A stretch of 64,000 nt of DNA, from NCBI GenBank assembly GCA_027483645.1, contig JAIXUD010000005.1, forward strand, positions 1 to 64,000. Direction: 5' to 3'. The stretch is from Sphingobacteriales bacterium. Its GTDB lineage: Bacteria > Bacteroidota > Bacteroidia > Chitinophagales > CAIOSU01. Shown here one piece after another: positions 1-64,000 of this stretch; within the stretch, counting starts at the first letter, position 1, and every line of letters begins with the position of its first letter. Below the pieces are notes generated by a model. It had not been told where the DNA came from. It worked only from the letters and a program-made list of their open reading frames with translations, and ran no database searches. Both the position numbers and the translations under genes were made by a program.

Positions 1-74
1 CCGCTCTCTATCTCAGAAAGGACCTGCTGCTTAAAGGCCTCGCTATAACGGTAGATGGTTTTTGTCTTTTTCAT
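1..74 (-). CDS. IS3-family transposase OrfA, N-terminal fragment
   Basis: Reading leftwards from the ATG at 72-74, the frame gives MKKTKTIYRYSEAFKQQVLS followed by EIESG, and then runs off the window. The S-E-A-F-K-x-x-V pattern is the start of the helix-turn-helix domain of IS3/IS911-type OrfA proteins, which bind the element's ends and are usually fused to the DDE catalytic OrfB by programmed frameshifting. Only about 25 residues are visible, so whether the element is intact is unknown. It sits next to a restriction enzyme gene of different base composition, which fits an accessory region. Confidence 0.7.
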   Translation of the reverse strand, partial: MKKTKTIYRYSEAFKQQVLSEIES

Positions 75-118
75 GGTCAACAGTTTTTCGGACTGTCAAC
101 TTTTTTCAGGACGGGACA
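1..118 (-). mobile_element. End of an IS3-family insertion sequence (truncated by window edge)
   Basis: The first 74 bases encode the N-terminus of an OrfA-type transposase on the minus strand. The non-coding stretch up to about 118 reads outward on the minus strand as TGTCCCGTCCTGAAAAAAG, which resembles the terminal repeat of Bacteroidota IS3-group elements. The exact end is inferred from the TG...CA rule for this family. The other end lies outside the window, so a target duplication cannot be checked. Confidence 0.6.
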
Positions 119-546
119 AAATAAGGCAAGCCCATGCCCTTCCTTAAAATACCTGCACCCCTAAAAGCAGGTGTGATAGGCAATAGTTGTTAAGTATACA
201 AAGTACACTTGGCTTGAACCTCTGGTTCACCGCTCGGGGCATTGCACCCCCACGTAGGCCACCACTATTACCGCCACTACCTCGGTATTGATAAATACTA
301 AGTTAATACCCGGTTTCATTTCCGCAAAATATAAACTTCGTTTATTTTATTGCCAGAAGATAAGTTGTTGATTTTGAAAGGTAAAAGTTTTTTTGGGGAA
401 CAGATAAGGCTTTGTGGTATTTGCCATTTTTATAAAGAGGATGCTGGAACATGGTTTTGCCTTAAGCTTCAGGGCATAAGGTAGCAGGGGGTTTTTAAAA
501 ATAAGACAGTGTTAAAAAAGCATGTGATAACATTTCGAATGATTTT
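119..546. other. Intergenic region, no gene seen
   Basis: This AT-rich stretch separates the IS end from the restriction enzyme gene. Small hairpins can be drawn (CCTGC...GCAGG near 150-170 and GAACC-TCT-GGTTC near 218-230), but I recognise no RNA family. A minus-strand reading frame at 469-720 overlaps the restriction gene and has no recognisable features, so I do not call it. Confidence 0.4.
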
Positions 547-576
547 TTGGATTAGTCGGAATGAGGTCGTACTTTG
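547..576 (+). promoter_or_regulatory. Possible Bacteroidota promoter for the restriction gene
   Basis: A TTG at 547-549 is followed 20 bases later by TACTTTG (570-576), one base short of the TAnnTTTG -7 consensus. The ATG at 596 is 19 bases downstream. Assigned by pattern and position only. Confidence 0.3.
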
Positions 577-595
577 GCGATAATTTAAAAATAAA

Positions 596-3271
596 ATGAA
601 GAACGTAGAGGATAAAATCCGTCCAAATTTGTTCGGAGATTTACTTAGTAAGTCTGGTAGAAATATATATTGCGACTTTGATGACTTAACTAACGAAGCG
701 TCTGTCGAAGCTTTTTTCATTAACCCTATGTTACGAGATTTAGGGTATCCAAATAAAAATATAAAAACAAAAGAATCTATAAGTAAATTAAAGCTTTCGA
801 AAGGGTCAAGTTCATTTTATTATAAACCCGACTATTGCTTAACGTTTGATGGAGCGCCCAGGATAATTATCGATGCCAAAACACCTACAGAAAAGATAGA
901 AGATTACACAAGTCAATGTATCCACTATTGTATTTTATTAAATGATAAAGAGGAAAAGCATAAAGTAGAATATTATCTTTTATCGAACGGTTTTAAGACC
1001 GGACTTTATAAAGCAGACAGTAGTAATCCTATTATTGAACTTGACTTCTTAGACTTTAGCTACGGCAACAAAAAATATGAAAGGTTAAGAAGTATAATAG
1101 CTTTTCAAAATCTCAAGAATAACAAGATAGACAAGAGCTCTGATCAGGTTTTTAAAATGAAACCTATTAGTAAGGAAGATGCACAAAAGCTTTTTTTGAC
1201 ATGTCACAAGTATATCTGGAAAGCAGAAAAGAGAAGTCCATCTTCAGCATTTATGGAGTTCATGAAAATTATTTTCGTCAAGCTCTATCATGATAGGAAG
1301 TTACATGAAGCTCATAAAGGTGTCTCGGAATATCCAAAAACGGCGGTTACCTTTTCCGTGCATTGGATTGACTCTCGAGAACAAGAAACAAATAACCCTA
1401 TCAATGATCTTCATTTTAAAAAGCTTTTAGAAGAAATTCAAGATGAAATAGATGCGCAAAATAAGAAGCGCATCTTTGAAGTGGATGAACAAATAAAATT
1501 GAAGCCCCAAACAATCAAAGCCATTGTTAAGAAGATTGAGGCTTTTGATCTTTTTGGCATTGATGAAGACTTAAATGGTCGCTTGTTTGAAACGTTTCTT
1601 AATGCAACAATGAGAGGACGGGAATTAGGTCAGTTTTTTTCCCCAAGAAGCATTGTCTTACTCTCTACATTCTTAGCAGACCTTCAGGTTAACGATAAAC
1701 ATCAAGATAAAATCATTGACCCAAGCTGTGGAACAGGGGGATTCTTGATAGAAGCCTTGACGATAATGAGGCAAAAGATTAGAGATAATAACAGCTATTC
1801 TCATCAGAAAAAGGTTGATCTTATCAAGACAATTTGTGACGAGTGCTTTTATGGGATAGACGCAGCTTCAGAGCCAGAATTAGCTAGGATTGCTCGAATT
1901 AACATGTACCTCCATGGAGATGGAGGTAGCCGCATATACAGATGTGACGGGTTAGACAATGATATACTTATTGACAAGAATGAAACAAGGGAAAATCAAA
2001 AGGAGCTACAGGAATTTAAAGAGCGTATTGAAGGGGTAGGAGGCTTTGATGTCATTCTCACTAATCCACCTTTTTCCATGTGGTATGAGTTAGAAAATGA
2101 AGATGAAGCTCGAATTTTAAAACAATATGATGTTGCAAAAGTAAACGAATCATCGACAAAACTTAGAAGTCGGCTAAGAGGTAGTGCGCTATTTATTGAA
2201 CGCTACTATAACTTATTAAAGCCCGGAGGTAAAGTTTTAACAATTGTGGATGAATCAATTATAGCTAATGATGACTGGAGTCATGTGAGAGAATTTGTTA
2301 GAAGTCGCTTTATTATTAAAGCCGTCATATCATTGCCTGGCGATGCGTTTAAAATGTCTGGAGCTAGAGTAAAAACTTCCCTCATTTATTTGGAGAAGAA
2401 AAAGTCTATTGAGGATACTCAACCTCATGCTTTTATGTACTCCTCTGTATATCTTGGTGTAGATGATTTGCCTATAATGTCGAGTAAACAAAAAATAGAC
2501 GAAGCGCGCAGATTAGCGAACGATGAAATCAGTTATATATGCTCTGAGTATAAAAAATTTGAGAGTGGTTTGGACTCTGAGTATTCAGTTTTGCCTGCAA
2601 AATTGCAAACAAGGCTTGATGTCAAATTTTGTGCTGCAAAAAATGGCAGATTAGTTAATGATTGGCGAAAACTAGGCTATGCTGTCGTGGAACTATCAAC
2701 TTTTGTAGTTAATCAAGAAAATTTACTTATCCCTAAAGAACATCCAGAGACCGAGTATAGAATTTTAACCATTACTTATGAAGGACGGGCTAAAATATCA
2801 GAAATTCGAAAAGGAAAAGATATTAATTATCAAGAAATGAAGGTTGTCAAAAAAGGCGATTTAGTTTTTTCAACCTACAATTCTATCAATGGTGCTATTT
2901 GTTTTATAACAGAGGATTTTGAAGGAGCATTAGCTTCAGCAAATTATACAGTAGTCAGATGCTCTACCGAATACGACACAGTATATTTATGGTCTTTGAT
3001 GCGCTCTACTGAAATGAAGGCTGAAATGCAGGCTGCTTCCACAGGTATGGGCAGACAGTTCTTAGAATGGATTGAAATTAGTAAGATTAAAATTCCCCTT
3101 GCCAAACCTGAGTTAAGAAAACAAATGGGTGAGAATATTCTTCAAGCATGGGAAATGGAAAAAAAGATCAAGGACTCTTACATTATTGTGAAAGAAGAGT
3201 TAAACACTCTTTTTAGTGTTGAATCTGAGGCATCTAAGCTTTGGTATCTCTCAAATAGACCTCCCAAATAA
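596..3271 (+). CDS. Single-chain restriction-methylation-specificity enzyme (type I-like fusion)
   Basis: Predicted to cut and methylate DNA with one polypeptide. Residues 30-130 form a type I HsdR-N-like PD-(D/E)XK nuclease: P78-D79, then D93-A-K95 in a beta-strand context. A helical HsdM-like linker follows, with the pre-methylase motif QFFSPR at 346-351. The N6-adenine methylase has motif I DPSCGTGGF at 375-383 and motif IV NPPF at 490-493. Residues from about 640 to 890 resemble a type I HsdS target-recognition half (a KKGDLVFSTYN-type strand and a C-terminal helix). I see no SNF2 helicase motor, so this is closer to type IIG or RMS enzymes than to a true type I complex. The ATG at 596 is the first start. 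Codon use is clearly AT-richer than the neighbours, and the IS end and RAYT gene beside it support acquisition. Target sequence unknown. Confidence 0.85.
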   Translation: MKNVEDKIRPNLFGDLLSKSGRNIYCDFDDLTNEASVEAFFINPMLRDLGYPNKNIKTKESISKLKLSKGSSSFYYKPDYCLTFDGAPRIIIDAKTPTEKIEDYTSQCIHYCILLNDKEEKHKVEYYLLSNGFKTGLYKADSSNPIIELDFLDFSYGNKKYERLRSIIAFQNLKNNKIDKSSDQVFKMKPISKEDAQKLFLTCHKYIWKAEKRSPSSAFMEFMKIIFVKLYHDRKLHEAHKGVSEYPKTAVTFSVHWIDSREQETNNPINDLHFKKLLEEIQDEIDAQNKKRIFEVDEQIKLKPQTIKAIVKKIEAFDLFGIDEDLNGRLFETFLNATMRGRELGQFFSPRSIVLLSTFLADLQVNDKHQDKIIDPSCGTGGFLIEALTIMRQKIRDNNSYSHQKKVDLIKTICDECFYGIDAASEPELARIARINMYLHGDGGSRIYRCDGLDNDILIDKNETRENQKELQEFKERIEGVGGFDVILTNPPFSMWYELENEDEARILKQYDVAKVNESSTKLRSRLRGSALFIERYYNLLKPGGKVLTIVDESIIANDDWSHVREFVRSRFIIKAVISLPGDAFKMSGARVKTSLIYLEKKKSIEDTQPHAFMYSSVYLGVDDLPIMSSKQKIDEARRLANDEISYICSEYKKFESGLDSEYSVLPAKLQTRLDVKFCAAKNGRLVNDWRKLGYAVVELSTFVVNQENLLIPKEHPETEYRILTITYEGRAKISEIRKGKDINYQEMKVVKKGDLVFSTYNSINGAICFITEDFEGALASANYTVVRCSTEYDTVYLWSLMRSTEMKAEMQAASTGMGRQFLEWIEISKIKIPLAKPELRKQMGENILQAWEMEKKIKDSYIIVKEELNTLFSVESEASKLWYLSNRPPK

Positions 3272-3306
3272 TTTTTTACTTTGTGCTTAGCCACTTGCCC
3301 CTCACT

Positions 3307-3345
3307 GGCGCGGAAGTTACTTCCGTGCCACAGGAACTTAGTTCC
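3307..3345. repeat. REP-like palindrome, downstream copy
   Basis: GCGCGGAAGTTACTTCCGTGC at the core of 3307-3329 is a near-perfect palindrome. It is followed by the shorter palindrome GGAACTTAGTTCC (3333-3345). The same two modules recur on the other side of the RAYT gene (3933-4008) and at 16300-16338, which identifies them as the REP sequences associated with that transposase. Confidence 0.75.
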
Positions 3346-3357
3346 AACGTCTTCCCC

Positions 3358-3909
3358 TCACAGCAATACCAGCGGTAATCGCTCGTCCGCCATACCCGTG
3401 TAATATACCATGGCGCTACTATACCTGTAATCTTCCGGCTTCCATACCCAGCCTGCCCTTACCGGGTTTTCGTGCAGGTATTTCAACCGCTGGCCAAGCC
3501 GTTCAGCGTCAAACAAATCTATGGGATGATAGCCCTCTTGCCAAATTTGGTACTTCTCGTGCTTGGCGCTAGCCTCTGCTTTGGCAGCAAAGCCGCGAAG
3601 CAACCACTCTCGGCGGCTTTCTTGCGGGTGTTCAGCAATGGCCCGCACCAGCGAAACGGAGGTATACTTCTTGAAATCGCGCATGATATTTGGGATAGAA
3701 TTGCTCTCGCTGCTCACTATCAGGTGCAGGTGGTTACTCATTATTACCCAAGCATGTACTATTAGCCCCTTTTGCTTTTGGCAAAACAAGAGGCTGTCCA
3801 GTATTATCTGTCGGTACTCGTCACGCGTGAACAAATCAATCCAGTGGGTAACCGTTACGGTTACGAAATAGGGCTTGTACTGCTCGCGTGCTTTATACTT
3901 CTGGCTCAC
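3358..3909 (-). CDS. REP-associated tyrosine transposase (RAYT, Y1/HUH family)
   Basis: A 183-residue Y1 transposase of the IS200/TnpA-REP superfamily. The metal-binding HUH motif is SNHLHL, with H60 and H62. A WQEGYHP block at 123-129 offers Y127 as the likely nucleophile. The C-terminal LKYLHENPVRAG and EDYRYSSA blocks are typical of RAYT proteins. Family members cut and rejoin single-stranded DNA at REP hairpins and are usually domesticated single-copy genes. The start codon is GTG (3907-3909); a related fragment at 16213-16276 has ATG at the same place. REP palindromes lie just beyond both ends of the gene, so gene and repeats form one unit. Composition is like the host chromosome, unlike the restriction gene next door. 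Confidence 0.88.
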   Translation of the reverse strand: MSQKYKAREQYKPYFVTVTVTHWIDLFTRDEYRQIILDSLLFCQKQKGLIVHAWVIMSNHLHLIVSSESNSIPNIMRDFKKYTSVSLVRAIAEHPQESRREWLLRGFAAKAEASAKHEKYQIWQEGYHPIDLFDAERLGQRLKYLHENPVRAGWVWKPEDYRYSSAMVYYTGMADERLPLVLL

Positions 3910-3932
3910 GAAACGAATATATGAAATATGTG

Positions 3933-4008
3933 GGAACTAAGTTCCTTGGGCACGGAAGTAACTTCCGCGCCAGTGCGGTTCCTTGGGCACGGAAGTAACT
4001 TCCGCGCC
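3933..4008. repeat. REP-like palindromes, upstream tandem pair
   Basis: GGAACTAAGTTCC (3933-3945) precedes two copies of GGCACGGAAGTAACTTCCGC (3949-3971 and 3986-4008), spaced by a 37-base period. A weaker remnant (CTGCCGAGCCAGTACG) follows to about 4032. The array lies just 5' of the RAYT start. A small open frame at 3906-4106 is only a translation of these repeats. Confidence 0.78.
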
Positions 4009-4077
4009 AGTGCGTAACTGCCGAGCCAGTACGATATAAGCCCAAGGTAGCAGGGTATTAAGCACAACCGCCTATAT

Positions 4078-4398
4078 TCACCCGCCCTCTTTCTCGTGCT
4101 TTGCATCTAGCTCCTCCACCAAATTCAGCACCCACTGTATCATTTTTGGGCTAAGGAACTTTGATAAGCCTGTTTTCTTTTGGGCGGTATTGAGGGCATT
4201 AATGTTTTTGTAGCCCATGTTGTTGGCCGTTGCCTGGTCAATATATTTCTCCCAATCGTTGGAGGTATAGCTATCAAACGTGCCACGCATGATGTCTAGG
4301 TCGGTTGGGTCTTGCAAGTCGTAGGTGGGCATCGTTTGTTTTTTCTGGTCGAAGACGTTTGTGAGCTTGTAGTGTAAATATAGGCTTACTTGTGCCAT
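4078..4398 (-). CDS. Hypothetical protein, 106 aa
   Basis: I do not recognise the family. The protein is soluble and mixed-charge, with no signal peptide or membrane segment. Its middle (DLQDPTDLDIMRGTFDSY) is acidic, and the C-terminal half looks helical and basic before an EELDAKHEKEGG tail. Two starts are possible: 4398 (MAQVSLYL) or an internal ATG at 4332 (MPTYDLQD). It lies between the REP array and the SRAP gene, on the same strand as both. Base composition matches the chromosome. Moderate confidence that it is real, because the frame fills the gap neatly. Confidence 0.55.
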   Translation of the reverse strand: MAQVSLYLHYKLTNVFDQKKQTMPTYDLQDPTDLDIMRGTFDSYTSNDWEKYIDQATANNMGYKNINALNTAQKKTGLSKFLSPKMIQWVLNLVEELDAKHEKEGG

Positions 4399-4439
4399 AA
4401 ACTATTATAAACGCAGGCTTTTGTGCTTGGTATGCCTTG

Positions 4440-5225
4440 TTATGGGGCACCATAAATGTGGGTAGGTAGCGTTGCTATCCCGTAATCGAACGGCTCCAGC
4501 ACCTCGTTTTCGGCCAAGTGTTTCCATTCCTTTTTCTTGAAACTGGCCACAGTATATGCCACCATATCTTCTTGTGGGTATGGCTTGATGAGGGAGAGCC
4601 GCTCGTCCGCACTTAGCGAGCCATCCAACCAGGCGTTGATTTCCTCGGGCAAGAGTATTGCGGGCATACGGAAGTCTTCCGAGCCGCGGGGCTGGTTGTG
4701 TATAAACCCTAGCATCTCGTTGGCAGATGTGGTGCAGAGCGAGGCCCCATGGTGGATCAATGAGCCATCAGCGAAATCGCGCCAAGTAGATGTGATGCCA
4801 GCCACCGCAAACGTTTCCCCGTCTTTAAGCGATATAAAGTAGGGTATCTTGGTTTTACCATCGGGCAAGGTATGCGATTCGCAAAAGCCGCTTATCAGAA
4901 ATACGCAGGGCTTGTTCACGGCTTCTTTAAACATCGAGCCCTGTTGCTGCATCAGCTTTTGCCTGAGGGTATCGGCACGGCAGTTAAGGCTACGTTTTTT
5001 CCATAACTCGCCTTCCTTGGCATCTTTGGCAAACTTCGGCACAAAACCCCAATGGAAGAGTTGTATCTGGTAAGGGCTCTCGGCCACCAGTACCGGCACT
5101 TTTGCATTCGCAAACCCTGATACGCGAGCGGGCAGGTTATTGGCCTCTTCCGGATAGGTTATCTCACCATGCCGCTTATCTATCTTCTCTTTTCTTCTTT
5201 TTACCAGCTCTATATCATAACACAT
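4440..5225 (-). CDS. SRAP domain protein (YedK/HMCES-like abasic-site crosslinker)
   Basis: SRAP proteins form a covalent thiazolidine link between Cys2 and abasic sites in single-stranded DNA, shielding them during replication. The frame is open to 5336, but I place the start at the ATG ending at 5225. That gives MCYDIEL, with the catalytic Cys as residue 2, as the family requires. Other family residues are present: N81-C-R83 (NCRAD), E116 in GFCES and H176 in GFIHN. In many relatives that histidine is followed almost at once by RMP. Here NQPRGSEDF lies between them, a slightly longer loop. Length (261 aa) is normal. Upstream 5226-5456 carries no other gene. Confidence 0.88.
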   Translation of the reverse strand: MCYDIELVKRRKEKIDKRHGEITYPEEANNLPARVSGFANAKVPVLVAESPYQIQLFHWGFVPKFAKDAKEGELWKKRSLNCRADTLRQKLMQQQGSMFKEAVNKPCVFLISGFCESHTLPDGKTKIPYFISLKDGETFAVAGITSTWRDFADGSLIHHGASLCTTSANEMLGFIHNQPRGSEDFRMPAILLPEEINAWLDGSLSADERLSLIKPYPQEDMVAYTVASFKKKEWKHLAENEVLEPFDYGIATLPTHIYGAP

Positions 5226-5456
5226 GTTGGGCCCGCATTTATGGTGCTGCAATGTACTAATCTTCCATACGATGCGAAAGGATATTTCGTTCCTTCCTGG
5301 TTTGCACATTGATGTAGCACCTAGGGTTTGCAACACCCTTGCATGTTGGTTGAAGGTTATATTATCCCGCCATTACAGTAAAAGCGATACCCCTAATTAC
5401 AAACAACCCGAATGCGCCAATTGCAAAGGGACATCATCATCATTAAAATTAGCTCC

Positions 5457-6164
5457 TCAACCCCTAAACCCCGCGATTACGGCATTGGGCAAATCACTTT
5501 CCACCACGCCATCGCGTAGGCGAATGATGCGGTGCGCATAGGTGGCAATGTCTTCTTCGTGGGTTACCAGTATTACGGTGTTGCCGCTTTGGTGTATGGC
5601 ATCTAGCATGGCCATAATCTCTATAGAAGTCTTAGTATCCAAGTTGCCGGTTGGCTCATCGGCGAGTATGATGGAGGGATTGTTGACCAACGCACGGGCA
5701 ATAGCCACCCGCTGGCGCTGTCCGCCCGAAAGCTCGTTCGGCTTGTGGGTCATCCGGTTTTGCAGGCCCACTTGCACCAGCACCTCTTCCGCGCGTTCGC
5801 GGCGGGCTTTTTTGCTCATACCAAAATATATCAATGGTAGCTCTACGTTTTCCAGAGCAGAGAGCCTGGGCAATAGGTTAAATGTTTGAAACACGAACCC
5901 GATTTCCTTATTACGGATGGCGGCCAATTCATTGTCCACCATGTGGCTCACGTCGTGGTTGTTCAGTATATATTTGCCTGTGGTAGGGCTATCCAAGCAG
6001 CCCAATATATTCATTAGCGTCGATTTACCCGAGCCAGATGGGCCCATCATCGCTACATATTCGTTCTTGTTAACCGATACACTCACTCCATTAAGCGCCC
6101 TGATGGTTTCAGTGCCCATTACGTAAAACTTAGTAATGTCTTTTAGTTGTATTACTTCACTCAT
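5457..6164 (-). CDS. ABC transporter ATPase, MacB/LolD type
   Basis: A 235-residue ATPase with Walker [10 protein letters not shown] (41-49), Q-loop Q93, signature LSGGQ (145-149), Walker B ILADEPTG (166-173) and switch H202. This subfamily powers FtsX-like permeases that extract lipoproteins or export peptides and macrolides (LolCDE, MacB). No permease is next to it, so its partner is elsewhere and the substrate cannot be named. It is the last gene of a tight minus-strand set: its start overlaps the end of gatC by 8 bases. The tail ends just inside a low-complexity gap before the SRAP gene. Confidence 0.88.
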
Positions 6165-6459
6165 GGTTGGCGCGGTTTATTACTTTGGGTACTTTAAAGT
6201 AGGTGCCATCTTGGATAGGAGCGTTTAGAAGTGCTTCAGCACGGGTAGTGGTCTGCACCACATCATCTTCACGTAGCACGTTTACCGCATCGCCAATATA
6301 CACCAACGGCTCCACACCAGTTGTATCCAGCTCGTTTAGCTTGTCCATAAATCCGAGTATCTTCTCCAAGTCGGCACGGATGGCCTCCTTTTCGGTAGGC
6401 TCAAATTGTAGTTTGGCCAGGGCTGCCAGCTTATCTACCAATGGCAAGTCTACTTCCAT
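6157..6459 (-). CDS. gatC: Asp/Glu-tRNA amidotransferase subunit C
   Basis: GatC is the small belt subunit that holds GatA and GatB together in the enzyme converting mischarged Glu-tRNA(Gln) or Asp-tRNA(Asn). The 100-residue length, the [12 protein letters not shown] helix, the [11 protein letters not shown] segment and the LREDDV motif before a KVPKVI tail are all family features. It overlaps plsC upstream by 29 bases and the ABC ATPase downstream by 8, so translation is probably coupled. GatA and GatB are not in the window. Both asnS and glnS are here, so the role of GatCAB in this organism is an open point. Confidence 0.9.
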
Positions 6460-7195
6460 ATTCGTTTTTCAGGTCTAGGTCAATAATGTCGTAAACTCGG
6501 TCCTTTAGTAGGTCGGCATCTGCGCCAGTCATGCCGGTGGTTTCAATAGGTTCGTGCACAATTACCCTGCTTCGGCCAGGGCGCAGCAGCATGGTACCAT
6601 CGTAAAGAAACATGTGCCAATTGTCCAAGAAGGTAACAGGTATTACAGCCACTTGTTTATCGATGGCAATTTTAAACGGGCCATTTTTAAACTCTAGCAT
6701 CTGTGGGGCAATATCGCTGGTAGTACCTTCGGGGAAAATTATTAAGCTGTAGCCATCATCCAAGGACTCTAATGCTTTTTTGTAGGCTTTGAAGGAGTCC
6801 ATTTTGCTTTCGCGCTTCACGGGGATGTCAATAGTGCGGAAGAAAATGCCGAACATCGGCACATCTGCCAAGGTATGCTTTGCCATGAATTTAAAGTTGG
6901 CTCCATCTAATACTATCGCCGCCAGCGGAATATCAATCATGCTAGTATGGTTGGCGCAAAGTATGTATTGTTTGTTGGGGTCTAGCTGGGATTCGTAGAA
7001 AACCTGGTAGCTACTGGCAGTAAGGGGGAATAACAGCTTCGCCCAAAACAGGCGTATTTTATTGGCCAATGGATGCCACTTCGGTATGTGTAAGGTAATA
7101 ACAAATAGCGGGTAGAGCATCACAAAAGTGACGCCGAAGATGACCACGCCCCAATAAGCCGCCACTCGGCGCATATATTTGCTAGTAAAACTCAC
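6431..7195 (-). CDS. plsC: 1-acyl-sn-glycerol-3-phosphate acyltransferase
   Basis: PlsC transfers the second acyl chain to lysophosphatidic acid at the inner membrane to make phosphatidic acid. Residues 12-37 form an N-terminal membrane segment. The catalytic NHTSMID box (H83-x4-D88) and the substrate-binding FPEGTTS block (154-160) are intact. Length (254 aa) is usual. It heads the overlapping minus-strand group plsC-gatC-ABC ATPase. The ATG at 7195 is followed at once by the membrane helix, so no alternative start is needed. Confidence 0.9.
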   Translation of the reverse strand: MSFTSKYMRRVAAYWGVVIFGVTFVMLYPLFVITLHIPKWHPLANKIRLFWAKLLFPLTASSYQVFYESQLDPNKQYILCANHTSMIDIPLAAIVLDGANFKFMAKHTLADVPMFGIFFRTIDIPVKRESKMDSFKAYKKALESLDDGYSLIIFPEGTTSDIAPQMLEFKNGPFKIAIDKQVAVIPVTFLDNWHMFLYDGTMLLRPGRSRVIVHEPIETTGMTGADADLLKDRVYDIIDLDLKNEYGSRLAIGR

Positions 7196-7469
7196 TCGGT
7201 AAAAATAGGTAAAATGTTTGGGGTAAATGGTTTCGTGCTACTATTACATATAACGTAGGCATCAACCAAAAATTTTTCATCCCCGATTAATCAGTGCGGC
7301 ACAAGGGGAATTTTTAAGTGCCTTCCGCAGAAGGACTTTTTAGCGAGCAACTATCAACTGGGTAGTTATTCAACAATATGTAGAAAAACCCCCCCCATCT
7401 ACTATTAACCCACGCCTAAAAGCGCGGCAAACTAATAACCAATCAACTAATCAACCAAGCATCCCAAAA

Positions 7470-7661
7470 TCAAGGTCGGTCATCAGCGGGTAGGGTGGGC
7501 TCGTCGCCAATAGTGCCTGTACCTGTACCACCGCCCATAGTAGCGTCATGGCCTTCCTCGGTATTCATCTGTGGCATACCTTTCGTGGTGTTGCAACTAG
7601 TAAAGGCTAAGCCCCCAATCGTCATTATAAATACTATCATTATCCTCAAGCCAGTCTTCAT
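7470..7661 (-). CDS. Small predicted lipoprotein, 63 aa
   Basis: The N-terminus has a basic head, a hydrophobic core (IMIVFIMTIGGLAF) and a lipobox ending TSC, so the mature protein would be a short lipid-anchored peptide of about 40 residues rich in Gly, Thr and Asp. No domain is recognised. It lies alone between plsC and the divergent CvfB-like gene. Such small lipoproteins are common in Bacteroidota; function unknown. Confidence 0.55.
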   Translation of the reverse strand: MKTGLRIMIVFIMTIGGLAFTSCNTTKGMPQMNTEEGHDATMGGGTGTGTIGDEPTLPADDRP

Positions 7662-7708
7662 AGGTGTTACTTTAGTTAGCTGCTACCTGCACATACTGTT
7701 CCTAAAAA

Positions 7709-7735
7709 TTGTAAAAACAGAAAACGCTACCTTTA
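7709..7735 (+). promoter_or_regulatory. Candidate promoter of the CvfB-like gene
   Basis: TTG at 7709-7711 and TACCTTTA at 7728-7735 (consensus TAnnTTTG) are spaced 16 bases apart. The ATG at 7740 follows so closely that the transcript would be leaderless or nearly so. Confidence 0.35.
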
Positions 7736-7739
7736 CACT

Positions 7740-8579
7740 ATGATTGAGTTAGGTAAATATAATGACTTGGAAGTGGTAAAAGCCTTGGATTTTGGGGTGT
7801 ACTTGGATGGCGGAATGGCTGGCGAAATATTATTGCCAATACGCTACGTACCCAATGTAACCGCCATTGGCGATGTGCTGAAAGTGTTTATCTACCGTGA
7901 TAGCGAGGATAGGTTGATTGCTACTACCGAAACACCGCTGGCCACCGTGGGCGAGGTAGCCCGTATGCGTTGCAAGCAACTGACCAACATAGGCGCCTTT
8001 ATGGATTGGGGCTTGATGAAAGATTTGCTGGTACCCTACAGCGAGCAAGATTTGAAAGCCGAGGAAGGCCGGTTTTACCTTACTTATGTATACCTTGACC
8101 AGACTACCGAACGTATTGTAGGCAGCTTCAAGCTTCGCAAACACTTGAGTAAAGACGAGACCCCTCCGTATGCTATTGGTGATGAGGTGGATATATTGAT
8201 AGGTACCCCTAGCGAGCTGGGCACTACCGTAGTGGTGGAGAACAAGTATTGGGGAATGGTATACCTAAACGAGACCTTCCGTAAGCTGTACCATGGCGAT
8301 AGGCTGAAAGGCTACGTAAAAACCATAAGAGAGGACAACAAGATTGACATCAGCCTACAGCCACTGGGCTTTGATAATGCCAATACAGTAGCGGTTGAGC
8401 GGGTTTTGCGAGCATTGGATAGGGCTAACGGCTTTCTACCACTTACTGATAAAACCGATGCAGAGAAGATATACCAAGCCGTGCAGCTCAGCAAAAAATC
8501 GTTTAAAAAAGCTATTGGTAGCCTTTACAAAGAGCGGAAGATAACGATTGAAGAGGGTGGGATAAGGGTAGTAGCATAG
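7740..8579 (+). CDS. S1-domain RNA-binding protein, CvfB/YitL family
   Basis: The 279-residue protein matches the CvfB layout: tandem S1-like OB folds over the first ~220 residues (for example GDVLKVFIYRDSEDR and GDEVDILIGTPSELG), then a winged-helix C-terminus (ILxAL-like helix, LSKKSFKKAIGSLYKERKI) that packs against them. In Staphylococcus CvfB affects virulence gene expression through RNA. In Bacteroidota the role is not established. Single gene with its own upstream promoter-like sequence. Start chosen at the first ATG. Confidence 0.85.
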   Translation: MIELGKYNDLEVVKALDFGVYLDGGMAGEILLPIRYVPNVTAIGDVLKVFIYRDSEDRLIATTETPLATVGEVARMRCKQLTNIGAFMDWGLMKDLLVPYSEQDLKAEEGRFYLTYVYLDQTTERIVGSFKLRKHLSKDETPPYAIGDEVDILIGTPSELGTTVVVENKYWGMVYLNETFRKLYHGDRLKGYVKTIREDNKIDISLQPLGFDNANTVAVERVLRALDRANGFLPLTDKTDAEKIYQAVQLSKKSFKKAIGSLYKERKITIEEGGIRVVA

Positions 8580-8631
8580 TTTTTCGACCAAAGTGTAATC
8601 AGTTAAACAATATTATCATCTAAAAGATTAA

Positions 8632-8659
8632 TTGATAAATCAATGATTTACTATCTTTG
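8632..8659 (+). promoter_or_regulatory. Bacteroidota-type promoter for the repeat protein
   Basis: TTG at 8632-8634 and a perfect TATCTTTG at 8652-8659 are separated by 17 bases. This predicts a start point near 8666, ten bases before the ATG at 8676. Confidence 0.6.
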
Positions 8660-8675
8660 GTAATCAACGATTAAT

Positions 8676-11600
8676 ATGATAAGGCTACTGTTGTTATGGT
8701 TGAGCATAATTGCTTGTTTCCAATCTTTTGGGGCTAACATTACCATAATTGAGAGCCAGTCAAATTCTGGTCAGAATATGGATACCCGCTGGGCAGCTGT
8801 GGCTGCAGGTATGGGCCATACGGCTACTATAAGACCCCAAACCACTTTAGACAACAGTACATTTTTTGCAACTACCGATGTCCTCATCATTGCATCAGGC
8901 GTATTAGCCATTCCAGTCAACCGACGCAATACCATACTACAGTTTATGCAAAGCGGCAAATCGGTGTATCTGCAGTCTGAGTATTTGGCTACCTATGATG
9001 GTAACCAAACATTCTCCTTCATTTTAAGCAGCCTAGGTGCCACATTCGGTTGGGGAGGGACGGTTAATGGTGATTTAGCTCCGGTGAACGTTATTGGCAC
9101 TTTTGCTAATACCAATGTTGTAGTTTCGCCGTTATCCTATTATTGGTACTCCGTAAACGGTATCGGTGATTGCAATACTGTAAACTTTTTGGAGCAGGGA
9201 GGCTTGTACCATGGTTTTCAGTATGTTCCTATTAACCCTGCCTTTGGCAGCATCATCACTACTACCGATCAAGATTGGGTAAATAGTAATACCAGCCCCC
9301 AGCTACAGCAGAACATCATTACCCACCTGCTCAATTCCATCTCTGTAAACCCAAATGCTATTGGTTTGGGTAACGATACCACGCTGTGCAATGGTGCCAC
9401 CCTCCAGCTTAATGCCACACAAACGGGTGCTACGTATTTGTGGCAAGATAACTCCACCAATGCCACTTACACGGTTACCCAGCCCGGTACCTACTATGTA
9501 AGGGTTACCAATACTTGCACGGTGGTATCCGATACCATCGTGGTAGCCTACAGTGTAGGTGCCCCCCTAAGCTTAGGTAACGACACAATACTTTGCGCCG
9601 GTGCTAGCCTTGCATTGGACGCCACAGAGGCTGGCGCCACTTATCTATGGCAAGATAACTCCACGGCAAGCACTTTTACCGTTACCCAGGCAGGCACCTA
9701 TTGGGTGCGGCGCACCACAGCTAGTTGCGGAGCGTTGACCGATACTATTGTGATAAACTATGGTACCGTGGGCAGTGTGAATATTGGCAACGACACTACC
9801 CTGTGTTCAGGTGCTACGTTGGTATTGACTGCCACCACACCCAATGCCACCTACCTATGGCAGGATAATAGCACTGCACCTACCTTTACAGTAACCCAGG
9901 CGGGTACCTACAGCGTGCAGGTAACCAGCAATTGTGGGGCATTTACCGATAATATTGTGATTACGTATTCGGCACCTGTAACTATTGAGTTGGGCAACGA
10001 TACCAACCTTTGCCCTGGAGCAACCCTTACACTTGATGCTACCGCGCTCAATGCCACCTACCTATGGCAGGATAATAGCACTGCACCTACTTATACTGTT
10101 ACCCAAGCGGGTACCTATAGCGTGCAGGTAGCTACCAGCTGTGGGGTGCTTACCGATAACATTGTAATTAATTACACAGCGCCAACAGTGGTTGATTTAG
10201 GCAACGATACTATTATTTGCGCAGGCTCGCCCCTTATTTTAGATGCAACCACGCCCAATGCCACCTATGTTTGGCAAGATAATAGCACCGCAGCTACCTA
10301 CAACGTAACCCAACCAGGTACTTATAGTGTGCAGGTAACTGCAGCTTGCAACGTGGTTACCGATAATATTGTGGTGGGTTACGTTAACCCCGGACCCAAT
10401 ACAGTGGAGCTTGGCAACGATACCATTTTATGTACAGGCCAAACCTTATTGTTGGATGCTACTGTTGTGGGAGCTAGTTATACATGGCAAGACAACAGTA
10501 CTGCTGCTAGCTACACCGTAACCCAACCCGGCACCTATGGGGTAACCGTGGTTACGGCTTGTGGCACTGTAACGGATAATATAATAGTTACCTATTTTAC
10601 CCCTAGCGCTTTAGTCCTAGGCAATGATACTAGCTTGTGCCCCGGTGCAACCCTTACCCTGGATGCAACCACACCCAATGCTACTTATCTATGGCAGAAC
10701 AATAGCACAGCACCCACCCAAACAGTAACCCAAGCAGGTACCTACACCGTGCAAGCAACCACCCTTTGCGGCGTGCTTACTGAAGATATTGTAGTGGTGT
10801 ATACCGCGCCTGTTATTTTAGATTTGGGCAACGATACCACCTTGTGTCCCGGTGTCACCCTTACACTTGATGCTACCGCGCTCAATGCTACTTACTTGTG
10901 GCAAGATAACAGCACGGCGCCAACAATTACGGTAACCCAAGCGGGTACGTATAGCGTGCAGCTAACTACCAATTGCGGGGTGCTTACTGATAATATTGTG
11001 ATTGATTATACCCCTCCAGTGGTAGTGAATTTGGGAAACGATACTTCCCTATGCCCTAGTGCTACGCTTACGCTAGATGCAACCACACCCAATGCTACTT
11101 ATCTATGGCAGAATAATAGCACAGCGGCAACGCTCACCGTTACCCAAGCGGGTACCTACCTTGTGCAGGTGACTACCAATTGCGGTGTGTTTACTGACGA
11201 TATTGTAGTGGTGTACACCGCGCCTGTTATTTTAGATTTGGGCAACGATACCACCTTATGCCCCGGTGCCACGCTTACACTGGATGCCGCCGCGCTTAAT
11301 GCTACTTACTTGTGGCAAGATAACAGCACGGCTCCTACAATTACCATAACCCAAGCGGGAACGTATAATGTGCAAGTAACCACTGGATGTGGAACGCTCA
11401 ACGATAACATAGCTATTACCTATGACGTGCCACCTTCTGTAAACCTAGGGAATGACACTTTGCTATGCCCGGGGGTAACCTTACCCTTAGATGCCACCTT
11501 TGCCAACGCAACTTACCTATGGCAAAATAGTGATACCACTGCAGTGTTCAATGTTACCCAAGCGGGTACTTTCAATGTATCTGTTAGTAATGCCTGTGGC

Positions 11601-12350
11601 ACCGCTGCTGATGCAGTAGTGGTGGACTACATAGCTCCCGTAATAGTTGATTTAGGCAATGATACTGCTTTATGTCCTGGCGCTGCATTGACCTTGGATG
11701 CTACCGCGCTAAATGCTACCTATCTATGGCAAGATGGAGCCACCGCTGCTATTTATACCACCACACAAGCAGGCACCTATAGCGTGCTAGTAACCACAAC
11801 TTGCGGTACCATAGGCGATGAAATCACTATTGATAGTTGGGCACTGCCCACTGTAAACATTGGCATTGATTCTATTTATTGCGAAGGGGATGTGGTTGTC
11901 TTGGATGCTACCTCGCCGCTGGCCAGTAGCTATCTGTGGCACGATGGCTCCGTAAGCCCTACTTTAGATTTGGTGGAGTCTGGCACTGCGTCAGTTACTG
12001 TTAGCAACAGTTGCGGCACTGCGACCGATGCCGTAACGGCGGTTTTCGAAAATTGCGAATGCTACCTTTATATGCCGAATAGTTTTACCCCGAACGGCGA
12101 TGGCCGCAACGATTTGTTTGCACCATTTACTGGTTGTGCGTTTGAAGGGTATCAATTTAGTGTTTTTGATAGGTGGGGCGAATTGGTGTTTACGGCCACC
12201 TCAACTACATCGCTAGGCTGGGACGGCACTTATAAAGGCGAGCTAGCCGCGCCAGGGGTATATGTTTACAGCATCAAATACCTACCCAACGATGTTGCCA
12301 AAGGCTCCACCGAGAAACAAGTGAAAGGCAGTGTAACATTGCTAAGATAG
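8676..12350 (+). CDS. Secreted repeat protein with T9SS type-B C-terminal domain
   Basis: A 1224-residue exported protein. Residues 1-20 are a signal peptide. Residues 21-228 form a globular N-terminal region that resembles glutamine-amidotransferase-like folds (a TDVLIIASG strand, later YHGFQYVP), without an obvious catalytic triad. Thirteen consecutive 69-residue repeats follow from residue 229, each with an LGNDTxLCPG start, a YLWQDNST core, a TQAGTYSVQV strand and an xCGxxTDNIV end; the paired cysteines suggest one disulfide per repeat. The final ~95 residues (MPNSFTPNGDGRNDLF, then FDRWGELVF and GWDGTYKG) are the CHU_C/gliding-motility-associated sorting domain recognised by the type IX secretion system. 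Likely a cell-surface or released adhesin-like protein. Repeats 12 and 13 are the most divergent. Confidence 0.9.
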   Translation: MIRLLLLWLSIIACFQSFGANITIIESQSNSGQNMDTRWAAVAAGMGHTATIRPQTTLDNSTFFATTDVLIIASGVLAIPVNRRNTILQFMQSGKSVYLQSEYLATYDGNQTFSFILSSLGATFGWGGTVNGDLAPVNVIGTFANTNVVVSPLSYYWYSVNGIGDCNTVNFLEQGGLYHGFQYVPINPAFGSIITTTDQDWVNSNTSPQLQQNIITHLLNSISVNPNAIGLGNDTTLCNGATLQLNATQTGATYLWQDNSTNATYTVTQPGTYYVRVTNTCTVVSDTIVVAYSVGAPLSLGNDTILCAGASLALDATEAGATYLWQDNSTASTFTVTQAGTYWVRRTTASCGALTDTIVINYGTVGSVNIGNDTTLCSGATLVLTATTPNATYLWQDNSTAPTFTVTQAGTYSVQVTSNCGAFTDNIVITYSAPVTIELGNDTNLCPGATLTLDATALNATYLWQDNSTAPTYTVTQAGTYSVQVATSCGVLTDNIVINYTAPTVVDLGNDTIICAGSPLILDATTPNATYVWQDNSTAATYNVTQPGTYSVQVTAACNVVTDNIVVGYVNPGPNTVELGNDTILCTGQTLLLDATVVGASYTWQDNSTAASYTVTQPGTYGVTVVTACGTVTDNIIVTYFTPSALVLGNDTSLCPGATLTLDATTPNATYLWQNNSTAPTQTVTQAGTYTVQATTLCGVLTEDIVVVYTAPVILDLGNDTTLCPGVTLTLDATALNATYLWQDNSTAPTITVTQAGTYSVQLTTNCGVLTDNIVIDYTPPVVVNLGNDTSLCPSATLTLDATTPNATYLWQNNSTAATLTVTQAGTYLVQVTTNCGVFTDDIVVVYTAPVILDLGNDTTLCPGATLTLDAAALNATYLWQDNSTAPTITITQAGTYNVQVTTGCGTLNDNIAITYDVPPSVNLGNDTLLCPGVTLPLDATFANATYLWQNSDTTAVFNVTQAGTFNVSVSNACGTAADAVVVDYIAPVIVDLGNDTALCPGAALTLDATALNATYLWQDGATAAIYTTTQAGTYSVLVTTTCGTIGDEITIDSWALPTVNIGIDSIYCEGDVVVLDATSPLASSYLWHDGSVSPTLDLVESGTASVTVSNSCGTATDAVTAVFENCECYLYMPNSFTPNGDGRNDLFAPFTGCAFEGYQFSVFDRWGELVFTATSTTSLGWDGTYKGELAAPGVYVYSIKYLPNDVAKGSTEKQVKGSVTLLR
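9360..12062 (+). repeat. Thirteen tandem 207-bp coding repeats
   Basis: The repeats encode the 69-residue modules of the secreted protein. The period is 207 bases. Within it, repeats 7-8 and 9-10 are much closer to each other than to the rest and are offset by exactly 414 bases (for example near 10801 and 11215), so a two-repeat block has been duplicated. The last unit is degenerate. Confidence 0.85.
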
Positions 12351-12497
12351 ATATATTGATAGACCCATTTTGTCCCAACTTTCCATGGTGTGCATAGGTC
12401 GGAAAAGCCCTATGCTATTGTTACAAGACCCCGTTGGGGAATCTGTATTACGGTACGTCCGCCTGAGGCAGTGTAATCTTACTTATGTAATAGCCTT

Positions 12498-13187
12498 TTA
12501 ACTTGCTGGCAACTCCACCGCAGCTTCGTCTACTACAGGTGCATTTACCTTGTATACTATTTGGTTTATCAGCGATGCTATGTGCTCATATTTCATGTTG
12601 AACATAAATGCTCCTGGTTTCAAACCTTTAGCAATAGCGGTTTTATAAGGTAATACATTGGCGTTATACTCTTTCTCGCTTACCAAAGTACCAATAATGG
12701 TAGCTACTTCCAGGTTGTGGGCACATACCGCAGGCGTATAGCGGAACTTGCGGGCAACGTATACAGCTTCATACAAAGCCATCCACAGTTCTTTGTTATT
12801 TGGGTCGTGCGGCATTTGGCGTATTTGGTACAGGCGTACTTGGGCAGTGGCCCAACGATTGCGGTGCCCCACAATGTTTCTATAGATTAAGAATACAATA
12901 AACAATACGGAGAGGGTAAAATAAATATAGAAGGTAGTAGCGCTAAATTCCTCATGCACACCAAGCGTGATAAACGCAAATGCCCAAAGTTGCAGGGGCA
13001 GCCAAAATACCCGTGGCTTTGTTTCTGCCTCAGCCAGCGCCGATAATATTAACACGATAGTGGCAAAGGTTATGATTGCGCCGCCATCCGAAAAAGTTTC
13101 CGTGGGTGCTATCCAGTATATTAGCCCAAATACAGCCGCACTTAATAAACCTACTATTAAAGCTGGAATGTTAAAAACTATAATCAT
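12498..13187 (-). CDS. Hypothetical membrane protein, 229 aa
   Basis: Four hydrophobic segments in the first ~105 residues (about 4-26, 35-50, 60-77 and 84-104) are followed by a soluble, mostly helical C-terminal half rich in aromatic and charged residues (WMALYEAVYVARKFRYTP). I do not recognise a named family. It ends downstream of a gap that holds a 7-bp inverted repeat at 12392-12415, and it is transcribed away from mutS. The start at 13187 places the first membrane helix directly after the methionine, which is plausible. Confidence 0.7.
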   Translation of the reverse strand: MIIVFNIPALIVGLLSAAVFGLIYWIAPTETFSDGGAIITFATIVLILSALAEAETKPRVFWLPLQLWAFAFITLGVHEEFSATTFYIYFTLSVLFIVFLIYRNIVGHRNRWATAQVRLYQIRQMPHDPNNKELWMALYEAVYVARKFRYTPAVCAHNLEVATIIGTLVSEKEYNANVLPYKTAIAKGLKPGAFMFNMKYEHIASLINQIVYKVNAPVVDEAAVELPAS

Positions 13188-13477
13188 AGATGCTCTTTCA
13201 TTTAGCCGCTAAATGTATAACAATAAAACACCAGTTTCAAAAACAGAGCAAGAAATGATACGTGCAGATGTTTCATTTTTTTAGCCCTAAAAAAAAGAAC
13301 TAAGGCGACGGTTTTAATCATGACCTTGGTTTAAGAATTAGGATTAGAATTAAGCATCAGTCTTTGTTGGTTAAATGTTAATTACTTGATGTCTTTTTTT
13401 CATGGGACTCATTTTAACCAATTTCCCAATAACCAATTAACCAATAACCCCTAACTTAGTACTCCGCTCAAAATGCC

Positions 13478-16096
13478 ATGACCAAAATATCAGCCCCTAC
13501 CAAAGAAACGCCCTTAATGGGGCAATACAACAAGATAAAGAGCAAATACCCCGATGCGGTATTGCTGTTTAGGGTGGGCGACTTCTATGAGACTTTCGGG
13601 GAGGATGCCATCATTACCAGCAAGGTGGTGGGCATTGTGCTCACCAAGCGCGGCGCGGGCAGCAGTAGCGAGATTGAACTGGCGGGTTTTCCGCATCACT
13701 CATTAGATACGTATTTACCCAAGCTGGTGCGGGCCGGCTACCGCGTAGCTATTTGCGATCAGTTGGAAGACCCCAAAATGACCAAAACCATCGTAAAGCG
13801 CGGGGTTACGGAACTGATTACGCCGGGGGTAGCCATCAACGATAAAATACTCGACCACAATAGAAACAACTTCCTAGCCTCCGTACATTACGATGGCGAT
13901 ACCTTGGGCGTGGCATTTTTGGACATCAGCACCGGTGAGTTTTATGTGGCGGAAGGCAGCCGGGATTATATCGAGAACCTTTTGCAAAGCCTCAAGCCAT
14001 CAGAGGTTATCTACAGCAAGGCTCGGCAGAAGATATTCAAGGAAGATTTCGGGGGGCAGTTTTATACCTACCACCTCGAGGATTGGATTTTTACCCTCGA
14101 TTTCACCAATGACTTGCTGTTAAAGCACTTCGGTACCGCCTCTTTAAAAGGATTTGGTATCGATGATTTGAAGGCAGGCACGGTAGCCGCCGGTGCCATT
14201 GTGCACTACCTCGGCGAAACAGAGCACCCGAACTTGCAACATATAACCGCTCTTTCGCGCCTGCAACAAGACAACTTCGTGTGGCTTGATCGGTTTACCA
14301 TCCTTAACTTGGAGTTGATTAACAGCCCGAACGGGGGTAAAGCGTTGATAGATGTGCTCGACCTTACGTGTTCGCCCATGGGTTCGCGCTTGCTGAAACG
14401 TTGGGTGGTAATGCCCTTGAAAGATAAAAAGCCCATTGCGGAGCGTTTAGAGGTAGTAGAGCATCTGATAAAATACCCAGACCTTGCCCAAACCCTCCGC
14501 CTGCAAATCAAGCAGATTGGAGACTTGGAGCGATTGATAAGCAAAGTACCCCTCGGCAAGGTGAACCCGCGCGAAGTGGTGCAGATAAAGCGTGCCCTGC
14601 ACGCCATAGTACCCATCCGCGAAGCGTGCAAAGCCAGTGGCAGCAAATATTTGAAGAAGATTGCCGACCAGTTTAACCCTTGCGACCTGCTACGGGAGCG
14701 CATAGAGAAGTCGATGGAAGACGATGCGCCCGTGAGCATACAAAAGGGCAATGCTATTAAAGCCGGCGTAAACCCCGACTTAGACGACCTACGCAAGATT
14801 GTACGTACAGGGAAAGACTATCTGTTGGACATACAACGCCGCGAGAGTGAGGCCACGGGTATCAGCTCGCTGAAAGTGGCATTCAACAACGTGTTTGGCT
14901 ACTACCTAGAGGTAACCAACGTGCATAAAGACAAGGTGCCGCCCGAGTGGATGCGCAAGCAAACCCTCACCAATGCGGAGCGCTATATCACCGAAGAACT
15001 TAAGCAATACGAGGAGAAGATATTGACCGCCGACGAGCGCATACAGGCCTTGGAAAACGAGTTGTTCCAGGAGTTGGTATACTTTACGCATGACTACATC
15101 CGCCCGATACAAGTAAACGCGAACCTCATAGCAAGGTTGGATTGCCTGATGTCGTTTGCAGAGGCGGCGGTGAAATACCACTATGTAAAGCCTGATATTG
15201 ACGACAGCGTTACGCTAGACATTACCGCTGGTCGCCACCCGGTTATTGAGCGCCAACTGCCCGTGGGTGAGCAATATGTGCCCAACGATGTAATGCTGGA
15301 TAACGAAATCCAGCAGGTGATTATGATTACTGGCCCCAACATGGCGGGTAAATCCGCACTGCTGCGCCAAACGGCCTTGATAGTGCTCATGGCGCAAATG
15401 GGCAGTTTTGTACCTGCCACCAAGGCGCGCCTTGGCATCATAGATAAGGTGTTTACTAGGGTAGGGGCGAGCGACAATATTTCCAGCGGCGAGTCTACTT
15501 TTATGGTAGAGATGAACGAGACGGCCAGCATTATGAACAACATCAGCGACCGTAGCTTGATACTTTTGGATGAAATTGGCCGCGGCACCAGTACTTACGA
15601 CGGTATCTCCATTGCTTGGAGCATTGCCGAATACCTGCATAACAACGGCTTGTTCCGCCCTAAAACGCTTTTCGCTACGCACTACCACGAATTGAACGAA
15701 CTGGCCAACAAGCTGCCCCGCATCAAGAACTACAACGTAGCAACTAAAGAGGTAGGCAACAAAGTAATTTTCCTACGTAAACTGCAAGAGGGTGGCACCC
15801 GCCACAGCTTCGGCATACACGTGGCGAAGATGGCCGGTATGCCCAAGCCGATAGTGGATCGCGCAAGTATCATCCTTAAAGAACTCGAGCAAAAGCACAT
15901 CAGCGATGATAGCTTGGGCAGCAAAGTGAAGAAAATTGAGAATCCCGGCTACCAGCTCAATATCTTCGAAATGAACGACCGCGCCGCCGCAGAAGCCCGT
16001 AAACTCTTGGAAAAGATAGACATCAACACCCTCACTCCAGTAGAAAGCTTGATGAAGCTGAATGAGTTGAAGCAGATTTTTAGTGCGGAGGGGTAG
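13478..16096 (+). CDS. mutS: DNA mismatch repair ATPase MutS
   Basis: The full-length 872-residue MutS recognises base mismatches and small loops and recruits MutL. The mismatch-reading F-x-E motif is F36-Y-E38 (GDFYETF). The lever and clamp regions follow. The ABC-type ATPase has Walker A GPNMAGKS at 619-626, Walker B DEIGRGTST and the downstream ATHYHEL histidine switch. The C-terminal helix-turn-helix dimerisation region is present. No frameshift is seen, so mismatch repair is probably functional. The gene stands alone. The 290-base upstream gap holds AT-rich words of the type CCAATAACCAATTAACC. Confidence 0.95.
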   Translation: MTKISAPTKETPLMGQYNKIKSKYPDAVLLFRVGDFYETFGEDAIITSKVVGIVLTKRGAGSSSEIELAGFPHHSLDTYLPKLVRAGYRVAICDQLEDPKMTKTIVKRGVTELITPGVAINDKILDHNRNNFLASVHYDGDTLGVAFLDISTGEFYVAEGSRDYIENLLQSLKPSEVIYSKARQKIFKEDFGGQFYTYHLEDWIFTLDFTNDLLLKHFGTASLKGFGIDDLKAGTVAAGAIVHYLGETEHPNLQHITALSRLQQDNFVWLDRFTILNLELINSPNGGKALIDVLDLTCSPMGSRLLKRWVVMPLKDKKPIAERLEVVEHLIKYPDLAQTLRLQIKQIGDLERLISKVPLGKVNPREVVQIKRALHAIVPIREACKASGSKYLKKIADQFNPCDLLRERIEKSMEDDAPVSIQKGNAIKAGVNPDLDDLRKIVRTGKDYLLDIQRRESEATGISSLKVAFNNVFGYYLEVTNVHKDKVPPEWMRKQTLTNAERYITEELKQYEEKILTADERIQALENELFQELVYFTHDYIRPIQVNANLIARLDCLMSFAEAAVKYHYVKPDIDDSVTLDITAGRHPVIERQLPVGEQYVPNDVMLDNEIQQVIMITGPNMAGKSALLRQTALIVLMAQMGSFVPATKARLGIIDKVFTRVGASDNISSGESTFMVEMNETASIMNNISDRSLILLDEIGRGTSTYDGISIAWSIAEYLHNNGLFRPKTLFATHYHELNELANKLPRIKNYNVATKEVGNKVIFLRKLQEGGTRHSFGIHVAKMAGMPKPIVDRASIILKELEQKHISDDSLGSKVKKIENPGYQLNIFEMNDRAAAEARKLLEKIDINTLTPVESLMKLNELKQIFSAEG

Positions 16097-16212
16097 TTTC
16101 TAGTAAAACGGAATTATGCTTGGCTTGCGTAGTTGATTTATTTTAGCCTAACATCTCACCGCCATTTTCCCACGCCCCTTCAGATGGAACATCCGAAGGT
16201 GCAAGGTCCAGA

Positions 16213-16276
16213 GGGTAACCGTTACGGTTACGAAATAGGGTTTGTACTGCTCGCTGGCTTTGTACTTCTGGCTCAT
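16213..16276 (-). pseudogene. RAYT transposase 5' fragment
   Basis: From an ATG at 16274-16276 the frame reads MSQKYKASEQYKPYFVTVTV, which differs from the first 20 residues of the full RAYT at 3358-3909 by one residue (S8 for R8). The match stops after codon 21 and the rest is unrelated. The upstream flank, including the REP palindromes, is also shared with the full locus. This is either a deletion remnant of a second RAYT gene or a copied 5' segment. Confidence 0.75.
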
Positions 16277-16299
16277 GGAACGAATATATGAAATATGTG

Positions 16300-16338
16300 G
16301 GAACTAAGTTCCTTGGGCACGGAAGTAACTTCCGCGCC
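16300..16338. repeat. REP-like palindromes, second locus
   Basis: GGAACTAAGTTCC (16300-16312) and GGCACGGAAGTAACTTCCGC (16316-16338) repeat the modules found upstream of the RAYT gene at 3933-3971, with the same spacing. Only one copy of the longer palindrome is present here. The 325-base gap between mutS and the RidA gene is otherwise empty. Confidence 0.75.
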
Positions 16339-16421
16339 AGTGCGGTCATGCCTCGCGCTTGCTTTTCCTTAATTCCCACCAAAACCCGTATTTTTGAAAA
16401 CAACCGATAACCCTACCCGCC

Positions 16422-16868
16422 ATGGCTGAGAACGAAGACCAGCCTGCCGAAGAGGCAGGTAAAACCTATACCAACAAAGCCCCTGCGCCAGTGGGTGCAT
16501 ACCCGCATAGCCGCAGGGTGGGCAACTTGCTATTTCTATCGGGCATCGGGCCGCGCAAGCCGGGTACCAACGAGATACCGGGCCTAAAGCTAGATGAGCA
16601 GGGCAATATACTGGAGTATGATATAGTGGCGGAGTGCCACAGCGTGTTTGCCAACGTGCGCACGGTGCTGGAGGAGAGCGGCAGTAAATGGGAGAACCTG
16701 GTTGATGTAACCGTTTTCCTCACCAACATGAAAGCCGACTTTAAGCAGTACAACGCCGTATATGCTGAGTACTTTAAAGACGCGCAGCCCTGCCGCACCA
16801 CGGTTGAGATAAAGAGCCTGCCCACGCCCATCGGCATTGAGCTAAAGTGTATCGCTACCGTTGATTGA
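16422..16868 (+). CDS. RidA/YjgF-family protein, possible 2-aminomuconate deaminase
   Basis: RidA-family enzymes hydrolyse reactive enamines/imines. This 148-residue protein has the full fold, with the substrate-carboxylate arginine R125 in CRTTVEI and the GPRKPG loop. It carries a ~15-residue N-terminal extension (AENEDQPAEEAG) before the YTNKAPAPVGAYPHS core. It is encoded tail-to-tail with tryptophan 2,3-dioxygenase, with a 14-base overlap of the 3' ends. Some RidA relatives act as 2-aminomuconate deaminase in tryptophan breakdown, and the YPHSRR context is like that group. The neighbour therefore suggests, but does not prove, this role rather than general 2-iminopropanoate deamination. 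Confidence 0.85.
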   Translation: MAENEDQPAEEAGKTYTNKAPAPVGAYPHSRRVGNLLFLSGIGPRKPGTNEIPGLKLDEQGNILEYDIVAECHSVFANVRTVLEESGSKWENLVDVTVFLTNMKADFKQYNAVYAEYFKDAQPCRTTVEIKSLPTPIGIELKCIATVD

Positions 16869-17808
16869 GGGCATCTTGCGTAGCTTGGCGGCCCCAGTCG
16901 CGCAGCTCTTCTTCGCTCCACAACTCGGGGAAGAAGGTAACCCTACGGGCACGTGCCGGTAGGTACTGTTGCCAGTTGGTGCCGCCGCTGGCCTTAATAT
17001 CCTGCGGTTTTTTCATGAGGTAGCGTACCGCGCTCTTGTAGTGCATGCTAGGCCACTCCACATTCGCCGCATGGTCAAACTCGCGCATTTCCTTAATTAT
17101 TTCGGCGTTCTTTTGGTCGGCTTCGGGTAGTTCTTTATAGCGAGCCAGCACATTGCAATCGCGGTATTGCGCTAGCAGTCGCTTAAACTCTTCAGCATAC
17201 TTCTTTTCAAACTGGCGCAAGGTCAATGTCTGCTTGCCCGATGCCAGTTCGGTGGCACCTTTCTTCCAGTACAAGTTCTCGTAAAGCTCGTCGGGCGTGG
17301 CGTTTATCAAGGTTTCACGTGTATCGAAAGAGGCTAAATGCCTGGTTTCGGTGGCGGCAATCTCAATCATGCGGTACTGGGCGCTCTGGAAGCCACTGGC
17401 CGGCAGCAGCGCCATCCGGAAGTTGAGAAACTGGTCTTTATCCATGCCTTCCACCATAATCTCGAAGGAGGAAATGAGGGCCTTGTAATAACTATTGATG
17501 CGCTTCAACTGTATCCGGAACTGCTCGCCCGTCAGGTCCTTATCGAAGGCAATCTGTTCCAGCGCATGCCTAACCAGTTTCATGTACAGCTCGCTTACCT
17601 GGTGGTACATAATAAATATGTGCTCATCGGGGAAGGGCGTACGGGGGGTCTGTAGATTTAGTAACACATCCAAGTGTATATAGTCCCAGTAGGTAAGGTA
17701 ATCGGCATGCAGCAGCCCATCAATGTATGATAGCATATCCTGCCCCATTACGGAATACTTCTCTTGCAGCTTATTCAGCCGCTCTTCTAGTTCGGGTGTA
17801 AGTTCCAT
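16855..17808 (-). CDS. kynA: Tryptophan 2,3-dioxygenase
   Basis: A heme enzyme that opens the indole ring of tryptophan to N-formylkynurenine, the first step of the kynurenine route. The 317-residue sequence has the family's active-site blocks: YHQVSEL (H69, base-side histidine), FRMALLPASGFQS (R131, substrate carboxylate) and the heme-ligand helix around H256 (WPSMHYKS). The GGTNW motif near the C-terminus is also usual. The 3' end overlaps the convergent RidA-family gene. No other kynurenine genes are visible in the window. The start at 17808 is the first ATG and gives a normal N-terminus. Confidence 0.93.
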   Translation of the reverse strand: MELTPELEERLNKLQEKYSVMGQDMLSYIDGLLHADYLTYWDYIHLDVLLNLQTPRTPFPDEHIFIMYHQVSELYMKLVRHALEQIAFDKDLTGEQFRIQLKRINSYYKALISSFEIMVEGMDKDQFLNFRMALLPASGFQSAQYRMIEIAATETRHLASFDTRETLINATPDELYENLYWKKGATELASGKQTLTLRQFEKKYAEEFKRLLAQYRDCNVLARYKELPEADQKNAEIIKEMREFDHAANVEWPSMHYKSAVRYLMKKPQDIKASGGTNWQQYLPARARRVTFFPELWSEEELRDWGRQATQDALNQR

Positions 17809-17953
17809 CTATCAAATATGACACTTGCATGGGGAAATAGCAAATATGGGCTAACGATTGCTAGCAAGTACATAGATGCCGCATATAAGAAGGCGAAGCA
17901 TCCGGTTTGGAATACATAGCTACCTTTCCGCACTTCTACCCTATCTTTACCCC

Positions 17954-18202
17954 ATGCCGCCAACCGACCCTACCCAGCCCGACCCGCAGCTACTGGAGCA
18001 ACTGATGACCATGGAAATGCCGTTTGGCAAATACAAGGGAACCTTGCTATACCGTTTGCCGGTTTTCTATTTGGAGTGGTTTGATAGGCAGGGCTGGCCG
18101 CAAGGCAAATTGGGCATGTTGCTGCAAACCATTTACCAAATTAAGATTAACGGGCTGGAGTATTTACTAGAGCCTCTTAAAAAAACCAACCCCCGCACCT
18201 GA
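17954..18202 (+). CDS. DUF3820-type small protein
   Basis: The open frame begins at 17876, but the conserved part starts at the ATG at 17954, which gives an 82-residue protein. The core (MPFGKYKG, LPVFYLEWF, G.L...L..IYQIK.NGL) matches the DUF3820 family, small proteins thought to bind nucleic acids and sometimes labelled quorum-sensing-regulated. TATCTTTA at 17942-17949 just before the start resembles a -7 element, so the message would be nearly leaderless. The stop codon overlaps the likely beginning of the next gene. Confidence 0.72.
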   Translation: MPPTDPTQPDPQLLEQLMTMEMPFGKYKGTLLYRLPVFYLEWFDRQGWPQGKLGMLLQTIYQIKINGLEYLLEPLKKTNPRT

Positions 18203-18258
18203 AACCGGCCACTATAAATGAGCTGAAAAAAGAGCTAAAACAACTGCCCGCCGCAGAG

Positions 18259-18672
18259 TTGGTGGAGCTTTGCCTGCGCATTACCAAGTACAAGGTTGAA
18301 AACAAGGAGTTGCTCAACTACTTACTGTTTGAAGCACACGACGAGGATGAGTATGCCAAAAAGGTGGAGGCACAAGTAGAGCAGCAGTTTGCCGAAATAG
18401 GCAAAGGCAGCCAGTACTTGGTGAAGAAGGCGGTAAGGAAGATTTTAAGGTTGCTGAACAAACAGATAAAATACTCGGGCAAAAAGGCCACCGAAGCGCA
18501 GTTGCGGTTGCACTACTGCCGCTGCATGAAGCAGCATGTGGCTATGCGCTACAATACTTACCTTAACAACCTATACGAGCAACAAATAAAGAAGATAAGT
18601 GCTGCCATCGAAAAGGTACATGAAGATCTTCAATACGATTTTCAGCGGGAATTGGATGAGCTTACCAAGTAA
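18259..18672 (+). CDS. Conserved hypothetical helical protein
   Basis: A soluble, highly charged, mostly helical protein (137 residues from the TTG at 18259) with a K/E-rich C-terminal coiled-coil-like region. I recognise no domain. The same frame stays open upstream to the previous stop and there reads KPATINELKKELKQLPAAE, a helix that runs smoothly into LVELCLRITKYK. The real start may therefore be further upstream, for example the CTG at 18199 that overlaps the preceding TGA. No ATG exists in that stretch in this frame. Probably co-transcribed with the DUF3820 gene. Confidence 0.7.
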   Translation: MVELCLRITKYKVENKELLNYLLFEAHDEDEYAKKVEAQVEQQFAEIGKGSQYLVKKAVRKILRLLNKQIKYSGKKATEAQLRLHYCRCMKQHVAMRYNTYLNNLYEQQIKKISAAIEKVHEDLQYDFQRELDELTK

Positions 18673-18683
18673 TGGCGAAATGC

Positions 18684-19616
18684 TTACCGCACATCCGCTT
18701 TATCCACCTGTAATACCTCAAAGCTACCAGCAGAACGGGAAACAATAGCCACCACCTCCAATTCATCGGCATCCCAAGAGGCATCAATATTTTCCAGTAG
18801 GTACTCTTTAATAAATACCCTGCCCGGTGCGCGCTCAGCGGTAAGCAGTTCACCATTGAAGTTGGTGAGCATGGTGCGCATTACGTGGCGCTGCACGTAG
18901 TTGGTGTCAATCTCGTCATTGGGCTGCACCTGGTGCGACTCCACGTTATCTTCCAGTATCATTATCGAAAGGCGGTTGTCGCCGGTTTCGGTACCGGTAT
19001 AGTGCAGGGTTACGGTTACTTTCAGGTTGCGATTGGTGGCATCCCATGTATTTTGTATTGTCAAATTAACCGGTGTGGTAGCGGCTATGGCTTGGCTAGC
19101 TAGGTTGGCCCATTTGTTTATATTAGGCTGCAAAATGGCCGTTTCGCCCGAAAAGATGCGCCTATCAATAGCGGCGCTTGGCTTGCCTAGCACCGGTGCT
19201 AAATAGGTCTCCAACTCTTGCGACTCTGGCGCCCGCAGGTCAGGATTGCCAGGGTAAGGCTCCGCTAGAAAGCGGCTGTGTTGCGCTACAATAACGATAC
19301 GGCCAGGGTAAGTGTTGAGGATACTAGCAGCCTGCGCAGCACCCAGTGGGCAGTTTTTGCAACGTACCCCGGTAAAGTCTTCCAACAGTACTTTTTTGGT
19401 TTGGGGCGCCTCAACGGTAGTGAGTACATACGTGGTATCAATCAATCCCGCTTCACGGCCAGGGCCGCCCAAGTCTATATTAGGGCCGATCTCTTCGCAA
19501 GAAGAGAGAAAAATTAGAAAGAGAAACAGTGCGGACGAAAGAGTAAAAAGCTTTGCATTCCTTGCCCCCTTCAAAAGTGGTAACATCCTCATATTATCAA
19601 GACTTATAAAACTCAT
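18684..19616 (-). CDS. Omp28-related outer-membrane lipoprotein
   Basis: A lipoprotein signal (hydrophobic LFTLSSALFLFLIFLSSC, lipid on C40) precedes an Omp28-like domain that begins EDFTGVRCKNCP. That is a thioredoxin-like fold with a C86-K-N-C89 pair where thioredoxins have CGPC. Later parts contain beta-sandwich-like strands. Alternative starts exist at M9 and M11, which would shorten the pre-signal region. Its ATG overlaps the stop of the upstream DUF6029 gene as TAATG, so translation is coupled. With the divergent TlpA-like gene it makes a probable cell-surface redox set. Confidence 0.85.
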   Translation of the reverse strand: MSFISLDNMRMLPLLKGARNAKLFTLSSALFLFLIFLSSCEEIGPNIDLGGPGREAGLIDTTYVLTTVEAPQTKKVLLEDFTGVRCKNCPLGAAQAASILNTYPGRIVIVAQHSRFLAEPYPGNPDLRAPESQELETYLAPVLGKPSAAIDRRIFSGETAILQPNINKWANLASQAIAATTPVNLTIQNTWDATNRNLKVTVTLHYTGTETGDNRLSIMILEDNVESHQVQPNDEIDTNYVQRHVMRTMLTNFNGELLTAERAPGRVFIKEYLLENIDASWDADELEVVAIVSRSAGSFEVLQVDKADVR

Positions 19617-21208
19617 TAAAAGGTTGTATTGAGGGATAAACGAACCCCATTGAATGCTGGTTCAAAACGGCAGATGCCGCCCGTACAAACCACCCCGGCC
19701 ACCTGCCTCACAAAACCTGCCGAAAACCGAAACTGCTCCTTACTGAATGCCGCCAATACTGAGTAATAGTGCAAGTCGTCGCTTACGCGGCCCAGATTTG
19801 GCTTGTAGTTGTACATGTCGCTTACGGCAATAGAGAACCACGGCGCAATGGAATACTCCAGCAAGCCGTACACCCAGCTACCGTAGTCGCCATCGTTGGT
19901 TTGTTGTTGTACCTCCATACGCAGGGCATGCTTACGGTTTATCTTCCAAACCAGCTCGGCAAAGGGTGTGTATGCGGTTATGCTGCTTATGCCGTTGTAG
20001 CTTTCGCCTTCGTAAAACAACTGGTTGTATACCAAGTATTGAAAGCCCAGCTCCAGCCTAAACTTTTTGTTGATGCGCCACTCCCAATCGCCATACCCTT
20101 CACGGAAAAGCAGCTCGTTATCAAAGTCGCGAACGTCAGCGTAGTTCAAGTTAACCACGTGGTTCTCTGCGGGGTTTAAGGTTACGTCCACACTATAGGT
20201 TAGCTCTTCCAACTGCTGGCTAGCGGCGTTGTAGCGGCTCAGCAACCTTAGGGAGTTTTGCCGTGTAGTTGGCGGTATATAGCTTATCATCCCGTTCAAC
20301 AATATCTCGTTCGGGCTAGTTCGGAACACAAAGTGGTCCGTCCGCTTAAATTGCCCCGTTATACCAAAGCCCTTGGTAGCGTAGGTAAGCGTTGTAAATA
20401 CTACATTGCCCGGCTTGTTAATCAATTGGCCTACAAAATCAGGTATCGCCTCGGTACTCTTGTAGGCACCCTCTATGTACCAGCTCACTTTGCCTACGTT
20501 CAAAGTATTGTATACGCTGGCAGCATAGGAATTGTATTTGGGCACAAAGCGCTGGGTGGTATCATAACTTTCTATGGCACCCACTACAAAGTCCATACTG
20601 GTTTGGTCCATGGTGCGGTTTACCATGCCGGCACCTGGCAGCAATTGAATGTTCTCACCAATTTTAAACTCCGACTCTATGGCAAAGCCTTGTATCACTG
20701 GGTTGTACAACTGCAGTCTATTTTTCTGTACCCCCGCAAAGGCGCGGATGTCAACTTTATCAAACAAGTTATACTTAATGTGCCCGCCCAGCACGGCATT
20801 ATCAATACCTAAAAAGCGGTCTTCATAGGCCCTGAAAATAATGCCAGTGCCTATCTGATCGTAAAAGTGGCCCGCCATTATCTCAAGGTCTTTGAACCGC
20901 TTACGTACATATATCCTTCCCAATCCTAAGGCCGTATAGGGCGTACCCGGGTTATGAAGGTTACTGTTGAGGAAGAAATCGAGCCGGATGCCAGCATCCA
21001 GTTGTAAGGGGTTGTTGGCATAATTAAGGTCGAACCAGATATTGCTACCCGACTTTAGGTTGTCGTAGTGCGGGGTATTGGCCGCCCCGATGGAGGTATC
21101 GCGAACAAAAAAGTCGGTATTGGCTTGTATGCCTCCAAAGAAATCGCCTTGGCCATTTACAACACTAACCGACAATAGAGTACAGGCAACAAACAAAAAA
21201 CGTAACAT
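19616..21208 (-). CDS. DUF6029-type outer-membrane beta-barrel protein
   Basis: After a signal peptide (MLRFLFVACTLLSVSVVNGQ) the ~530-residue sequence is a series of alternating aromatic strands typical of porin-like barrels (AGHFYDQIGTGIIF, LGGHIKYNLF, YGLLEYSIAPWFSIAV), ending in a C-terminal phenylalanine. The pattern fits DUF6029 proteins. The frame extends to 21241, but I take the ATG ending at 21208 because the signal peptide begins there. It is the first gene of a two-gene unit with the Omp28-like lipoprotein, possibly its membrane partner. Substrate unknown. Confidence 0.82.
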   Translation of the reverse strand: MLRFLFVACTLLSVSVVNGQGDFFGGIQANTDFFVRDTSIGAANTPHYDNLKSGSNIWFDLNYANNPLQLDAGIRLDFFLNSNLHNPGTPYTALGLGRIYVRKRFKDLEIMAGHFYDQIGTGIIFRAYEDRFLGIDNAVLGGHIKYNLFDKVDIRAFAGVQKNRLQLYNPVIQGFAIESEFKIGENIQLLPGAGMVNRTMDQTSMDFVVGAIESYDTTQRFVPKYNSYAASVYNTLNVGKVSWYIEGAYKSTEAIPDFVGQLINKPGNVVFTTLTYATKGFGITGQFKRTDHFVFRTSPNEILLNGMISYIPPTTRQNSLRLLSRYNAASQQLEELTYSVDVTLNPAENHVVNLNYADVRDFDNELLFREGYGDWEWRINKKFRLELGFQYLVYNQLFYEGESYNGISSITAYTPFAELVWKINRKHALRMEVQQQTNDGDYGSWVYGLLEYSIAPWFSIAVSDMYNYKPNLGRVSDDLHYYSVLAAFSKEQFRFSAGFVRQVAGVVCTGGICRFEPAFNGVRLSLNTTF

Positions 21209-21354
21209 AGACGAAGTGTAGGCAGTATGGATAAACGGCAACTTATGATTAACTTTAAATCCTAAGCGACTATTGAAAGGCTAAATTTCGGAATTAATTA
21301 AGCAATTGCGAAAACTGGCTTAACTTTTGACAATCAGGCGAAAACAAACTTACC

Positions 21355-21870
21355 ATGAAACGTACCTCTATCCTTTTCTTTATAGCACTTTTGGCAACCG
21401 GAATCACCGTAGCACAGGTGAAAGCGATGTTTACCGATAAGCAAGTACCCAATGTAGAAGTAAGCACGCTAGACGGAAAAAAGATTAAGGTATTGGACGC
21501 CATAGGTACTGGCCGTATTACCGTTATCAACTTTTGGGCTACTTGGTGCGGCCCTTGCAAACTGGAGCTGAATAATATTGCTGAGCTGTACCCTGATTGG
21601 AAGAAAGACTACAATGTAAACTTCATCGCCATCAGTATTGATGATAGCCGCAGCACCGCAAAGGTAAAAACTTATGTAGGTGGCCGCTCTTGGAGCTATA
21701 CCATTCTATTGGACATTAACCAAGACTTAAAGCGCGCCCTTAATTTCCAAGCGCCGCCTTATACCTTGTTGCTCAACAAAGCCGGTACCATTGTACACTC
21801 CCACACGGGCTACAAAGAGGGTGATGAGTACATTCTAGAAGACCAGATCAAGGCACTGGCGAAACAATAG
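21355..21870 (+). CDS. TlpA/ResA-like periplasmic thioredoxin
   Basis: A secreted thioredoxin-fold protein of 171 residues. A signal peptide covers 1-20 (cleavage near VAQ-VK), and the active site W64-C65-G-P-C68 sits in a NFWATWCGPC strand-helix. The later cis-proline PPYTLLL and the GYKEGDE loop are normal. No heme-chaperone or peroxidase domain is attached. It is divergent from the DUF6029-Omp28 pair across a 146-base gap. The same trio recurs in Bacteroidota from memory, so it may maintain or reduce disulfides of the surface proteins beside it; this is inference. Confidence 0.88.
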   Translation: MKRTSILFFIALLATGITVAQVKAMFTDKQVPNVEVSTLDGKKIKVLDAIGTGRITVINFWATWCGPCKLELNNIAELYPDWKKDYNVNFIAISIDDSRSTAKVKTYVGGRSWSYTILLDINQDLKRALNFQAPPYTLLLNKAGTIVHSHTGYKEGDEYILEDQIKALAKQ

Positions 21871-22028
21871 TTGTTTTCTTGCTTTTCTCGAGATTTGCTC
21901 TTTAATCGAGCATAAGTGATGCCTTTCACTTAAAAATTCTTAGAAATTATAAATTTATTTGCTAGAGACAGAAAGGCTCTTTGCAAACCCATATTTATTA
22001 TTAATTTTATGGTCCAAACAAAAATATC

Positions 22029-23078
22029 ATGAAAAATAACTATGGGCGCTTATTCGCGATTTTACTGCTTATACTGAGTGGTACTGCTTGCGAAAAAGTA
22101 TTTTATGGTGAAGTGGACCCTTATGTTAAGGAGTTTGTATTGTTCGCTGAATATGAATATGCGGACACCATTACGGGTCCTAAAATTACTATTGACCGGG
22201 AAAAATCATCTCCCGAAATACAAATTGGCTCGCAAAGCAATATTCAAGCAAGTTTGTCGGGCAACCGAATTGTACTTCCTATAGAGAATGTAAAATTTCA
22301 GGATGAAAGGGGTGTTTATCAGGTTATTGGCGAAATAACCACTGAAGAAAAAAATCCACTATCAGGAAAATGGGAGACAGACGTAGAAAACTTCTTGAAT
22401 TACAGCAAAACAAAGGATTTGACTATAATACTGGTTCTGGATGTAAGCTCTTCTCTAGGAAACGATGTAGACCTTGTTAAAGAGTATGCGGCCAACTTCA
22501 TCAGTTTGATGCTCAATGATAGAGACCCAGGTGCAGTAACACAATTTGGAGTTGTAGGATTTGCAGAGAATACCAGCCTTTTGAACGTAACTACCGACGC
22601 CAATGCCGTGACGCAGTTTATAAGAGGTTTACAGGAAAACCAAAATGCGACAAAGCTATACCAAGCAATGAACGATGGCGTAACACTAGCCGAAAATGCC
22701 CCACCTACCGATGGATATTTTATTATCACCTTTACGGATGGTAGGAACAATGCTTGGGACAATGTAAATTTTGAAGATCCCAATTCAGTGGATGAACGAA
22801 TTGATAATTCAGGTATCGACTTATTTAGTTACACCATCGGCTTAAATGGCAAAAGTGAAAATGGGGTAGATGATGATGCCCTGGGTATTTTGGCTTCTAC
22901 CTTACCATCGGGCACACCTGCCTCCACTATTATAGAATCCGCTTCGGAGTTAAAGCCTATTTTCGAGAAAATAGCCAAATCAATAGCTGCCGACTATGAG
23001 CTTAGGTATGATAGAAACAAATCATTCATTCGTACTCCTCGGCCTTTACGTTTCCGCATTAAGTGTCAATTATTTTAA
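22029..23078 (+). CDS. Lipoprotein with von Willebrand factor A domain
   Basis: A lipobox (LSGTAC, C21) marks a lipid-anchored protein of 349 residues. Residues ~130-335 form a VWA domain with an intact metal-ion site: D138-x-S140-x-S142 (DVSSS), a threonine-containing loop and TFTDGRNN. VWA domains of this kind bind protein ligands. The first 100 residues after the anchor look like a small beta-domain. A beta-barrel gene begins ten bases after the stop, so the two are probably one operon and may work together in the outer membrane. Composition is AT-richer than the flanking genes. Confidence 0.85.
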   Translation: MKNNYGRLFAILLLILSGTACEKVFYGEVDPYVKEFVLFAEYEYADTITGPKITIDREKSSPEIQIGSQSNIQASLSGNRIVLPIENVKFQDERGVYQVIGEITTEEKNPLSGKWETDVENFLNYSKTKDLTIILVLDVSSSLGNDVDLVKEYAANFISLMLNDRDPGAVTQFGVVGFAENTSLLNVTTDANAVTQFIRGLQENQNATKLYQAMNDGVTLAENAPPTDGYFIITFTDGRNNAWDNVNFEDPNSVDERIDNSGIDLFSYTIGLNGKSENGVDDDALGILASTLPSGTPASTIIESASELKPIFEKIAKSIAADYELRYDRNKSFIRTPRPLRFRIKCQLF

Positions 23079-23087
23079 ACCAACAAT

Positions 23088-23726
23088 ATGCGTACATACT
23101 ATATCTATTTATTACTTTTCCTTTTTATTGGATTGCCATATTCATCAAGCGCCCAAAATTTTTTGGTAGGCGTTTCATCTGGTTATAAGCTTAATTTAAG
23201 CAACCAAGAAGGCTATACCAAGGCGGGGAGCGTTCCACTAAATTTTAGGGTTGGTGGTGGCTTTAGGGTATTTCAGGCGGGTGTGGAATATAACTACCAG
23301 ATTTTAAAGCCTACATACATTTTTTATGATCAATTTTTACCCGGCAACATTGAGCGTTTTAGAGAGGAATATAAAGAGCACGACTTTACGGGATTTTTAA
23401 GACTCAGCACGCAAAAGCAAAGTGACGGCCACGCTTTCTTTTTTGTTACAAATTTTGGAGCAACTTTTTCCAACAAAGACGTTAGCAGGCCAGACATAGG
23501 AAATTTCTCCAATATATCATATAAACCTTCCTTGTTATTTAAAAGCGCTATTGGGGGCTCATTTGCTTTAGCATCACCACTACATTTGGATATTGAAGTA
23601 CAATACGGTTATAGTTTTGGCCGCCAAGAAAAGGTGAATTCCGATATAGAAGATGTGGTAACCACAAAATTCAGCGCACATGGAATTGGGGTCCATATCG
23701 GTCTAAGTTATACCTTTTTGCCATAA
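23088..23726 (+). CDS. Outer-membrane beta-barrel protein, porin-like
   Basis: A 212-residue exported protein with a signal peptide (LLLFLFIGLPYSSSAQ). It is followed by amphipathic strands ending in aromatic residues (FLVGVSSGYKLNL, FQAGVEYNYQI, HFGIGVHIGLSYTF-type end), typical of small OmpX/OMP_b-brl proteins. No enzyme motif is present. The tight link to the VWA lipoprotein upstream, with the same AT-leaning composition, suggests a shared role and perhaps a shared origin. Confidence 0.75.
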   Translation: MRTYYIYLLLFLFIGLPYSSSAQNFLVGVSSGYKLNLSNQEGYTKAGSVPLNFRVGGGFRVFQAGVEYNYQILKPTYIFYDQFLPGNIERFREEYKEHDFTGFLRLSTQKQSDGHAFFFVTNFGATFSNKDVSRPDIGNFSNISYKPSLLFKSAIGGSFALASPLHLDIEVQYGYSFGRQEKVNSDIEDVVTTKFSAHGIGVHIGLSYTFLP

Positions 23727-23934
23727 TGCATTTATTTGCGTGCTAGCAGGCCGCATAATTCCTCTGCCTCAAAAGCTTCATCTCCTCCAGTTTACCGTCC
23801 CTAAGTAACTTCAACATTAAAAAGGACCGGAAACATAAAGCTGAATAAAGGCAATTTGAAAATTTGAAAATGACTGCACCTACTCTGCTTTTTCGTTCTA
23901 TTCACTATATTCACATATAAGCATTGCAAAACGA

Positions 23935-24858
23935 GTGGAGAAGAAAACGATAGCCTTAGTATTAACCAGTGGTAGTGCCCGTGGGCTTGCGCACATTGGG
24001 GCTATTGAAGAGATACTGGCGCGAGGCTATGAGATAAAAGTAATTTCGGGCTCATCGATGGGTGCGGTGGTGGGGGGGCTATTGGCAGCAGATAAGCTAG
24101 AGTTTTTTACCGATTGGATAATCACCCTCAGCCGCATAGATGTGTTCAACCTGTTTGATTTCAATTTCAGCTCAGCGGGGTTGCTGAAGGGTGAACGGGT
24201 ATTCGAGGAAATGGCCCGCCTGCTGGGCGATGTACAGATTGAGGACTGCGCGATACCCTATACAGCAGTAGTGACTGATTTGGTATCGAAAAAAGAGCTG
24301 TGGATGCGCGAGGGCAGCCTGTTCAAGGCCATCCGCGCCTCGGTAGCCATACCTACAATCGTAACGCCTGTATACACCGATACGCAGATATTGGTAGATG
24401 GTGGGGTGCTAAACCCCATGCCCATTGAGCCTGTGCTTGAATATGATTATGACCTGCTAATGGTGGTAAACACCCACGCCGAAATACCTTATACCAACCA
24501 TTATAAGCAAACCCAAGAAGAACTTAAGGATGCCGCTGTGTATGAAAGCCGCTTGGCGCTGTTCCGTAAAAAGTGGTCGAAGTTCCTTGCCAACACAGCG
24601 CCTGGCAGTGCTGCTGTTCCGCGTATTGAGCGCCTAGGTTCCATGACCTTGTTGAATAGGGCGGTTGACCTGATGGAAAACCGCATCATAGAGCTCAGCA
24701 TCGAGAAGCACCGCCCCGATATCGTGATACCCGTGAGCCGCGAGGTGTGCAGCATGTTCGAATTTTATAAAGCCAAAGAAACTATTGAGGCTGGCCGTGC
24801 GGCAGCGAAAGAAACTTTGGATAACTTTGAGTCGCAATTGGCTAAACGCGAATTGTAA
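23935..24858 (+). CDS. Patatin-like phospholipase (RssA/YchK-like)
   Basis: A serine lipid acyl hydrolase with the patatin dyad: oxyanion-loop SGSARG (12-17), nucleophile elbow G39-S-S41-M-G43 and D155-G-G157. There is no signal peptide, so it is cytosolic or membrane-associated, like other single-domain bacterial patatins. Substrates are not predictable. The start is GTG at 23935; no in-frame ATG lies nearby. Length (307 aa) is normal for the RssA group. The upstream 208 bases carry AATTTGAAAATTTGAAAATG, a direct repeat, but no gene. Confidence 0.88.
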   Translation: MEKKTIALVLTSGSARGLAHIGAIEEILARGYEIKVISGSSMGAVVGGLLAADKLEFFTDWIITLSRIDVFNLFDFNFSSAGLLKGERVFEEMARLLGDVQIEDCAIPYTAVVTDLVSKKELWMREGSLFKAIRASVAIPTIVTPVYTDTQILVDGGVLNPMPIEPVLEYDYDLLMVVNTHAEIPYTNHYKQTQEELKDAAVYESRLALFRKKWSKFLANTAPGSAAVPRIERLGSMTLLNRAVDLMENRIIELSIEKHRPDIVIPVSREVCSMFEFYKAKETIEAGRAAAKETLDNFESQLAKREL

Positions 24859-24873
24859 TCTGGTGGTTCGATT

Positions 24874-24914
24874 TAACCACGGAGTACACTGAAAAAGTCA
24901 CGGAAAGAGCACGG
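24874..24914. repeat. Dispersed intergenic repeat, family ACCACGGAG, copy 1
   Basis: TAACCACGGAGTACACTGAA begins this copy. It matches, in inverted orientation, 49707-49745, and more loosely 42591-42636. The copy sits directly before the M29 peptidase gene. Confidence 0.5.
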
Positions 24915-24917
24915 AAA

Positions 24918-26027
24918 ATGCCCGCTATGAAAAAGACCATCTTAGAAAAATACGCACATGTACTAGTACACTACAGCCTATACTTGAAGCCGGGCGAGAA
25001 GCTCTTTGTGCGCACCACCACTTTGGCCGAGCCATTGATAAAAGAACTATACCGAGCTGCAACCCGCGCTGGAGCCATTATGGAGGTGTTCTTCGACTTT
25101 GAAGACCAAGGTAAGATACTAGCCGAAGAGGGTAACGACGATCAACTGAAATACTCCTCGCCATTTATGCAATATGCGTTCGAGAATTTTGATGCGTACC
25201 TCAACATTATGGCGCCATACAACTTGGTAAGTATGCAGCAAGCCAAGCCTGACCGGGTGAAGCTGATGAAGCAAGCATCGCAGCCGTACATGAAGGTGTA
25301 CAGTGAGCGCACGGGCAATGGCAGCATGCGCCGCAGCCTTTGTCTCTATCCCACCCACGCCAGCGCGCAAGCGGCCGGCATGAGCTTGGATGATTACGAA
25401 AACTTTGTTTTCGAGGCGTGCCATTTGTTTTCCGATGACCCAGCGGCGGAGTGGCTCAAAATCCGCAAGTTCCAGCAGGGTATTGTAGACCACCTGAACA
25501 CGGTGCACACCGTTCGCTATGTAAACCCTAAATCCGACATCAGCTTTATTACCCAAGGCCGTACCTGGATAAACAGTGATGGCAAGGCCAACATGCCGAG
25601 CGGCGAGGTGTTTACCAGCCCTATTGAAGATTCGGTGAACGGGTACGTACATTTCGACTACCCATCCATCTACGGTGGCCATGAAGTGCAGGGCATTACC
25701 TTGCATGTAGAGAACGGCGAAGTAAAAAAATGGGAAGCAGTGCGAGGCGGTGAGTTTTTGGATAGCATTTTTGCCGAGCCGGGTGCCCGGTTCTTTGGTG
25801 AGGCGGCCATCGGGTGCAATTACGGTATACAAACGCCTACCAAAAACATCCTGTTTGATGAGAAGATAGGCGGTACTATACACATGGCCATCGGCCAAAG
25901 CTACCTGCAAGCAGGCGGCAAAAACGAAAGCACCGTACACTGGGATATGATAGCCGACATGACCACCAGCGGCCAAATATACACCGACGGCACACTGATA
26001 TACGAGAACGGGAAGTTTTTGATATAG
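24918..26027 (+). CDS. M29-family (thermophilic-type) aminopeptidase
   Basis: A metalloaminopeptidase that removes N-terminal residues from peptides in the cytosol. It has the M29 layout: an N-terminal Rossmann-like half (LEKYAHVLVHYSLYLKPGEKL), then the metal-binding half with MPSGEVFTSP (glutamate ligand), FFGEAAIG (glutamate ligand), IHMAIGQSY (histidine, tyrosine) and VHWDMI (histidine, aspartate). All ligands seem present. A second in-frame ATG at 24927 (MKKTILEKY) is as likely a start, because the first one lies on the edge of a dispersed repeat. Length 366-369 aa is slightly short of the usual ~410. Confidence 0.88.
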   Translation: MPAMKKTILEKYAHVLVHYSLYLKPGEKLFVRTTTLAEPLIKELYRAATRAGAIMEVFFDFEDQGKILAEEGNDDQLKYSSPFMQYAFENFDAYLNIMAPYNLVSMQQAKPDRVKLMKQASQPYMKVYSERTGNGSMRRSLCLYPTHASAQAAGMSLDDYENFVFEACHLFSDDPAAEWLKIRKFQQGIVDHLNTVHTVRYVNPKSDISFITQGRTWINSDGKANMPSGEVFTSPIEDSVNGYVHFDYPSIYGGHEVQGITLHVENGEVKKWEAVRGGEFLDSIFAEPGARFFGEAAIGCNYGIQTPTKNILFDEKIGGTIHMAIGQSYLQAGGKNESTVHWDMIADMTTSGQIYTDGTLIYENGKFLI

Positions 26028-26098
26028 TACCATCAACCGCAAGAAACCTTTGCGATGTTCTGTTGGTTGAATTGTGAAGATGTTGTAATTTTAATAGT

Positions 26099-26317
26099 AT
26101 GGATCAGTACATCGTTCGCCTTAAAGACCGCTCGAAAAGAAAGCTATTTTTGGATTTGTTGAAGCAACTTGATTTTATTGAGGACGTAAAGGAACTAAAA
26201 GGCTCTGCTAAAACTAAGTCCATTACCGAGTTTATAGGTGCGCTCAACGAAGTAAAAAGGCACGAGGCAGGCGAAATTAAACTACGCAAGGCAAAAGATT
26301 TTTTGAATGAGCTTTGA
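26099..26317 (+). CDS. Antitoxin of a type II toxin-antitoxin pair
   Basis: A 72-residue charged, helical protein. It ends 11 bases inside the RelE/ParE-like toxin gene, which is the usual antitoxin-first, overlapping arrangement. The C-terminal half (EFIGALNEVKRHEAGEIKLR) would be the toxin-wrapping tail. No known DNA-binding motif is obvious in the N-terminal half (a single LFLDLLKQLDFIEDV helix), so the antitoxin family is inferred from position. Autoregulation by the complex is expected from family knowledge, but no operator is visible. Confidence 0.75.
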   Translation: MDQYIVRLKDRSKRKLFLDLLKQLDFIEDVKELKGSAKTKSITEFIGALNEVKRHEAGEIKLRKAKDFLNEL

Positions 26318-26654
26318 GGTTTACACTACTTCCTTTTTTGAGAAGCAGTTTAAGAAACTAACCAAACGATACCCTTCCCTAAAACAAGATGTTATCAACC
26401 TTTCCAATTTGTTGGAAACCAACCCTGAAAATGGTGTTAGCTTAGGTAAAGACTGTTACAAGATACGGTTAGGTATTAAGTCCAAAGGTCGTGGAAAATC
26501 AGGTGGAGCAAGGATAATCACTTGTGTCAAAATTGTAAATGAAACCGTTTTCCTGTTGAGCATATACGATAAGAGCGAAAAAGAAAGTTTGGAAGATGGA
26601 GAACTTACCCTCATGTTAGAATACCTAGATGAGGACGGAAAAGCAAATAAATAA
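26307..26654 (+). CDS. RelE/ParE-superfamily toxin
   Basis: A 115-residue toxin-like protein. An N-terminal helix (FFEKQFKKLTKRYPSL) and a central beta-sheet with DCYKIRLGIKSKGRGKSGG and RIITCV, then VFLLSIYDKSEKE, match RelE/HigB-type ribonucleases or gyrase-poisoning ParE proteins. The basic RxGxKSKGRGKSGGAR stretch is a known feature of the first kind. The ATG lies 11 bases inside the antitoxin frame. Intact, with no stops. Whether it targets mRNA or gyrase is not decided by sequence. Confidence 0.82.
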   Translation: MSFEVYTTSFFEKQFKKLTKRYPSLKQDVINLSNLLETNPENGVSLGKDCYKIRLGIKSKGRGKSGGARIITCVKIVNETVFLLSIYDKSEKESLEDGELTLMLEYLDEDGKANK

Positions 26655-26779
26655 TAGCCTCGTGCAAAGGCACCCTGACATACGAGAGTCGGCATTTTTT
26701 AATATAGAATAATTCCGGTAAAAGCTTGACTATATTGCGCTGATTGAGCAGACCTATCTATTCAACTGAGGCAAGCTAC

Positions 26780-26805
26780 GGTCTATTGTCCTTGGTCCAT
26801 CGTCC
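26780..26805. repeat. Dispersed intergenic repeat, family GGTCCATCGTCC, copy 1
   Basis: Two half-units GTCTATTGTCC and GGTCCATCGTCC lie in tandem. A second copy lies at 39180-39205. Confidence 0.5.
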
Positions 26806-26899
26806 AAGCAAACCTTTTTCAACATTCCCACGTCTATAATACGCTACTGGCAACCGCAAGGGTATGCGTAGATTTGGATTTGAACAGAAAGCATAGCGC

Positions 26900-27889
26900 A
26901 TGTTGAAGATCGGCGTTTTAGGAACCGGGCATTTGGGACGCATACACCTAAAACTATTGAAGAACATTGAGGGGTACGAGTTAGTGGGCTTTTACGACCC
27001 CGATGACGTGAATGCCCAAAAGGCTATTGACGCCCATGGCGTAAAGCGTTTCCTTACTGCCGAGGCCTTAATAGCAGCCGTGGATGTGGTGGATGTGGTA
27101 ACACCCACGGTATCGCACTATGAGTCGGCAGTGAAGGCCATTAAGCGCAGCAAGCACGTATTTATTGAGAAACCCGTAACCGCCACCGCCGAAGAAGCCC
27201 GCAACCTAATAGCCTTGGCTGCAGAAGCAGATGTAAAGGTGATGGTAGGCCATGTGGAGCGCTTTAACCCAGCTTTTCTATCGGTGAAGGATCGCACTGT
27301 GAACCCTATGTTTATTGAGGCGCACCGATTGGCACAGTTCAACCCGAGGGGTACCGATGTATCGGTAATACTCGACCTGATGATTCACGATATCGACATC
27401 ATCCTTAGCCTAGTAAAGGCCAATGTAAAGCGCATCAGTGCCAGCGGGGTGGCCGTTATCAGTAAGAACCCCGATATTGCCAATGCCCGCATTGAGTTTG
27501 ATAATGGTTGTGTGGCCAATATTACCGCCAGCCGCATCAGCATGAAACAGATGCGGAAGATTAGGCTCTTTCAACCGAACAGTTACTTGAGCATCGATCT
27601 GCTGGAAAAGAAAACGGAAGTGTTTACCCTATCCGACAATCCACCCACCGAGGAAAGCCCGGCACTGGAGTTTGAGACCGGAAGCAACGGCGAAACCAAA
27701 TATGTGCGCTACGAAGAACCTAGCGTGGGTGAGGTAAATGCCATAGCTATGGAGCTAGAACTGTTTAGGGATGCCATTGTAAACGATACCGAACCGCCCG
27801 TAACCCTAACGGACGGATATAACGCATTAGATGTAGCTTTGCAGGTAATGAAGAAGATTGAGAAAAATTCTTTGGGCATTGTACAATAA
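26900..27889 (+). CDS. Gfo/Idh/MocA-family oxidoreductase
   Basis: An NAD(P)-dependent sugar dehydrogenase or imine reductase, 329 residues. The Rossmann motif is G8-T-G-H-L-G13, and the catalytic E90-K91-P92 block (HVFIEKPV) is intact. A C-terminal alpha/beta domain contains the usual H-D motif (MIHDIDIIL). The following genes are a lipoprotein and a polyprenyl glycosylphosphotransferase, so a role in nucleotide-sugar modification for surface polysaccharide is likely; the substrate is not known. It begins a plus-strand run of three genes. Confidence 0.87.
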   Translation: MLKIGVLGTGHLGRIHLKLLKNIEGYELVGFYDPDDVNAQKAIDAHGVKRFLTAEALIAAVDVVDVVTPTVSHYESAVKAIKRSKHVFIEKPVTATAEEARNLIALAAEADVKVMVGHVERFNPAFLSVKDRTVNPMFIEAHRLAQFNPRGTDVSVILDLMIHDIDIILSLVKANVKRISASGVAVISKNPDIANARIEFDNGCVANITASRISMKQMRKIRLFQPNSYLSIDLLEKKTEVFTLSDNPPTEESPALEFETGSNGETKYVRYEEPSVGEVNAIAMELELFRDAIVNDTEPPVTLTDGYNALDVALQVMKKIEKNSLGIVQ

Positions 27890-27916
27890 ATCCGTTTATA
27901 ACCCATTTACACTACA

Positions 27917-28744
27917 TTGAAACATTACCTGCCATACTTACTATTGCTAGTGCTCATAGCCTCTTGCAAGCCCCCAGGCGAGGAGGATATACCATCGTAT
28001 GTGCATATACCGGCTTTTGAAGTATTTACCACCGCACCCGAGCAAGGCTCCACTTCCCATAAGATAACCGATGCTTGGGTGTATGTAAATGACGAGATAC
28101 AGGGCATCTACGAGCTACCAGTTACGCTTCCACTGTTGGCACAAGGCACTACTAAAATCACCTTTTCGCCGGGCATTATGTCCAACGGCATTAGCACTAC
28201 CCGCGTGCAATACCCCTTCTATACCGATACCATTATGTACGTGGATTTGGTAGCTGGCGAAACTGATACCGTGCGCCCAGCGGTTACTTACCGCTCGAGT
28301 AGATTTTTTGAACTTAACGAAGATTTTGAGAACGGCAACGAGTTTAACAACATTCAACGCATCACCGACCCTTCATTGTCATTTGAGGGCAATGCTTGTG
28401 GCAAGTTTAATATTGATGCTACCCGCATTACCCGGGTAATTACCACCAGCAAATTTGAGGTAAACCAAATTGATGGGGTGGTGCTATTTATGGAGCTCAA
28501 CTACAAATCGAGCCACTTGATATCTGCCGGCATCATTGCCGAAACCGACAACCAAGGCACGGTAGTGATAAACAAGGTGAGCATACCCCCACAAGCCGAT
28601 TGGAACAAGATATACCTCAACTTTACCCCTGAGATAAACGGCACGTTGGCCAACCGGTTCCAGTTTTTCCTCGAGGTGAACGCCAGCGGCTCTACCGATA
28701 ATGTGGAGATATACATTGATAACGTGAAAATACTACTGGACTGA
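27917..28744 (+). CDS. Predicted lipoprotein, 275 aa
   Basis: The lipobox LIASC follows a hydrophobic signal (YLPYLLLLVLIASC), so the protein is lipid-anchored. The rest is beta-rich, with a carbohydrate-binding-module-like sandwich in the second half (GKFNIDATRITRVI to NVEIYIDNVKILLD), but I do not recognise a family. The start is TTG at 27917, giving a good signal peptide; no ATG is available. The stop (28742-28744) shares its A with the ATG of the next gene (TGATG), so translation is coupled to the glycosylphosphotransferase. Confidence 0.75.
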   Translation: MKHYLPYLLLLVLIASCKPPGEEDIPSYVHIPAFEVFTTAPEQGSTSHKITDAWVYVNDEIQGIYELPVTLPLLAQGTTKITFSPGIMSNGISTTRVQYPFYTDTIMYVDLVAGETDTVRPAVTYRSSRFFELNEDFENGNEFNNIQRITDPSLSFEGNACGKFNIDATRITRVITTSKFEVNQIDGVVLFMELNYKSSHLISAGIIAETDNQGTVVINKVSIPPQADWNKIYLNFTPEINGTLANRFQFFLEVNASGSTDNVEIYIDNVKILLD

Positions 28745-30168
28745 TGCGTGGCCGCACCCGCCTCGGCATCTTGGTCTACGTTCTGGTGGATATACTAGCG
28801 GCCGCAACTTCGTGGGCGGGCCTTTTCCTCTACCGCAAGCTTCGTTTTGATGGATATACTTGGGAGCACGGGCTGGATGAGCTATTTGACGACAACTTTC
28901 TGCCCGGAGTAATAGGCGTAACCTTCTTTTGGCTGGCCTTGCATTACATGGCCGGCGCCTATACCGATATCTACCGCAAAAGCCGCCTGAGCGATATATA
29001 CGATACCGCCCGCACCAGCATGGTGGGTACGGTTATCCTCTTCTTTGTATTATTACTAGACGATAACATCTCCAACAACTTTAAAAACTATTACCGCACC
29101 TTGGGGATGCTGCTATTGTTGCACTTTACGTTTACCGTAGTAGGCAGGCAGATGGTGCTGGCCTTTGGCAAGTGGATGATACATACGGGCCGCGTGGCAT
29201 ATGCCACCATATTAGTGGGCAGCGGTGAGCGCGCGTGGCAGATATACGAGGACATTAAAAAGAGCAAGAAACCACTCGGCTACAACTTTATAGGCTACGT
29301 AGAAACCAACGGCAGCCATCCCAACGAACTTACCCAAGCCCTGCCCTTGCTGGGCGACTGGCAGCAACTGGAGACCATACTAGCTAGTAGACCAGTCGAT
29401 GAGGTAATCATCGCCATAGAATCGGAAGACCGCAAGAAGATAAATAAAATACTGGATGCCCTGGTGAACTACAACGTAGTGACCAAGATAACCCCAGGAA
29501 TGACGGAGATATTGAGCGGTGCCGTGCGTATGAGCCACGTGGTAGGGGCGATATTGATTGAAATCAACCCTCAAATACTACCAGTATGGCAACATGTATT
29601 GAAACGGGCTTTGGATATACTGGTTGCAGGTACAGTGCTGTTCTGTATCTGGCCGTTTCTGTTGCTGATTGCCTTGATGGTAAAGCGCAGCTCTCATGGG
29701 CCGGCGTTCTATAAGCAAGAGCGGGTGGGGCTGCACGGGCATCCGTTTGTCATCTATAAGTTCCGCTCCATGTATCTTGATTCGGAGGTGCAGGGGCCAG
29801 CATTGGCATCTGACGACGACCCACGCATTACCCGCTGGGGCAAGATAATGCGCAAGTACCGCATGGATGAGCTGCCCCAATTTTGGAACGTACTAAAAGG
29901 CGAAATGAGCCTAGTAGGCCCCCGCCCGGAGCGCCAGTTCTTTATCGACCAGATATTACCCATAGCCCCAGCGTATAAGCATCTACAAAAAGCCAAGCCT
30001 GGCATTACCTCTTGGGGTATGGTAAAATTCGGCTATGCCGAGAACGTTGACCAGATGGTACAGCGCATGAAATACGACCTGCTCTACATCGAAAACATGT
30101 CGCTGGCGCTTGATTTTAAGATACTGATCTATACCGTGCTGATATTAGTGCAGGGGAAGGGGAAGTAG
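28744..30168 (+). CDS. Polyprenyl glycosylphosphotransferase (WcaJ/WbaP-type)
   Basis: Transfers a sugar-1-phosphate to undecaprenyl phosphate to start an exopolysaccharide or O-unit. The N-terminal half holds four or five membrane helices and a CoA-binding-like Rossmann domain (TILVGSGERAW). From residue 286 (KRALDILVA) comes one membrane segment, then the bac_transf catalytic domain with KFRSM (339-343) and LVGPRPER (390-397). The C-terminal end (KPGITSWGMVKFGYAEN) is normal. It overlaps the lipoprotein gene by one base. Sugar specificity unknown; the nucleotide-sugar operon at 46.8 kb could supply substrates. Confidence 0.92.
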   Translation: MRGRTRLGILVYVLVDILAAATSWAGLFLYRKLRFDGYTWEHGLDELFDDNFLPGVIGVTFFWLALHYMAGAYTDIYRKSRLSDIYDTARTSMVGTVILFFVLLLDDNISNNFKNYYRTLGMLLLLHFTFTVVGRQMVLAFGKWMIHTGRVAYATILVGSGERAWQIYEDIKKSKKPLGYNFIGYVETNGSHPNELTQALPLLGDWQQLETILASRPVDEVIIAIESEDRKKINKILDALVNYNVVTKITPGMTEILSGAVRMSHVVGAILIEINPQILPVWQHVLKRALDILVAGTVLFCIWPFLLLIALMVKRSSHGPAFYKQERVGLHGHPFVIYKFRSMYLDSEVQGPALASDDDPRITRWGKIMRKYRMDELPQFWNVLKGEMSLVGPRPERQFFIDQILPIAPAYKHLQKAKPGITSWGMVKFGYAENVDQMVQRMKYDLLYIENMSLALDFKILIYTVLILVQGKGK

Positions 30169-30218
30169 GTTTTACAAATGTCAAAACCCAACCCGTTTGT
30201 CATCCCGAGCAAAACGAG

Positions 30219-30427
30219 CGTCATTGCGAGGAGCGAAATTGTGCCCTTCGCGCAATTGAGTGACGCGGCAATCCCCTGCCACAAAGATTGATGTTTGCAA
30301 ACCGCTGAAGCAAAGTACATATTATGCAGGGATGCCTAGGTTAAGGAACTGCACTAGCCTAGTGAAGGGATTGCCGCGTCACTCCAATGCCGATGAAAAA
30401 TCGGCAAAGTCGCTCCTCGCAATGACG
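30219..30427. repeat. MITE-like palindromic element, about 209 bp
   Basis: The ends 30219-30236 and 30410-30427 are inverted copies (CGTCATTGCGAGGAGCGA). An inner pair (30258-30275 and 30367-30384, GAGTGACGCGGCAATCCC) is also perfectly inverted, and a small GCCGATGAAAAATCGGC hairpin sits inside. No ORF is present. The element fills most of the 363-base gap between the glycosylphosphotransferase and the convergent lipoprotein. Confidence 0.75.
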
Positions 30428-30455
30428 TCCGTTATAGAATGGGGGTTAATACGGG

Positions 30456-30488
30456 AAAAAAAAGCGGCCCCACATTGCTGCAGGGCCG
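30456..30488 (-). terminator. Rho-independent terminator of the beta-helix lipoprotein gene
   Basis: On the minus strand the stem CGGCCC...GGGCCG (83-88 against 65-70 in the 30400s) with a 12-base loop is followed by GC and eight T residues. It lies about 45 bases downstream of the stop at 30532. Confidence 0.75.
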
Positions 30489-30531
30489 TTCAGTTTCCGT
30501 TTGGCAGCGGAAAAACCTAATTATTAATCAT

Positions 30532-31788
30532 TTATTGGTTGCAGACATCGCCACCGCTGTTGTTGGTATAAGTGTTACCACTTTCCGTAAAGGTACTGGC
30601 AGTGGTTTTGAATACGCCGCAATCATCGCTATCGCTTATGGTAGAGTTGACCACCTCCACTACACCCGCAGAAAAGCCGCCTACCACCAAGTTGGCCTTG
30701 TCGCCCGCACCGGTAAACCCTTCTGAGCCGCCGTAAGAAATCACGGCATACTCAATACGGTTTTGGGTATTGGTTGATTGGAAGGCAATGCCCTGCCAAG
30801 CACCAGGTGCTTCGTTTTCACCAGTAAGCGTTACTGGGTTGGCAGCGGTACCTAGTATGCGCAAATAGCCAGAGCCATATTCAAAGGTTGACAAACCAGC
30901 ATCAGAGCCAAACTTAACGGTAGTGCCTGCGTATATCAACAAGTTCTCTACATAAACATCTCTAGTTACCAAATATGGAATGCTGTTTTTGTGCCATGCG
31001 TTGGCATTTCCGGTAGGCGTACCGCCATCCAGCTTGATAAACTGATTGGTATTGCCCGTGTAGCTAGAGCCTGTGCTGTCAAGCTTAGTGGCGTTCTGTG
31101 CTAAAATATTCAACGGATAGCCTTCATTGTTATTGAACTCATTGTTGCGGAATAAAGTCAAAGGGGTTTGCTCCTCGCTGGTAATACCATCTGCCAACAA
31201 ACCATCGCTACCGCTTTTCTCAACAATAGAGTTTTGCAGCTTGAGCTTCGATGCAGGATTCAAGCGAATGTTGGCTGTTTTGTTAGTAGCACCGTCAAAG
31301 CTGCTATTGCCGCCCCCCGATACGGTTACGTAACTCAGCTCGTTCAATACATTACTGCTGATGAAATATAGGCCCTTCCAAGTGCCATTAGCGTCCGTTT
31401 CGCCACGGAAGACGATTTGCGCGGAGTCGTTGCCGACTGCTTTAAGGGAGCCGCTACCGTCAATAGAAAAACCAGCATCGCTCTCAAACCATATTACCAC
31501 GCCAGGCGCAATGGTAAGGTCGGCTTCAATGCCAATTACGCACGGTACAATGTAATCGGGCACGGCGCCTATTACCTTCGTCAAGGTCCTGTCAGCAGTT
31601 ATGGTTGTGCAATCCAAAATAATTGGGTTGGCATAAGTGCACGAGCCGTCATCTTCTTCAGCATCCACATCATAATTCAACGATAGTGGATCGGTACAGC
31701 CCTTTTTCTTGCTACAAGAAGGGAACAAACACACGGCTACGGCCAACAATAGCGTTGGCATCATCAGGGGTAGATTCAGTTTTTTCAT
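30532..31788 (-). CDS. Beta-helix lipoprotein with calcium-binding-type GCTDP motif
   Basis: The lipobox LFPSC after a hydrophobic signal makes this a lipoprotein. It begins at the ATG ending at 31788; the frame extends to 31833, but that would add a poor prefix. A GCTDPLSLNYDVDAEEDDGS segment, common in secreted Bacteroidota proteins, precedes about 350 residues of right-handed beta-helix type repeats (Gly/Asn-rich short strands such as LKLQNSIVEKSGSDGLL). Such folds often bind or cleave polysaccharides, but no catalytic set is evident. Own terminator downstream. Confidence 0.8.
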   Translation of the reverse strand: MKKLNLPLMMPTLLLAVAVCLFPSCSKKKGCTDPLSLNYDVDAEEDDGSCTYANPIILDCTTITADRTLTKVIGAVPDYIVPCVIGIEADLTIAPGVVIWFESDAGFSIDGSGSLKAVGNDSAQIVFRGETDANGTWKGLYFISSNVLNELSYVTVSGGGNSSFDGATNKTANIRLNPASKLKLQNSIVEKSGSDGLLADGITSEEQTPLTLFRNNEFNNNEGYPLNILAQNATKLDSTGSSYTGNTNQFIKLDGGTPTGNANAWHKNSIPYLVTRDVYVENLLIYAGTTVKFGSDAGLSTFEYGSGYLRILGTAANPVTLTGENEAPGAWQGIAFQSTNTQNRIEYAVISYGGSEGFTGAGDKANLVVGGFSAGVVEVVNSTISDSDDCGVFKTTASTFTESGNTYTNNSGGDVCNQ

Positions 31789-31997
31789 TTGGAAAAACGA
31801 TTTTAAATAGAGGTTGTTAATTTGATAATACAAAGTTGCAGTCGTGAAATGGCTATTGCTAATTGAAAAAAGTGGACTTGTGACTATATCCCCGCTTGGT
31901 TTTTTGCTTTTTGGTTATGGCCTTAATTAATAGAGCAAGATAAACAGGTAGGTAATAGCTGCCTAGTTGAAAAAAAGCCCATTGTGACAATCGTTTT

Positions 31998-33470
31998 ATG
32001 CTTAATTTGGCAACCATAAATTGGGGAATGCTGCAAGGAAGTAAGGTATATAGGGCTTTGGGCCAATTGGCCAAACCAGAAATGGAAGAGTTGGAGCATG
32101 TGTTAAGCACCCAGAAACGTGCCTCCATTTACCAGTTATTTGCCCTTTTAAAGAAGCCCGCCCAAAAACAGCAACCCGAACCCAGCAAAGAAGATGCCTT
32201 TGCTGCCGTTTACAAAAAGGCCTATAGCAAAGAGGATGATTACTTGCTGCGCAATGAGTATAGATTACTTTTTAAGGAAGTGGTGCGGTTTATCTCCACC
32301 AAAGAGTGGAACCGCCAGCCGGAGCACCGCATTAAGATAAAATACCTAGAAAACCTGCTGCATACCGAGCAGTACGATTTGCTAGAAGAAGAAGTAAACG
32401 AATCGCTGGGCACTGCCCGAAAAAATAACAACCTGAAGTTTCTGCTGGCACTGTACGATATGAAGATAGCGTACAACATACACAGCAAACCCCAATCGCT
32501 GGCGAATGCGGAGGAGAGCCTTGCTTTAGCTACTGAACGCGCCGAAATGCTGCAAACCGAGCTATTGAGAAAGCTGCGCATGGAGGAGGCACGCATTAAA
32601 ATGTGCGAGCGCATTATTAAAGCTTATCGGCCCGATTATGAGCCGATACCTTTTTTCGATACTGTGGAGCTGATGCCCTTGCAGCAAAAGGATGCTTACG
32701 CCCAGCACTTGTATAAACGTGCACAAATTAACCTCGTTTCGCCTACGGATAGAATCGCCGTATTGAAGGACATCATAAGCGAGCCAGATATTATCAAACA
32801 ATACGAGCCCGAACCGGATAAATCATTTGGGCGGTTTTATGCTACCTTGGCACAAGAGTACTATATACAGGGCGATTACGAAAACTCTTTTGAGTACTTT
32901 GCCTTAGCTATGCCGCTGGTGAAACTGCTGCCTGCCGACACGCGCGATGCTGTGGTATACAATTACCTGATGGCACTATTGAAAGGCGGCCAGCAGGAGA
33001 AAGCTGCCACCATTGCGGCTCAATACAAAGAAAGTATGTTGCGCAGCCCGTCAATGAAGAACCGTGCAGCGTTTCTGTTTATAATGCTCTATCTCTTCAA
33101 TCGGAAGCCCGATGAGGCGGAAAAGCACATTGATTTGGAATCGAAGGCGGACGGTACGGAGTTCTACTACCACATGCGCTTGGCGCTATCTTATGTATAT
33201 TACCTGCGCGGGCAACTGGAACTTGCCGAGCGCGAATGCAACAACCTGGAGCAGGCCCTTAACTACGAGCTGCGCAAAGAGGGCAACAGCCAAGTGGAAC
33301 TGAACAAGACCCTGAACAAGATGTTCCGGCGGTTTTATGCCCTGCGCATTGAAGGCCAAGCCACCGGCATGAAAGAACTAGCCGAGCCGCTACGCGAACT
33401 GATGGCAAACATCCGCTCTACCTCGGGGTTTGATTCGGTGTTTGTGTTGTTGTTGGAAGGGGAGATTTAA
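31998..33470 (+). CDS. Hypothetical all-helical protein, 490 aa
   Basis: Predicted to be almost entirely alpha-helical, with helix-pair spacing like TPR or armadillo proteins (repeated segments such as YFALAMPLVKLLPADTRDAVVY and LALSYVYYLRGQLELAERE), so a scaffold or binding role is possible. I recognise no specific family. There is no signal peptide or membrane segment. The start could be 31998 or the internal ATG at 32028 (MLQGSKVYRAL). It stands alone, with divergent lipoprotein upstream and convergent barrel gene downstream. Confidence 0.75.
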   Translation: MLNLATINWGMLQGSKVYRALGQLAKPEMEELEHVLSTQKRASIYQLFALLKKPAQKQQPEPSKEDAFAAVYKKAYSKEDDYLLRNEYRLLFKEVVRFISTKEWNRQPEHRIKIKYLENLLHTEQYDLLEEEVNESLGTARKNNNLKFLLALYDMKIAYNIHSKPQSLANAEESLALATERAEMLQTELLRKLRMEEARIKMCERIIKAYRPDYEPIPFFDTVELMPLQQKDAYAQHLYKRAQINLVSPTDRIAVLKDIISEPDIIKQYEPEPDKSFGRFYATLAQEYYIQGDYENSFEYFALAMPLVKLLPADTRDAVVYNYLMALLKGGQQEKAATIAAQYKESMLRSPSMKNRAAFLFIMLYLFNRKPDEAEKHIDLESKADGTEFYYHMRLALSYVYYLRGQLELAERECNNLEQALNYELRKEGNSQVELNKTLNKMFRRFYALRIEGQATGMKELAEPLRELMANIRSTSGFDSVFVLLLEGEI

Positions 33471-33485
33471 TTGAGACCGACGCCC

Positions 33486-34130
33486 TTACTTAATAACCGT
33501 AGTAATACCGAACGATCCGTAACCATAGGACGTATAGCCCATCTCCACAAAGAACCCGAAGCGGGGCAACACCATGCTGCGTACGCCTAGGGCAGCACCG
33601 CCGCGGATGCGCTCGTTGGCTTCCATAAAGTCTAGGTTGGCCTTGCTGCCGTTGGCAAACATCATGCTGTAGCCTACAAAGCTGGTTACGTATACATCCA
33701 CGTAATCAGTAAGCATGGGCTTTCTAATAATCTTTTGGAACAAAGGCATCAAGTGATAGCTACCGCGAAGGCCCACCATCAATTGGTGGTAGCGCATATT
33801 GCCATCTTGCACTTGGTTTTGGTTGGTCTCTACCTGCTTCACGTTTTTCAACATGAAATAGGTAAACATGGGGCCAATAGTGAAGTTTTTGAACGCCGTA
33901 GCCTCAATTTGTAGGTTTACGGGCATTGATACCGCACGCTGCTTACCAATAATTATGTTGCTAGCGCTGATGGTAAAACTACCCTTATTCCTATAGAATA
34001 CGGAGGGCTTCTCTTCAGGAGCATCTGTAGGAACGATAGCGGGCTTTTCGGGTGCCTCGTCATTACTAATTTGAGCAAATGCGGGCATTGATAACAGGGC
34101 AATCAGGCAAAAAATCCATAACCTTTTCAT
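33486..34130 (-). CDS. Outer-membrane beta-barrel-like protein
   Basis: A signal peptide (LIALLSMPAFAQ) precedes a low-complexity acidic/proline spacer and then amphipathic strands (FTISASNIIIGKQ, FTIGPMFTYFML, GLRGSYHLMP, FFVEMGYTSYGYGSFG). The pattern fits small barrel-forming OMPs. No enzymatic motif is seen. It is convergent with the helical protein gene. A region of GTGCTAAT-type repeats lies upstream. Confidence 0.7.
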   Translation of the reverse strand: MKRLWIFCLIALLSMPAFAQISNDEAPEKPAIVPTDAPEEKPSVFYRNKGSFTISASNIIIGKQRAVSMPVNLQIEATAFKNFTIGPMFTYFMLKNVKQVETNQNQVQDGNMRYHQLMVGLRGSYHLMPLFQKIIRKPMLTDYVDVYVTSFVGYSMMFANGSKANLDFMEANERIRGGAALGVRSMVLPRFGFFVEMGYTSYGYGSFGITTVIK

Positions 34131-34186
34131 GGCTTTGATTTGGGTTAACCTGTATATATACGGTCAGAAATAGAAAAGGTTATGGT

Positions 34187-34313
34187 TAATGTGCTAATTT
34201 ACCAATGTGCTGATATACCGATGTCACTAATGTGCAGATGTACCTATGTACCGATGTATCAATGAAAAGAATTAAGGCAATTAGCACATTAATAATTAGC
34301 ACATTGGTACATT
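34187..34313. repeat. Inverted and direct repeats around TAATGTGCTAATT
   Basis: TAATGTGCTAATT (34187-34199) is inverted at 34279-34291, and a second AATTAGCACATT copy lies right after it. Further GATGTAC/GATGTCAC units fill the middle. It separates the barrel gene from the Fe-S carrier gene. No ORF or RNA is recognised. Confidence 0.5.
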
Positions 34314-34317
34314 AAAT

Positions 34318-34890
34318 TTAGCCTGCTTCGGCAACCACCTCTGTTACTTCGGGTATCATTTTCTTCAGGAGGCCTTCTATACCAGCTTTTAAGGTCATAG
34401 TGCTGCTGGGGCAACCGCTGCAAGAGCCTTGCATTACCAAGCTTACCACGCCTTCGTTGAAGGATTTGAAAACGATGTTGCCACCATCCATTTCCACCGC
34501 TGGCTTAATGAATTTATCGAGCGTGGCCACAATCCGTTGCTCCACGTCGCCCAGTTCGTTGATGGCTTGGGTTTCGTTAGCTATTACCTCGTCAGCAGGG
34601 CGAAGGATGGTTTTTTCTTCGGTAATCCATTTGCGAAGGAAGTCGCGTACGGGCGGTATTACCTCAATCCACTCAAACTCTGGGTCTTTGGTAATGGTAA
34701 CGAAGTTGGCGGAGATGTACACACCTTTTACGTAAGGCAGCTCAAACAACGCCTGCGGCAACGGCTCCTCCTGCGAAGAGGCCTTATCACGAAAGTCGGC
34801 ATTGCGCTCTTTGCTCAGCAAGCGGTTAATAACAAACTTCAACGAGTCTGGGTTGGGGGTATATTCGGTGTAGATGTCTAGAACGTGCAT
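34318..34890 (-). CDS. Nfu-type iron-sulfur cluster carrier
   Basis: A 190-residue protein with an N-terminal Nfu_N domain (TYTPNPDSLKF-like, residues 8-95) and a C-terminal NifU domain whose C157-S-G-C160 motif binds a Fe-S cluster at a dimer interface. This is the two-domain architecture that delivers clusters to apo-proteins. It is a single gene, upstream on the same strand of nothing else close. The 163-base gap behind it (34891-35053) carries a large inverted repeat. Confidence 0.9.
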   Translation of the reverse strand: MHVLDIYTEYTPNPDSLKFVINRLLSKERNADFRDKASSQEEPLPQALFELPYVKGVYISANFVTITKDPEFEWIEVIPPVRDFLRKWITEEKTILRPADEVIANETQAINELGDVEQRIVATLDKFIKPAVEMDGGNIVFKSFNEGVVSLVMQGSCSGCPSSTMTLKAGIEGLLKKMIPEVTEVVAEAG

Positions 34891-34896
34891 TCTTTA

Positions 34897-35051
34897 AGTA
34901 TCAAGTAGTGAGTATCAAGTATAAAGACACATGTTGTGCCAAGCAATTAGACAAACAGGATAGGTATATTTTTAGTTGCAAATTGTGGCATAAAGTATTG
35001 ATAAATCAGACATGCAGCAGTCTTGATACTTGATACTCACTACTTGATACT
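34897..35051. repeat. 26-nt perfect inverted repeat pair between the Nfu and glycyl-tRNA synthetase genes
   Basis: 34897-34922 and 35026-35051 are exact inverted copies (core AGTATCAAGTAGTGAGTATC), separated by 103 bases. Each arm also holds two direct GTATCAAGT units. The element fills almost the whole gap and would form a cruciform or RNA hairpin. No coding potential. Confidence 0.7.
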
Positions 35052-35053
35052 AG

Positions 35054-36586
35054 CTACAACAAATGCTTCCAGCCCACCTTCTTAGCCACAATCTCCGGCA
35101 GCTTATCAATAGCGATGCGCTCCTGGGCCATGGTGTCACGGTCGCGGAGGGTTACGGTATTATCTTCCAGGGTTTGGTGGTCGATAGTGATGCAATATGG
35201 CGTGCCGAGTGCATCTTGACGGCGGTAACGCTTACCAATGCTGTCCTTCTCGTCGTAAAACAACTGGTGGTCGAATTTCAGCAGGCTCATTACCTCGCGG
35301 GCTTTCTCTGGAAGGCCGTCTTTCTTCATCAATGGCAACACACCTACCTTAATCGGCGCCAAAAACGCCGGCAAAGCCAATACCACACGGCTCTCGCCGT
35401 TTTCCAAAGCCTCTTCCTTATAGCTGTTGCACATTACGGCAAGGAAGGTACGGTTAAGGCCCACTGAGGTTTCCACCACGTATGGTACATAGTGCTGGTT
35501 GAGCTCAGGGTCAAAGTAGCGAAGCTTTTTGCCACTGTGCTCTTCGTGTTGGGTAAGGTCATAGTTGGTACGGCTGTGTATGCCTTCCATTTCCTTAAAG
35601 CCAAACGGAAACTCAAACTCGATGTCCACGGCCGCGTTGGCGTAGTGGGCAGTTTTCAGGTGGTCATGGTAGCGTAGCTTGTTCTCGCCGAAGCCTAGGG
35701 CCTTGTGCCATTTCAGGCGCTCGGCTTTCCAGTGCTCGTACCACTGCATTTCCTCGCCCGGGCGAACGAAGAACTGCATCTCCATTTGCTCAAACTCGCG
35801 GGTACGGAAGATGAACTGACGCGCCACAATTTCGTTTCGGAATGCCTTGCCTACCTGCGCAATACCGAAAGGGATGCGCTGGCGGCTGGTGTTCAATACA
35901 TTGAGGAAGTTTACAAAAATACCTTGTGCGGTTTCGGGCCTTAGGTAGATGGTATTCGAATCATCTGCCAATGAGCCCAACTGGGTAGCGAACATCAGGT
36001 TGAACTGGCGTACATCCGTCCAGTTTTTGCTGCCGCTTACTGGGTCGGCAATCTCTAGGTCAACTATTAGTTGTTTGATGGCTTCCAAATCACCGGCCTC
36101 TAAAGCGGTTTTGAATTTGCCTTCTATCTCGTCAATCTTCTGCTGGTTGCGGAGGATGTTAGGGTTGGTAGCGAGGAACTGAGTTTCGTCAAATGCATCG
36201 CCAAAGCGGCCTTTCGCCTTTTCTACTTCCTTGGCATTCTTTTGGCGGTATTTCTCCACTACGTCCTCAATCAGCACGTCGGCGCGGTAGCGCTTCTTGC
36301 TGTCTTTGTTATCGATTAGTGGGTCGTTGAAGGCATCCACGTGTCCGCTGGCCTTCCAAGTGGTGGGGTGCATAAATATTGCCGAATCCAAGCCCACGAT
36401 GTTCTCGTTGAGTTGCACCATAGCTTTCCACCAAAAATCCTGTATGTTCTTCTTCAGCTCAATGCCGTATGGGCCGTAATCGTATACGGCGCCCAGACCA
36501 TCATAAATTTCGCTGCTGGGGAATATAAAACCGTACTCCTTGCAATGGGAGACAATGTTCTTAAACAAATCATCTTGCTGGCTCAT
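35054..36586 (-). CDS. glyS: Glycyl-tRNA synthetase (class II, single-chain type)
   Basis: Charges tRNA(Gly). The 510-residue protein is of the homodimeric, eukaryote-like class II type. Signs are the N-terminal GFIFPSSEIYDG, the motif 2 region AQVGKAFRNEI with FRTREFEQME, motif 3 GLNRTFLAVM and the C-terminal anticodon-binding domain (LAPIKVGVLPLMKKDG). A helical insertion (DVVEKYRQKNAKEV onward) lies after the first catalytic block, as in other Bacteroidota relatives from memory. Stand-alone gene. The ATG at 36586 is well placed. Confidence 0.93.
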   Translation of the reverse strand: MSQQDDLFKNIVSHCKEYGFIFPSSEIYDGLGAVYDYGPYGIELKKNIQDFWWKAMVQLNENIVGLDSAIFMHPTTWKASGHVDAFNDPLIDNKDSKKRYRADVLIEDVVEKYRQKNAKEVEKAKGRFGDAFDETQFLATNPNILRNQQKIDEIEGKFKTALEAGDLEAIKQLIVDLEIADPVSGSKNWTDVRQFNLMFATQLGSLADDSNTIYLRPETAQGIFVNFLNVLNTSRQRIPFGIAQVGKAFRNEIVARQFIFRTREFEQMEMQFFVRPGEEMQWYEHWKAERLKWHKALGFGENKLRYHDHLKTAHYANAAVDIEFEFPFGFKEMEGIHSRTNYDLTQHEEHSGKKLRYFDPELNQHYVPYVVETSVGLNRTFLAVMCNSYKEEALENGESRVVLALPAFLAPIKVGVLPLMKKDGLPEKAREVMSLLKFDHQLFYDEKDSIGKRYRRQDALGTPYCITIDHQTLEDNTVTLRDRDTMAQERIAIDKLPEIVAKKVGWKHLL

Positions 36587-36647
36587 GGCGGCAAAGATAA
36601 ATATTGTAGTTCAAAGTCGATAGATTACCTTTTAGCGAGTACACAAC

Positions 36648-37535
36648 TTAAAACTGCACCCTCGCTTTTATTAGGGAAGAAGGCAAGTCATCATTATCGG
36701 AAGCTATCAACACAATCAATTCACGGTCACTTACCCGCTCTAGTATCGCTAGCGATTCCGCTTTTTCCAACAAGGCTTGTCCGTTCATTTCAAGGGGCAC
36801 CACTTCTATGGTAGATGTGGATAAGGTAAGGTCGATGATAGCTAGATAGCTCCCTAAAGTCTGGCCGTCAAGGTAAGTGCTTTTCGTATTTTCTACAGCA
36901 ACTACCGCTAGTAGCTGGGTGTTGTTAAGGGTTTGCAGCCCGCCAAAGCCTCGGGGTACTGTACCCGTCGCCCCCAAATCAAATAGCCTTGCCGTGGCTT
37001 TGGGCAGGTTGGTATGGTGCCCCAGTACGTAAGGTATCAGCTCATCAATCGGGAACTGGAACAGGTAATTATCGCCGGCCAAATTGCCACGCTGCACGAA
37101 AAAGATATGATCTTCCGTTGTGGTGATGCCTTCAATATTCAAGTCGGCAATGTGATATTCCTCCTTAAGGAAACTATACAGTGGCGCCAAGTCAAGCCTG
37201 AAGTGTTGCCGCTCCTCGTTCAGGGTAAGTAGGTAGCCCCGCTCCCTAACCACTGGCAGCGAGCCGGAGCCCACCACCATAATGTAAGGCGTGCCTCGCC
37301 ATACGAACGATGCCATCCCCTCCAAATCGGCCTTGAGCAGCTTGGGGGTTTTTTCGCCAGGTTTTCGGCGGTCGCGGTACAAGCTTACCGTTTCGCACAC
37401 TTGGTAGTTGCCATCTAATCGGTATAGATACGAGGTGTCATCACCCATTAGCCACACCTGGCCATCAATAATCTCCATGCCCGATACTGATGGCACTTGC
37501 GGCACGGCATATTTTTCTAGCACTTCTACTTGCAT
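36648..37535 (-). CDS. Hypothetical beta-propeller-like protein
   Basis: A 295-residue soluble protein of repeated four-strand blade-like motifs (GQVWLMGDDTSYLYRLDG, YIMVVGSGSLP, EHIADLNIEGITTTEDHIFFVQRG), resembling DUF3616/DUF6929-type propellers. No signal peptide is present at the chosen start, and no catalytic site is obvious. Expressed from the minus strand between the PPIase and glyS genes. Function unknown; the fold assignment is by pattern only. Confidence 0.6.
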   Translation of the reverse strand: MQVEVLEKYAVPQVPSVSGMEIIDGQVWLMGDDTSYLYRLDGNYQVCETVSLYRDRRKPGEKTPKLLKADLEGMASFVWRGTPYIMVVGSGSLPVVRERGYLLTLNEERQHFRLDLAPLYSFLKEEYHIADLNIEGITTTEDHIFFVQRGNLAGDNYLFQFPIDELIPYVLGHHTNLPKATARLFDLGATGTVPRGFGGLQTLNNTQLLAVVAVENTKSTYLDGQTLGSYLAIIDLTLSTSTIEVVPLEMNGQALLEKAESLAILERVSDRELIVLIASDNDDLPSSLIKARVQF

Positions 37536-37594
37536 ATAGTAAAGGTAGCAAGGCTATTTGAAATAGCTTATAGCGCATGCCACCTCAGCCCAAC

Positions 37595-37630
37595 AAAAAA
37601 GCCCCTCCATGCATCGCACAGAGGGGCTTT
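37595..37630 (-). terminator. Bidirectional rho-independent terminator
   Basis: AAGCCCCTC (37599-37607) pairs perfectly with GAGGGGCTT (37621-37629) across a 13-base loop. The minus strand has six T residues after the stem, the plus strand four. It stops the PPIase transcript, 26 bases beyond its stop. Confidence 0.8.
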
Positions 37631-37655
37631 TATATTAATGGGGGTCCTTACAGGA

Positions 37656-38693
37656 TTATTTAGGTTTCTTTACATCAACCAGCTCCACATCAAACACTAG
37701 GGTTGATTTTGGTGGAATTACTGGTGGATAGCCTTGTTCGCCATAACCCAATTGTTGAGGAACAATCAATTTAGCTTTGCCGCCTACTTTTAGCAGGGCA
37801 ATACCTTCGTCCCAACCACGGATAACCTGGCCAATACCCAATACAAATGGAAGTGGCTGGCCACGGTCGCGGCTGCTGTCAAATTTACTGCCATCCAGCA
37901 AGTAGCCATCATAGTGTACCAGTACGGTATCGCCAGGGGCAGGGGCTGCGCCACTACCTAGGTTATCGCTAATGTATAGCAAGCCAGATGGGGTAGCGGT
38001 TGCGGTAGCTTTGTATTTCTCCAGTTCGGCAGCTTCTTTGGCGGCACGCTCTTCTTCTTTACGCTTTTTCTCAGCAAGGAAATCATTGAAAATCTTGGTG
38101 CCATCAAATGCCTCGGCAGCAGCGCCTTTGCGCACAATGCTCACCTTGTTCATCATATCACCCTGTTGAATGGAGTCCACAACATTTTGGCCAATAACTA
38201 CGCTACCAAAAACCGAGTGGCGGTTGTCCAAGTGCTGGGTTTTGATGTGGGTAATAAAGAACTGGCTACCGTTGGTACCAGCGCCAGCGTTGGCCATAGA
38301 TAGTATGCCAGGGCCGCTATGGGTAAGGTCAGGGTGAAACTCATCGTCGAACTGGTAACCAGGGCCGCCGGTACCGTCGCCTTTTGGGTCGCCACCTTGA
38401 ATCATAAAATTAGGAATCACACGGTGGAAGGTAAGGCTATCATAGAATGGTTTGCCCAAGCCACGCACATCATTGTTCAGCGTGCCTTCTGCCAAGCCTA
38501 CAAAGTTGGCCACCGTTACCGGTACTTTCTCAAATTCCAGTTTCAGGGCGATGTCGCCTTTGGTAGTGTTTATTACGGCGTACAAGCCATCAGGTTGATC
38601 TTTTACCACGGCAGCGGGGTCATTTTTTTCCTTGCAAGAGGCAAACGCCAGCACAAGGGTGGTTAATAAAAGAAAGTGGATTGACTGTTTCAT
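37656..38693 (-). CDS. Two-domain peptidyl-prolyl isomerase lipoprotein (cyclophilin-FKBP)
   Basis: Catalyses proline cis-trans isomerisation during folding of exported proteins. The signal and lipobox LAFASC (lipid on C20) anchor it in a membrane. Residues ~36-190 are a cyclophilin with [14 protein letters not shown] (89-102) and SQFFIT. A helical linker (~200-235, Lys/Glu/Ala-rich) leads to an FKBP domain (236-343: [47 protein letters not shown]). The drug-binding aromatic residues of both folds seem mostly present. Such dual immunophilins are known in Bacteroidota and some protists. Single gene with its own terminator. Confidence 0.92.
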
Positions 38694-38708
38694 ATAAGGG
38701 GTGTGGTT

Positions 38709-39056
38709 TTAAAGATGCTCAAAATAACGAATTATCTGTTTTTTCAACAAATATTCTTGCTCCTCGGCTGAAAGCTTCGGTACCGATTTCACGGCAACCC
38801 AGTGCGGCCAGCCGTCTTTATCGAGCCCTTCTAGCTCAAAAAAGCCCTCTTCGCCCAGCAGGCGGCACACGGCAACGTGCATCAGGTCTTGTTTTTCTTC
38901 TTTTTTGAACTTGCCCGGCAACAAGCCCGCTTCGCGGATTCCGATGAGAAACAAAATAGCATCGAGGTCAGGATTTTTTTTGAATTGGCGGTAAATGCGC
39001 TGCTTTATTTTGATGAAGTCGGCATCGATTGCCTCTCTATCTATGGATATGGTCAT
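38709..39056 (-). CDS. Conserved hypothetical protein, 115 aa
   Basis: A small soluble, mostly helical protein, with the segment LLPGKFKKEEKQDLMHVAVCRLL followed by a short beta stretch (EGFFELEGLDKDGWPHW). I know no function for it. The spacing of its stop only 15 bases before the start of the PPIase gene makes co-transcription likely, but I see no functional link. No signal peptide. Confidence 0.7.
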   Translation of the reverse strand: MTISIDREAIDADFIKIKQRIYRQFKKNPDLDAILFLIGIREAGLLPGKFKKEEKQDLMHVAVCRLLGEEGFFELEGLDKDGWPHWVAVKSVPKLSAEEQEYLLKKQIIRYFEHL

Positions 39057-39179
39057 GGAAGATTGAAATTCGTGGGATTAGGATAACGGAAGTTTGCTTT
39101 GCAAAGTTACCTTGTTTGAAGGTATTAACAGCGAATTAGTTTTTAACCAACTTCGCCTTATGAAAGTTGAAGCATCCAT

Positions 39180-39205
39180 GGTCCATCGTCTTTGGTCCAT
39201 CGTCC
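39180..39205. repeat. Dispersed intergenic repeat, family GGTCCATCGTCC, copy 2
   Basis: GGTCCATCGTC-TTT-GGTCCATCGTCC: two direct half-units, matching the copy at 26780-26805 with few changes. Confidence 0.5.
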
Positions 39206-39207
39206 AA

Positions 39208-39969
39208 TCAATCAGCATCATCCAGAAACCTAAACTTTTCCCGCACTTCAGTAAGGTGGGCTTGGCTTAGGGTGAAGGTTTGCACAACAGGTTCATGCGC
39301 TTTAGTAAACAGCACCTCCCCCAGTGGGTCGATGAGGGCACTGTCGCCGCTGTGGTTGATGTGGTTGCCGTCAGCGCCAATGCGGTTTACTGCCGCTACG
39401 TAGCATTGGTTCTCGATGGCGCGGGCAATGAGCAGTTGTTTCCAGGGGTAGCTGCGGCGCTCGGGCCAGTTGGCTACGTACAATAACAGGTCGTATTGCT
39501 TACGGTTGCGGCTCCAAACAGGGAAGCGGAGGTCGTAGCACACTAGGGGGCATATGCGCCAGCCTTTTAGCTCTAATATCAAGCGCTCTTTTCCAGCGGT
39601 GTAGTGTTTGTCCTCGCCCGCATAGGAGAAGAGGTGCCGCTTATCGTATTGGGCATAAGTACCATCAGGCCGCATCCAGATAAGGCGGTTGTAGTATTTA
39701 TCACCTTCTTTAATGATTAGGCTGCCTGTAATTACCGCACCCAGCTTGGCCGCTTGTACGTGCAGCCATTGTATGCTAGGGCCATCCATGGTTTCGGCCA
39801 GTTGCTTCGGCTTCATCGAAAAACCGGTGGGGAACATCTCTGGCAGTAAAATCAAATCAGTGCTGCCGGGCTGGATGCCAGCCAACAACTCGCTAAAATG
39901 CGCCCGGTTGGCCGGGGCATCTTCCCAGTGCAGGGCTGTTTGTATGAGGGTGACGTTTATATCTTGCAT
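39208..39969 (-). CDS. Omega-amidase (carbon-nitrogen hydrolase, YafV/NIT2-like)
   Basis: Hydrolyses 2-oxoglutaramate or 2-oxosuccinamate, the products of glutamine or asparagine transamination. The nitrilase triad is E44 (LLPEMF), K110 (YDKRHLF) and C144 (LVCYDLRFP). Length 253 aa is typical. The gene overlaps the transaminase gene upstream by 13 bases, which strongly links them: the amidase would pull the transaminase reaction forward, as in the glutaminase II pathway and methionine salvage. Other nitrilase substrates are possible, but the neighbour makes this the best reading. Confidence 0.9.
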   Translation of the reverse strand: MQDINVTLIQTALHWEDAPANRAHFSELLAGIQPGSTDLILLPEMFPTGFSMKPKQLAETMDGPSIQWLHVQAAKLGAVITGSLIIKEGDKYYNRLIWMRPDGTYAQYDKRHLFSYAGEDKHYTAGKERLILELKGWRICPLVCYDLRFPVWSRNRKQYDLLLYVANWPERRSYPWKQLLIARAIENQCYVAAVNRIGADGNHINHSGDSALIDPLGEVLFTKAHEPVVQTFTLSQAHLTEVREKFRFLDDAD

Positions 39970-41099
39970 AAGCGCTCCGCAGCGGCCTCCAACACTTCAT
40001 CCGATTTGGCAAAACAAAACCTCAATACCTTGTTCTGCACCGGTTGATTATAAAAAACGGAGACCGGTATTGAAGCTACGCCCAACTCCCGTGTCCAACG
40101 CTCAGCCAGGGCAGTATCTACTTCATCGGTGATGCTTTCATAGCCCAACAACTGGAAATAGGTGCCTTGCGATGGCCATATGCTGAACCGTGATTTTTTG
40201 AGTTTATCAATGAATAGGTCGCGCTTGCGCTGGTAGAAGCTCGGCAGCTCTTGCCACAGCTTGGGCTGGGTTTCCATTACTTCTGCAAAGGCCAGTTGTG
40301 CGGGGTGGTTGACACTGAATACCAAGTACTGGTGCACCTTTCGGAACTCCCGCATCAGCGCCTCGGGTGCCACACAGTAGCCCAGTTTCCAGCCCGTAAC
40401 GTGGTAGGTCTTCCCGAAAGAGTACACGACAAAACTCCTTTCCGCCAACTCGGGGTAGCGCAATACGCTCTGATGCTGTTGCCCATCAAACACGATGTGC
40501 TCGTACACCTCATCGCTCAATATCAAGATGTTAGTACCTCGAACCAAACCTTGCAATGCCTCCAAATCGGCAGCCGAAAGGATGGTGCCGCTGGGGTTGT
40601 GCGGGCTATTAATGATGATGAGACGAGTGCGCGGGGTGATGGTATCCTTTACCTGTTGCCAGGGGATGCTGTAGTTGAGTTGCTCCAGCTCAATGGCGAT
40701 GGGCTTGCCGCCTTGCAACAGCACGGCCGGGGCGTAGCTATCATAAGCGGGGGTAAAGTAAATCACCTCATCGCCGGCATGTACCACAGCGGCAATAGCG
40801 GTAAAGAGCGCCTGCGTGCCGCCTGCGGTGATGGTAATGTCCGTCTCGGGGTTAAGTTTTGCACCATAAGTAAGGGCAACTTTATTGGCAATAGCCTGCC
40901 GAAGTTGAATGGCCCCAGCCATGTGGGCGTATTGGTTAAATCCCCCCTCAATATATCGCTCCAGCGCCGCCTGCAGCGCGGGCGGACAAGGAAAATCAGG
41001 AAACCCCTGGGACAGGTTGATGGCCCCGTGCTCCTTCGCCAAGGCGCTCATTACCGTAAATATGGTGGTGCCTGTGTTGGGTAGCTTGCTTGGTATCAT
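39957..41099 (-). CDS. Methionine/glutamine/kynurenine-type aminotransferase (YbdL-like)
   Basis: A PLP enzyme of fold type I, 380 residues. PLP-lysine K230 lies in SFGKTYHVTGWK, with N168 (NSPHNPSG), D196 and Y199 (SDEVYEH) as ring contacts, and the C-terminal LRFCF arginine for the carboxylate. The N-terminal NLSQGFPDFPCP is typical of the YbdL/KAT group, which uses methionine, glutamine or aromatic amino acids. The overlapping omega-amidase gene favours glutamine as amino donor. Kynurenine is also possible, given kynA elsewhere in the window, but the two are 23 kb apart. Confidence 0.9.
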   Translation of the reverse strand: MIPSKLPNTGTTIFTVMSALAKEHGAINLSQGFPDFPCPPALQAALERYIEGGFNQYAHMAGAIQLRQAIANKVALTYGAKLNPETDITITAGGTQALFTAIAAVVHAGDEVIYFTPAYDSYAPAVLLQGGKPIAIELEQLNYSIPWQQVKDTITPRTRLIIINSPHNPSGTILSAADLEALQGLVRGTNILILSDEVYEHIVFDGQQHQSVLRYPELAERSFVVYSFGKTYHVTGWKLGYCVAPEALMREFRKVHQYLVFSVNHPAQLAFAEVMETQPKLWQELPSFYQRKRDLFIDKLKKSRFSIWPSQGTYFQLLGYESITDEVDTALAERWTRELGVASIPVSVFYNQPVQNKVLRFCFAKSDEVLEAAAERLCKI

Positions 41100-41178
41100 C
41101 TATGCACAAATTACGGGATTTTGTGGGGGAGTTGAAATAACCGATAGTATCAAATGATACTATCAAGTGAAGCGTTTT

Positions 41179-42540
41179 TCACTTTCCGATACAAAACTTG
41201 CTGAAGATATTATCCAGCAAATCATCGGTAGTGATTTCGCCGGTGATTTCGCCGAGGTGGTGGAGGGCGCGGCGGATGTCGAGGGCGAGGAAATCGCTGG
41301 TGTTGCGGGTAGCGATGCCAGTGAGCACCGCGGCAAGGGCTTGCTGGGTGCTTTGTAGGCTATCTAAGTGGCGGGCATTGCTTACTATGGTGTCTTCGGC
41401 GCCGAGGCCCTGGCCTACAATGGTTTCTACCAGGGCCTTTTCTAGTTGGTCGATACCCTCGCCGTTTTTAGCAGAGAGGAAGTGGATGTTGGGCTGTACC
41501 TCTAGAAATGCTGCCAGCTTTTGGCGGGGTACGGCATCCAGTTTGTTGCCGACCACCAGCACGGGTATATCGCCAGTTTCCAAGCGTTGCAGGTCGTGCT
41601 GCAATTGCTCCTCATCCAGTTCACTGGCATCAAACAGGTATACTACAATTGCGCTTTGGCTTATCTTTTGGTAGGTGCGCTCCACGCCCAGCTTTTCAAT
41701 GGTATCAGTCGCATCGCGTATGCCGGCGGTATCAATAATGCGGAACAGTATGCCGCCGATGGTGATGGCCTCTTCAATGGTATCGCGGGTGGTGCCGGGT
41801 ATGTCGCTTACTATGGCGCGTTCCTCTTGTAGCAGGCGATTGAGCAGCGTGCTCTTGCCCGAGTTGGGGCGGCCAGCGATTACGGTACTTACGCCCATCT
41901 TAATCACATTGCCGAGCTGAAACGAGCGGATAAGACGGCCAATGATTTCTTGTAGTTCGTTTACCAAATTTTCCAAGTCTTTTCGGTCGGCAAACTCCAC
42001 ATCTTCTTCGCCAAAATCGAGTTCCAGCTCAATCATACTGGCAAAGTGCACCAGCTTGGTGCGGAGGTCTTTAATACGGTTACTAAACCCGCCGCGCATT
42101 TGCTGCATGGCGATGCGGTGCGATGCTGCCGAGTCAGAAGCTATCAAGTCGGCCACGGCCTCTGCTTGGGAGAGGTCCATACGCCCGTGCAGAAATGCCC
42201 GCAGGGTAAACTCGCCCGGCTTAGCGGGGCGGGCGCCTTGCTTAATCAGTAGCTCTATAACCTGTTGTAATATATACGGTGAGCCGTGGCACGATATCTC
42301 GGCCACATCCTCTTTGGTATAGGAGTGCGGCGCACGAAAGAGCGCCACCACCACCTCATCGAGCACCACCGTGCCGCGCACTATGCTGCCAAAGTGCAGG
42401 GTATTAGCGGGCTGCTGGTCCAGATTTTTGCCCTTAAACACACGGTTGGTAATGCAAATGGCCTGCGGGCCCGAAAGCCTGATAACGCCAATGGCACCGG
42501 TACCTTGTGGGGTGGATAGTGCGACGATAGTATCGTTCAT
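41179..42540 (-). CDS. mnmE: tRNA modification GTPase MnmE
   Basis: With MnmG it installs the carboxymethylaminomethyl group on wobble uridine-34 of several tRNAs. I start it at the ATG ending at 42540 (MNDTIVALSTPQGTGAIGVI), the conserved N-terminus, although the frame is open to 42606. The order is the formyl-THF-binding N-terminal domain, the helical domain, and the G domain inserted with GRPNSGKSTLL, DIPGTTRD and GNKLD. The C-terminus ends in the catalytic FCIGK, where the cysteine is essential. 453 residues is normal. Transcribed away from the low-molecular-weight phosphatase gene. Confidence 0.94.
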   Translation of the reverse strand: MNDTIVALSTPQGTGAIGVIRLSGPQAICITNRVFKGKNLDQQPANTLHFGSIVRGTVVLDEVVVALFRAPHSYTKEDVAEISCHGSPYILQQVIELLIKQGARPAKPGEFTLRAFLHGRMDLSQAEAVADLIASDSAASHRIAMQQMRGGFSNRIKDLRTKLVHFASMIELELDFGEEDVEFADRKDLENLVNELQEIIGRLIRSFQLGNVIKMGVSTVIAGRPNSGKSTLLNRLLQEERAIVSDIPGTTRDTIEEAITIGGILFRIIDTAGIRDATDTIEKLGVERTYQKISQSAIVVYLFDASELDEEQLQHDLQRLETGDIPVLVVGNKLDAVPRQKLAAFLEVQPNIHFLSAKNGEGIDQLEKALVETIVGQGLGAEDTIVSNARHLDSLQSTQQALAAVLTGIATRNTSDFLALDIRRALHHLGEITGEITTDDLLDNIFSKFCIGK

Positions 42541-42590
42541 TTGGTAAAAATAGGAATTAGGGAGTAGGAAAGAGGAATTAGAATCCGTGT

Positions 42591-42636
42591 TAACCACAAA
42601 GTACACAAGGGAGAACCACTAAGTACACTAAGAAAA
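42591..42636. repeat. Dispersed intergenic repeat, family ACCACGGAG, diverged copy
   Basis: TAACCACAAAGTACACAAGG followed by an ACCACTAAGTACACTAAG direct repeat. It resembles the copies at 24874 and 49707. It sits in the divergent gap between mnmE and the phosphatase. Confidence 0.4.
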
Positions 42637-42682
42637 ACCGAACTTTGTTTTAATTCCTAACCCCTACTTACTCCTTTAATCT

Positions 42683-43138
42683 ATGCGTTTCCTCATGGTT
42701 TGCCTTGGTAATATTTGCCGCTCGCCGCTGGCACACGGTATATTGGAGAAGAAGATTGCCGAGCACGGCCTAACGTGGACAGTGGACTCTGCCGGTACCT
42801 CGGGCTGGCACTCCGGCGGATGCCCCGATGTACGTTCCATGGCAGTAGCCAAGAAGTACGGCATTGACATTAGCGGGCAGTGCAGCCGCCAGTTTCGCCA
42901 CTATGATTTTGAAGCGTTCGATGTAATATACGTGATGGACCGTAGCAACCTTGCCAACGTGCTGGCACTAGCCACAACCGATGATGAGCGAGCCAAGGTA
43001 AAAATGATCCTCAACGAAATATACCCCGGCCAAAACAAAGAAGTGCCCGACCCTTACTACGATGATAACGGCTTTGAAGAAGTTTATGATATGTTGGAGC
43101 GGGCGTGTGAAGCGGTGGTTAGTCGGCATATCGGTTGA
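42683..43138 (+). CDS. Low-molecular-weight protein-tyrosine phosphatase
   Basis: A 151-residue cytosolic phosphatase with the P-loop C7-L-G-N-I-C12-R13-S and the general-acid loop D123-P-Y-Y126. It acts on phosphotyrosine, often of polysaccharide-export kinases, though none is visible here. The start at 42683 is the family's usual N-terminus (MRFLMVCLGN). No partner kinase is next door. Confidence 0.92.
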   Translation: MRFLMVCLGNICRSPLAHGILEKKIAEHGLTWTVDSAGTSGWHSGGCPDVRSMAVAKKYGIDISGQCSRQFRHYDFEAFDVIYVMDRSNLANVLALATTDDERAKVKMILNEIYPGQNKEVPDPYYDDNGFEEVYDMLERACEAVVSRHIG

Positions 43139-43194
43139 TCAGTTATGTATTGATGGGTGGTATTGCAATACTTGCTGGTTAACCTATAAACCAA

Positions 43195-43776
43195 TTACTG
43201 CTCGGAGATAAGTGAATTGTAAACATGCCTTGATTCGCCTTCCATTTCTGAGATACGATCAAGTAGTTCATTGAGGTCTTTCTTACGCATAACATAAGTG
43301 TCCGACCATGAATCGTGCCAGCCCCTGCTTGGGTCGCCTAGGCAAGAAAATGCTTCAAATGGCACTAAGCGCGCAAAACTTCTACCCAATAATTGAGACG
43401 TATTGGGTTTGCGCCCATACTCATCTACTACTACGCTTTTGGTAGCGAGCTTACCGGGTGTGGTTTGCATTACCGACTCAAAAAAGAAGTAATACAATAC
43501 AATCAGGGCCAAATTAAAAACAGAAGCCGCACTAGAGTCTAAAAAACTCTCATCTCCAGTAGCAATAACAATTGCCGCTGAAGCCACTATTATGAGTAGA
43601 TAATAACAGATAGCATCTAAAAAATAATGGCTAAATCTAGCCCAGCCAGTTACGGTAGTTACAGGTAGGTACCTCCTGTAAGTTTCGTGCACGTGTTTAG
43701 GGATTCCGCCTGGTGTATCAGCGGGTTTGTAAGCTATTCTTTCATCCTCAACGTAAACTTCCGATAATTTAATCAT
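43195..43776 (-). CDS. RDD-family membrane protein
   Basis: Two to three membrane segments (YYLLIIVASAAIVIA and NLALIVLYYFFFESV) flank the RDD motif: TGWARFSHYFLDAI is the R-x-x-x-x-D region, and the later QTTPGKLATKSVVVDE is the usual G-K block. RDD proteins are small membrane proteins of uncertain, perhaps ion-antiport, role. A cytosolic tail of ~60 residues ends the protein. Composition is slightly AT-rich compared with neighbours. Single gene. Confidence 0.82.
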   Translation of the reverse strand: MIKLSEVYVEDERIAYKPADTPGGIPKHVHETYRRYLPVTTVTGWARFSHYFLDAICYYLLIIVASAAIVIATGDESFLDSSAASVFNLALIVLYYFFFESVMQTTPGKLATKSVVVDEYGRKPNTSQLLGRSFARLVPFEAFSCLGDPSRGWHDSWSDTYVMRKKDLNELLDRISEMEGESRHVYNSLISEQ

Positions 43777-43838
43777 CCCTTTTTATCGTTTAATTTTTTG
43801 CTAAAATAGGTGTTTGTAAGTAATTATAACTATTGCTC

Positions 43839-43867
43839 ATTATGGGAAATTATTATTTTCCCATAAT
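43839..43867. repeat. AT-rich perfect hairpin upstream of the RDD gene
   Basis: ATTATGGGAAA ... TTTCCCATAAT, an 11-bp inverted repeat with a 7-base loop. No T-tract follows in the right phase for a terminator. It could be an operator or a hairpin in the divergent region. Confidence 0.45.
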
Positions 43868-43966
43868 TACCCGCCTGCGTTCAGCATTTTATCGGTGCAA
43901 TGTAAAAATGGCACTCCTTTGTGCTTTCATATTTACTGCGAGCGTAGGTAGAGACTCCAACCTATA

Positions 43967-44743
43967 TTAATATGGCATCTCGCTAGCAGTTACCTTCCTG
44001 CAAATGGTTAGGAAGTGCTCGTACAAGCGCTCGTGGTCCATTAGGCCGCCAGGTTGGTAGTTCCAAGAATATTCGGGGTGCCATTGTACGGCTATTACTT
44101 GGCCGGGGTCGGTACCAGTGTTGGTGAAGGCTTCTATCATCCCATCCTCTTTACAGGTAGCAAGTACCTTGAGGTCTTTACCCAAGTCCTTTACCCCTTG
44201 GTGGTGAATAGAGTTCACACGGCGGCTAGGGTCGTTGGTGTAGAGGGCATCCAAAAAGGTGCCGGGTACTAGGTCAACCTCGTGGTTTAGCTGGTCGTAT
44301 TCCACGGCATCGCGGTGCTTGATGCTTTCGGGGCGTTGGGTGGCAATATCTTGATATAGCGTACCGCCGAAATATACATTCAACACTTGAAAACCACGGC
44401 AGATACCCATTATAGGCTTTCCGCGTTTCAAGAAGTAGTCAATCAAAGCCAATTCGTACTCGTCACGGTATTTATCGCCACGCCAGCGCCCGTTTTCTAT
44501 CGGCTCCTCACCATAGCTTTCAGGTGCCATATCGGCACCACCTTGTAGTACTAAGGCATCTAAGTCGCGCAGAAAGTTGGCCATCGTCTCCCCTTCAAGG
44601 TCGGGTATCATTATGGGCTGCACATCCGGCCGAGCTAAGTATCGCGACATTTCGCGTTCAAAATAAGTCAATGTTTTATGCCCGAAAACCGTACGATTGG
44701 GGTCAGGGTACATAAAGCAGGCCGAAACGCCGATGCGAAGCAT
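43967..44743 (-). CDS. Class I glutamine amidotransferase-like hydrolase (peptidase C26, PuuD-type)
   Basis: A gamma-glutamyl hydrolase of the PuuD group, 258 residues. The nucleophile C115 lies in GICRGFQ, and the catalytic pair H222 and E224 in QWHPEYSW. The early GLQGG-type loop (LVLQGGADMAPESYG) is characteristic. PuuD cleaves gamma-glutamyl-GABA in putrescine breakdown, but no other puu gene is present, so the substrate may differ. It starts 12 bases after the DUF4197 gene ends, on the same strand, and may share a transcript. Confidence 0.88.
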   Translation of the reverse strand: MLRIGVSACFMYPDPNRTVFGHKTLTYFEREMSRYLARPDVQPIMIPDLEGETMANFLRDLDALVLQGGADMAPESYGEEPIENGRWRGDKYRDEYELALIDYFLKRGKPIMGICRGFQVLNVYFGGTLYQDIATQRPESIKHRDAVEYDQLNHEVDLVPGTFLDALYTNDPSRRVNSIHHQGVKDLGKDLKVLATCKEDGMIEAFTNTGTDPGQVIAVQWHPEYSWNYQPGGLMDHERLYEHFLTICRKVTASEMPY

Positions 44744-44754
44744 AGTTGCGGGGA

Positions 44755-45480
44755 TTAATCGTTTTGACCAAATACGCGTTGCAACAAATCAGTAACCCTG
44801 TGCAAAGGGTCTTTACGGATTTTCTCTTCCTCCAAAGCGATGTAGTGGAACAAGCCATCCAAAGCCTTGCCGGTGGTATAATCAGCCAAATCGGTATTGA
44901 TGGGCGGTGCATTGATAAAAGGAATAGGCTCCACGTAGGTATTGTAGTTGGTGGTAAGCGTGTTCCAGCTTTGCTGAGCGCCTACCGACTGTAATGATGC
45001 TTCAATGCTGGGCTTAAAGGCGGTTTTGAGCGAGGTAAACGTGTTGTTTTTAAGATACACGGTAGCTGCGGAATCGGAGCCGTTCAAAATACCTACTGCA
45101 TCGGTAATAGTGATGTTGGTAATGGCATCTATCAATATCGGCGTGGCTTTATCGGCAGCATCTTCGGCTGCGCGGTTTAGTTTTACTACCAATCCTGAAA
45201 CCAACTGTTCGCCGCCAGGTATATAATCTTCAATATAGCTTTGCGCTTGAACCACTTCTGGCGGCAACAATATGCGCACCGCAAGGTTGGCATAGTACCC
45301 GTCTGTTTTACTGGCCTGGTTTACCGAAGTATCGGATGATACCTGCAGCGCTTCGCGCAGGGCAGCGGCAATATCATCGTCGTTATCAAAAGGCAAATCT
45401 TCGCAAGAAGTAAAGAAGAAAAGTGGGGCCACCGCTAGGGTAAGCATTCCCAACATGGCTAAGCGCATACGGTTGAACAT
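44755..45480 (-). CDS. DUF4197 lipoprotein
   Basis: A lipoprotein signal ending FFTSC (cysteine at about residue 26) is followed by the DUF4197 domain. Its features here are AALREALQVSSD, the conserved DGYYANLAVRILLP, then GSDSAATVYLKN and a helical C-terminus. The family is periplasmic or outer-membrane-linked and of unknown function. It lies just upstream of the C26 hydrolase gene and may be co-transcribed. Confidence 0.85.
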   Translation of the reverse strand: MFNRMRLAMLGMLTLAVAPLFFFTSCEDLPFDNDDDIAAALREALQVSSDTSVNQASKTDGYYANLAVRILLPPEVVQAQSYIEDYIPGGEQLVSGLVVKLNRAAEDAADKATPILIDAITNITITDAVGILNGSDSAATVYLKNNTFTSLKTAFKPSIEASLQSVGAQQSWNTLTTNYNTYVEPIPFINAPPINTDLADYTTGKALDGLFHYIALEEEKIRKDPLHRVTDLLQRVFGQND

Positions 45481-45542
45481 GGTAGTAATTTTTTATCCTT
45501 CACGAAGTTACAAGAATAGAGCCAAATTTGTGTGATTTGGTT

Positions 45543-45647
45543 GTCTGAATCAGAATTGACCGAATTAAAGAATTTTAGAATTCATTTCAAAAATCCCTAT
45601 TGCCTACAATTCGGTAATTCTAAAATTCTGTAAATTCTGATTCAGAC
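45543..45647. repeat. Long imperfect hairpin downstream of smpB
   Basis: GTCTGAATCAGAATT (45543-45557) is inverted at 45633-45647, and AATTTTAGAATT (45571-45582) at 45616-45627, giving one long near-palindrome. It fills the gap between the DUF4197 and smpB genes, which face the same way. It may act as a transcription barrier. Confidence 0.6.
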
Positions 45648-45653
45648 ACTCGA

Positions 45654-46112
45654 CTAGTAACGCTTCATCACCCTATCTACCTCGCGCTTACTGTCTTTGG
45701 CTTTTAGGCTTTCTCGTTTGTCATGGGTCTTTTTACCTTTGGCTAGGCCCAGTTCTATCTTCGCAAAGCCACGCTCGCTCATAAATACTTTGAGCGGTAC
45801 AATGGTAAGGCCTTTTTCTTTTGTTTTGTTGGCCCAGCGCTTTATCTCCTTTTTGGTGAGTAGTAGTTTGCGTTGGCGTATCGGGTCGTGGTTGTATATG
45901 TTGCCGTGGCTGTATTCGGCAATGTGCATATTGCGGATGTGCATCTCACCCTTAATGATGAAGCAAAACCCATCATTGATGTTGGCCTTGCTTTCGCGGA
46001 TGGATTTAATTTCTGTACCGGTAAGCATAATACCAGCGGTCACCTTTTCCAGTATTTCAAACTCGAAGTAGGCCCGCCTATTACTTATGTTGATGTTTTT
46101 CTTCTCTGCCAT
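45654..46112 (-). CDS. smpB: SsrA-binding protein SmpB
   Basis: Binds tmRNA and is needed for trans-translation rescue of stalled ribosomes. The 152-residue OB-fold protein has the family blocks NRRAYFEFEI, GTEIKSIRESKANI, GFCFIIKGEMHIRNMHI, and the basic C-terminal tail (KGKKTHDKRESLKAKD...RVMKRY) that enters the mRNA channel. The ssrA gene was not seen in the window. It lies five bases after the FlK-like thioesterase gene, on the same strand. Confidence 0.94.
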   Translation of the reverse strand: MAEKKNINISNRRAYFEFEILEKVTAGIMLTGTEIKSIRESKANINDGFCFIIKGEMHIRNMHIAEYSHGNIYNHDPIRQRKLLLTKKEIKRWANKTKEKGLTIVPLKVFMSERGFAKIELGLAKGKKTHDKRESLKAKDSKREVDRVMKRY

Positions 46113-46117
46113 TATCG

Positions 46118-46522
46118 TTATTCCTTCAAGCTGCTGAAGAGTTGCTGCAGCCGCTCTTGCTTTAGTATCTTTTGCCCTTGTTCGCCATGCGCCACCAGCC
46201 TGTTGCCTACTTTGGCGGTATAGCTACAAACAATGCTGTTGCCCTTAAGTTCCTTTACGGTAGCCACAAAGGTAACTGTTTGCCCCACCAGTGCCGGGCT
46301 TACGTGTTGCACGGTTACAAAGGTGCCGATGCCTTCTTCGTCAGCATCTTTCAAGTCTAACACAAACAACCGACAAGCCCACTCGGCGTCCCTAGCGAGT
46401 GCAAAGGTAGCATATACTGGGTGAACTTGCCCGCTATCAAATGCGGCCACATCTGCCTCCGTAACTTGCTTGAGGTAGGTTTTGGTATCGCCGATATGGG
46501 TGTGCGTTAGCATCAAGTTCAA
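46118..46522 (-). CDS. Hotdog-fold thioesterase, FlK-like
   Basis: A 134-residue hotdog protein. The candidate catalytic residues are T39 (VYATF), E47 (RDAEWA) and H73 (TVQHVS). Their spacing (8 and 34 residues) is the same as in the fluoroacetyl-CoA thioesterase FlK (T42, E50, H76). Members of this group hydrolyse various acyl-CoAs; natural fluoroacetate resistance is not implied. The GQTVTFVATVKEL and ARVGNRLVAHGEQGQ-type ends fit. It is just upstream of smpB on the same strand. Confidence 0.85.
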   Translation of the reverse strand: MNLMLTHTHIGDTKTYLKQVTEADVAAFDSGQVHPVYATFALARDAEWACRLFVLDLKDADEEGIGTFVTVQHVSPALVGQTVTFVATVKELKGNSIVCSYTAKVGNRLVAHGEQGQKILKQERLQQLFSSLKE

Positions 46523-46786
46523 GTAGTGTCCTTCGGCAAAAGCTCAGGATAAAATCCTCAAGATTGCTTCAGCTTTTTCAAATGTACAATGTACGATGTA
46601 CAAAGTAGCATGTAAGTTGAGAAAATGTGCGCAAGCAAAACTCCAAAACGGTAGCATGTTCGAGAGGTAATACTGTTTCCCCTATGAGGGATATCCTAAT
46701 GCGAGTCATTATACATCGGTATTAACCAAAAAAGCACTATCAATATAATGTGAGCTTTACTATCCCCCCTTTTCATATTTGTACTT

Positions 46787-46794
46787 ACCTTTGC
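46787..46794 (+). promoter_or_regulatory. -7 element upstream of the nucleotide-sugar operon
   Basis: TACCTTTG is a perfect TAnnTTTG -7 match, 20 bases before the TTG start codon of rmlA at 46815. The -33 element is not clear. Confidence 0.5.
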
Positions 46795-46814
46795 CAGTAT
46801 AAAATACCAAGGTT

Positions 46815-47678
46815 TTGAAAGGAATTATACTAGCCGGAGGTTCCGGTACACGGCTTTACCCCATTACCTACGCCATCAGCAAGCAAATCATGCCTATCTA
46901 TGATAAGCCGATGATTTACTATCCGCTATCGGTACTCATGCTGGCAGGCATTAAAGAGATACTCATTATCTCCACCCCGACGGATTTGCCCAACTTCGAA
47001 AAGTTGTTTGGCAACGGCCACCAATACGGGCTGGATATACAATACAAAATACAGGAAGTACCCAACGGCCTGGCGCAAGCCTTTGTGTTGGGCGAGGAGT
47101 TTATTGGTAAAGACAGTGTGGCCCTTATCTTAGGCGATAACATCTTCTACCGCTCAGGCCTTGGTAAGTTCCTGGCCGAGTTTACCAATCCTGAGGGCGG
47201 GGTGATATTCGCTTACCATGTAAGCGACCCTGAGCGCTACGGCGTGGTGGAGTTTGACAAGGACTTCAATGCCCTATCTATTGAAGAAAAACCAGAGCAC
47301 CCAAAATCGCACTACGCGGTACCGGGCCTCTACTTTTATGACAATAGTGTGGTGGAGATAGCTAAAAACCTTAAGCCTAGCCCACGCGGCGAGTATGAAA
47401 TAACCGATGTAAACAAAGAATATCTACGCACCAATAAGCTAAAAGTAGGTATCTTAGACCGCGGAACAGCTTGGCTAGACACGGGTACCTTCGATTCGCT
47501 GATGCAAGCCTCACAGTTTGTACAGGTTATTGAGGCTCGACAAGGCCAAAAAATTGGTTGCATTGAGGAGATTGCCTTCAAAAAAGGCTTTATCGACCGT
47601 GCCCAATTTGAAAAGCTCGCCCAGCCATTGCTGAAAAGCGGCTATGGACAATACTTAATGAACCTACTCAATCAATAG
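46815..47678 (+). CDS. rmlA: Glucose-1-phosphate thymidylyltransferase
   Basis: Makes dTDP-glucose from glucose-1-phosphate and dTTP. The 287-residue sequence has the conserved start [14 protein letters not shown] (8-14 the nucleotide loop), [13 protein letters not shown], the FVLGDNIFY strand and EKPEHPKS. The start codon is TTG, giving the exact family N-terminus; no ATG is nearby. First gene of an operon with two SDR-type epimerases. dTDP-glucose normally leads to rhamnose or related sugars, but rmlB/C/D are not in the window, so the route is not complete here. Confidence 0.92.
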
Positions 47679-47695
47679 TAAAATAGCATCTCCCG

Positions 47696-48628
47696 ATGAG
47701 AAAAATTTTGGTTACCGGTGGCGCAGGGTTTATTGCCAGCAGCTTGGCCGACAAATTGATTGAAGACCCGGAAAACTTTGTGGTAATTGTAGACAACCTA
47801 CTTACTGGCAAACTGGGCCGCCTACCAAGCAAAGAAAAAACTAACTGGCGTTTCATTAAGTGCGATGTGAACAACATCAACGATATTACCGCCGTAATGG
47901 TATCATACTCTTTCGATTACGTGTTTCATTACGCGGCAGTAGTTGGGGTGCAGCGTACTTTGGAGAACCCGGTAATGGTGCTACAAGATACCGAGGGCAT
48001 TAAAAACGTGCTCGACCTGAGCAAAAACACCGGTGTACGCCGCGTGTTCTACGCTTCATCATCAGAAGTATATGGCGAGCCTACCACCTTGCCACAGAAC
48101 GAATACACCACACCGCTTAACAGCCGCTTGCCTTACGCAGTGGTGAAGAACATTGGCGAGGCCTACTGCAAATCGTATAAGCTGGAGTACGACCTGGATT
48201 ATACCATCTACCGTTTCTTCAACACTTACGGCCCTAAGCAAAGCACCGACTTCGTGATGTCGCGCTTCATTACCATGGCGCTTAAGGGTAAAGACCTTAC
48301 CGTATTTGGTGATGGACAGCAAAGCCGCACCTTTTGCTATGTGGACGATAACATTACCGCCACTACCAACTGTTTGTTTAAAGACCTTTTTGTGAACGAT
48401 ATTGTGAACATCGGTAGCGATGTGGAGATATCAATGTTGGATTTGGCCAATTTGATTATCAAAGTAACCGGCTCCAACAGCAAAGTACAGCACCTGCCAC
48501 CACTGGCCGAAGGCGATATGAAGCGCCGTGTGCCCGATAACAGCAAAATGAAGCAGTTGATTGACGGCGAGCTTACGTCACTGGAAGAAGGCATTAAAAA
48601 AGTGGTGGAGTTGGGTAAATTTAAGTAA
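47696..48628 (+). CDS. NAD-dependent epimerase/dehydratase family protein
   Basis: An extended SDR of 310 residues. The Rossmann motif is GGAGFIAS (8-15), and the active site has the SSSEVYGEP loop (121-129) with Y147 and K151 (PYAVVK). The RFFNTYGP strand and the sugar-binding C-terminal domain are present. The close relatives include UDP-glucuronate decarboxylases, dTDP-sugar 4,6-dehydratases and C4-epimerases; sequence alone does not choose. It lies 17 bases after rmlA and 5 before galE, so the three are one operon. Confidence 0.88.
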   Translation: MRKILVTGGAGFIASSLADKLIEDPENFVVIVDNLLTGKLGRLPSKEKTNWRFIKCDVNNINDITAVMVSYSFDYVFHYAAVVGVQRTLENPVMVLQDTEGIKNVLDLSKNTGVRRVFYASSSEVYGEPTTLPQNEYTTPLNSRLPYAVVKNIGEAYCKSYKLEYDLDYTIYRFFNTYGPKQSTDFVMSRFITMALKGKDLTVFGDGQQSRTFCYVDDNITATTNCLFKDLFVNDIVNIGSDVEISMLDLANLIIKVTGSNSKVQHLPPLAEGDMKRRVPDNSKMKQLIDGELTSLEEGIKKVVELGKFK

Positions 48629-48633
48629 CTAGC

Positions 48634-49668
48634 ATGGCGAAGATACTGGTAACCGGAGGGTGTGGATACATCGGTTCGCATACCATAGTCGATTTGGTGG
48701 AGAACGGTTACGAGGTTATTTGTGCTGACGACCTTTCCCAATCGAGCACCCAGCGGCTGGATGGCATTGAGGCCATTACAGGCGTACGGGTAAAGAACTA
48801 CCAAGTAAACCTTGCCGACAAGGCTGCCACAGCCATCATTTTCCACGAGAATCCTGATATAGCGGGCATTATCCACTTTGCAGCGTTTATGAGCGTACCC
48901 GAATCGGTACAGCAGCCGTTGCGCTATTTCGAGAACAACCTTAATTCGCTCATTAATGTGCTGTACTATGCACAAGAGTTTGGGGTAAAGCACTTTGTGT
49001 TCTCTTCTTCCTGCTCCGTATATGGCCAGCCCGACAAATTGCCCGTAACCGAGCAAACGCCCCGCAAAGAAGCAGAATCGCCCTACGCCCGTACCAAGCA
49101 GATTGGGGAGGACTTTATCCGCGACTTTGTTGTAGCCAACCCCGAGCACCAAGCCACGCTGCTGCGCTACTTCAACCCCATCGGCGCGCACCCATCCGCA
49201 CAACTCGGGGAGTATGCAACTTTCAAGCCTAACAACCTAGCACCGCTCATTACCGATACTGCCCTTGGCAAACGCGAAAGCCTGAACGTATATGGCAGCG
49301 ATTACCCCACTAAAGACGGCAGCTGCGTGCGCGATTATATACACGTAAGCGACATTGGCCATGCCCACACCCTCGCTATTAAACGCTTGCTGGCTGGCAA
49401 CGCAACCGAAGCCGTGGAAGTGTTCAACCTTGGCAGTGGTGAGGGTTCTACGGTGGTAGAAGTAATTGAAGCCTTTGAGCAATCAACAGGGGTAAAACTC
49501 AAGTGGCAGTTTGCCCCACGCCGCCCCGGCGATGTAGTGGCAGTATATGCCGACCGTACCAAAGCTACCCAAGAACTAGGTTGGGAACCGCAATATAACC
49601 TGCACGATATGATGCAAACCGCCTGGAAATGGGCGTTGAGGCTTAGTAACGAGTTGGGAGGAAGGTAA
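48634..49668 (+). CDS. galE: UDP-glucose 4-epimerase
   Basis: Interconverts UDP-glucose and UDP-galactose. NAD motif G8-G-C-G-Y-I-G14; active-site SSSCSVYG loop (124-131), Y151 and K155 (SPYARTK); RYFNPIGAHPS; C-terminal RPGDV-x-x-YAD. The 344 residues are the usual length, and these blocks define GalE well. Third gene of the nucleotide-sugar operon. The products would feed surface polysaccharide made via the polyprenyl glycosylphosphotransferase at 28.7 kb; that is inferred. Confidence 0.93.
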   Translation: MAKILVTGGCGYIGSHTIVDLVENGYEVICADDLSQSSTQRLDGIEAITGVRVKNYQVNLADKAATAIIFHENPDIAGIIHFAAFMSVPESVQQPLRYFENNLNSLINVLYYAQEFGVKHFVFSSSCSVYGQPDKLPVTEQTPRKEAESPYARTKQIGEDFIRDFVVANPEHQATLLRYFNPIGAHPSAQLGEYATFKPNNLAPLITDTALGKRESLNVYGSDYPTKDGSCVRDYIHVSDIGHAHTLAIKRLLAGNATEAVEVFNLGSGEGSTVVEVIEAFEQSTGVKLKWQFAPRRPGDVVAVYADRTKATQELGWEPQYNLHDMMQTAWKWALRLSNELGGR

Positions 49669-49706
49669 TAGTAGTTGGGATAATACCAATCACATAATTC
49701 TATTTT

Positions 49707-49745
49707 CGTGGTTCTCCATGGTTTTTTCTGTGTTCTCCGTGGTTA
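49707..49745. repeat. Dispersed intergenic repeat, family ACCACGGAG, copy 2 (inverted)
   Basis: On the minus strand this reads TAACCACGGAGAACACAGAA and onward, matching 24874-24914. It sits between galE and the convergent SDR gene. Confidence 0.5.
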
Positions 49746-49794
49746 AAAACAAACCACGTTGTCGTATATGAGGTCGGCGCTTATCTGCAATCTA

Positions 49795-50685
49795 TCATTT
49801 ACCTGCCTTCAAAGCCGCGTACTTCTTCTCCAGCCGTTGTTTCATTTCTACCCTTTTACCAGCCATGCGTAGTTTTATCTTTAGGAAAAGATTAGGGAAC
49901 ATGCGGCTAAACCAATGCACCAACTTTGATTGAAACGGTACATAAATACGGAAAGCCCCTTTCCCTGCTTGGGTAAGGATGATATGGGCAACGGTATCGG
50001 GCTCAATTTGGCCTGTTTCCATCAATAGATGGCTGAGGTGCTTCACTTCCTCGCCGCCACGGCTGCTATCCATTAAGTTGGTTTTGAAGAACAACGGCAA
50101 GGCTACAGAAACCTTAATGTTGTCAGGCTTTAACTCCACATACAGTGTTTCGCTAAGGCTTAAGACAGCTGCTTTGGTAGCGTTGTAGGCCGTCATCATG
50201 GGTGCGTTGCCAAAGGCCGCGGCACTGGCTACATTAATGATGTGCCCACCACCCTGCTGCACCATACCCGGCAAAAACAAGTGGCTACCGTATATAGCAC
50301 CCATCTGGTTGATTCCGACTATCCAATCCCAATTATCGAGGCTATAATCTTTAAATAAACCCCCATCGCCTACGCCAGCGTTATTAATGAGGAGGTCCAC
50401 GCCTACATGGCTGCCCATTTCGGCAGCTACTTTGGTGTAGTCATCTTTGTCGCTTACATCCAATCCAAAAGGGAATGCCTGCCCGCCCAACTCCTCTACT
50501 TGTGAACATACGGCTTCCAAGCGGTCTTGTCTAATGTCGGCCAGGCCCAGCTTCCATCCATCAGCAGCCAGTGCCAGCGCAAATGCCCGCCCTAAGCCTG
50601 AGCCAGCACCAGTAATAAACGCCCGTTTTTTTGGGTATTGCTCGCTTAGTTTGTAACGCATGGGGTGGTTGGATTTGATGACCAT
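49795..50685 (-). CDS. SDR-family oxidoreductase
   Basis: A short-chain dehydrogenase of 296 residues: cofactor loop G26-A-G-S-G-L-G32, NNAG at 101-104, catalytic S154 (NVASAAAFG), Y167 and K171 (YNATK). A basic, hydrophobic C-terminal extension (~250-296, with VHWFSRMFPNLFLKIKLRM) suggests membrane association. Substrate unknown. Next on the same strand, upstream, is a flavodoxin-like oxidoreductase; both may act on lipids or quinones, without proof. Alternative start at M9 is possible. Confidence 0.85.
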   Translation of the reverse strand: MVIKSNHPMRYKLSEQYPKKRAFITGAGSGLGRAFALALAADGWKLGLADIRQDRLEAVCSQVEELGGQAFPFGLDVSDKDDYTKVAAEMGSHVGVDLLINNAGVGDGGLFKDYSLDNWDWIVGINQMGAIYGSHLFLPGMVQQGGGHIINVASAAAFGNAPMMTAYNATKAAVLSLSETLYVELKPDNIKVSVALPLFFKTNLMDSSRGGEEVKHLSHLLMETGQIEPDTVAHIILTQAGKGAFRIYVPFQSKLVHWFSRMFPNLFLKIKLRMAGKRVEMKQRLEKKYAALKAGK

Positions 50686-50730
50686 ACAAACTTAAAGGAA
50701 AGTTTGGAGTTGGTCATGTAGCATTCCGCT

Positions 50731-51303
50731 CTATTTGCCTTCCTTGCCCAGCTGCTCCACTTTGGCCAGCCATTGTTGGCGTTGCTCAGGTTTGCTATTG
50801 CGCGTAGGGGCAAAGGTGGTAAAGGCCGCTTTGATGCCCGTAAAACCCAGCACCTGCCGGTTCATTATTTTATGGCCGGCATAGGCGTACATAATGCGGT
50901 AGAAAAACCCAGGCGTATCCATCGTGGTTATTACCCTGGCTGTTCGGCCTTTTAATAGTTTATCCCAAAAGGGGTCGGTTTTATGGTACTTAAAGGCAAA
51001 ACCCGGCAGCAAAACCCTATCCAAGAAACCTTTCAGCAGCGCCGGGAAAGTACCCCACCAGATAGGGTATACCCATACCAAATGCTCAGCCCATAAGATG
51101 TCTTGCTGGGCTTTAAGCAAATCGGGCTCCAACTCATGCGGTACGCGGTAGCCGTAGCGCAATATCGGGTCGAATTGGAGGTCCACCAAATCAATACGGC
51201 GCACCTCGGCGGTTCCTTGGGCACCTTTTTGGTAAGCATCGGTAAAAGCGTGGCAAAGGCTTTTTTTATCAGGGTGGCCATTGATAATGAGGATCTTCTT
51301 CAT
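50731..51303 (-). CDS. NAD(P)H-quinone-type oxidoreductase (flavodoxin fold)
   Basis: A 190-residue flavoprotein of the KefF/MdaB/NQO type. N-terminal ILIINGHPDKKSL phosphate loop, VWVYPIWWGTFPALLKGFLDRV flavin loop, and PGFAFKYHK near the substrate side. These enzymes reduce quinones by two electrons. It lies 45 bases upstream of the SDR gene on the same strand. No potassium-efflux partner gene (kefC) is nearby. Confidence 0.87.
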   Translation of the reverse strand: MKKILIINGHPDKKSLCHAFTDAYQKGAQGTAEVRRIDLVDLQFDPILRYGYRVPHELEPDLLKAQQDILWAEHLVWVYPIWWGTFPALLKGFLDRVLLPGFAFKYHKTDPFWDKLLKGRTARVITTMDTPGFFYRIMYAYAGHKIMNRQVLGFTGIKAAFTTFAPTRNSKPEQRQQWLAKVEQLGKEGK

Positions 51304-51448
51304 AGAGAGTTGACGAATAGCTTAATGAAATATTTTATTTGTATAAAGATAGTTCGTGCTTCCGATCAAAACAATGACGCTGCTCAGTGCCGCACCTAAT
51401 AACACCCCCAGAAAGTTTTACTAGTTTTATCCCAAACTTGGGCATTAC

Positions 51449-52222
51449 ATGAAAAAGGCACTATGGATATTGTGCATGTTACTGGCACTGCAAGCTTGCA
51501 ATACGGTATCGGTAACCGAGCAGGCGGGCATTGATGCTATACAAGAACACTACGGCGGCAAGGTGACATACAGTAAGGATGAGGTGGCCGGTGAAAGGTT
51601 ATTTACCGTAAAACTAGAGGGTACCGCCCGCCCATACGAACTGCAAGATGACATAGAAATATCGGGCTACCACATGGCAGTAATCATGTACCAGCACCTA
51701 AACAAAACCGAGCGCGAAGCTTACGATGGCGTGAAAATAGCCGTAACTACAGATGTAGGAACCAAAGATGAAGCTACCGAAACGGCTAATTTCTACTTTT
51801 ACCAAGTTAAGTTTGCCTACCGTAGCTATATTGAGGCTCGCAGGGAAATTGGCTATTTTACGGATGGAAAATATGACAAATTTATCGAGCGGTTTCAATA
51901 TGGGGTGCAAGCCAATTCGCCAGCGGATAGCCTTAAGGGGATGATGGATGCCTTATATGCAGAAACCGGACCCTTGCAAAAGCCCGTATTTCTGGGTATT
52001 GATACCTTCCATGTACAAGAGAACTTCTATGGTGATTTCCTATTCGCCTTTCACTCCGACAATGAGGAGCACATACCGATGATTTTGGTGGGCCTTACTT
52101 ACAAAATAAACAGCAACACTGGGCCCTTTGGTTACACTATCTATTCTTGGGGCCAGCAATCATCCTTCCCCACCCACAATTGGGAGCGCCCGCTGTTTAG
52201 GGTACGCGCAAGGCTGGATTAA
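51449..52222 (+). CDS. Hypothetical lipoprotein, 257 aa
   Basis: The lipobox ALQAC (cysteine 17) follows a short signal. The mature part is mixed alpha/beta, with YHMAVIMYQHL and NFYFYQVKFAYRSYIEAR segments, and is not recognised. The C-terminal third (VFLGIDTFHVQENFYGDFLFAF) is beta-rich. It is convergent with icd, and the displaced icd fragment and its terminator lie just downstream. Function unknown. Confidence 0.7.
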   Translation: MKKALWILCMLLALQACNTVSVTEQAGIDAIQEHYGGKVTYSKDEVAGERLFTVKLEGTARPYELQDDIEISGYHMAVIMYQHLNKTEREAYDGVKIAVTTDVGTKDEATETANFYFYQVKFAYRSYIEARREIGYFTDGKYDKFIERFQYGVQANSPADSLKGMMDALYAETGPLQKPVFLGIDTFHVQENFYGDFLFAFHSDNEEHIPMILVGLTYKINSNTGPFGYTIYSWGQQSSFPTHNWERPLFRVRARLD

Positions 52223-52256
52223 GGGGTGCATCGGGCAGCAGCTATCCGGCACAAAA

Positions 52257-52284
52257 AAGGCCCGCCACTTTTGTGGCAGGCCTT
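52257..52284 (-). terminator. Rho-independent terminator belonging to the displaced icd end
   Basis: A 12-bp stem (AAGGCCCGCCAC with GTGGCAGGCCTT, one mismatch) and a TTTT loop. On the minus strand it is followed by six T residues. It lies 23 bases beyond the stop of the icd fragment. A similar hairpin is 24 bases beyond the intact icd stop, at 53654-53682. Confidence 0.75.
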
Positions 52285-52307
52285 ATATCTCAAACAAAAA
52301 TCAATTG

Positions 52308-52395
52308 TTAAACCGCAGCAACTGGTGCCATGTGCTTGATGATTTCGGTACCGAACTCAGAGCATTTCAGCTCGATGGCACCTTCCATTAGGCGG
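52308..52395 (-). pseudogene. Displaced 3' end of icd (attachment-site duplicate)
   Basis: The last 28 codons and stop of isocitrate dehydrogenase ([15 protein letters not shown]... to PVAAV) recur here with no amino-acid change and about two base changes compared with 53707-53794. Homology stops abruptly at 52395. The distance between the two stops is 1399 bases, and the intervening DNA is AT-rich. This is the far junction of an integration into the 3' end of icd, or a tandem duplication of that end. Confidence 0.85.
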
Positions 52396-52447
52396 AGAAA
52401 CTGGACTTTGGGATGCTGTTAAAAAGGCTTTCAAAATCAAGGACTAA
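52394..52447 (+). other. Possible C-terminal gene fragment at the element junction
   Basis: Starting at the junction, one plus-strand frame reads GETGLWDAVKKAFKIKD and stops with TAA at 52445-52447. It looks like the end of a real protein cut by the junction. It is short, so chance cannot be excluded. I cannot assign a family. Confidence 0.3.
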
Positions 52448-52513
52448 TCAGCCTGATTGGTTAATATTAGAGGCCTTAGCCGAAAAGCGGGGGGCTTCTT
52501 TGTTTAGACCACT

Positions 52514-53593
52514 TTAAAACCAATTGTCTTCATCAATATCGTTATCTGGTTTGTTTGGATCCAACTCGAAGTTAAATAATTCATTATAATATTGATATTC
52601 ATTTACAAAATCCCTAGAAACTCTGTAATGCTTACACCCGATAGCTTTTTGGGAATTACAAGGCTCTTTCAGAATTTTGCAGAAGACTGGATTTTTCTTT
52701 CCATCTATATTTTCTAGCCAATTATTATCTGCAAAATATTTACATAAAAAGCAATTTTGCACTTTTATGTTTTTACTATAAGATTTGGCAATTAAGTATT
52801 TATATTTATTTCCATGATTTCCTTTGTTTTTTGAAATTTCATAATGCAGGGGTTCCTTATCCTGTAAGTAAAGAAAAATCCCTTCTAATTTTTTTTGGTA
52901 AAGTATGGAACGGCCATCGGATTCAACGACGAAAAAATCAAAGCTTTTTGTGCAACCATTTACACATAAAACTTCTTCCTTCTCACGTTTAAAATGATGA
53001 AAGGCATTATTTTCATTTTCAATTATTTTATGTCGCTTGATAGGTATTAAATCCTCTTCGGTTTGAACACTGAACTCAATCAACTTTACTCTTGATTGCA
53101 GTTTCTTCTCAGAAGAAAAATGAGAAACTGCAATTTCAATATAAAGCTTATATCTGCCATCACTACTTAGAAGTAAAACGTCAGGTATATATTCACCATC
53201 GTGTTTTTCCAGCTCAATTGTATCATAAATTTTTGTTAAATCGTATTCAATAGGTTCATTTTTGAAACATGTTATATTTAGTTCGTTTTTCCAACGCACG
53301 CATCTTTTTTCTTGTCTTAGGCCAATGATAAAAGGTAACTGGCTTTTCAAGCAAAGAGCATATTCATCATAAAAAACCCTCTTGCCCAACTTATGGAGAT
53401 AAGTTTCTTTGCTACATACGAGAGTCGTTTTATGAGCAAAGTGGTGTTGTTTAATCTTGCCAAGCTTAGGAATAAGCTCATTGCCACAAGAAATACATTT
53501 GTAATATGATTTATGTTTATTTGCCAACCCACTCAGTTTATCTATATTTATAAGCAATCCCGCTTGATCCAGTGCGTGTTGATATTTAATCAT
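52514..53593 (-). CDS. CoiA-like nuclease, cargo between the icd copies
   Basis: A 359-residue protein from the ATG ending at 53593; the frame is open to 53653, but the longer start adds a poor prefix. The N-terminal zinc-ribbon-like part has C33-x2-C36 and HHFAHK (50-55). A nuclease-like segment follows: P137-D138 and E153-I-A (YIPDVLLL..., LYIEIAVSH), a PD-(D/E)XK pattern found in CoiA competence proteins. A second Cys-rich cluster lies near the C-terminus (CFLCKYF... GCKHY). It is strongly AT-rich compared with icd and lies inside the 1.4-kb insertion. Lone CoiA homologues occur in mobile or defence islands; that role here is inferred. Confidence 0.75.
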   Translation of the reverse strand: MIKYQHALDQAGLLINIDKLSGLANKHKSYYKCISCGNELIPKLGKIKQHHFAHKTTLVCSKETYLHKLGKRVFYDEYALCLKSQLPFIIGLRQEKRCVRWKNELNITCFKNEPIEYDLTKIYDTIELEKHDGEYIPDVLLLSSDGRYKLYIEIAVSHFSSEKKLQSRVKLIEFSVQTEEDLIPIKRHKIIENENNAFHHFKREKEEVLCVNGCTKSFDFFVVESDGRSILYQKKLEGIFLYLQDKEPLHYEISKNKGNHGNKYKYLIAKSYSKNIKVQNCFLCKYFADNNWLENIDGKKNPVFCKILKEPCNSQKAIGCKHYRVSRDFVNEYQYYNELFNFELDPNKPDNDIDEDNWF

Positions 53594-53653
53594 CTTCAAT
53601 TGCTTTTGCTGTTCAACATATAAACATAGCCACATACAGTTGCTATCAAACAA

Positions 53654-53682
53654 AAGTGGCCCACCAATCTGGCGGGCCGCTT
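53654..53682 (-). terminator. Rho-independent terminator after icd
   Basis: AAGTGGCCCACC pairs with GGCGGGCCGCTT (one mismatch and one G-T wobble) around a 5-base loop. On the minus strand a T-rich CTTTTGTTTG follows. It is 24 bases past the icd stop and has a counterpart at 52257-52284. Confidence 0.75.
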
Positions 53683-53706
53683 CTATTTCAAATTAATTAG
53701 TTACAA

Positions 53707-54951
53707 TTAAACCGCAGCAACCGGTGCCATGTGCTTGATGATTTCGGTGCCGAACTCAGAGCATTTCAGCTCGATGGCACCTTCCATTAGGCGGGCAAAG
53801 TCGTAGGTTACTTTTTTGCTGCCGATGGCACCATCAATGCCAGTTACAATCAAGTCAGCAGCTTCCTGCCAGCCCATGTACTCAAACATCATTACACCTG
53901 AAAGGATAACCGATGAAGGGTTTACCTTGTCCAATCCAGCATATTTAGGGGCAGTACCATGGGTAGCCTCAAATATGGCGTGGCCGGTAAGGTAGTTAAT
54001 GTTGGCACCGGGTGCAATACCAATACCACCAACTGCAGCAGCCAATGCATCGCTTACGTAGTCGCCATTCAAGTTCAAGGTAGCGATAACACTATACTCC
54101 GCCGGGCGCAGCAAAATCTGTTGCAAAAAGGCATCAGCAATAACGTCTTTCACAATCAGCTTGTGGCCATCTTTATTGATCACCTGCCATGGGCCGCCAT
54201 CCAAATCCACTGCACCAAATTCGTCTTTCGCCAACTGGTAACCCCAATCGCGGAAGGCGCCTTCGGTAAACTTCATAATGTTGCCCTTGTGCACCAAGGT
54301 AAGGCTAGGTTTCTTTTGCTCGAAAGCATATTCGAAAGCCGCGCGAACCAAGCGCTCGGTACCTTCCTTACTTACTGGCTTAATGCCGTAAGCGGTAGTA
54401 TCAGGGAAACGTACTTTCTTAAAGCGCTCAGGGAAGTTGGTTTTTAAGAATTCGGCAAACTTAGCTGCCTCTGGAGTGCCTTCTGCAAACTCGATACCGG
54501 CGTAAATGTCCTCGGTATTCTCACGGTAGATAACCATGTCAACCAACCAAGGCTCTTTTACTGGGCTAGGCACGCCTTTGAACCAACGCACCGGGCGCAC
54601 GCAAGCGTATAAGTCAAGCTGTTGGCGCAGGGCCACGTTCAACGAACGGATACCGCCACCGACAGGGGTAGTAAGAGGGCCTTTGATGGCTACCAAGTAC
54701 TCGTTGATAACGTCCAAAGTTTCTTGTGGCAACCAGTTTTGGGTTTGGTTAAAGGCCTTTTCGCCGGCCAACACTTCGCGCCACTCAATTTTGCGGGTAC
54801 CGCCGTAGGCTTTCTCCACTGCGGCGTCAAGCACACGAACGGATGCTGCCCAAATATCCGGACCGGTTCCGTCGCCTTCGATAAAAGGAATTACTGGGTT
54901 ATTAGGTACTGTAAGCTTACCATTAGCAATGGTGATTTTTTGTCCGCTCAT
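53707..54951 (-). CDS. icd: NADP-dependent isocitrate dehydrogenase
   Basis: TCA-cycle enzyme making 2-oxoglutarate, CO2 and NADPH. The 414-residue sequence has the substrate serine S103 ([12 protein letters not shown]), the [11 protein letters not shown]-terminus, NLNGDYVSD and HGTAPKYAG with K336-Y337, which mark NADP preference. All blocks are intact to the C-terminal PVAAV. A second copy of the C-terminal 28 codons is displaced 1399 bases downstream (52308-52395). Promoter-like elements lie at 55005-55034. Single gene. Confidence 0.94.
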
Positions 54952-55004
54952 ATAAAGCTATTTTAGGTTTCTATTTCAATCAGCTCCGAAAATTCGAAAC
55001 CGCA

Positions 55005-55034
55005 CAAAGTTAACCTTTTGCAGGCTTTTGCCAA
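55005..55034 (-). promoter_or_regulatory. Candidate icd promoter
   Basis: On the minus strand TTG (55034-55032) and TAACTTTG (55012-55005, a perfect TAnnTTTG) are 19 bases apart. The predicted start point is about 45-50 bases before the icd ATG. Confidence 0.5.
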
Positions 55035-55108
55035 TTATTTGTTAAAGGGTTGTTTAAAAAACACATCGTGAGTGTTATGTATCCGAAGATTATACTACTA
55101 GGGCTCCC

Positions 55109-56506
55109 TTACACCTCCACTGTTTTCCATTTCCCCCTACGGAAATAGTACCATGCCATAAAGGCTATCAGTGTTTCGGCTACGGGCACGGCTATAAACA
55201 CGCCAGTGGTGCCCAAGTTAAATGTTTTCGCCAATAAGTAGGCCAGCGGTATCTGTATCAACCAAAAGCAGATGATATTGATAATCGTAGGTGTTTTGGT
55301 ATCTCCCGCGCCGTTCAAAGCCTGCGTCATTACCATACCGATGCCATAAAAGATGTAACCACAGCTAATAATGCGTAGCGCCTCCACGCCAAAAGGTATC
55401 AGGCACTCGTCTTTGGAAAATACTCTGATAATGGGCTCGGAGAAGCACCAGAAAATGAGCATGACTATGCCCATAAAGGCCGCGCTGTATTTGGCTGTGA
55501 TATATACGCTTTGCTCGGCCCTTTGTATTTCTTTAGCACCAAGGTTTTGGCCAACCAAAGTGGCGGCTGCGTTGCTCAAGCCCCATGCGGGTAATATGAA
55601 GAAGATAACATTACGGATGGCAATCTGATATCCGGCCGAGGCATCGGTGCCACCAGTTTCAGCCACTAGCTTGGCCAGTATTATCCAACTACCACTAGCT
55701 ATCACCATTTGGAAAATGGCAGGCCAAGCAATACCTACAATAGCTTTGATAACGCTTCCATCCCAACCAAAGTGGCTGGCTTTGAAACGCAGAATGCCTT
55801 TGCCCCAAAACAAATGGTAGCACTGGTAAACCACGCCCAAACCACGGCCGAATACGGTAGCTATTGCCGCGCCTTTCAAACCATAAAAGTGGATAAAAAT
55901 GGGGCACAGTATAATGTTGATGATACTGGCTATCCAGAGGCTTTTCATGGCCATGGCCGCATCGCCAGCACCACGGAAAATGCCGTTGATAAGGAACAAC
56001 AGCATAACCACTATGTTGCTGCCCAGCATTATCTGTGCGAAGGTGGTTCCTTCGCGCACCACGCCTTCATCGCCGCCCATAAAGGTAAGGATGTCGCCCG
56101 CGAAATATATCCCCGCTGCGCTAGCCACTGCCGACGCTATGATCGCAATGATCAGTGCTTGGGCACCGGCGTGCGCCGCCGCTTCTGGATTTTTCTCCCC
56201 CATTCGTCTGGCTACAATGGCCGTAGCGGCTATACTCAGCCCCATGGCAATAGAGTATATAATGGTAATTACCGACTCTGTAAGGCCGACCGTGGCTATT
56301 GCATTGGCACCCAGCTTACCCACAAAAAACATATCCACGACCGCAAACACACTTTCAAAGCTCAGCTCCAGTATCATCGGCACCGCTAATAGAAATACGG
56401 CTTTGGGTATGCTGCCTTGGGTATAGTCCTGCTCCTCCCCATTAAGCGACATCTTAATGGCGGCATACAAGCGGGCTAACTTTCCGGTATTGGTAGGGGC
56501 AGGCAT
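55109..56506 (-). CDS. MATE-family multidrug efflux transporter
   Basis: A 465-residue 12-helix membrane protein. The pattern of two homologous halves, with repeated A-x-x-G-Q-x-L/N-x-G motifs (TLVGQNLGA, QALNGAGDTKTPT), fits MATE exporters, which use a Na+ or H+ gradient to extrude drugs or metabolites. Substrate unknown. An N-terminal cytosolic stretch of ~30 residues precedes the first helix. It lies alone between icd and asnS on the same strand, separated by about 150 bases from each. Confidence 0.9.
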   Translation of the reverse strand: MPAPTNTGKLARLYAAIKMSLNGEEQDYTQGSIPKAVFLLAVPMILELSFESVFAVVDMFFVGKLGANAIATVGLTESVITIIYSIAMGLSIAATAIVARRMGEKNPEAAAHAGAQALIIAIIASAVASAAGIYFAGDILTFMGGDEGVVREGTTFAQIMLGSNIVVMLLFLINGIFRGAGDAAMAMKSLWIASIINIILCPIFIHFYGLKGAAIATVFGRGLGVVYQCYHLFWGKGILRFKASHFGWDGSVIKAIVGIAWPAIFQMVIASGSWIILAKLVAETGGTDASAGYQIAIRNVIFFILPAWGLSNAAATLVGQNLGAKEIQRAEQSVYITAKYSAAFMGIVMLIFWCFSEPIIRVFSKDECLIPFGVEALRIISCGYIFYGIGMVMTQALNGAGDTKTPTIINIICFWLIQIPLAYLLAKTFNLGTTGVFIAVPVAETLIAFMAWYYFRRGKWKTVEV

Positions 56507-56641
56507 GGGTGATATGGGTGCGCACGGATAAGCGCTACGTAAAACTATCTTTAAAAATTATAAATGGCGTAGCATAAGTTCAAAATTGAACTCAATTGGG
56601 GATAATCTTACATAACTCGTAGAATAGAAAGCCTTGTAACC

Positions 56642-58162
56642 TCACGGGAACAACCTGCCGTACATCCTTGGGAACGGAATGGTCTCCCGCACGTGCGGTA
56701 AGCCACATAGGTAGGCTACCATACGCTCCAAGCCCAAGCCAAAGCCAGAGTGCGGTACCGAGCCATAACGGCGCAAATCCAAATACCATTCGAACACGCT
56801 CATCGGCAGGCCGTGGTGGTTTATTTGGTCTATTAGGTATTTCAGGTCGGTTTCGCGTTCTCCGCCGCCAACTATCTCACCATAACCTTCGGGTGCCAAC
56901 AAATCCACACCTTTTACATAGTCAGGGTTGGTTTCGTCGGTTTTCATATAGAAGGCCTTGATGGCTTTTGGCCAGCGGTATACCATTATTGGCGTTTCGA
57001 AAAGGCGGGTGAGCACCGTTTCATCACTACCGCCAAAGTCGTCGCCAGGCACAAAGTTGCGAGCGCTGTTTAGCCAGCCCGGTATGTTGTCGGCCTTCTC
57101 TTGTAAGTCTTTATTTTCTGCCTTAAGGGTAGCAATTTTGTTGGTGTTGAAGTTGATTTCGCCTTTCTTCATGCCCCCTTTACCAATAGCCGCTTCGCGG
57201 GCCTTAATGTCCTCTTCGTTGGCGGCTATCTGCGCTTGTACCAGTTTCAGGTCTTCCTCCAATACATCAATAGAGCGTTTGCCGTTTACCAGCTTTTCGC
57301 CTTTAATGATAGCCACGGCCTCATCGTATGGCATGCGGGTAAACTTCTTGTTGGCTTTTTCCAAAGCCTCAATGTTGCGGCCGATGATTTCCAACTCAGG
57401 TCGGCAAGATTGTAGAACTGTGGAGATAAGATGTAACACAAATTCCTCAATCACATCCATGTCTTGGTCCAAGTCGCAGAACATCATCTCCGGCTCAATC
57501 ATCCAAAACTCAGAAAGGTGACGGCGGGTTTTACTTTTTTCGGCACGGAAAGTAGGCCCGAACGTGTAGATTTTGTTTTGGGCAAATGCCATGGCCTCGC
57601 CATACAACTGGCCGCTTTGGCTCAGGTAGGCAGGCTCGCCGTAGAAGTCGGTTTCAAACAAAGTGCTGGTACCTTCGCTGGCGTTGCCCGTGAATATGGG
57701 CGCATCCATCAGCACAAAATCTCGCTCTTGGAAGAACTGGTGGATGGCATATATCACCTTGTTTCGCACACGCATAATGGCCCATTGGCGCTTGCTGCGC
57801 AGCCAAAGGTGGCGCTGGTCCATCAAAAAATCTACGCCATGCTCTTTATTTGTAATGGGGAAGTTTTCGCTCTCTCCCAACACTTCTAGGCTGGTTACTT
57901 GCAGCTCATACCCACCCAGTTGGCGTTCGTCTTTTACTACGTTGCCGCTAAGGGTTATAGAACCTTCTTGACCAAGGCGTTTGGCGGCTTCGAAAGCCTC
58001 ATCGCCCACAATTTCTTGATTGATAACACACTGGCAAAAGCCGGTACCGTCTCTCAATACTATAAACACCAATCCTTTGCTATCGCGGGAGTTGCTCACC
58101 CAGCCTTGCAGGGTAACTTGCTGGCCTTCAGCGGCGGTCAGTTTATTTATAAATGTCTTCAT
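56642..58162 (-). CDS. asnS: Asparaginyl-tRNA synthetase
   Basis: Charges tRNA(Asn). I start it at the ATG ending at 58162 (MKTFINKLTA); the frame is open to 58285 but the conserved N-terminus is here. An OB-fold anticodon domain (VTLQGWVSNSRDSKGLVFIVLRDG) is followed by class II catalytic motifs: SQSGQLYGEAM, FRAEKSKTRRHLSEFWMIEPE, and the motif 3 GLGLERMVAYLCG end. An unusually long, Glu/Lys-rich, coiled-coil-like insertion covers about residues 289-370, making the protein 506 residues, longer than most bacterial AsnRS. gatC and glnS are also in this window. Confidence 0.94.
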   Translation of the reverse strand: MKTFINKLTAAEGQQVTLQGWVSNSRDSKGLVFIVLRDGTGFCQCVINQEIVGDEAFEAAKRLGQEGSITLSGNVVKDERQLGGYELQVTSLEVLGESENFPITNKEHGVDFLMDQRHLWLRSKRQWAIMRVRNKVIYAIHQFFQERDFVLMDAPIFTGNASEGTSTLFETDFYGEPAYLSQSGQLYGEAMAFAQNKIYTFGPTFRAEKSKTRRHLSEFWMIEPEMMFCDLDQDMDVIEEFVLHLISTVLQSCRPELEIIGRNIEALEKANKKFTRMPYDEAVAIIKGEKLVNGKRSIDVLEEDLKLVQAQIAANEEDIKAREAAIGKGGMKKGEINFNTNKIATLKAENKDLQEKADNIPGWLNSARNFVPGDDFGGSDETVLTRLFETPIMVYRWPKAIKAFYMKTDETNPDYVKGVDLLAPEGYGEIVGGGERETDLKYLIDQINHHGLPMSVFEWYLDLRRYGSVPHSGFGLGLERMVAYLCGLPHVRETIPFPRMYGRLFP

Positions 58163-58397
58163 GAAGCCTTGGCTACTGTGGTTTATCTCAAAATGATTTG
58201 CTAAATTAATACTAATTTTGACCGAAGAGGGAGGAGAAAATGAGAAATAAGAAATGAGAGATATGAAACTGTGGTAAAACAGCATGTGGCTTAGGTTTTA
58301 AGCGGTTGGCACAGTTTCTGATGAGCCAATTGGCCACACCACACCATTTCACATTTCTTATCTCATATTTCATATTCGAGAAAAGGAGGACCACACT

Positions 58398-59885
58398 ATG
58401 CTAAACCAAAACCTCAGCCAGAAGCTTCTACAGAAGCTTTCGCCACAGCAGATTCAGTTAATGAAGCTGCTACAAGTACCCACTGCCCAGTTGGAGCAGC
58501 GCATCAAAGAAGAGCTGGAAGTAAACCCCGCTTTGGAAGAAACAGGAACCTTGGAGGATAGCTACGACGAACCCGCAGATACATCGGACAACCAGAACGA
58601 CGAGCCTGAAGTAAAGGAAGTGGAAGACGGGGTAGAACGCGATAGCCTGGAAGAAATAGATTTTAGCGACTATTACGATGATGACGATATCGCTTCTTAC
58701 AAGCTAAAAGACAACAACTACCCCGACCCTGACGAAGAGCGCACCCTGCCCATAGCGATGCAGAACAGCTACCATGAGTTTTTGGATGGCCAGCTAAGTT
58801 TGTTGCAATTGGATGAGCGAGAGCATAAAATTGCCGACCAACTTATTGGCAGTATTGACGATGATGGCTACCTACGCCGTGAGATTGATGCCATTTGCGA
58901 TGATATGGCCTTTGCCCAAAATGTAATGACCAGCGAAGAGGAGGTTGAGCACATACTGAAACAGATACAAACTTTCGACCCGCCGGGAACTGGTGCCCGC
59001 GATTTGCAAGAGTGCCTGCTAATACAATTGCGCCGTGGCGATTTGCAGAACGAGCACGTTGAGGTTGCCAAGCGCATTATACAAGATGAGTTTGAGCACT
59101 TTACCAAAAAGCACTACGAAAAGCTAGAGAAGGCCCTCAATATTACTGAAGACCAGTTGAAAAGTGCCATAGACGTGATATTGAAGCTGAACCCTAAGCC
59201 CGGCAGTGGCTACAGTGGCAGCAGCAACAATGAGCAGTACCTTACTCCCGACTTTTTTATCACTAACAATAGTGGTGAGCTGCAACTTACCCTAAACTCT
59301 CGTAATGCACCGGAGCTGAAGATTAGCCGCAACTTTAAGGAAATGCTGCAAACATACGACCAAAGCAAGACTAAGACGCGTGAGCAGCGAGATGCAGTGA
59401 TGTTCATTAAGCAGAAGATTGACAGCGCCAAATGGTTTATTGATGCCATACAGCAGCGCCAGCAAACACTGATGAAGAGCATGCGCACTATCATGGAGTA
59501 TCAATACGATTTCTTCCTTACTGGCGACGAGACCACCATGAGGCCAATGATATTGAAGGATATAGCCGAGCGCACGGCTCTGGATATCTCTACTGTGAGC
59601 CGCGTGGCCAACAGCAAATATGTGCAAACCGAGTTTGGCACCTTCCCATTGAAATACTTCTTTAGCGAAAGCCTGCAGACCGATAGTGGCGAAGAAGTAT
59701 CTACCCGCGAGGTAAAGAGCATATTGAACGACCTAATAGGCAAAGAGAACAAAAAACGCCCACTAAGCGACCAAAAGCTAATGGAGTACCTCAACAAAAA
59801 AGGCTACAACATTGCCCGCCGAACTGTGGCCAAATACCGCGAACAACTGAACATATCCGTAGCAAGGCTACGCAAAGAATTATGA
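58398..59885 (+). CDS. rpoN: RNA polymerase sigma-54 factor
   Basis: Alternative sigma factor that needs an AAA+ activator. The N-terminal activator-interaction region (QNLSQKLLQKLSPQQIQLMKLLQVP) leads to an acidic region II, the core-binding domain (LPIAMQNSYHEFL..., IKQIQTFDPPGTGARDLQECL), and the C-terminal RpoN box ARRTVAKYRE (473-482). Complete at 495 residues. The last four bases overlap the next gene. The matching enhancer-binding protein is not in this window. Confidence 0.94.
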   Translation: MLNQNLSQKLLQKLSPQQIQLMKLLQVPTAQLEQRIKEELEVNPALEETGTLEDSYDEPADTSDNQNDEPEVKEVEDGVERDSLEEIDFSDYYDDDDIASYKLKDNNYPDPDEERTLPIAMQNSYHEFLDGQLSLLQLDEREHKIADQLIGSIDDDGYLRREIDAICDDMAFAQNVMTSEEEVEHILKQIQTFDPPGTGARDLQECLLIQLRRGDLQNEHVEVAKRIIQDEFEHFTKKHYEKLEKALNITEDQLKSAIDVILKLNPKPGSGYSGSSNNEQYLTPDFFITNNSGELQLTLNSRNAPELKISRNFKEMLQTYDQSKTKTREQRDAVMFIKQKIDSAKWFIDAIQQRQQTLMKSMRTIMEYQYDFFLTGDETTMRPMILKDIAERTALDISTVSRVANSKYVQTEFGTFPLKYFFSESLQTDSGEEVSTREVKSILNDLIGKENKKRPLSDQKLMEYLNKKGYNIARRTVAKYREQLNISVARLRKEL

Positions 59886-60577
59886 GCCAAGAAGAAGAAG
59901 AAAAAAGTTTGCTGGAGATAAGCGGCGATGAAGATTTCATTCGCGAACCTGCTACCGATAGCAAGCCGCTTTGGTTTGCTTCTACGGCGGTTACCTACTT
60001 GTTTCACCCACTGCTGCTGCTGGTGTATGCCTTTTTCTTTGTCGATATCTTCTTCCCTTACCAGTTTATGCACTTGGCGGGGCCTGCCAAAAGCCAATTG
60101 CTGCTGGCGTTAATCATCAATACGGTAGCTTTCCCTTTGATAACATTAGGGTTGATGCGCGGCCTCAAAATAATCCCCAACTTTGAGCTCAACAGCAACA
60201 AAGAGCGCATACTGCCCTTTATCGCCATCATGCTCTTTTACTTTTGGACGTATCTAGTTATAAAGAAACTGGGCGTTGGTGAGTACTTTACCCATATAGC
60301 CCTGGGTGCCAGCCTAGCTATATTCTTGGCATTTTTTGCCAACGTATTTTATAAAATCAGCCTACACGCGGTAGGTGCGGGTGGCTTTTTGGGCATCGCC
60401 CTTACGCTTACCATGCAATCAACCTACAACCTGCTGCTGCCGTTGCTATTGGTTATTATTGTAGCGGGCATTATCGGTTCTGCTCGCCTGTTTTTGGGTG
60501 CCCACGTACCCCGCGAAGTAGTTACTGGCTACATGGTAGGCCTGCTCGGGCAGATGGTGGCATTTACGTATTTTTGA
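59882..60577 (+). CDS. PAP2-like membrane protein
   Basis: Five or six membrane helices and a cytosolic N-terminus of 30 residues. The C-terminal half resembles the type 2 phosphatidic acid phosphatase core: KERILPF where KxxxxxxRP is expected, SLHAVGAGG for the PSGH region and SARLFLGAHVPREVVTGY for the SR...H...D region. Several catalytic residues are not conserved, so activity is uncertain. It starts 4 bases before the end of rpoN (59882-59885) and is translationally coupled to it. Confidence 0.75.
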   Translation: MSQEEEEKSLLEISGDEDFIREPATDSKPLWFASTAVTYLFHPLLLLVYAFFFVDIFFPYQFMHLAGPAKSQLLLALIINTVAFPLITLGLMRGLKIIPNFELNSNKERILPFIAIMLFYFWTYLVIKKLGVGEYFTHIALGASLAIFLAFFANVFYKISLHAVGAGGFLGIALTLTMQSTYNLLLPLLLVIIVAGIIGSARLFLGAHVPREVVTGYMVGLLGQMVAFTYF

Positions 60578-60677
60578 GGGGGTTTGCCGGATAATATTTT
60601 TCGTTGAAGCTAAAATCTTGAACATCTGTCAATTCCCTTCTCAAAGCAAAAGACTATACCAGAAAGGGCTTCTTATC

Positions 60678-61202
60678 CTACGGTTTAAACTTAATCCTTA
60701 CATAAAACACAGTATCGTTTTCCAAGCTTTTCTGTAATGCCGTGTAATCTACAGTGCTGTCGGTAGCCAGTATATAAGCACTCTCTAAATGGTAAAATGT
60801 ACTTTTTCGAGCCTCCATAATTGGCCCTATACCCTGCACTACCCACATTGCCGCTCCGCTATGGCTGCGGCTTGTATCCTTATGCAATTCTACATTGATA
60901 GCCTTTCGCCGCTCATCGCCATAATCAACAAAGCTTATACCGCGTATGTCAATCCCACCTACGCCTTGAATATAGAATTGCTCTTCCGTTATCGGCTTCT
61001 TGAACAAGATATCTTCAATGCTATCATTGAAATCCATCAATTTGAATAGGTCCAATCGTGTTTCGCAGATGGTGTCATAAATGTATTGCTTGCCTCGATA
61101 GTCATCAGCTACCCATGTACGAATAATGCAATTGTTTACTGGCGGCATATCATTACCACAGCCATAAGAAATCACAAGGATGAGTAGGGCAATGTATTTC
61201 AT
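60678..61202 (-). CDS. Hypothetical lipoprotein
   Basis: From the ATG ending at 61202 the signal and lipobox are MKYIALLILVISYGC, so the lipid would be on cysteine 15. The remaining ~160 residues are beta-rich, with no recognised family. The frame extends to 61256, but the internal start fits the lipoprotein signal better. Convergent with the PAP2-like gene. Confidence 0.7.
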   Translation of the reverse strand: MKYIALLILVISYGCGNDMPPVNNCIIRTWVADDYRGKQYIYDTICETRLDLFKLMDFNDSIEDILFKKPITEEQFYIQGVGGIDIRGISFVDYGDERRKAINVELHKDTSRSHSGAAMWVVQGIGPIMEARKSTFYHLESAYILATDSTVDYTALQKSLENDTVFYVRIKFKP

Positions 61203-61287
61203 CCCAGCCATTTTTTTATAAACCAAACAGGTAACAATGTCAATAATACCAAGCATTTACCAAACCCAACATTTAGCAAAGCAATAA

Positions 61288-61578
61288 CTAAAGAGGCTCT
61301 TGGCGGGTGTCTACAATATCAAGGATGCGTAAAGAATCACTCTCAGCTCGATAATACATGTAGTTATGCGGCGTAATTAGAATCTTCCGAAGACCCGATT
61401 TCTTTTCAGAAGCAGGTCCTGATTTAGGTAGTTGGCTTAATTGTTTAACTTTTGATTTGATAATACTATCAAACTACTCCGCAACTCTTAGAGACCAATT
61501 TAGTTGAAGATATAAATAGACCTCTCCCAATCTTTCCAAGGCTTCGGGTGTCCAGATTACTTCAAGGTTTTTTTCCAT
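61288..61578 (-). pseudogene. ParE/RelE-type toxin with one internal amber codon
   Basis: The minus-strand frame from the ATG at 61576-61578 reads MEKNLEVIWTPEALERLGEV and on to codon 34, then TAG (61474-61476) as codon 35, then continues in frame as FDSIIKSKVKQLSQLPKSG, ... ILITPHNYMYYRAESDS and RILDIVDTRQ to a stop at 61288. The full 96 codons match ParE-type toxins, with the usual PKSG and HNYMYYR segments. The only lesion is the TAG, where neighbours in the family often have a lysine or arginine. The antitoxin gene overlaps its start by 22 bases. Confidence 0.8.
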
Positions 61579-61802
61579 TCGTCAAACCTTTTCATGGCCT
61601 CAGCATGTGGAATGCATTTGGTTGGATCATTAGATTGTTCCCAAGATTTATTAATTCGTGCTTGTTGCTCAGGGGTCAGTTCATCCCAAAAATCCTTTTC
61701 GTTTTCTTCATCCTCAACCACTAATAATAACCGCTCAAGCAACTGCTCATCAGAGCTATCGATTATTTGATGCAATTTTTCTCTGATTTCCGTGATAGAC
61801 AT
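61557..61802 (-). CDS. Antitoxin of the ParE-type pair
   Basis: An 81-residue, acidic, helical protein (SDEQLLERLLLVVEDEENEKDFWDELTPEQQ) that resembles addiction-module antitoxins of Bacteroidota. Its last 22 bases overlap the toxin start, giving antitoxin-first order. The toxin carries an internal amber codon, so this gene may now be a leftover antitoxin or an active regulator. No specific DNA-binding fold was identified. Confidence 0.75.
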   Translation of the reverse strand: MSITEIREKLHQIIDSSDEQLLERLLLVVEDEENEKDFWDELTPEQQARINKSWEQSNDPTKCIPHAEAMKRFDEWKKTLK

Positions 61803-61879
61803 AGCAAACTGTTTCTGTTCAACTAAGTTAACGAAAAATACCTTTAGCTAAGTTCAATGCTGCTAAGCCTGTTTTATCT

Positions 61880-61887
61880 TAACTTTG
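61880..61887 (+). promoter_or_regulatory. -7 element of glnS
   Basis: TAACTTTG is a perfect TAnnTTTG element 22 bases before the glnS ATG at 61910. The -33 element is weak. Confidence 0.45.
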
Positions 61888-61909
61888 CCATACTGTAATA
61901 TACGCTACT

Positions 61910-63565
61910 ATGGACGAGGTAAAATCATTGAATTTTTTGGAGGAGATTGTAGAGAAGGATTTGGCCAGCGGCAAGCACCAAAGCATTCTTACGCGTTTTC
62001 CGCCGGAGCCTAATGGCTACTTGCACATTGGGCATGCAAAATCTATTTGCCTCAACTTTGGTTTGGCGAAGCGCTACAATGGCAAAACCAACTTGCGCTT
62101 TGACGATACCAACCCCGTAACCGAGGATACCGAGTACGTAGAGAGCATCAAAAACGATATTAAATGGCTGGGCTTTGAATGGGCCGATGAGTTTTATGCC
62201 AGCGATTACTTTGGCAAGCTATACGACTTTGCAGTGGAGCTGATAAAGCAAGGCCTTGCCTATGTGGACGATAGCACTGCCGAGCAAATTGCGGCCATGA
62301 AAGGCACCCCAACAGAACCCGGCAAGGATAGCCCATACCGCAGCCGCACAGTGGAAGAGAACCTGGACCTTTTTGAGCGCATGAAAAATGGCGAGTTTAA
62401 AGAAGGTGAAAAAACCCTACGTGCGAAGGTGGACATGGCCTCGCCGAATATGCAGTTGCGCGACCCGCTGATGTACCGCATTAAGTTTGCGCACCATCAC
62501 CGCACTGGCAACCAATGGTGCATATACCCGATGTACGATTTCGCACATGGCCAGAGCGATGCCATTGAGCACATCACCCACTCCATTTGTACACTCGAGT
62601 TCAGCAGCCACAGGCCGCTGTACGATTGGTTTATACAGCAACTAAGCTTGTTCCCAAGCCACCAATATGAGTTTGCGCGCCTCAACCTTACCTACACGGT
62701 AATGAGCAAGCGCAAACTACTGCAACTGGTAAACGAAAAACACGTAACGGGTTGGGACGACCCCCGTATGCCTACCATCTCTGGTTTCCGCCGCCGCGGC
62801 TATACGCCTGAGTCTATCCGTGAGTTTTGCGATAGGGTGGGCATTGCGCAGCGCGAAAACCTGATTGACGTAGCCTTGTTGGAGTTCTGTATCCGCGAGC
62901 ACTTGAATCGCATTGCACAACGCCGCATGGTAGTGTTTGACCCCGTGAAAGTGGTTATCACCAACTGGCCTGCAGGTAAAGTAGATGAGATAGAAAGCGA
63001 GAACAACCCTGAGGATGAAAACGCCGGCAACCGCACCGTGCCTTTCAGCGGGGAGTTATACATTGAGCGCGACGACTTTATGGAAGAGGCGCCTAAGAAG
63101 TACTTCCGCTTGGCTATTGGGCAATATGTGCGCCTGAAAAGTGGCTATGTTATCAAAGGCGAATCGGTAACGAAGGATGCCGACGGTAACATTACTGAGA
63201 TACAGGCTACTTACCTACCCGAAAGCCGCAGTGGTAGCGATACCAGTGGGCTAAAGGTACAAGGTACGCTGCACTGGGTAAGCGCCCAACATGCAGTGAA
63301 GATCACCGTGCGCGAGTACGACCGTCTTTTCCAAGTTGAAAATGTAGGCGCATCGGACCTCGACTTTAAGGAACTACTGAACCCCAACAGCCTGAAAGTG
63401 GTAGAAGCATACGCAGAACCAGCTTTGCTAAAAGCCCATGGCGATGAGCGATACCAGTTTATGCGCAAAGGCTACTTTACTTTGGATAAAGACTCAAAGG
63501 GTACTGACCTTATCTTCAATCGTACGGTAGGCTTAAAGGATACTTGGGCGAAGGCCGCTAAATAA
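61910..63565 (+). CDS. glnS: Glutaminyl-tRNA synthetase
   Basis: Charges tRNA(Gln) directly. Class I signature HIGH at residues 39-42 ([10 protein letters not shown]) and the second signature VMSKR at 264-268. The zinc-free catalytic core has FPPEPNGY and [15 protein letters not shown]-type blocks ([15 protein letters not shown]), followed by the two anticodon-binding barrels ([27 protein letters not shown]). 551 residues is normal. A separate glutamine route via GatCAB is possible, because gatC is also present. The promoter region has a good -7 element. Confidence 0.94.
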
Positions 63566-63745
63566 GCTTTTGCATATCAATTTGCCACTTCGGGTAATGG
63601 TTATCAGTATACTGTACAATGCAAGCATCATCCTATTTACCGGTTGGTTGGTAGCCGCTACAAACTAGGTATCCTATCAGTGGCAGCAATAGTATCTCGT
63701 TTTTTGTAAAAAGATAAAAAGCGGCCTAACATTACCTTTACGTTT

Positions 63746-64000
63746 TTATTTGCCCATAATCACCCGTCGGTGTTCCGACCCCCATTTGTGCAGTGCGAAC
63801 AGCGCATCTCGTAATGTATAACCATAAGCGGTTAACTGGTATTCTACCGTAATTGGCGCAGTATCATACACCGAGCGGGTAAGGATGTTGTTTTGCTCCA
63901 AGTCTTTTAACTCCTTGCTCAACACCTTGCCAGTGATGCCTGGTAGCTCTCGCTGGAGCTCTTTAAAGCGGCGCTTGTTGCCGTGCAACAAGGCCATAAT
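63746..64000 (-). CDS. HxlR-family transcriptional regulator, C-terminal part
   Basis: The winged-helix HxlR domain is seen from its middle: LLHGNKRRFKELQRELPGITGKVLSKELKDLEQNN (recognition helix and wing) and the TAYGYTLRDAL strand, ending HRRVIMGK. The codon before the first internal ATG is ATT, so the true start lies beyond the window end. HxlR regulators often respond to aldehydes or oxidants. The 3' end is 63746. No target gene is visible. Confidence 0.85.
   Translation of the reverse strand: MMALLHGNKRRFKELQRELPGITGKVLSKELKDLEQNNILTRSVYDTAPITVEYQLTAYGYTLRDALFALHKWGSEHRRVIMGK

Follow-up and report, generated by a model that had tools for sequence, protein, structure and literature searches.

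The 3' end of icd, the gene for NADP-dependent isocitrate dehydrogenase, occurs twice in the window analysed here (64,000 nt of contig JAIXUD010000005.1 from a Sphingobacteriales bacterium), once within the intact gene and once as a fragment without an attached gene. How does the end of a housekeeping gene come to be repeated in this way, with 1.4 kb of other DNA in between? A previous interpretation made from the letters of the window (the sequence-only reading) held that a small element had recombined at icd and displaced the old gene end, and suggested a decayed or helper-mobilised element, the icd 3' end being a classic target of site-specific elements.

The duplicated icd end and the DNA it encloses

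Comparison of the two ends reveals a direct repeat of 88 nt (97.7% identity, E 5e-37, start-to-start distance 1399 nt; Table 1). With the flanks included, the repeat begins 88 nt 5' of the stop codon and ends exactly at the stop. The two differences between copies A and B are both in third codon positions and both synonymous. The icd-end observation is real: the recurrence with about two base differences and no amino-acid change, the spacing of 1399 and the sharp end of homology at 52395 had all been claimed and are confirmed, the match extending over exactly 52308-52395. A hairpin after each stop had also been described, at 23-24 nt in both cases; both hairpins are present, at distances of 23 and 28 nt. 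A terminator scan found these 2 against 1.4 expected, which is weak evidence taken alone. The stretches past the two stops (UTR A and UTR B) show only a distant likeness to each other, in contrast to the 97.7% identity of the coding ends.

Table 1 Features of the icd locus and of the M29 aminopeptidase site, with positions in the window
Feature	Position	Strand	Basis
M29 aminopeptidase, intact	24918..26027	+	PF02073 E 1.2e-78
Putative antitoxin partner, 72 aa, no Pfam match	26099..26317	+	position
RelE-family toxin, 115 aa	26307..26654	+	PF06296 E 3.5e-7
Displaced M29 aminopeptidase 3' end, 39 nt, 79%, ends with stop codon	26669..26707	+	E 4e-5, local scan
Terminator-like hairpin after displaced icd end	52257..52284	-	12 pairs, 23 nt past stop, fold z -5.4
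icd 3' end copy B, displaced, without attached gene	52308..52395	-	sequence comparison
Copy of last 55 nt of metK plus about 3 nt	52394..52450	+	91%, one 1-nt deletion, E 1.2e-14
Possible terminator between metK piece and cargo stop	52450..52512	+	fold z -2.1 only; not called by terminator scan
Cargo CoiA_N-domain protein, 361 aa, GC about 0.3	52514..53599	-	PF25164 CoiA_N E 7.6e-10
Terminator-like hairpin after intact icd	53658..53678	-	9 pairs, 28 nt past stop, fold z -4.8
icd 3' end copy A, within intact icd	53707..53794	-	sequence comparison
icd, NADP-dependent isocitrate dehydrogenase, 414 aa, intact	53707..54951	-	NF005425 E 1.4e-214

The DNA between the copies is AT-rich, as had been noted, with a GC content of 0.33 compared to ~0.45-0.5 in the surroundings. 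Its sole substantial open reading frame encodes the CoiA_N protein, the remaining frames of at least 50 aa being 53-61 aa each. No integrase is found among these frames, and 1.4 kb leaves no room for one. The sequence-only reading had called the cargo a CoiA-like nuclease; the CoiA_N domain was recovered with PF25164, while Pfam recognises no nuclease domain, so that the nuclease label is best regarded as putative.

Searches with the cargo gave no match in PADLOC, a single NCBIfam match far under the cut-off, no match in six other genomes of the family and, by back-translation, no relatives in named genomes. Within the order, relatives were detected in 13 of 396 genomes including this one, the other 12 being weak. 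The 86 genes scanned around these 13 loci contain no 3' gene-end copies; one marginal 5' row and one mid-gene row were seen there. Matches were found in 817 plasmid records, five of which cover at least 80% of the query at 28-35% identity, suggesting the cargo family is mobile elsewhere. Among phages, one record matched, over 21% of the query. A single-sequence structure model of the protein (mean pLDDT 30.6) was of no use.

The sharp edge at 52395 corresponds to a junction with a copy of the 3' end of metK, a feature absent from the earlier account. It was found by searching the genome itself with the locus as query, which returned a single second match; metK (methionine adenosyltransferase, TIGR01034) is located on another contig. 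The metK piece includes the stop codon and is oriented toward the cargo. By eye, it differs from the resident metK by four synonymous changes and one 1-nt deletion, and past the stop the two sequences diverge. The displaced icd end and the metK piece overlap by 2 nt (GG) only, a microhomology; the icd case is the one for which joins were checked. In genome G005, a partial metK copy lies downstream of the gene (23 nt, 87%, E 1e-3).

Gene-end copies at icd and at other genes

Matches resembling icd were present in 48 of 60 relatives, several of them weak, and a separate icd-end fragment was seen in this genome only. The same holds for 30 icd loci cut from that search, one of which had 20 nt available for testing. 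We also took 80 named icd loci, the best matches being mostly Bacteroidota; 9 were too short, and none of the 71 with at least 1 kb downstream carries an end copy. The comparison of icd loci in relatives, which the sequence-only reading had put forward as a check, shows the end copy in this genome only among the loci compared. It provides no clean empty site, because the congeners G002-G004 have a different gene downstream of icd; they contain no insert, and the region is not syntenic. metK was matched in 59 of the 60 relatives. In no relative where both genes were found are icd and metK neighbours, as judged by eye on draft contigs that could hide such an arrangement, and the order icd-coiA-metK was not found in the 60 relatives searched.

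Gene-end copies were then sought across 852,780 bp and 619 genes of the genome (C1:1-400000, C13:1-200000, C16:1-180000 and the whole of C5). Four intergenic, nearby, same-strand 3' copies were found at three genes, icd, nadB (two copies) and an amidase gene, all downstream of the parent gene. Set aside were six local 3' rows inside other open reading frames, taken as paralogues, and queries with more than six hits (10 local 3', 23 local 5' and 47 local mid-gene rows). When 612 genes were scanned locally with higher sensitivity, the amidase gene falling outside at the end of its stretch, four non-coding 3' copies were obtained (two at nadB, one each at icd and the M29 aminopeptidase gene), again all downstream and on the same strand. 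Mid-gene control segments gave one copy, which is inverted. Among the 16 rows obtained with 5' segments, orientations varied and one row was in the mirror arrangement; the other 15 were taken as dispersed repeats. A repeat at C1 201956/202722 was dropped as a tandem intergenic array. The case at C13 42480 resembles paralogous signal peptides and was retained in the counts.

Congener G002 (240 kb, 175 genes) contains one 3' case and one 5' case. Congener G003 (200 kb, 146 genes) has no 3' case and one mirror 5' case, plus three other 5' rows likewise taken as dispersed repeats. No gene-end copies were found in G006, a genome of the same family (200 kb, 145 genes), and none in the expected arrangement in four genomes of other families (400 kb, 269 genes), where three other rows stem from one gene. 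The resulting proportions, 8 of 933 genes within the genus (including the amidase gene and the doubtful C13 case) and 0 of 414 outside, do not differ significantly (Fisher p 0.12). No integrase was seen among the cargo frames of the recurrent cases.

Several of these sites differ between congeners. Behind the M29 aminopeptidase gene, this genome carries the RelE pair and the displaced end, G004 has a 317-aa open reading frame (GC 0.34, no Pfam match) with a displaced end of 24-29 nt, and G002 a 455-aa open reading frame without an end copy; in G001 and G003 nothing is inserted, and the gene for a 2'-5' RNA ligase starts 3 nt on. In G004, a RelE pair lies among other open reading frames behind the ligase gene, whose own end is duplicated (63 nt, 92%). 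The RelE pair is hence accompanied in each genome by a duplicated end of its respective host gene. At nadB (TIGR00551), a ParE-type pair is found in both this genome and G001, and behind it lies a displaced nadB end, within which the G001 contig stops; in this genome, an extra end copy precedes the pair. In G002 the displaced end accompanies a DUF2442 gene; G004 has an antitoxin-like gene with no end copy detected, and G003 a single end with neither cargo nor copy. At the serA-rluF site, which provides the mirror 5' case, G003 carries a RhuM-Fic gene with a duplicated rluF 5' end and G001 matches it through the insert, while this genome has an unrelated 291-aa open reading frame (GC 0.34, no copy by eye). 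Alternative cassettes are thus found at the same conserved genes for the nadB, M29 and serA-rluF sites, and empty sites in congeners for nadB (G003) and M29 (G001, G003).

Two sites may involve further factors. A dispersed repeat ~38 nt long lies after the nadB stop, and the nadB repeats extend 26-39 nt past the stop, suggesting that dispersed repeats may take part at this gene; no repeat of this kind was found at icd. The amidase cargo, a VWA/YfbK protein, is of ordinary GC, and three congeners have no copy and other genes downstream, hence the amidase case may be of another origin.

Across 13 pairs of ends (with two entries for nadB of this genome and with the doubtful C13 case), the repeats measure 29-125 nt, except where shorter locally. 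They stop within 7 nt of the gene boundary in 7 of the 13 pairs and 26-48 nt beyond it in 5, and one is cut by a contig end. As the repeats cross the gene boundary to a variable extent, no sharp boundary rule holds. The coding parts differ at 66 positions, distributed as 16, 7 and 43 over codon positions 1, 2 and 3. Synonymous differences account for 44 of the 66 (67%), compared to ~44% expected from a rough model in which one copy is selected and the other decays freely (p 1.7e-4, an optimistic value, since independence of the pairs is incomplete and local alignment tends to pick out the better preserved parts). The predominance of synonymous differences suggests two diverged functional alleles. 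On a plain reading, the paired ends would mostly have diverged as working genes in separate lineages before they met, the insert having brought the foreign allele. Signs of decay are seen in some copies, namely the second nadB copy and the M29 copy of this genome.

Origin of the arrangement

We consider it probable that the icd locus arose by insertion with a long target duplication, in which sister-lineage DNA found its anchor through homology with the gene end, adding a small cassette and displacing the old end; the joining step and the donor are what we infer from the map. The donor fragment would have comprised the last codons of icd with their terminator, the coiA-like gene and the metK scrap. 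It would have paired by homology with the recipient icd 3' end, while the second join would have required almost no homology, as the GG overlap suggests. For the 3' cases in general, this second join would fall inside the recipient end copy, 24-90 nt before the stop. As an outcome, icd would keep or gain a full end, and the old end with its terminator would be shifted by 1.4 kb. The recurrence of like arrangements behind other housekeeping genes of the genus points to gene gain driven by recombination that would do without an integrase.

The donor may have been linear, in a homology-facilitated illegitimate recombination (HFIR) with duplication. It may also be pictured as a circle of ~1.4 kb entering by one crossover, the metK/icd join then being the circle-closing join. 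Both forms are predicted to yield an identical final map. Gene ends are perhaps favoured solely because deeper insertions would be lethal, and the direct repeats should permit RecA-dependent loss of the cargo, leaving icd intact. Like the form of the donor and this loss, the donor lineage, the uptake of DNA and the order of events are inferred. ComEC, present in all five genus genomes, is compatible with DNA uptake without proving it; the family also occurs in 10 of 14 control genomes and therefore says little on this point. Several further findings run against insertion with long target duplication. The 60 relatives include no genome resembling a donor, and the contrast between the two UTRs and the 97.7% identical coding ends exceeds what a simple sister-strain donor would predict. 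No closed empty site is seen at icd, the excess within the genus is not significant, and the repeats do not all stop at the gene boundary.

The icd 3' end is a classic integrase target, and in Escherichia coli e14 and phage 21 replace it and displace the old end. An element of this type, its integrase lost or supplied in trans, could have joined an element-borne and a chromosomal icd end, and the intact icd, the repeat ending exactly at the stop and the purely synonymous differences are all as in element-borne ends. However, the 1.4 kb contain no integrase and no room for one, comparable end copies of variable length occur at five other named unrelated genes, 0 of 71 testable named icd loci carry an end copy, and the metK piece at the edge would be left unexplained. 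Given the lack of space and the like architecture at unrelated genes, an icd-specific, e14-like integrase reading is not supported, and we regard it as unlikely. What stands of the small element proposed by the sequence-only reading is the acquired-looking cargo, the intact icd and the displaced end; a decayed integrase element and a dedicated attachment site at icd are not supported.

The duplicated ends need not be foreign if a local tandem duplication, or the templated patch repair of a break, copied the icd and metK ends from the genome itself. Source and copy do reside within one genome, a join that holds small pieces of other genes looks like patch repair, and some copies cross the gene boundary as a plain duplication would. 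Such copies are nevertheless difficult to reconcile with the excess of synonymous differences (44/66 versus ~44% modelled, p 1.7e-4, for pairs that are not fully independent), with a metK scrap whose differences are synonymous apart from one deletion, and with a cargo that is foreign in GC and missing from six other family genomes; local copying therefore appears improbable to us. Misassembly of the draft would be another cause to consider, given that the genome is in 23 contigs, that repeats are common break points and that a G001 contig ends inside the nadB end copy. The icd-metK join, however, has a 2-nt overlap and lies inside a 72,780-nt contig, and like arrangements are found in separately assembled congeners, making an artefact highly improbable.

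Relation to known systems and significance

The general pattern is best explained as a variant of a known, under-studied process, insertion with long target duplication. Nobusato, Uchiyama, Ohashi and Kobayashi (Gene, 2000) reportedly described it for the restriction-modification genes of Helicobacter pylori. In Neisseria, minimal mobile elements are small cassettes that replace one another between a given pair of conserved genes and move by way of flanking homology; the nadB, M29 and serA-rluF sites may be comparable in their alternative cassettes and differ in the duplicated gene end, which to our knowledge is not part of the definition of such elements. Laboratory HFIR usually deletes recipient DNA, whereas here the recipient end is duplicated. 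The icd locus differs from e14 and phage 21 in having no integrase and in the like copies present at other genes.

Restriction genes of Helicobacter provide known examples of insertion with long target duplication (PMC1643837, PMC3154945, PMC4978471), which PMC3874152 also cites. The inserts described here are alike in that a long direct repeat of the target flanks the insert, in being polymorphic between relatives (at nadB and M29) and in carrying selfish or defensive cargo. The present cases are from another phylum, and what is duplicated in them is the end of a gene, which thereby stays intact. Instead of restriction-modification genes, the cargo consists of CoiA_N, ParE- and RelE-type pairs, RhuM-Fic and DUF2442, and one insert also bears a second core-gene end (metK). 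The flanking repeats (88 nt at icd, 29-125 nt over the 13 pairs) far exceed transposon target duplications. In H. pylori, a duplication of 1577 bp has been described together with one homologous and one non-homologous join (PMC4615327). Variable segments flanked by repeats make up 10-18% in PMC2884548, and merodiploid formation by transformation is reported in PMC3784515; PMC3046158 concerns inversions.

HFIR is summarised in the abstract of PMC3240628 as one homologous and one non-homologous join, and the proposed homologous anchor plus the microhomology join at icd/metK is alike. For Vibrio T6SS immunity arrays and Rhs orphan modules, PMC5361080 reports gene-tip displacement with HFIR as the proposed route. 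There too, the incoming module finds its anchor in a conserved part and the old 3' end is moved downstream. The difference is that in those systems the toxin gene itself is re-tipped, while the housekeeping genes in the present cases are unrelated, retain their sequence and act as anchor only. Judged by titles and the beginnings of abstracts, our literature search returned no description of the gene-end cassette pattern in Bacteroidota.

A broader view, which we put forward as a rather doubtful possibility, is that these are recombinase-free mobile cassettes, in which a small selfish or defence gene travels with the end of a housekeeping gene as a portable attachment site for host recombination. 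Entry by a single crossover would leave the gene intact, the cassette could pop out again, and occasional capture of a second gene end (as with icd plus metK) would widen the choice of sites.

It is poorly explained how a toxin-antitoxin pair, a small defence gene or another single gene spreads without a transposase or integrase. One genus here displays a repeated, readable scar: the end of a core gene is duplicated, the cargo is often rich in AT, and relatives have the site empty or differently occupied. Such scars lend themselves to genome-wide counting and to excision tests, and they would carry the mechanism proposed for restriction genes of Helicobacter into a further phylum and to other kinds of cargo.

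Gene ends and starts at other sites

In the source genome of the window, about 250 nt separate nadB from its first extra end copy (6570-6821 of L109, the stretch G000:C16:100001-120000), and this stretch may be what is left of an earlier cassette. The same genome has, in the interval from serA to rluF, an AT-rich 291-aa ORF without a Pfam match (2180-3055 of L186, the stretch G000:C11:137500-142500), which occupies the same site as the RhuM-Fic gene in the congener G003. In another congener, an 89-nt repeat (98.9%) spans the start of a 421-aa gene, with a second copy 2.8 kb upstream of this gene (G002:C28:90709-94849, the region L230-L231, inside L225). This repeat is the most recent-looking of the copies seen.

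Other features of the window

Features of the window by position
Feature	Position	Strand	Pfam
N-6 DNA methylase / type I-like restriction gene	596-3271	+	PF02384
IS200-like Y1 transposase	3358-3909	-	PF01797
Large surface-type protein, ORF	8676-12350	+	
Internal repeats of this protein	9636-11787		
Dispersed repeat, ~70 nt, intergenic	49686-49758		

The dispersed repeat has ~11 partial copies elsewhere in the same genome. By our reading, the transposase is of the REP-associated kind. It is surrounded by short repeats (3941-4014 is given among its coordinates), and a 140-nt copy of its 5' region (95%) is located 12 kb off, at 16207-16346. The methylase gene, close to the window start, may be a defence locus.
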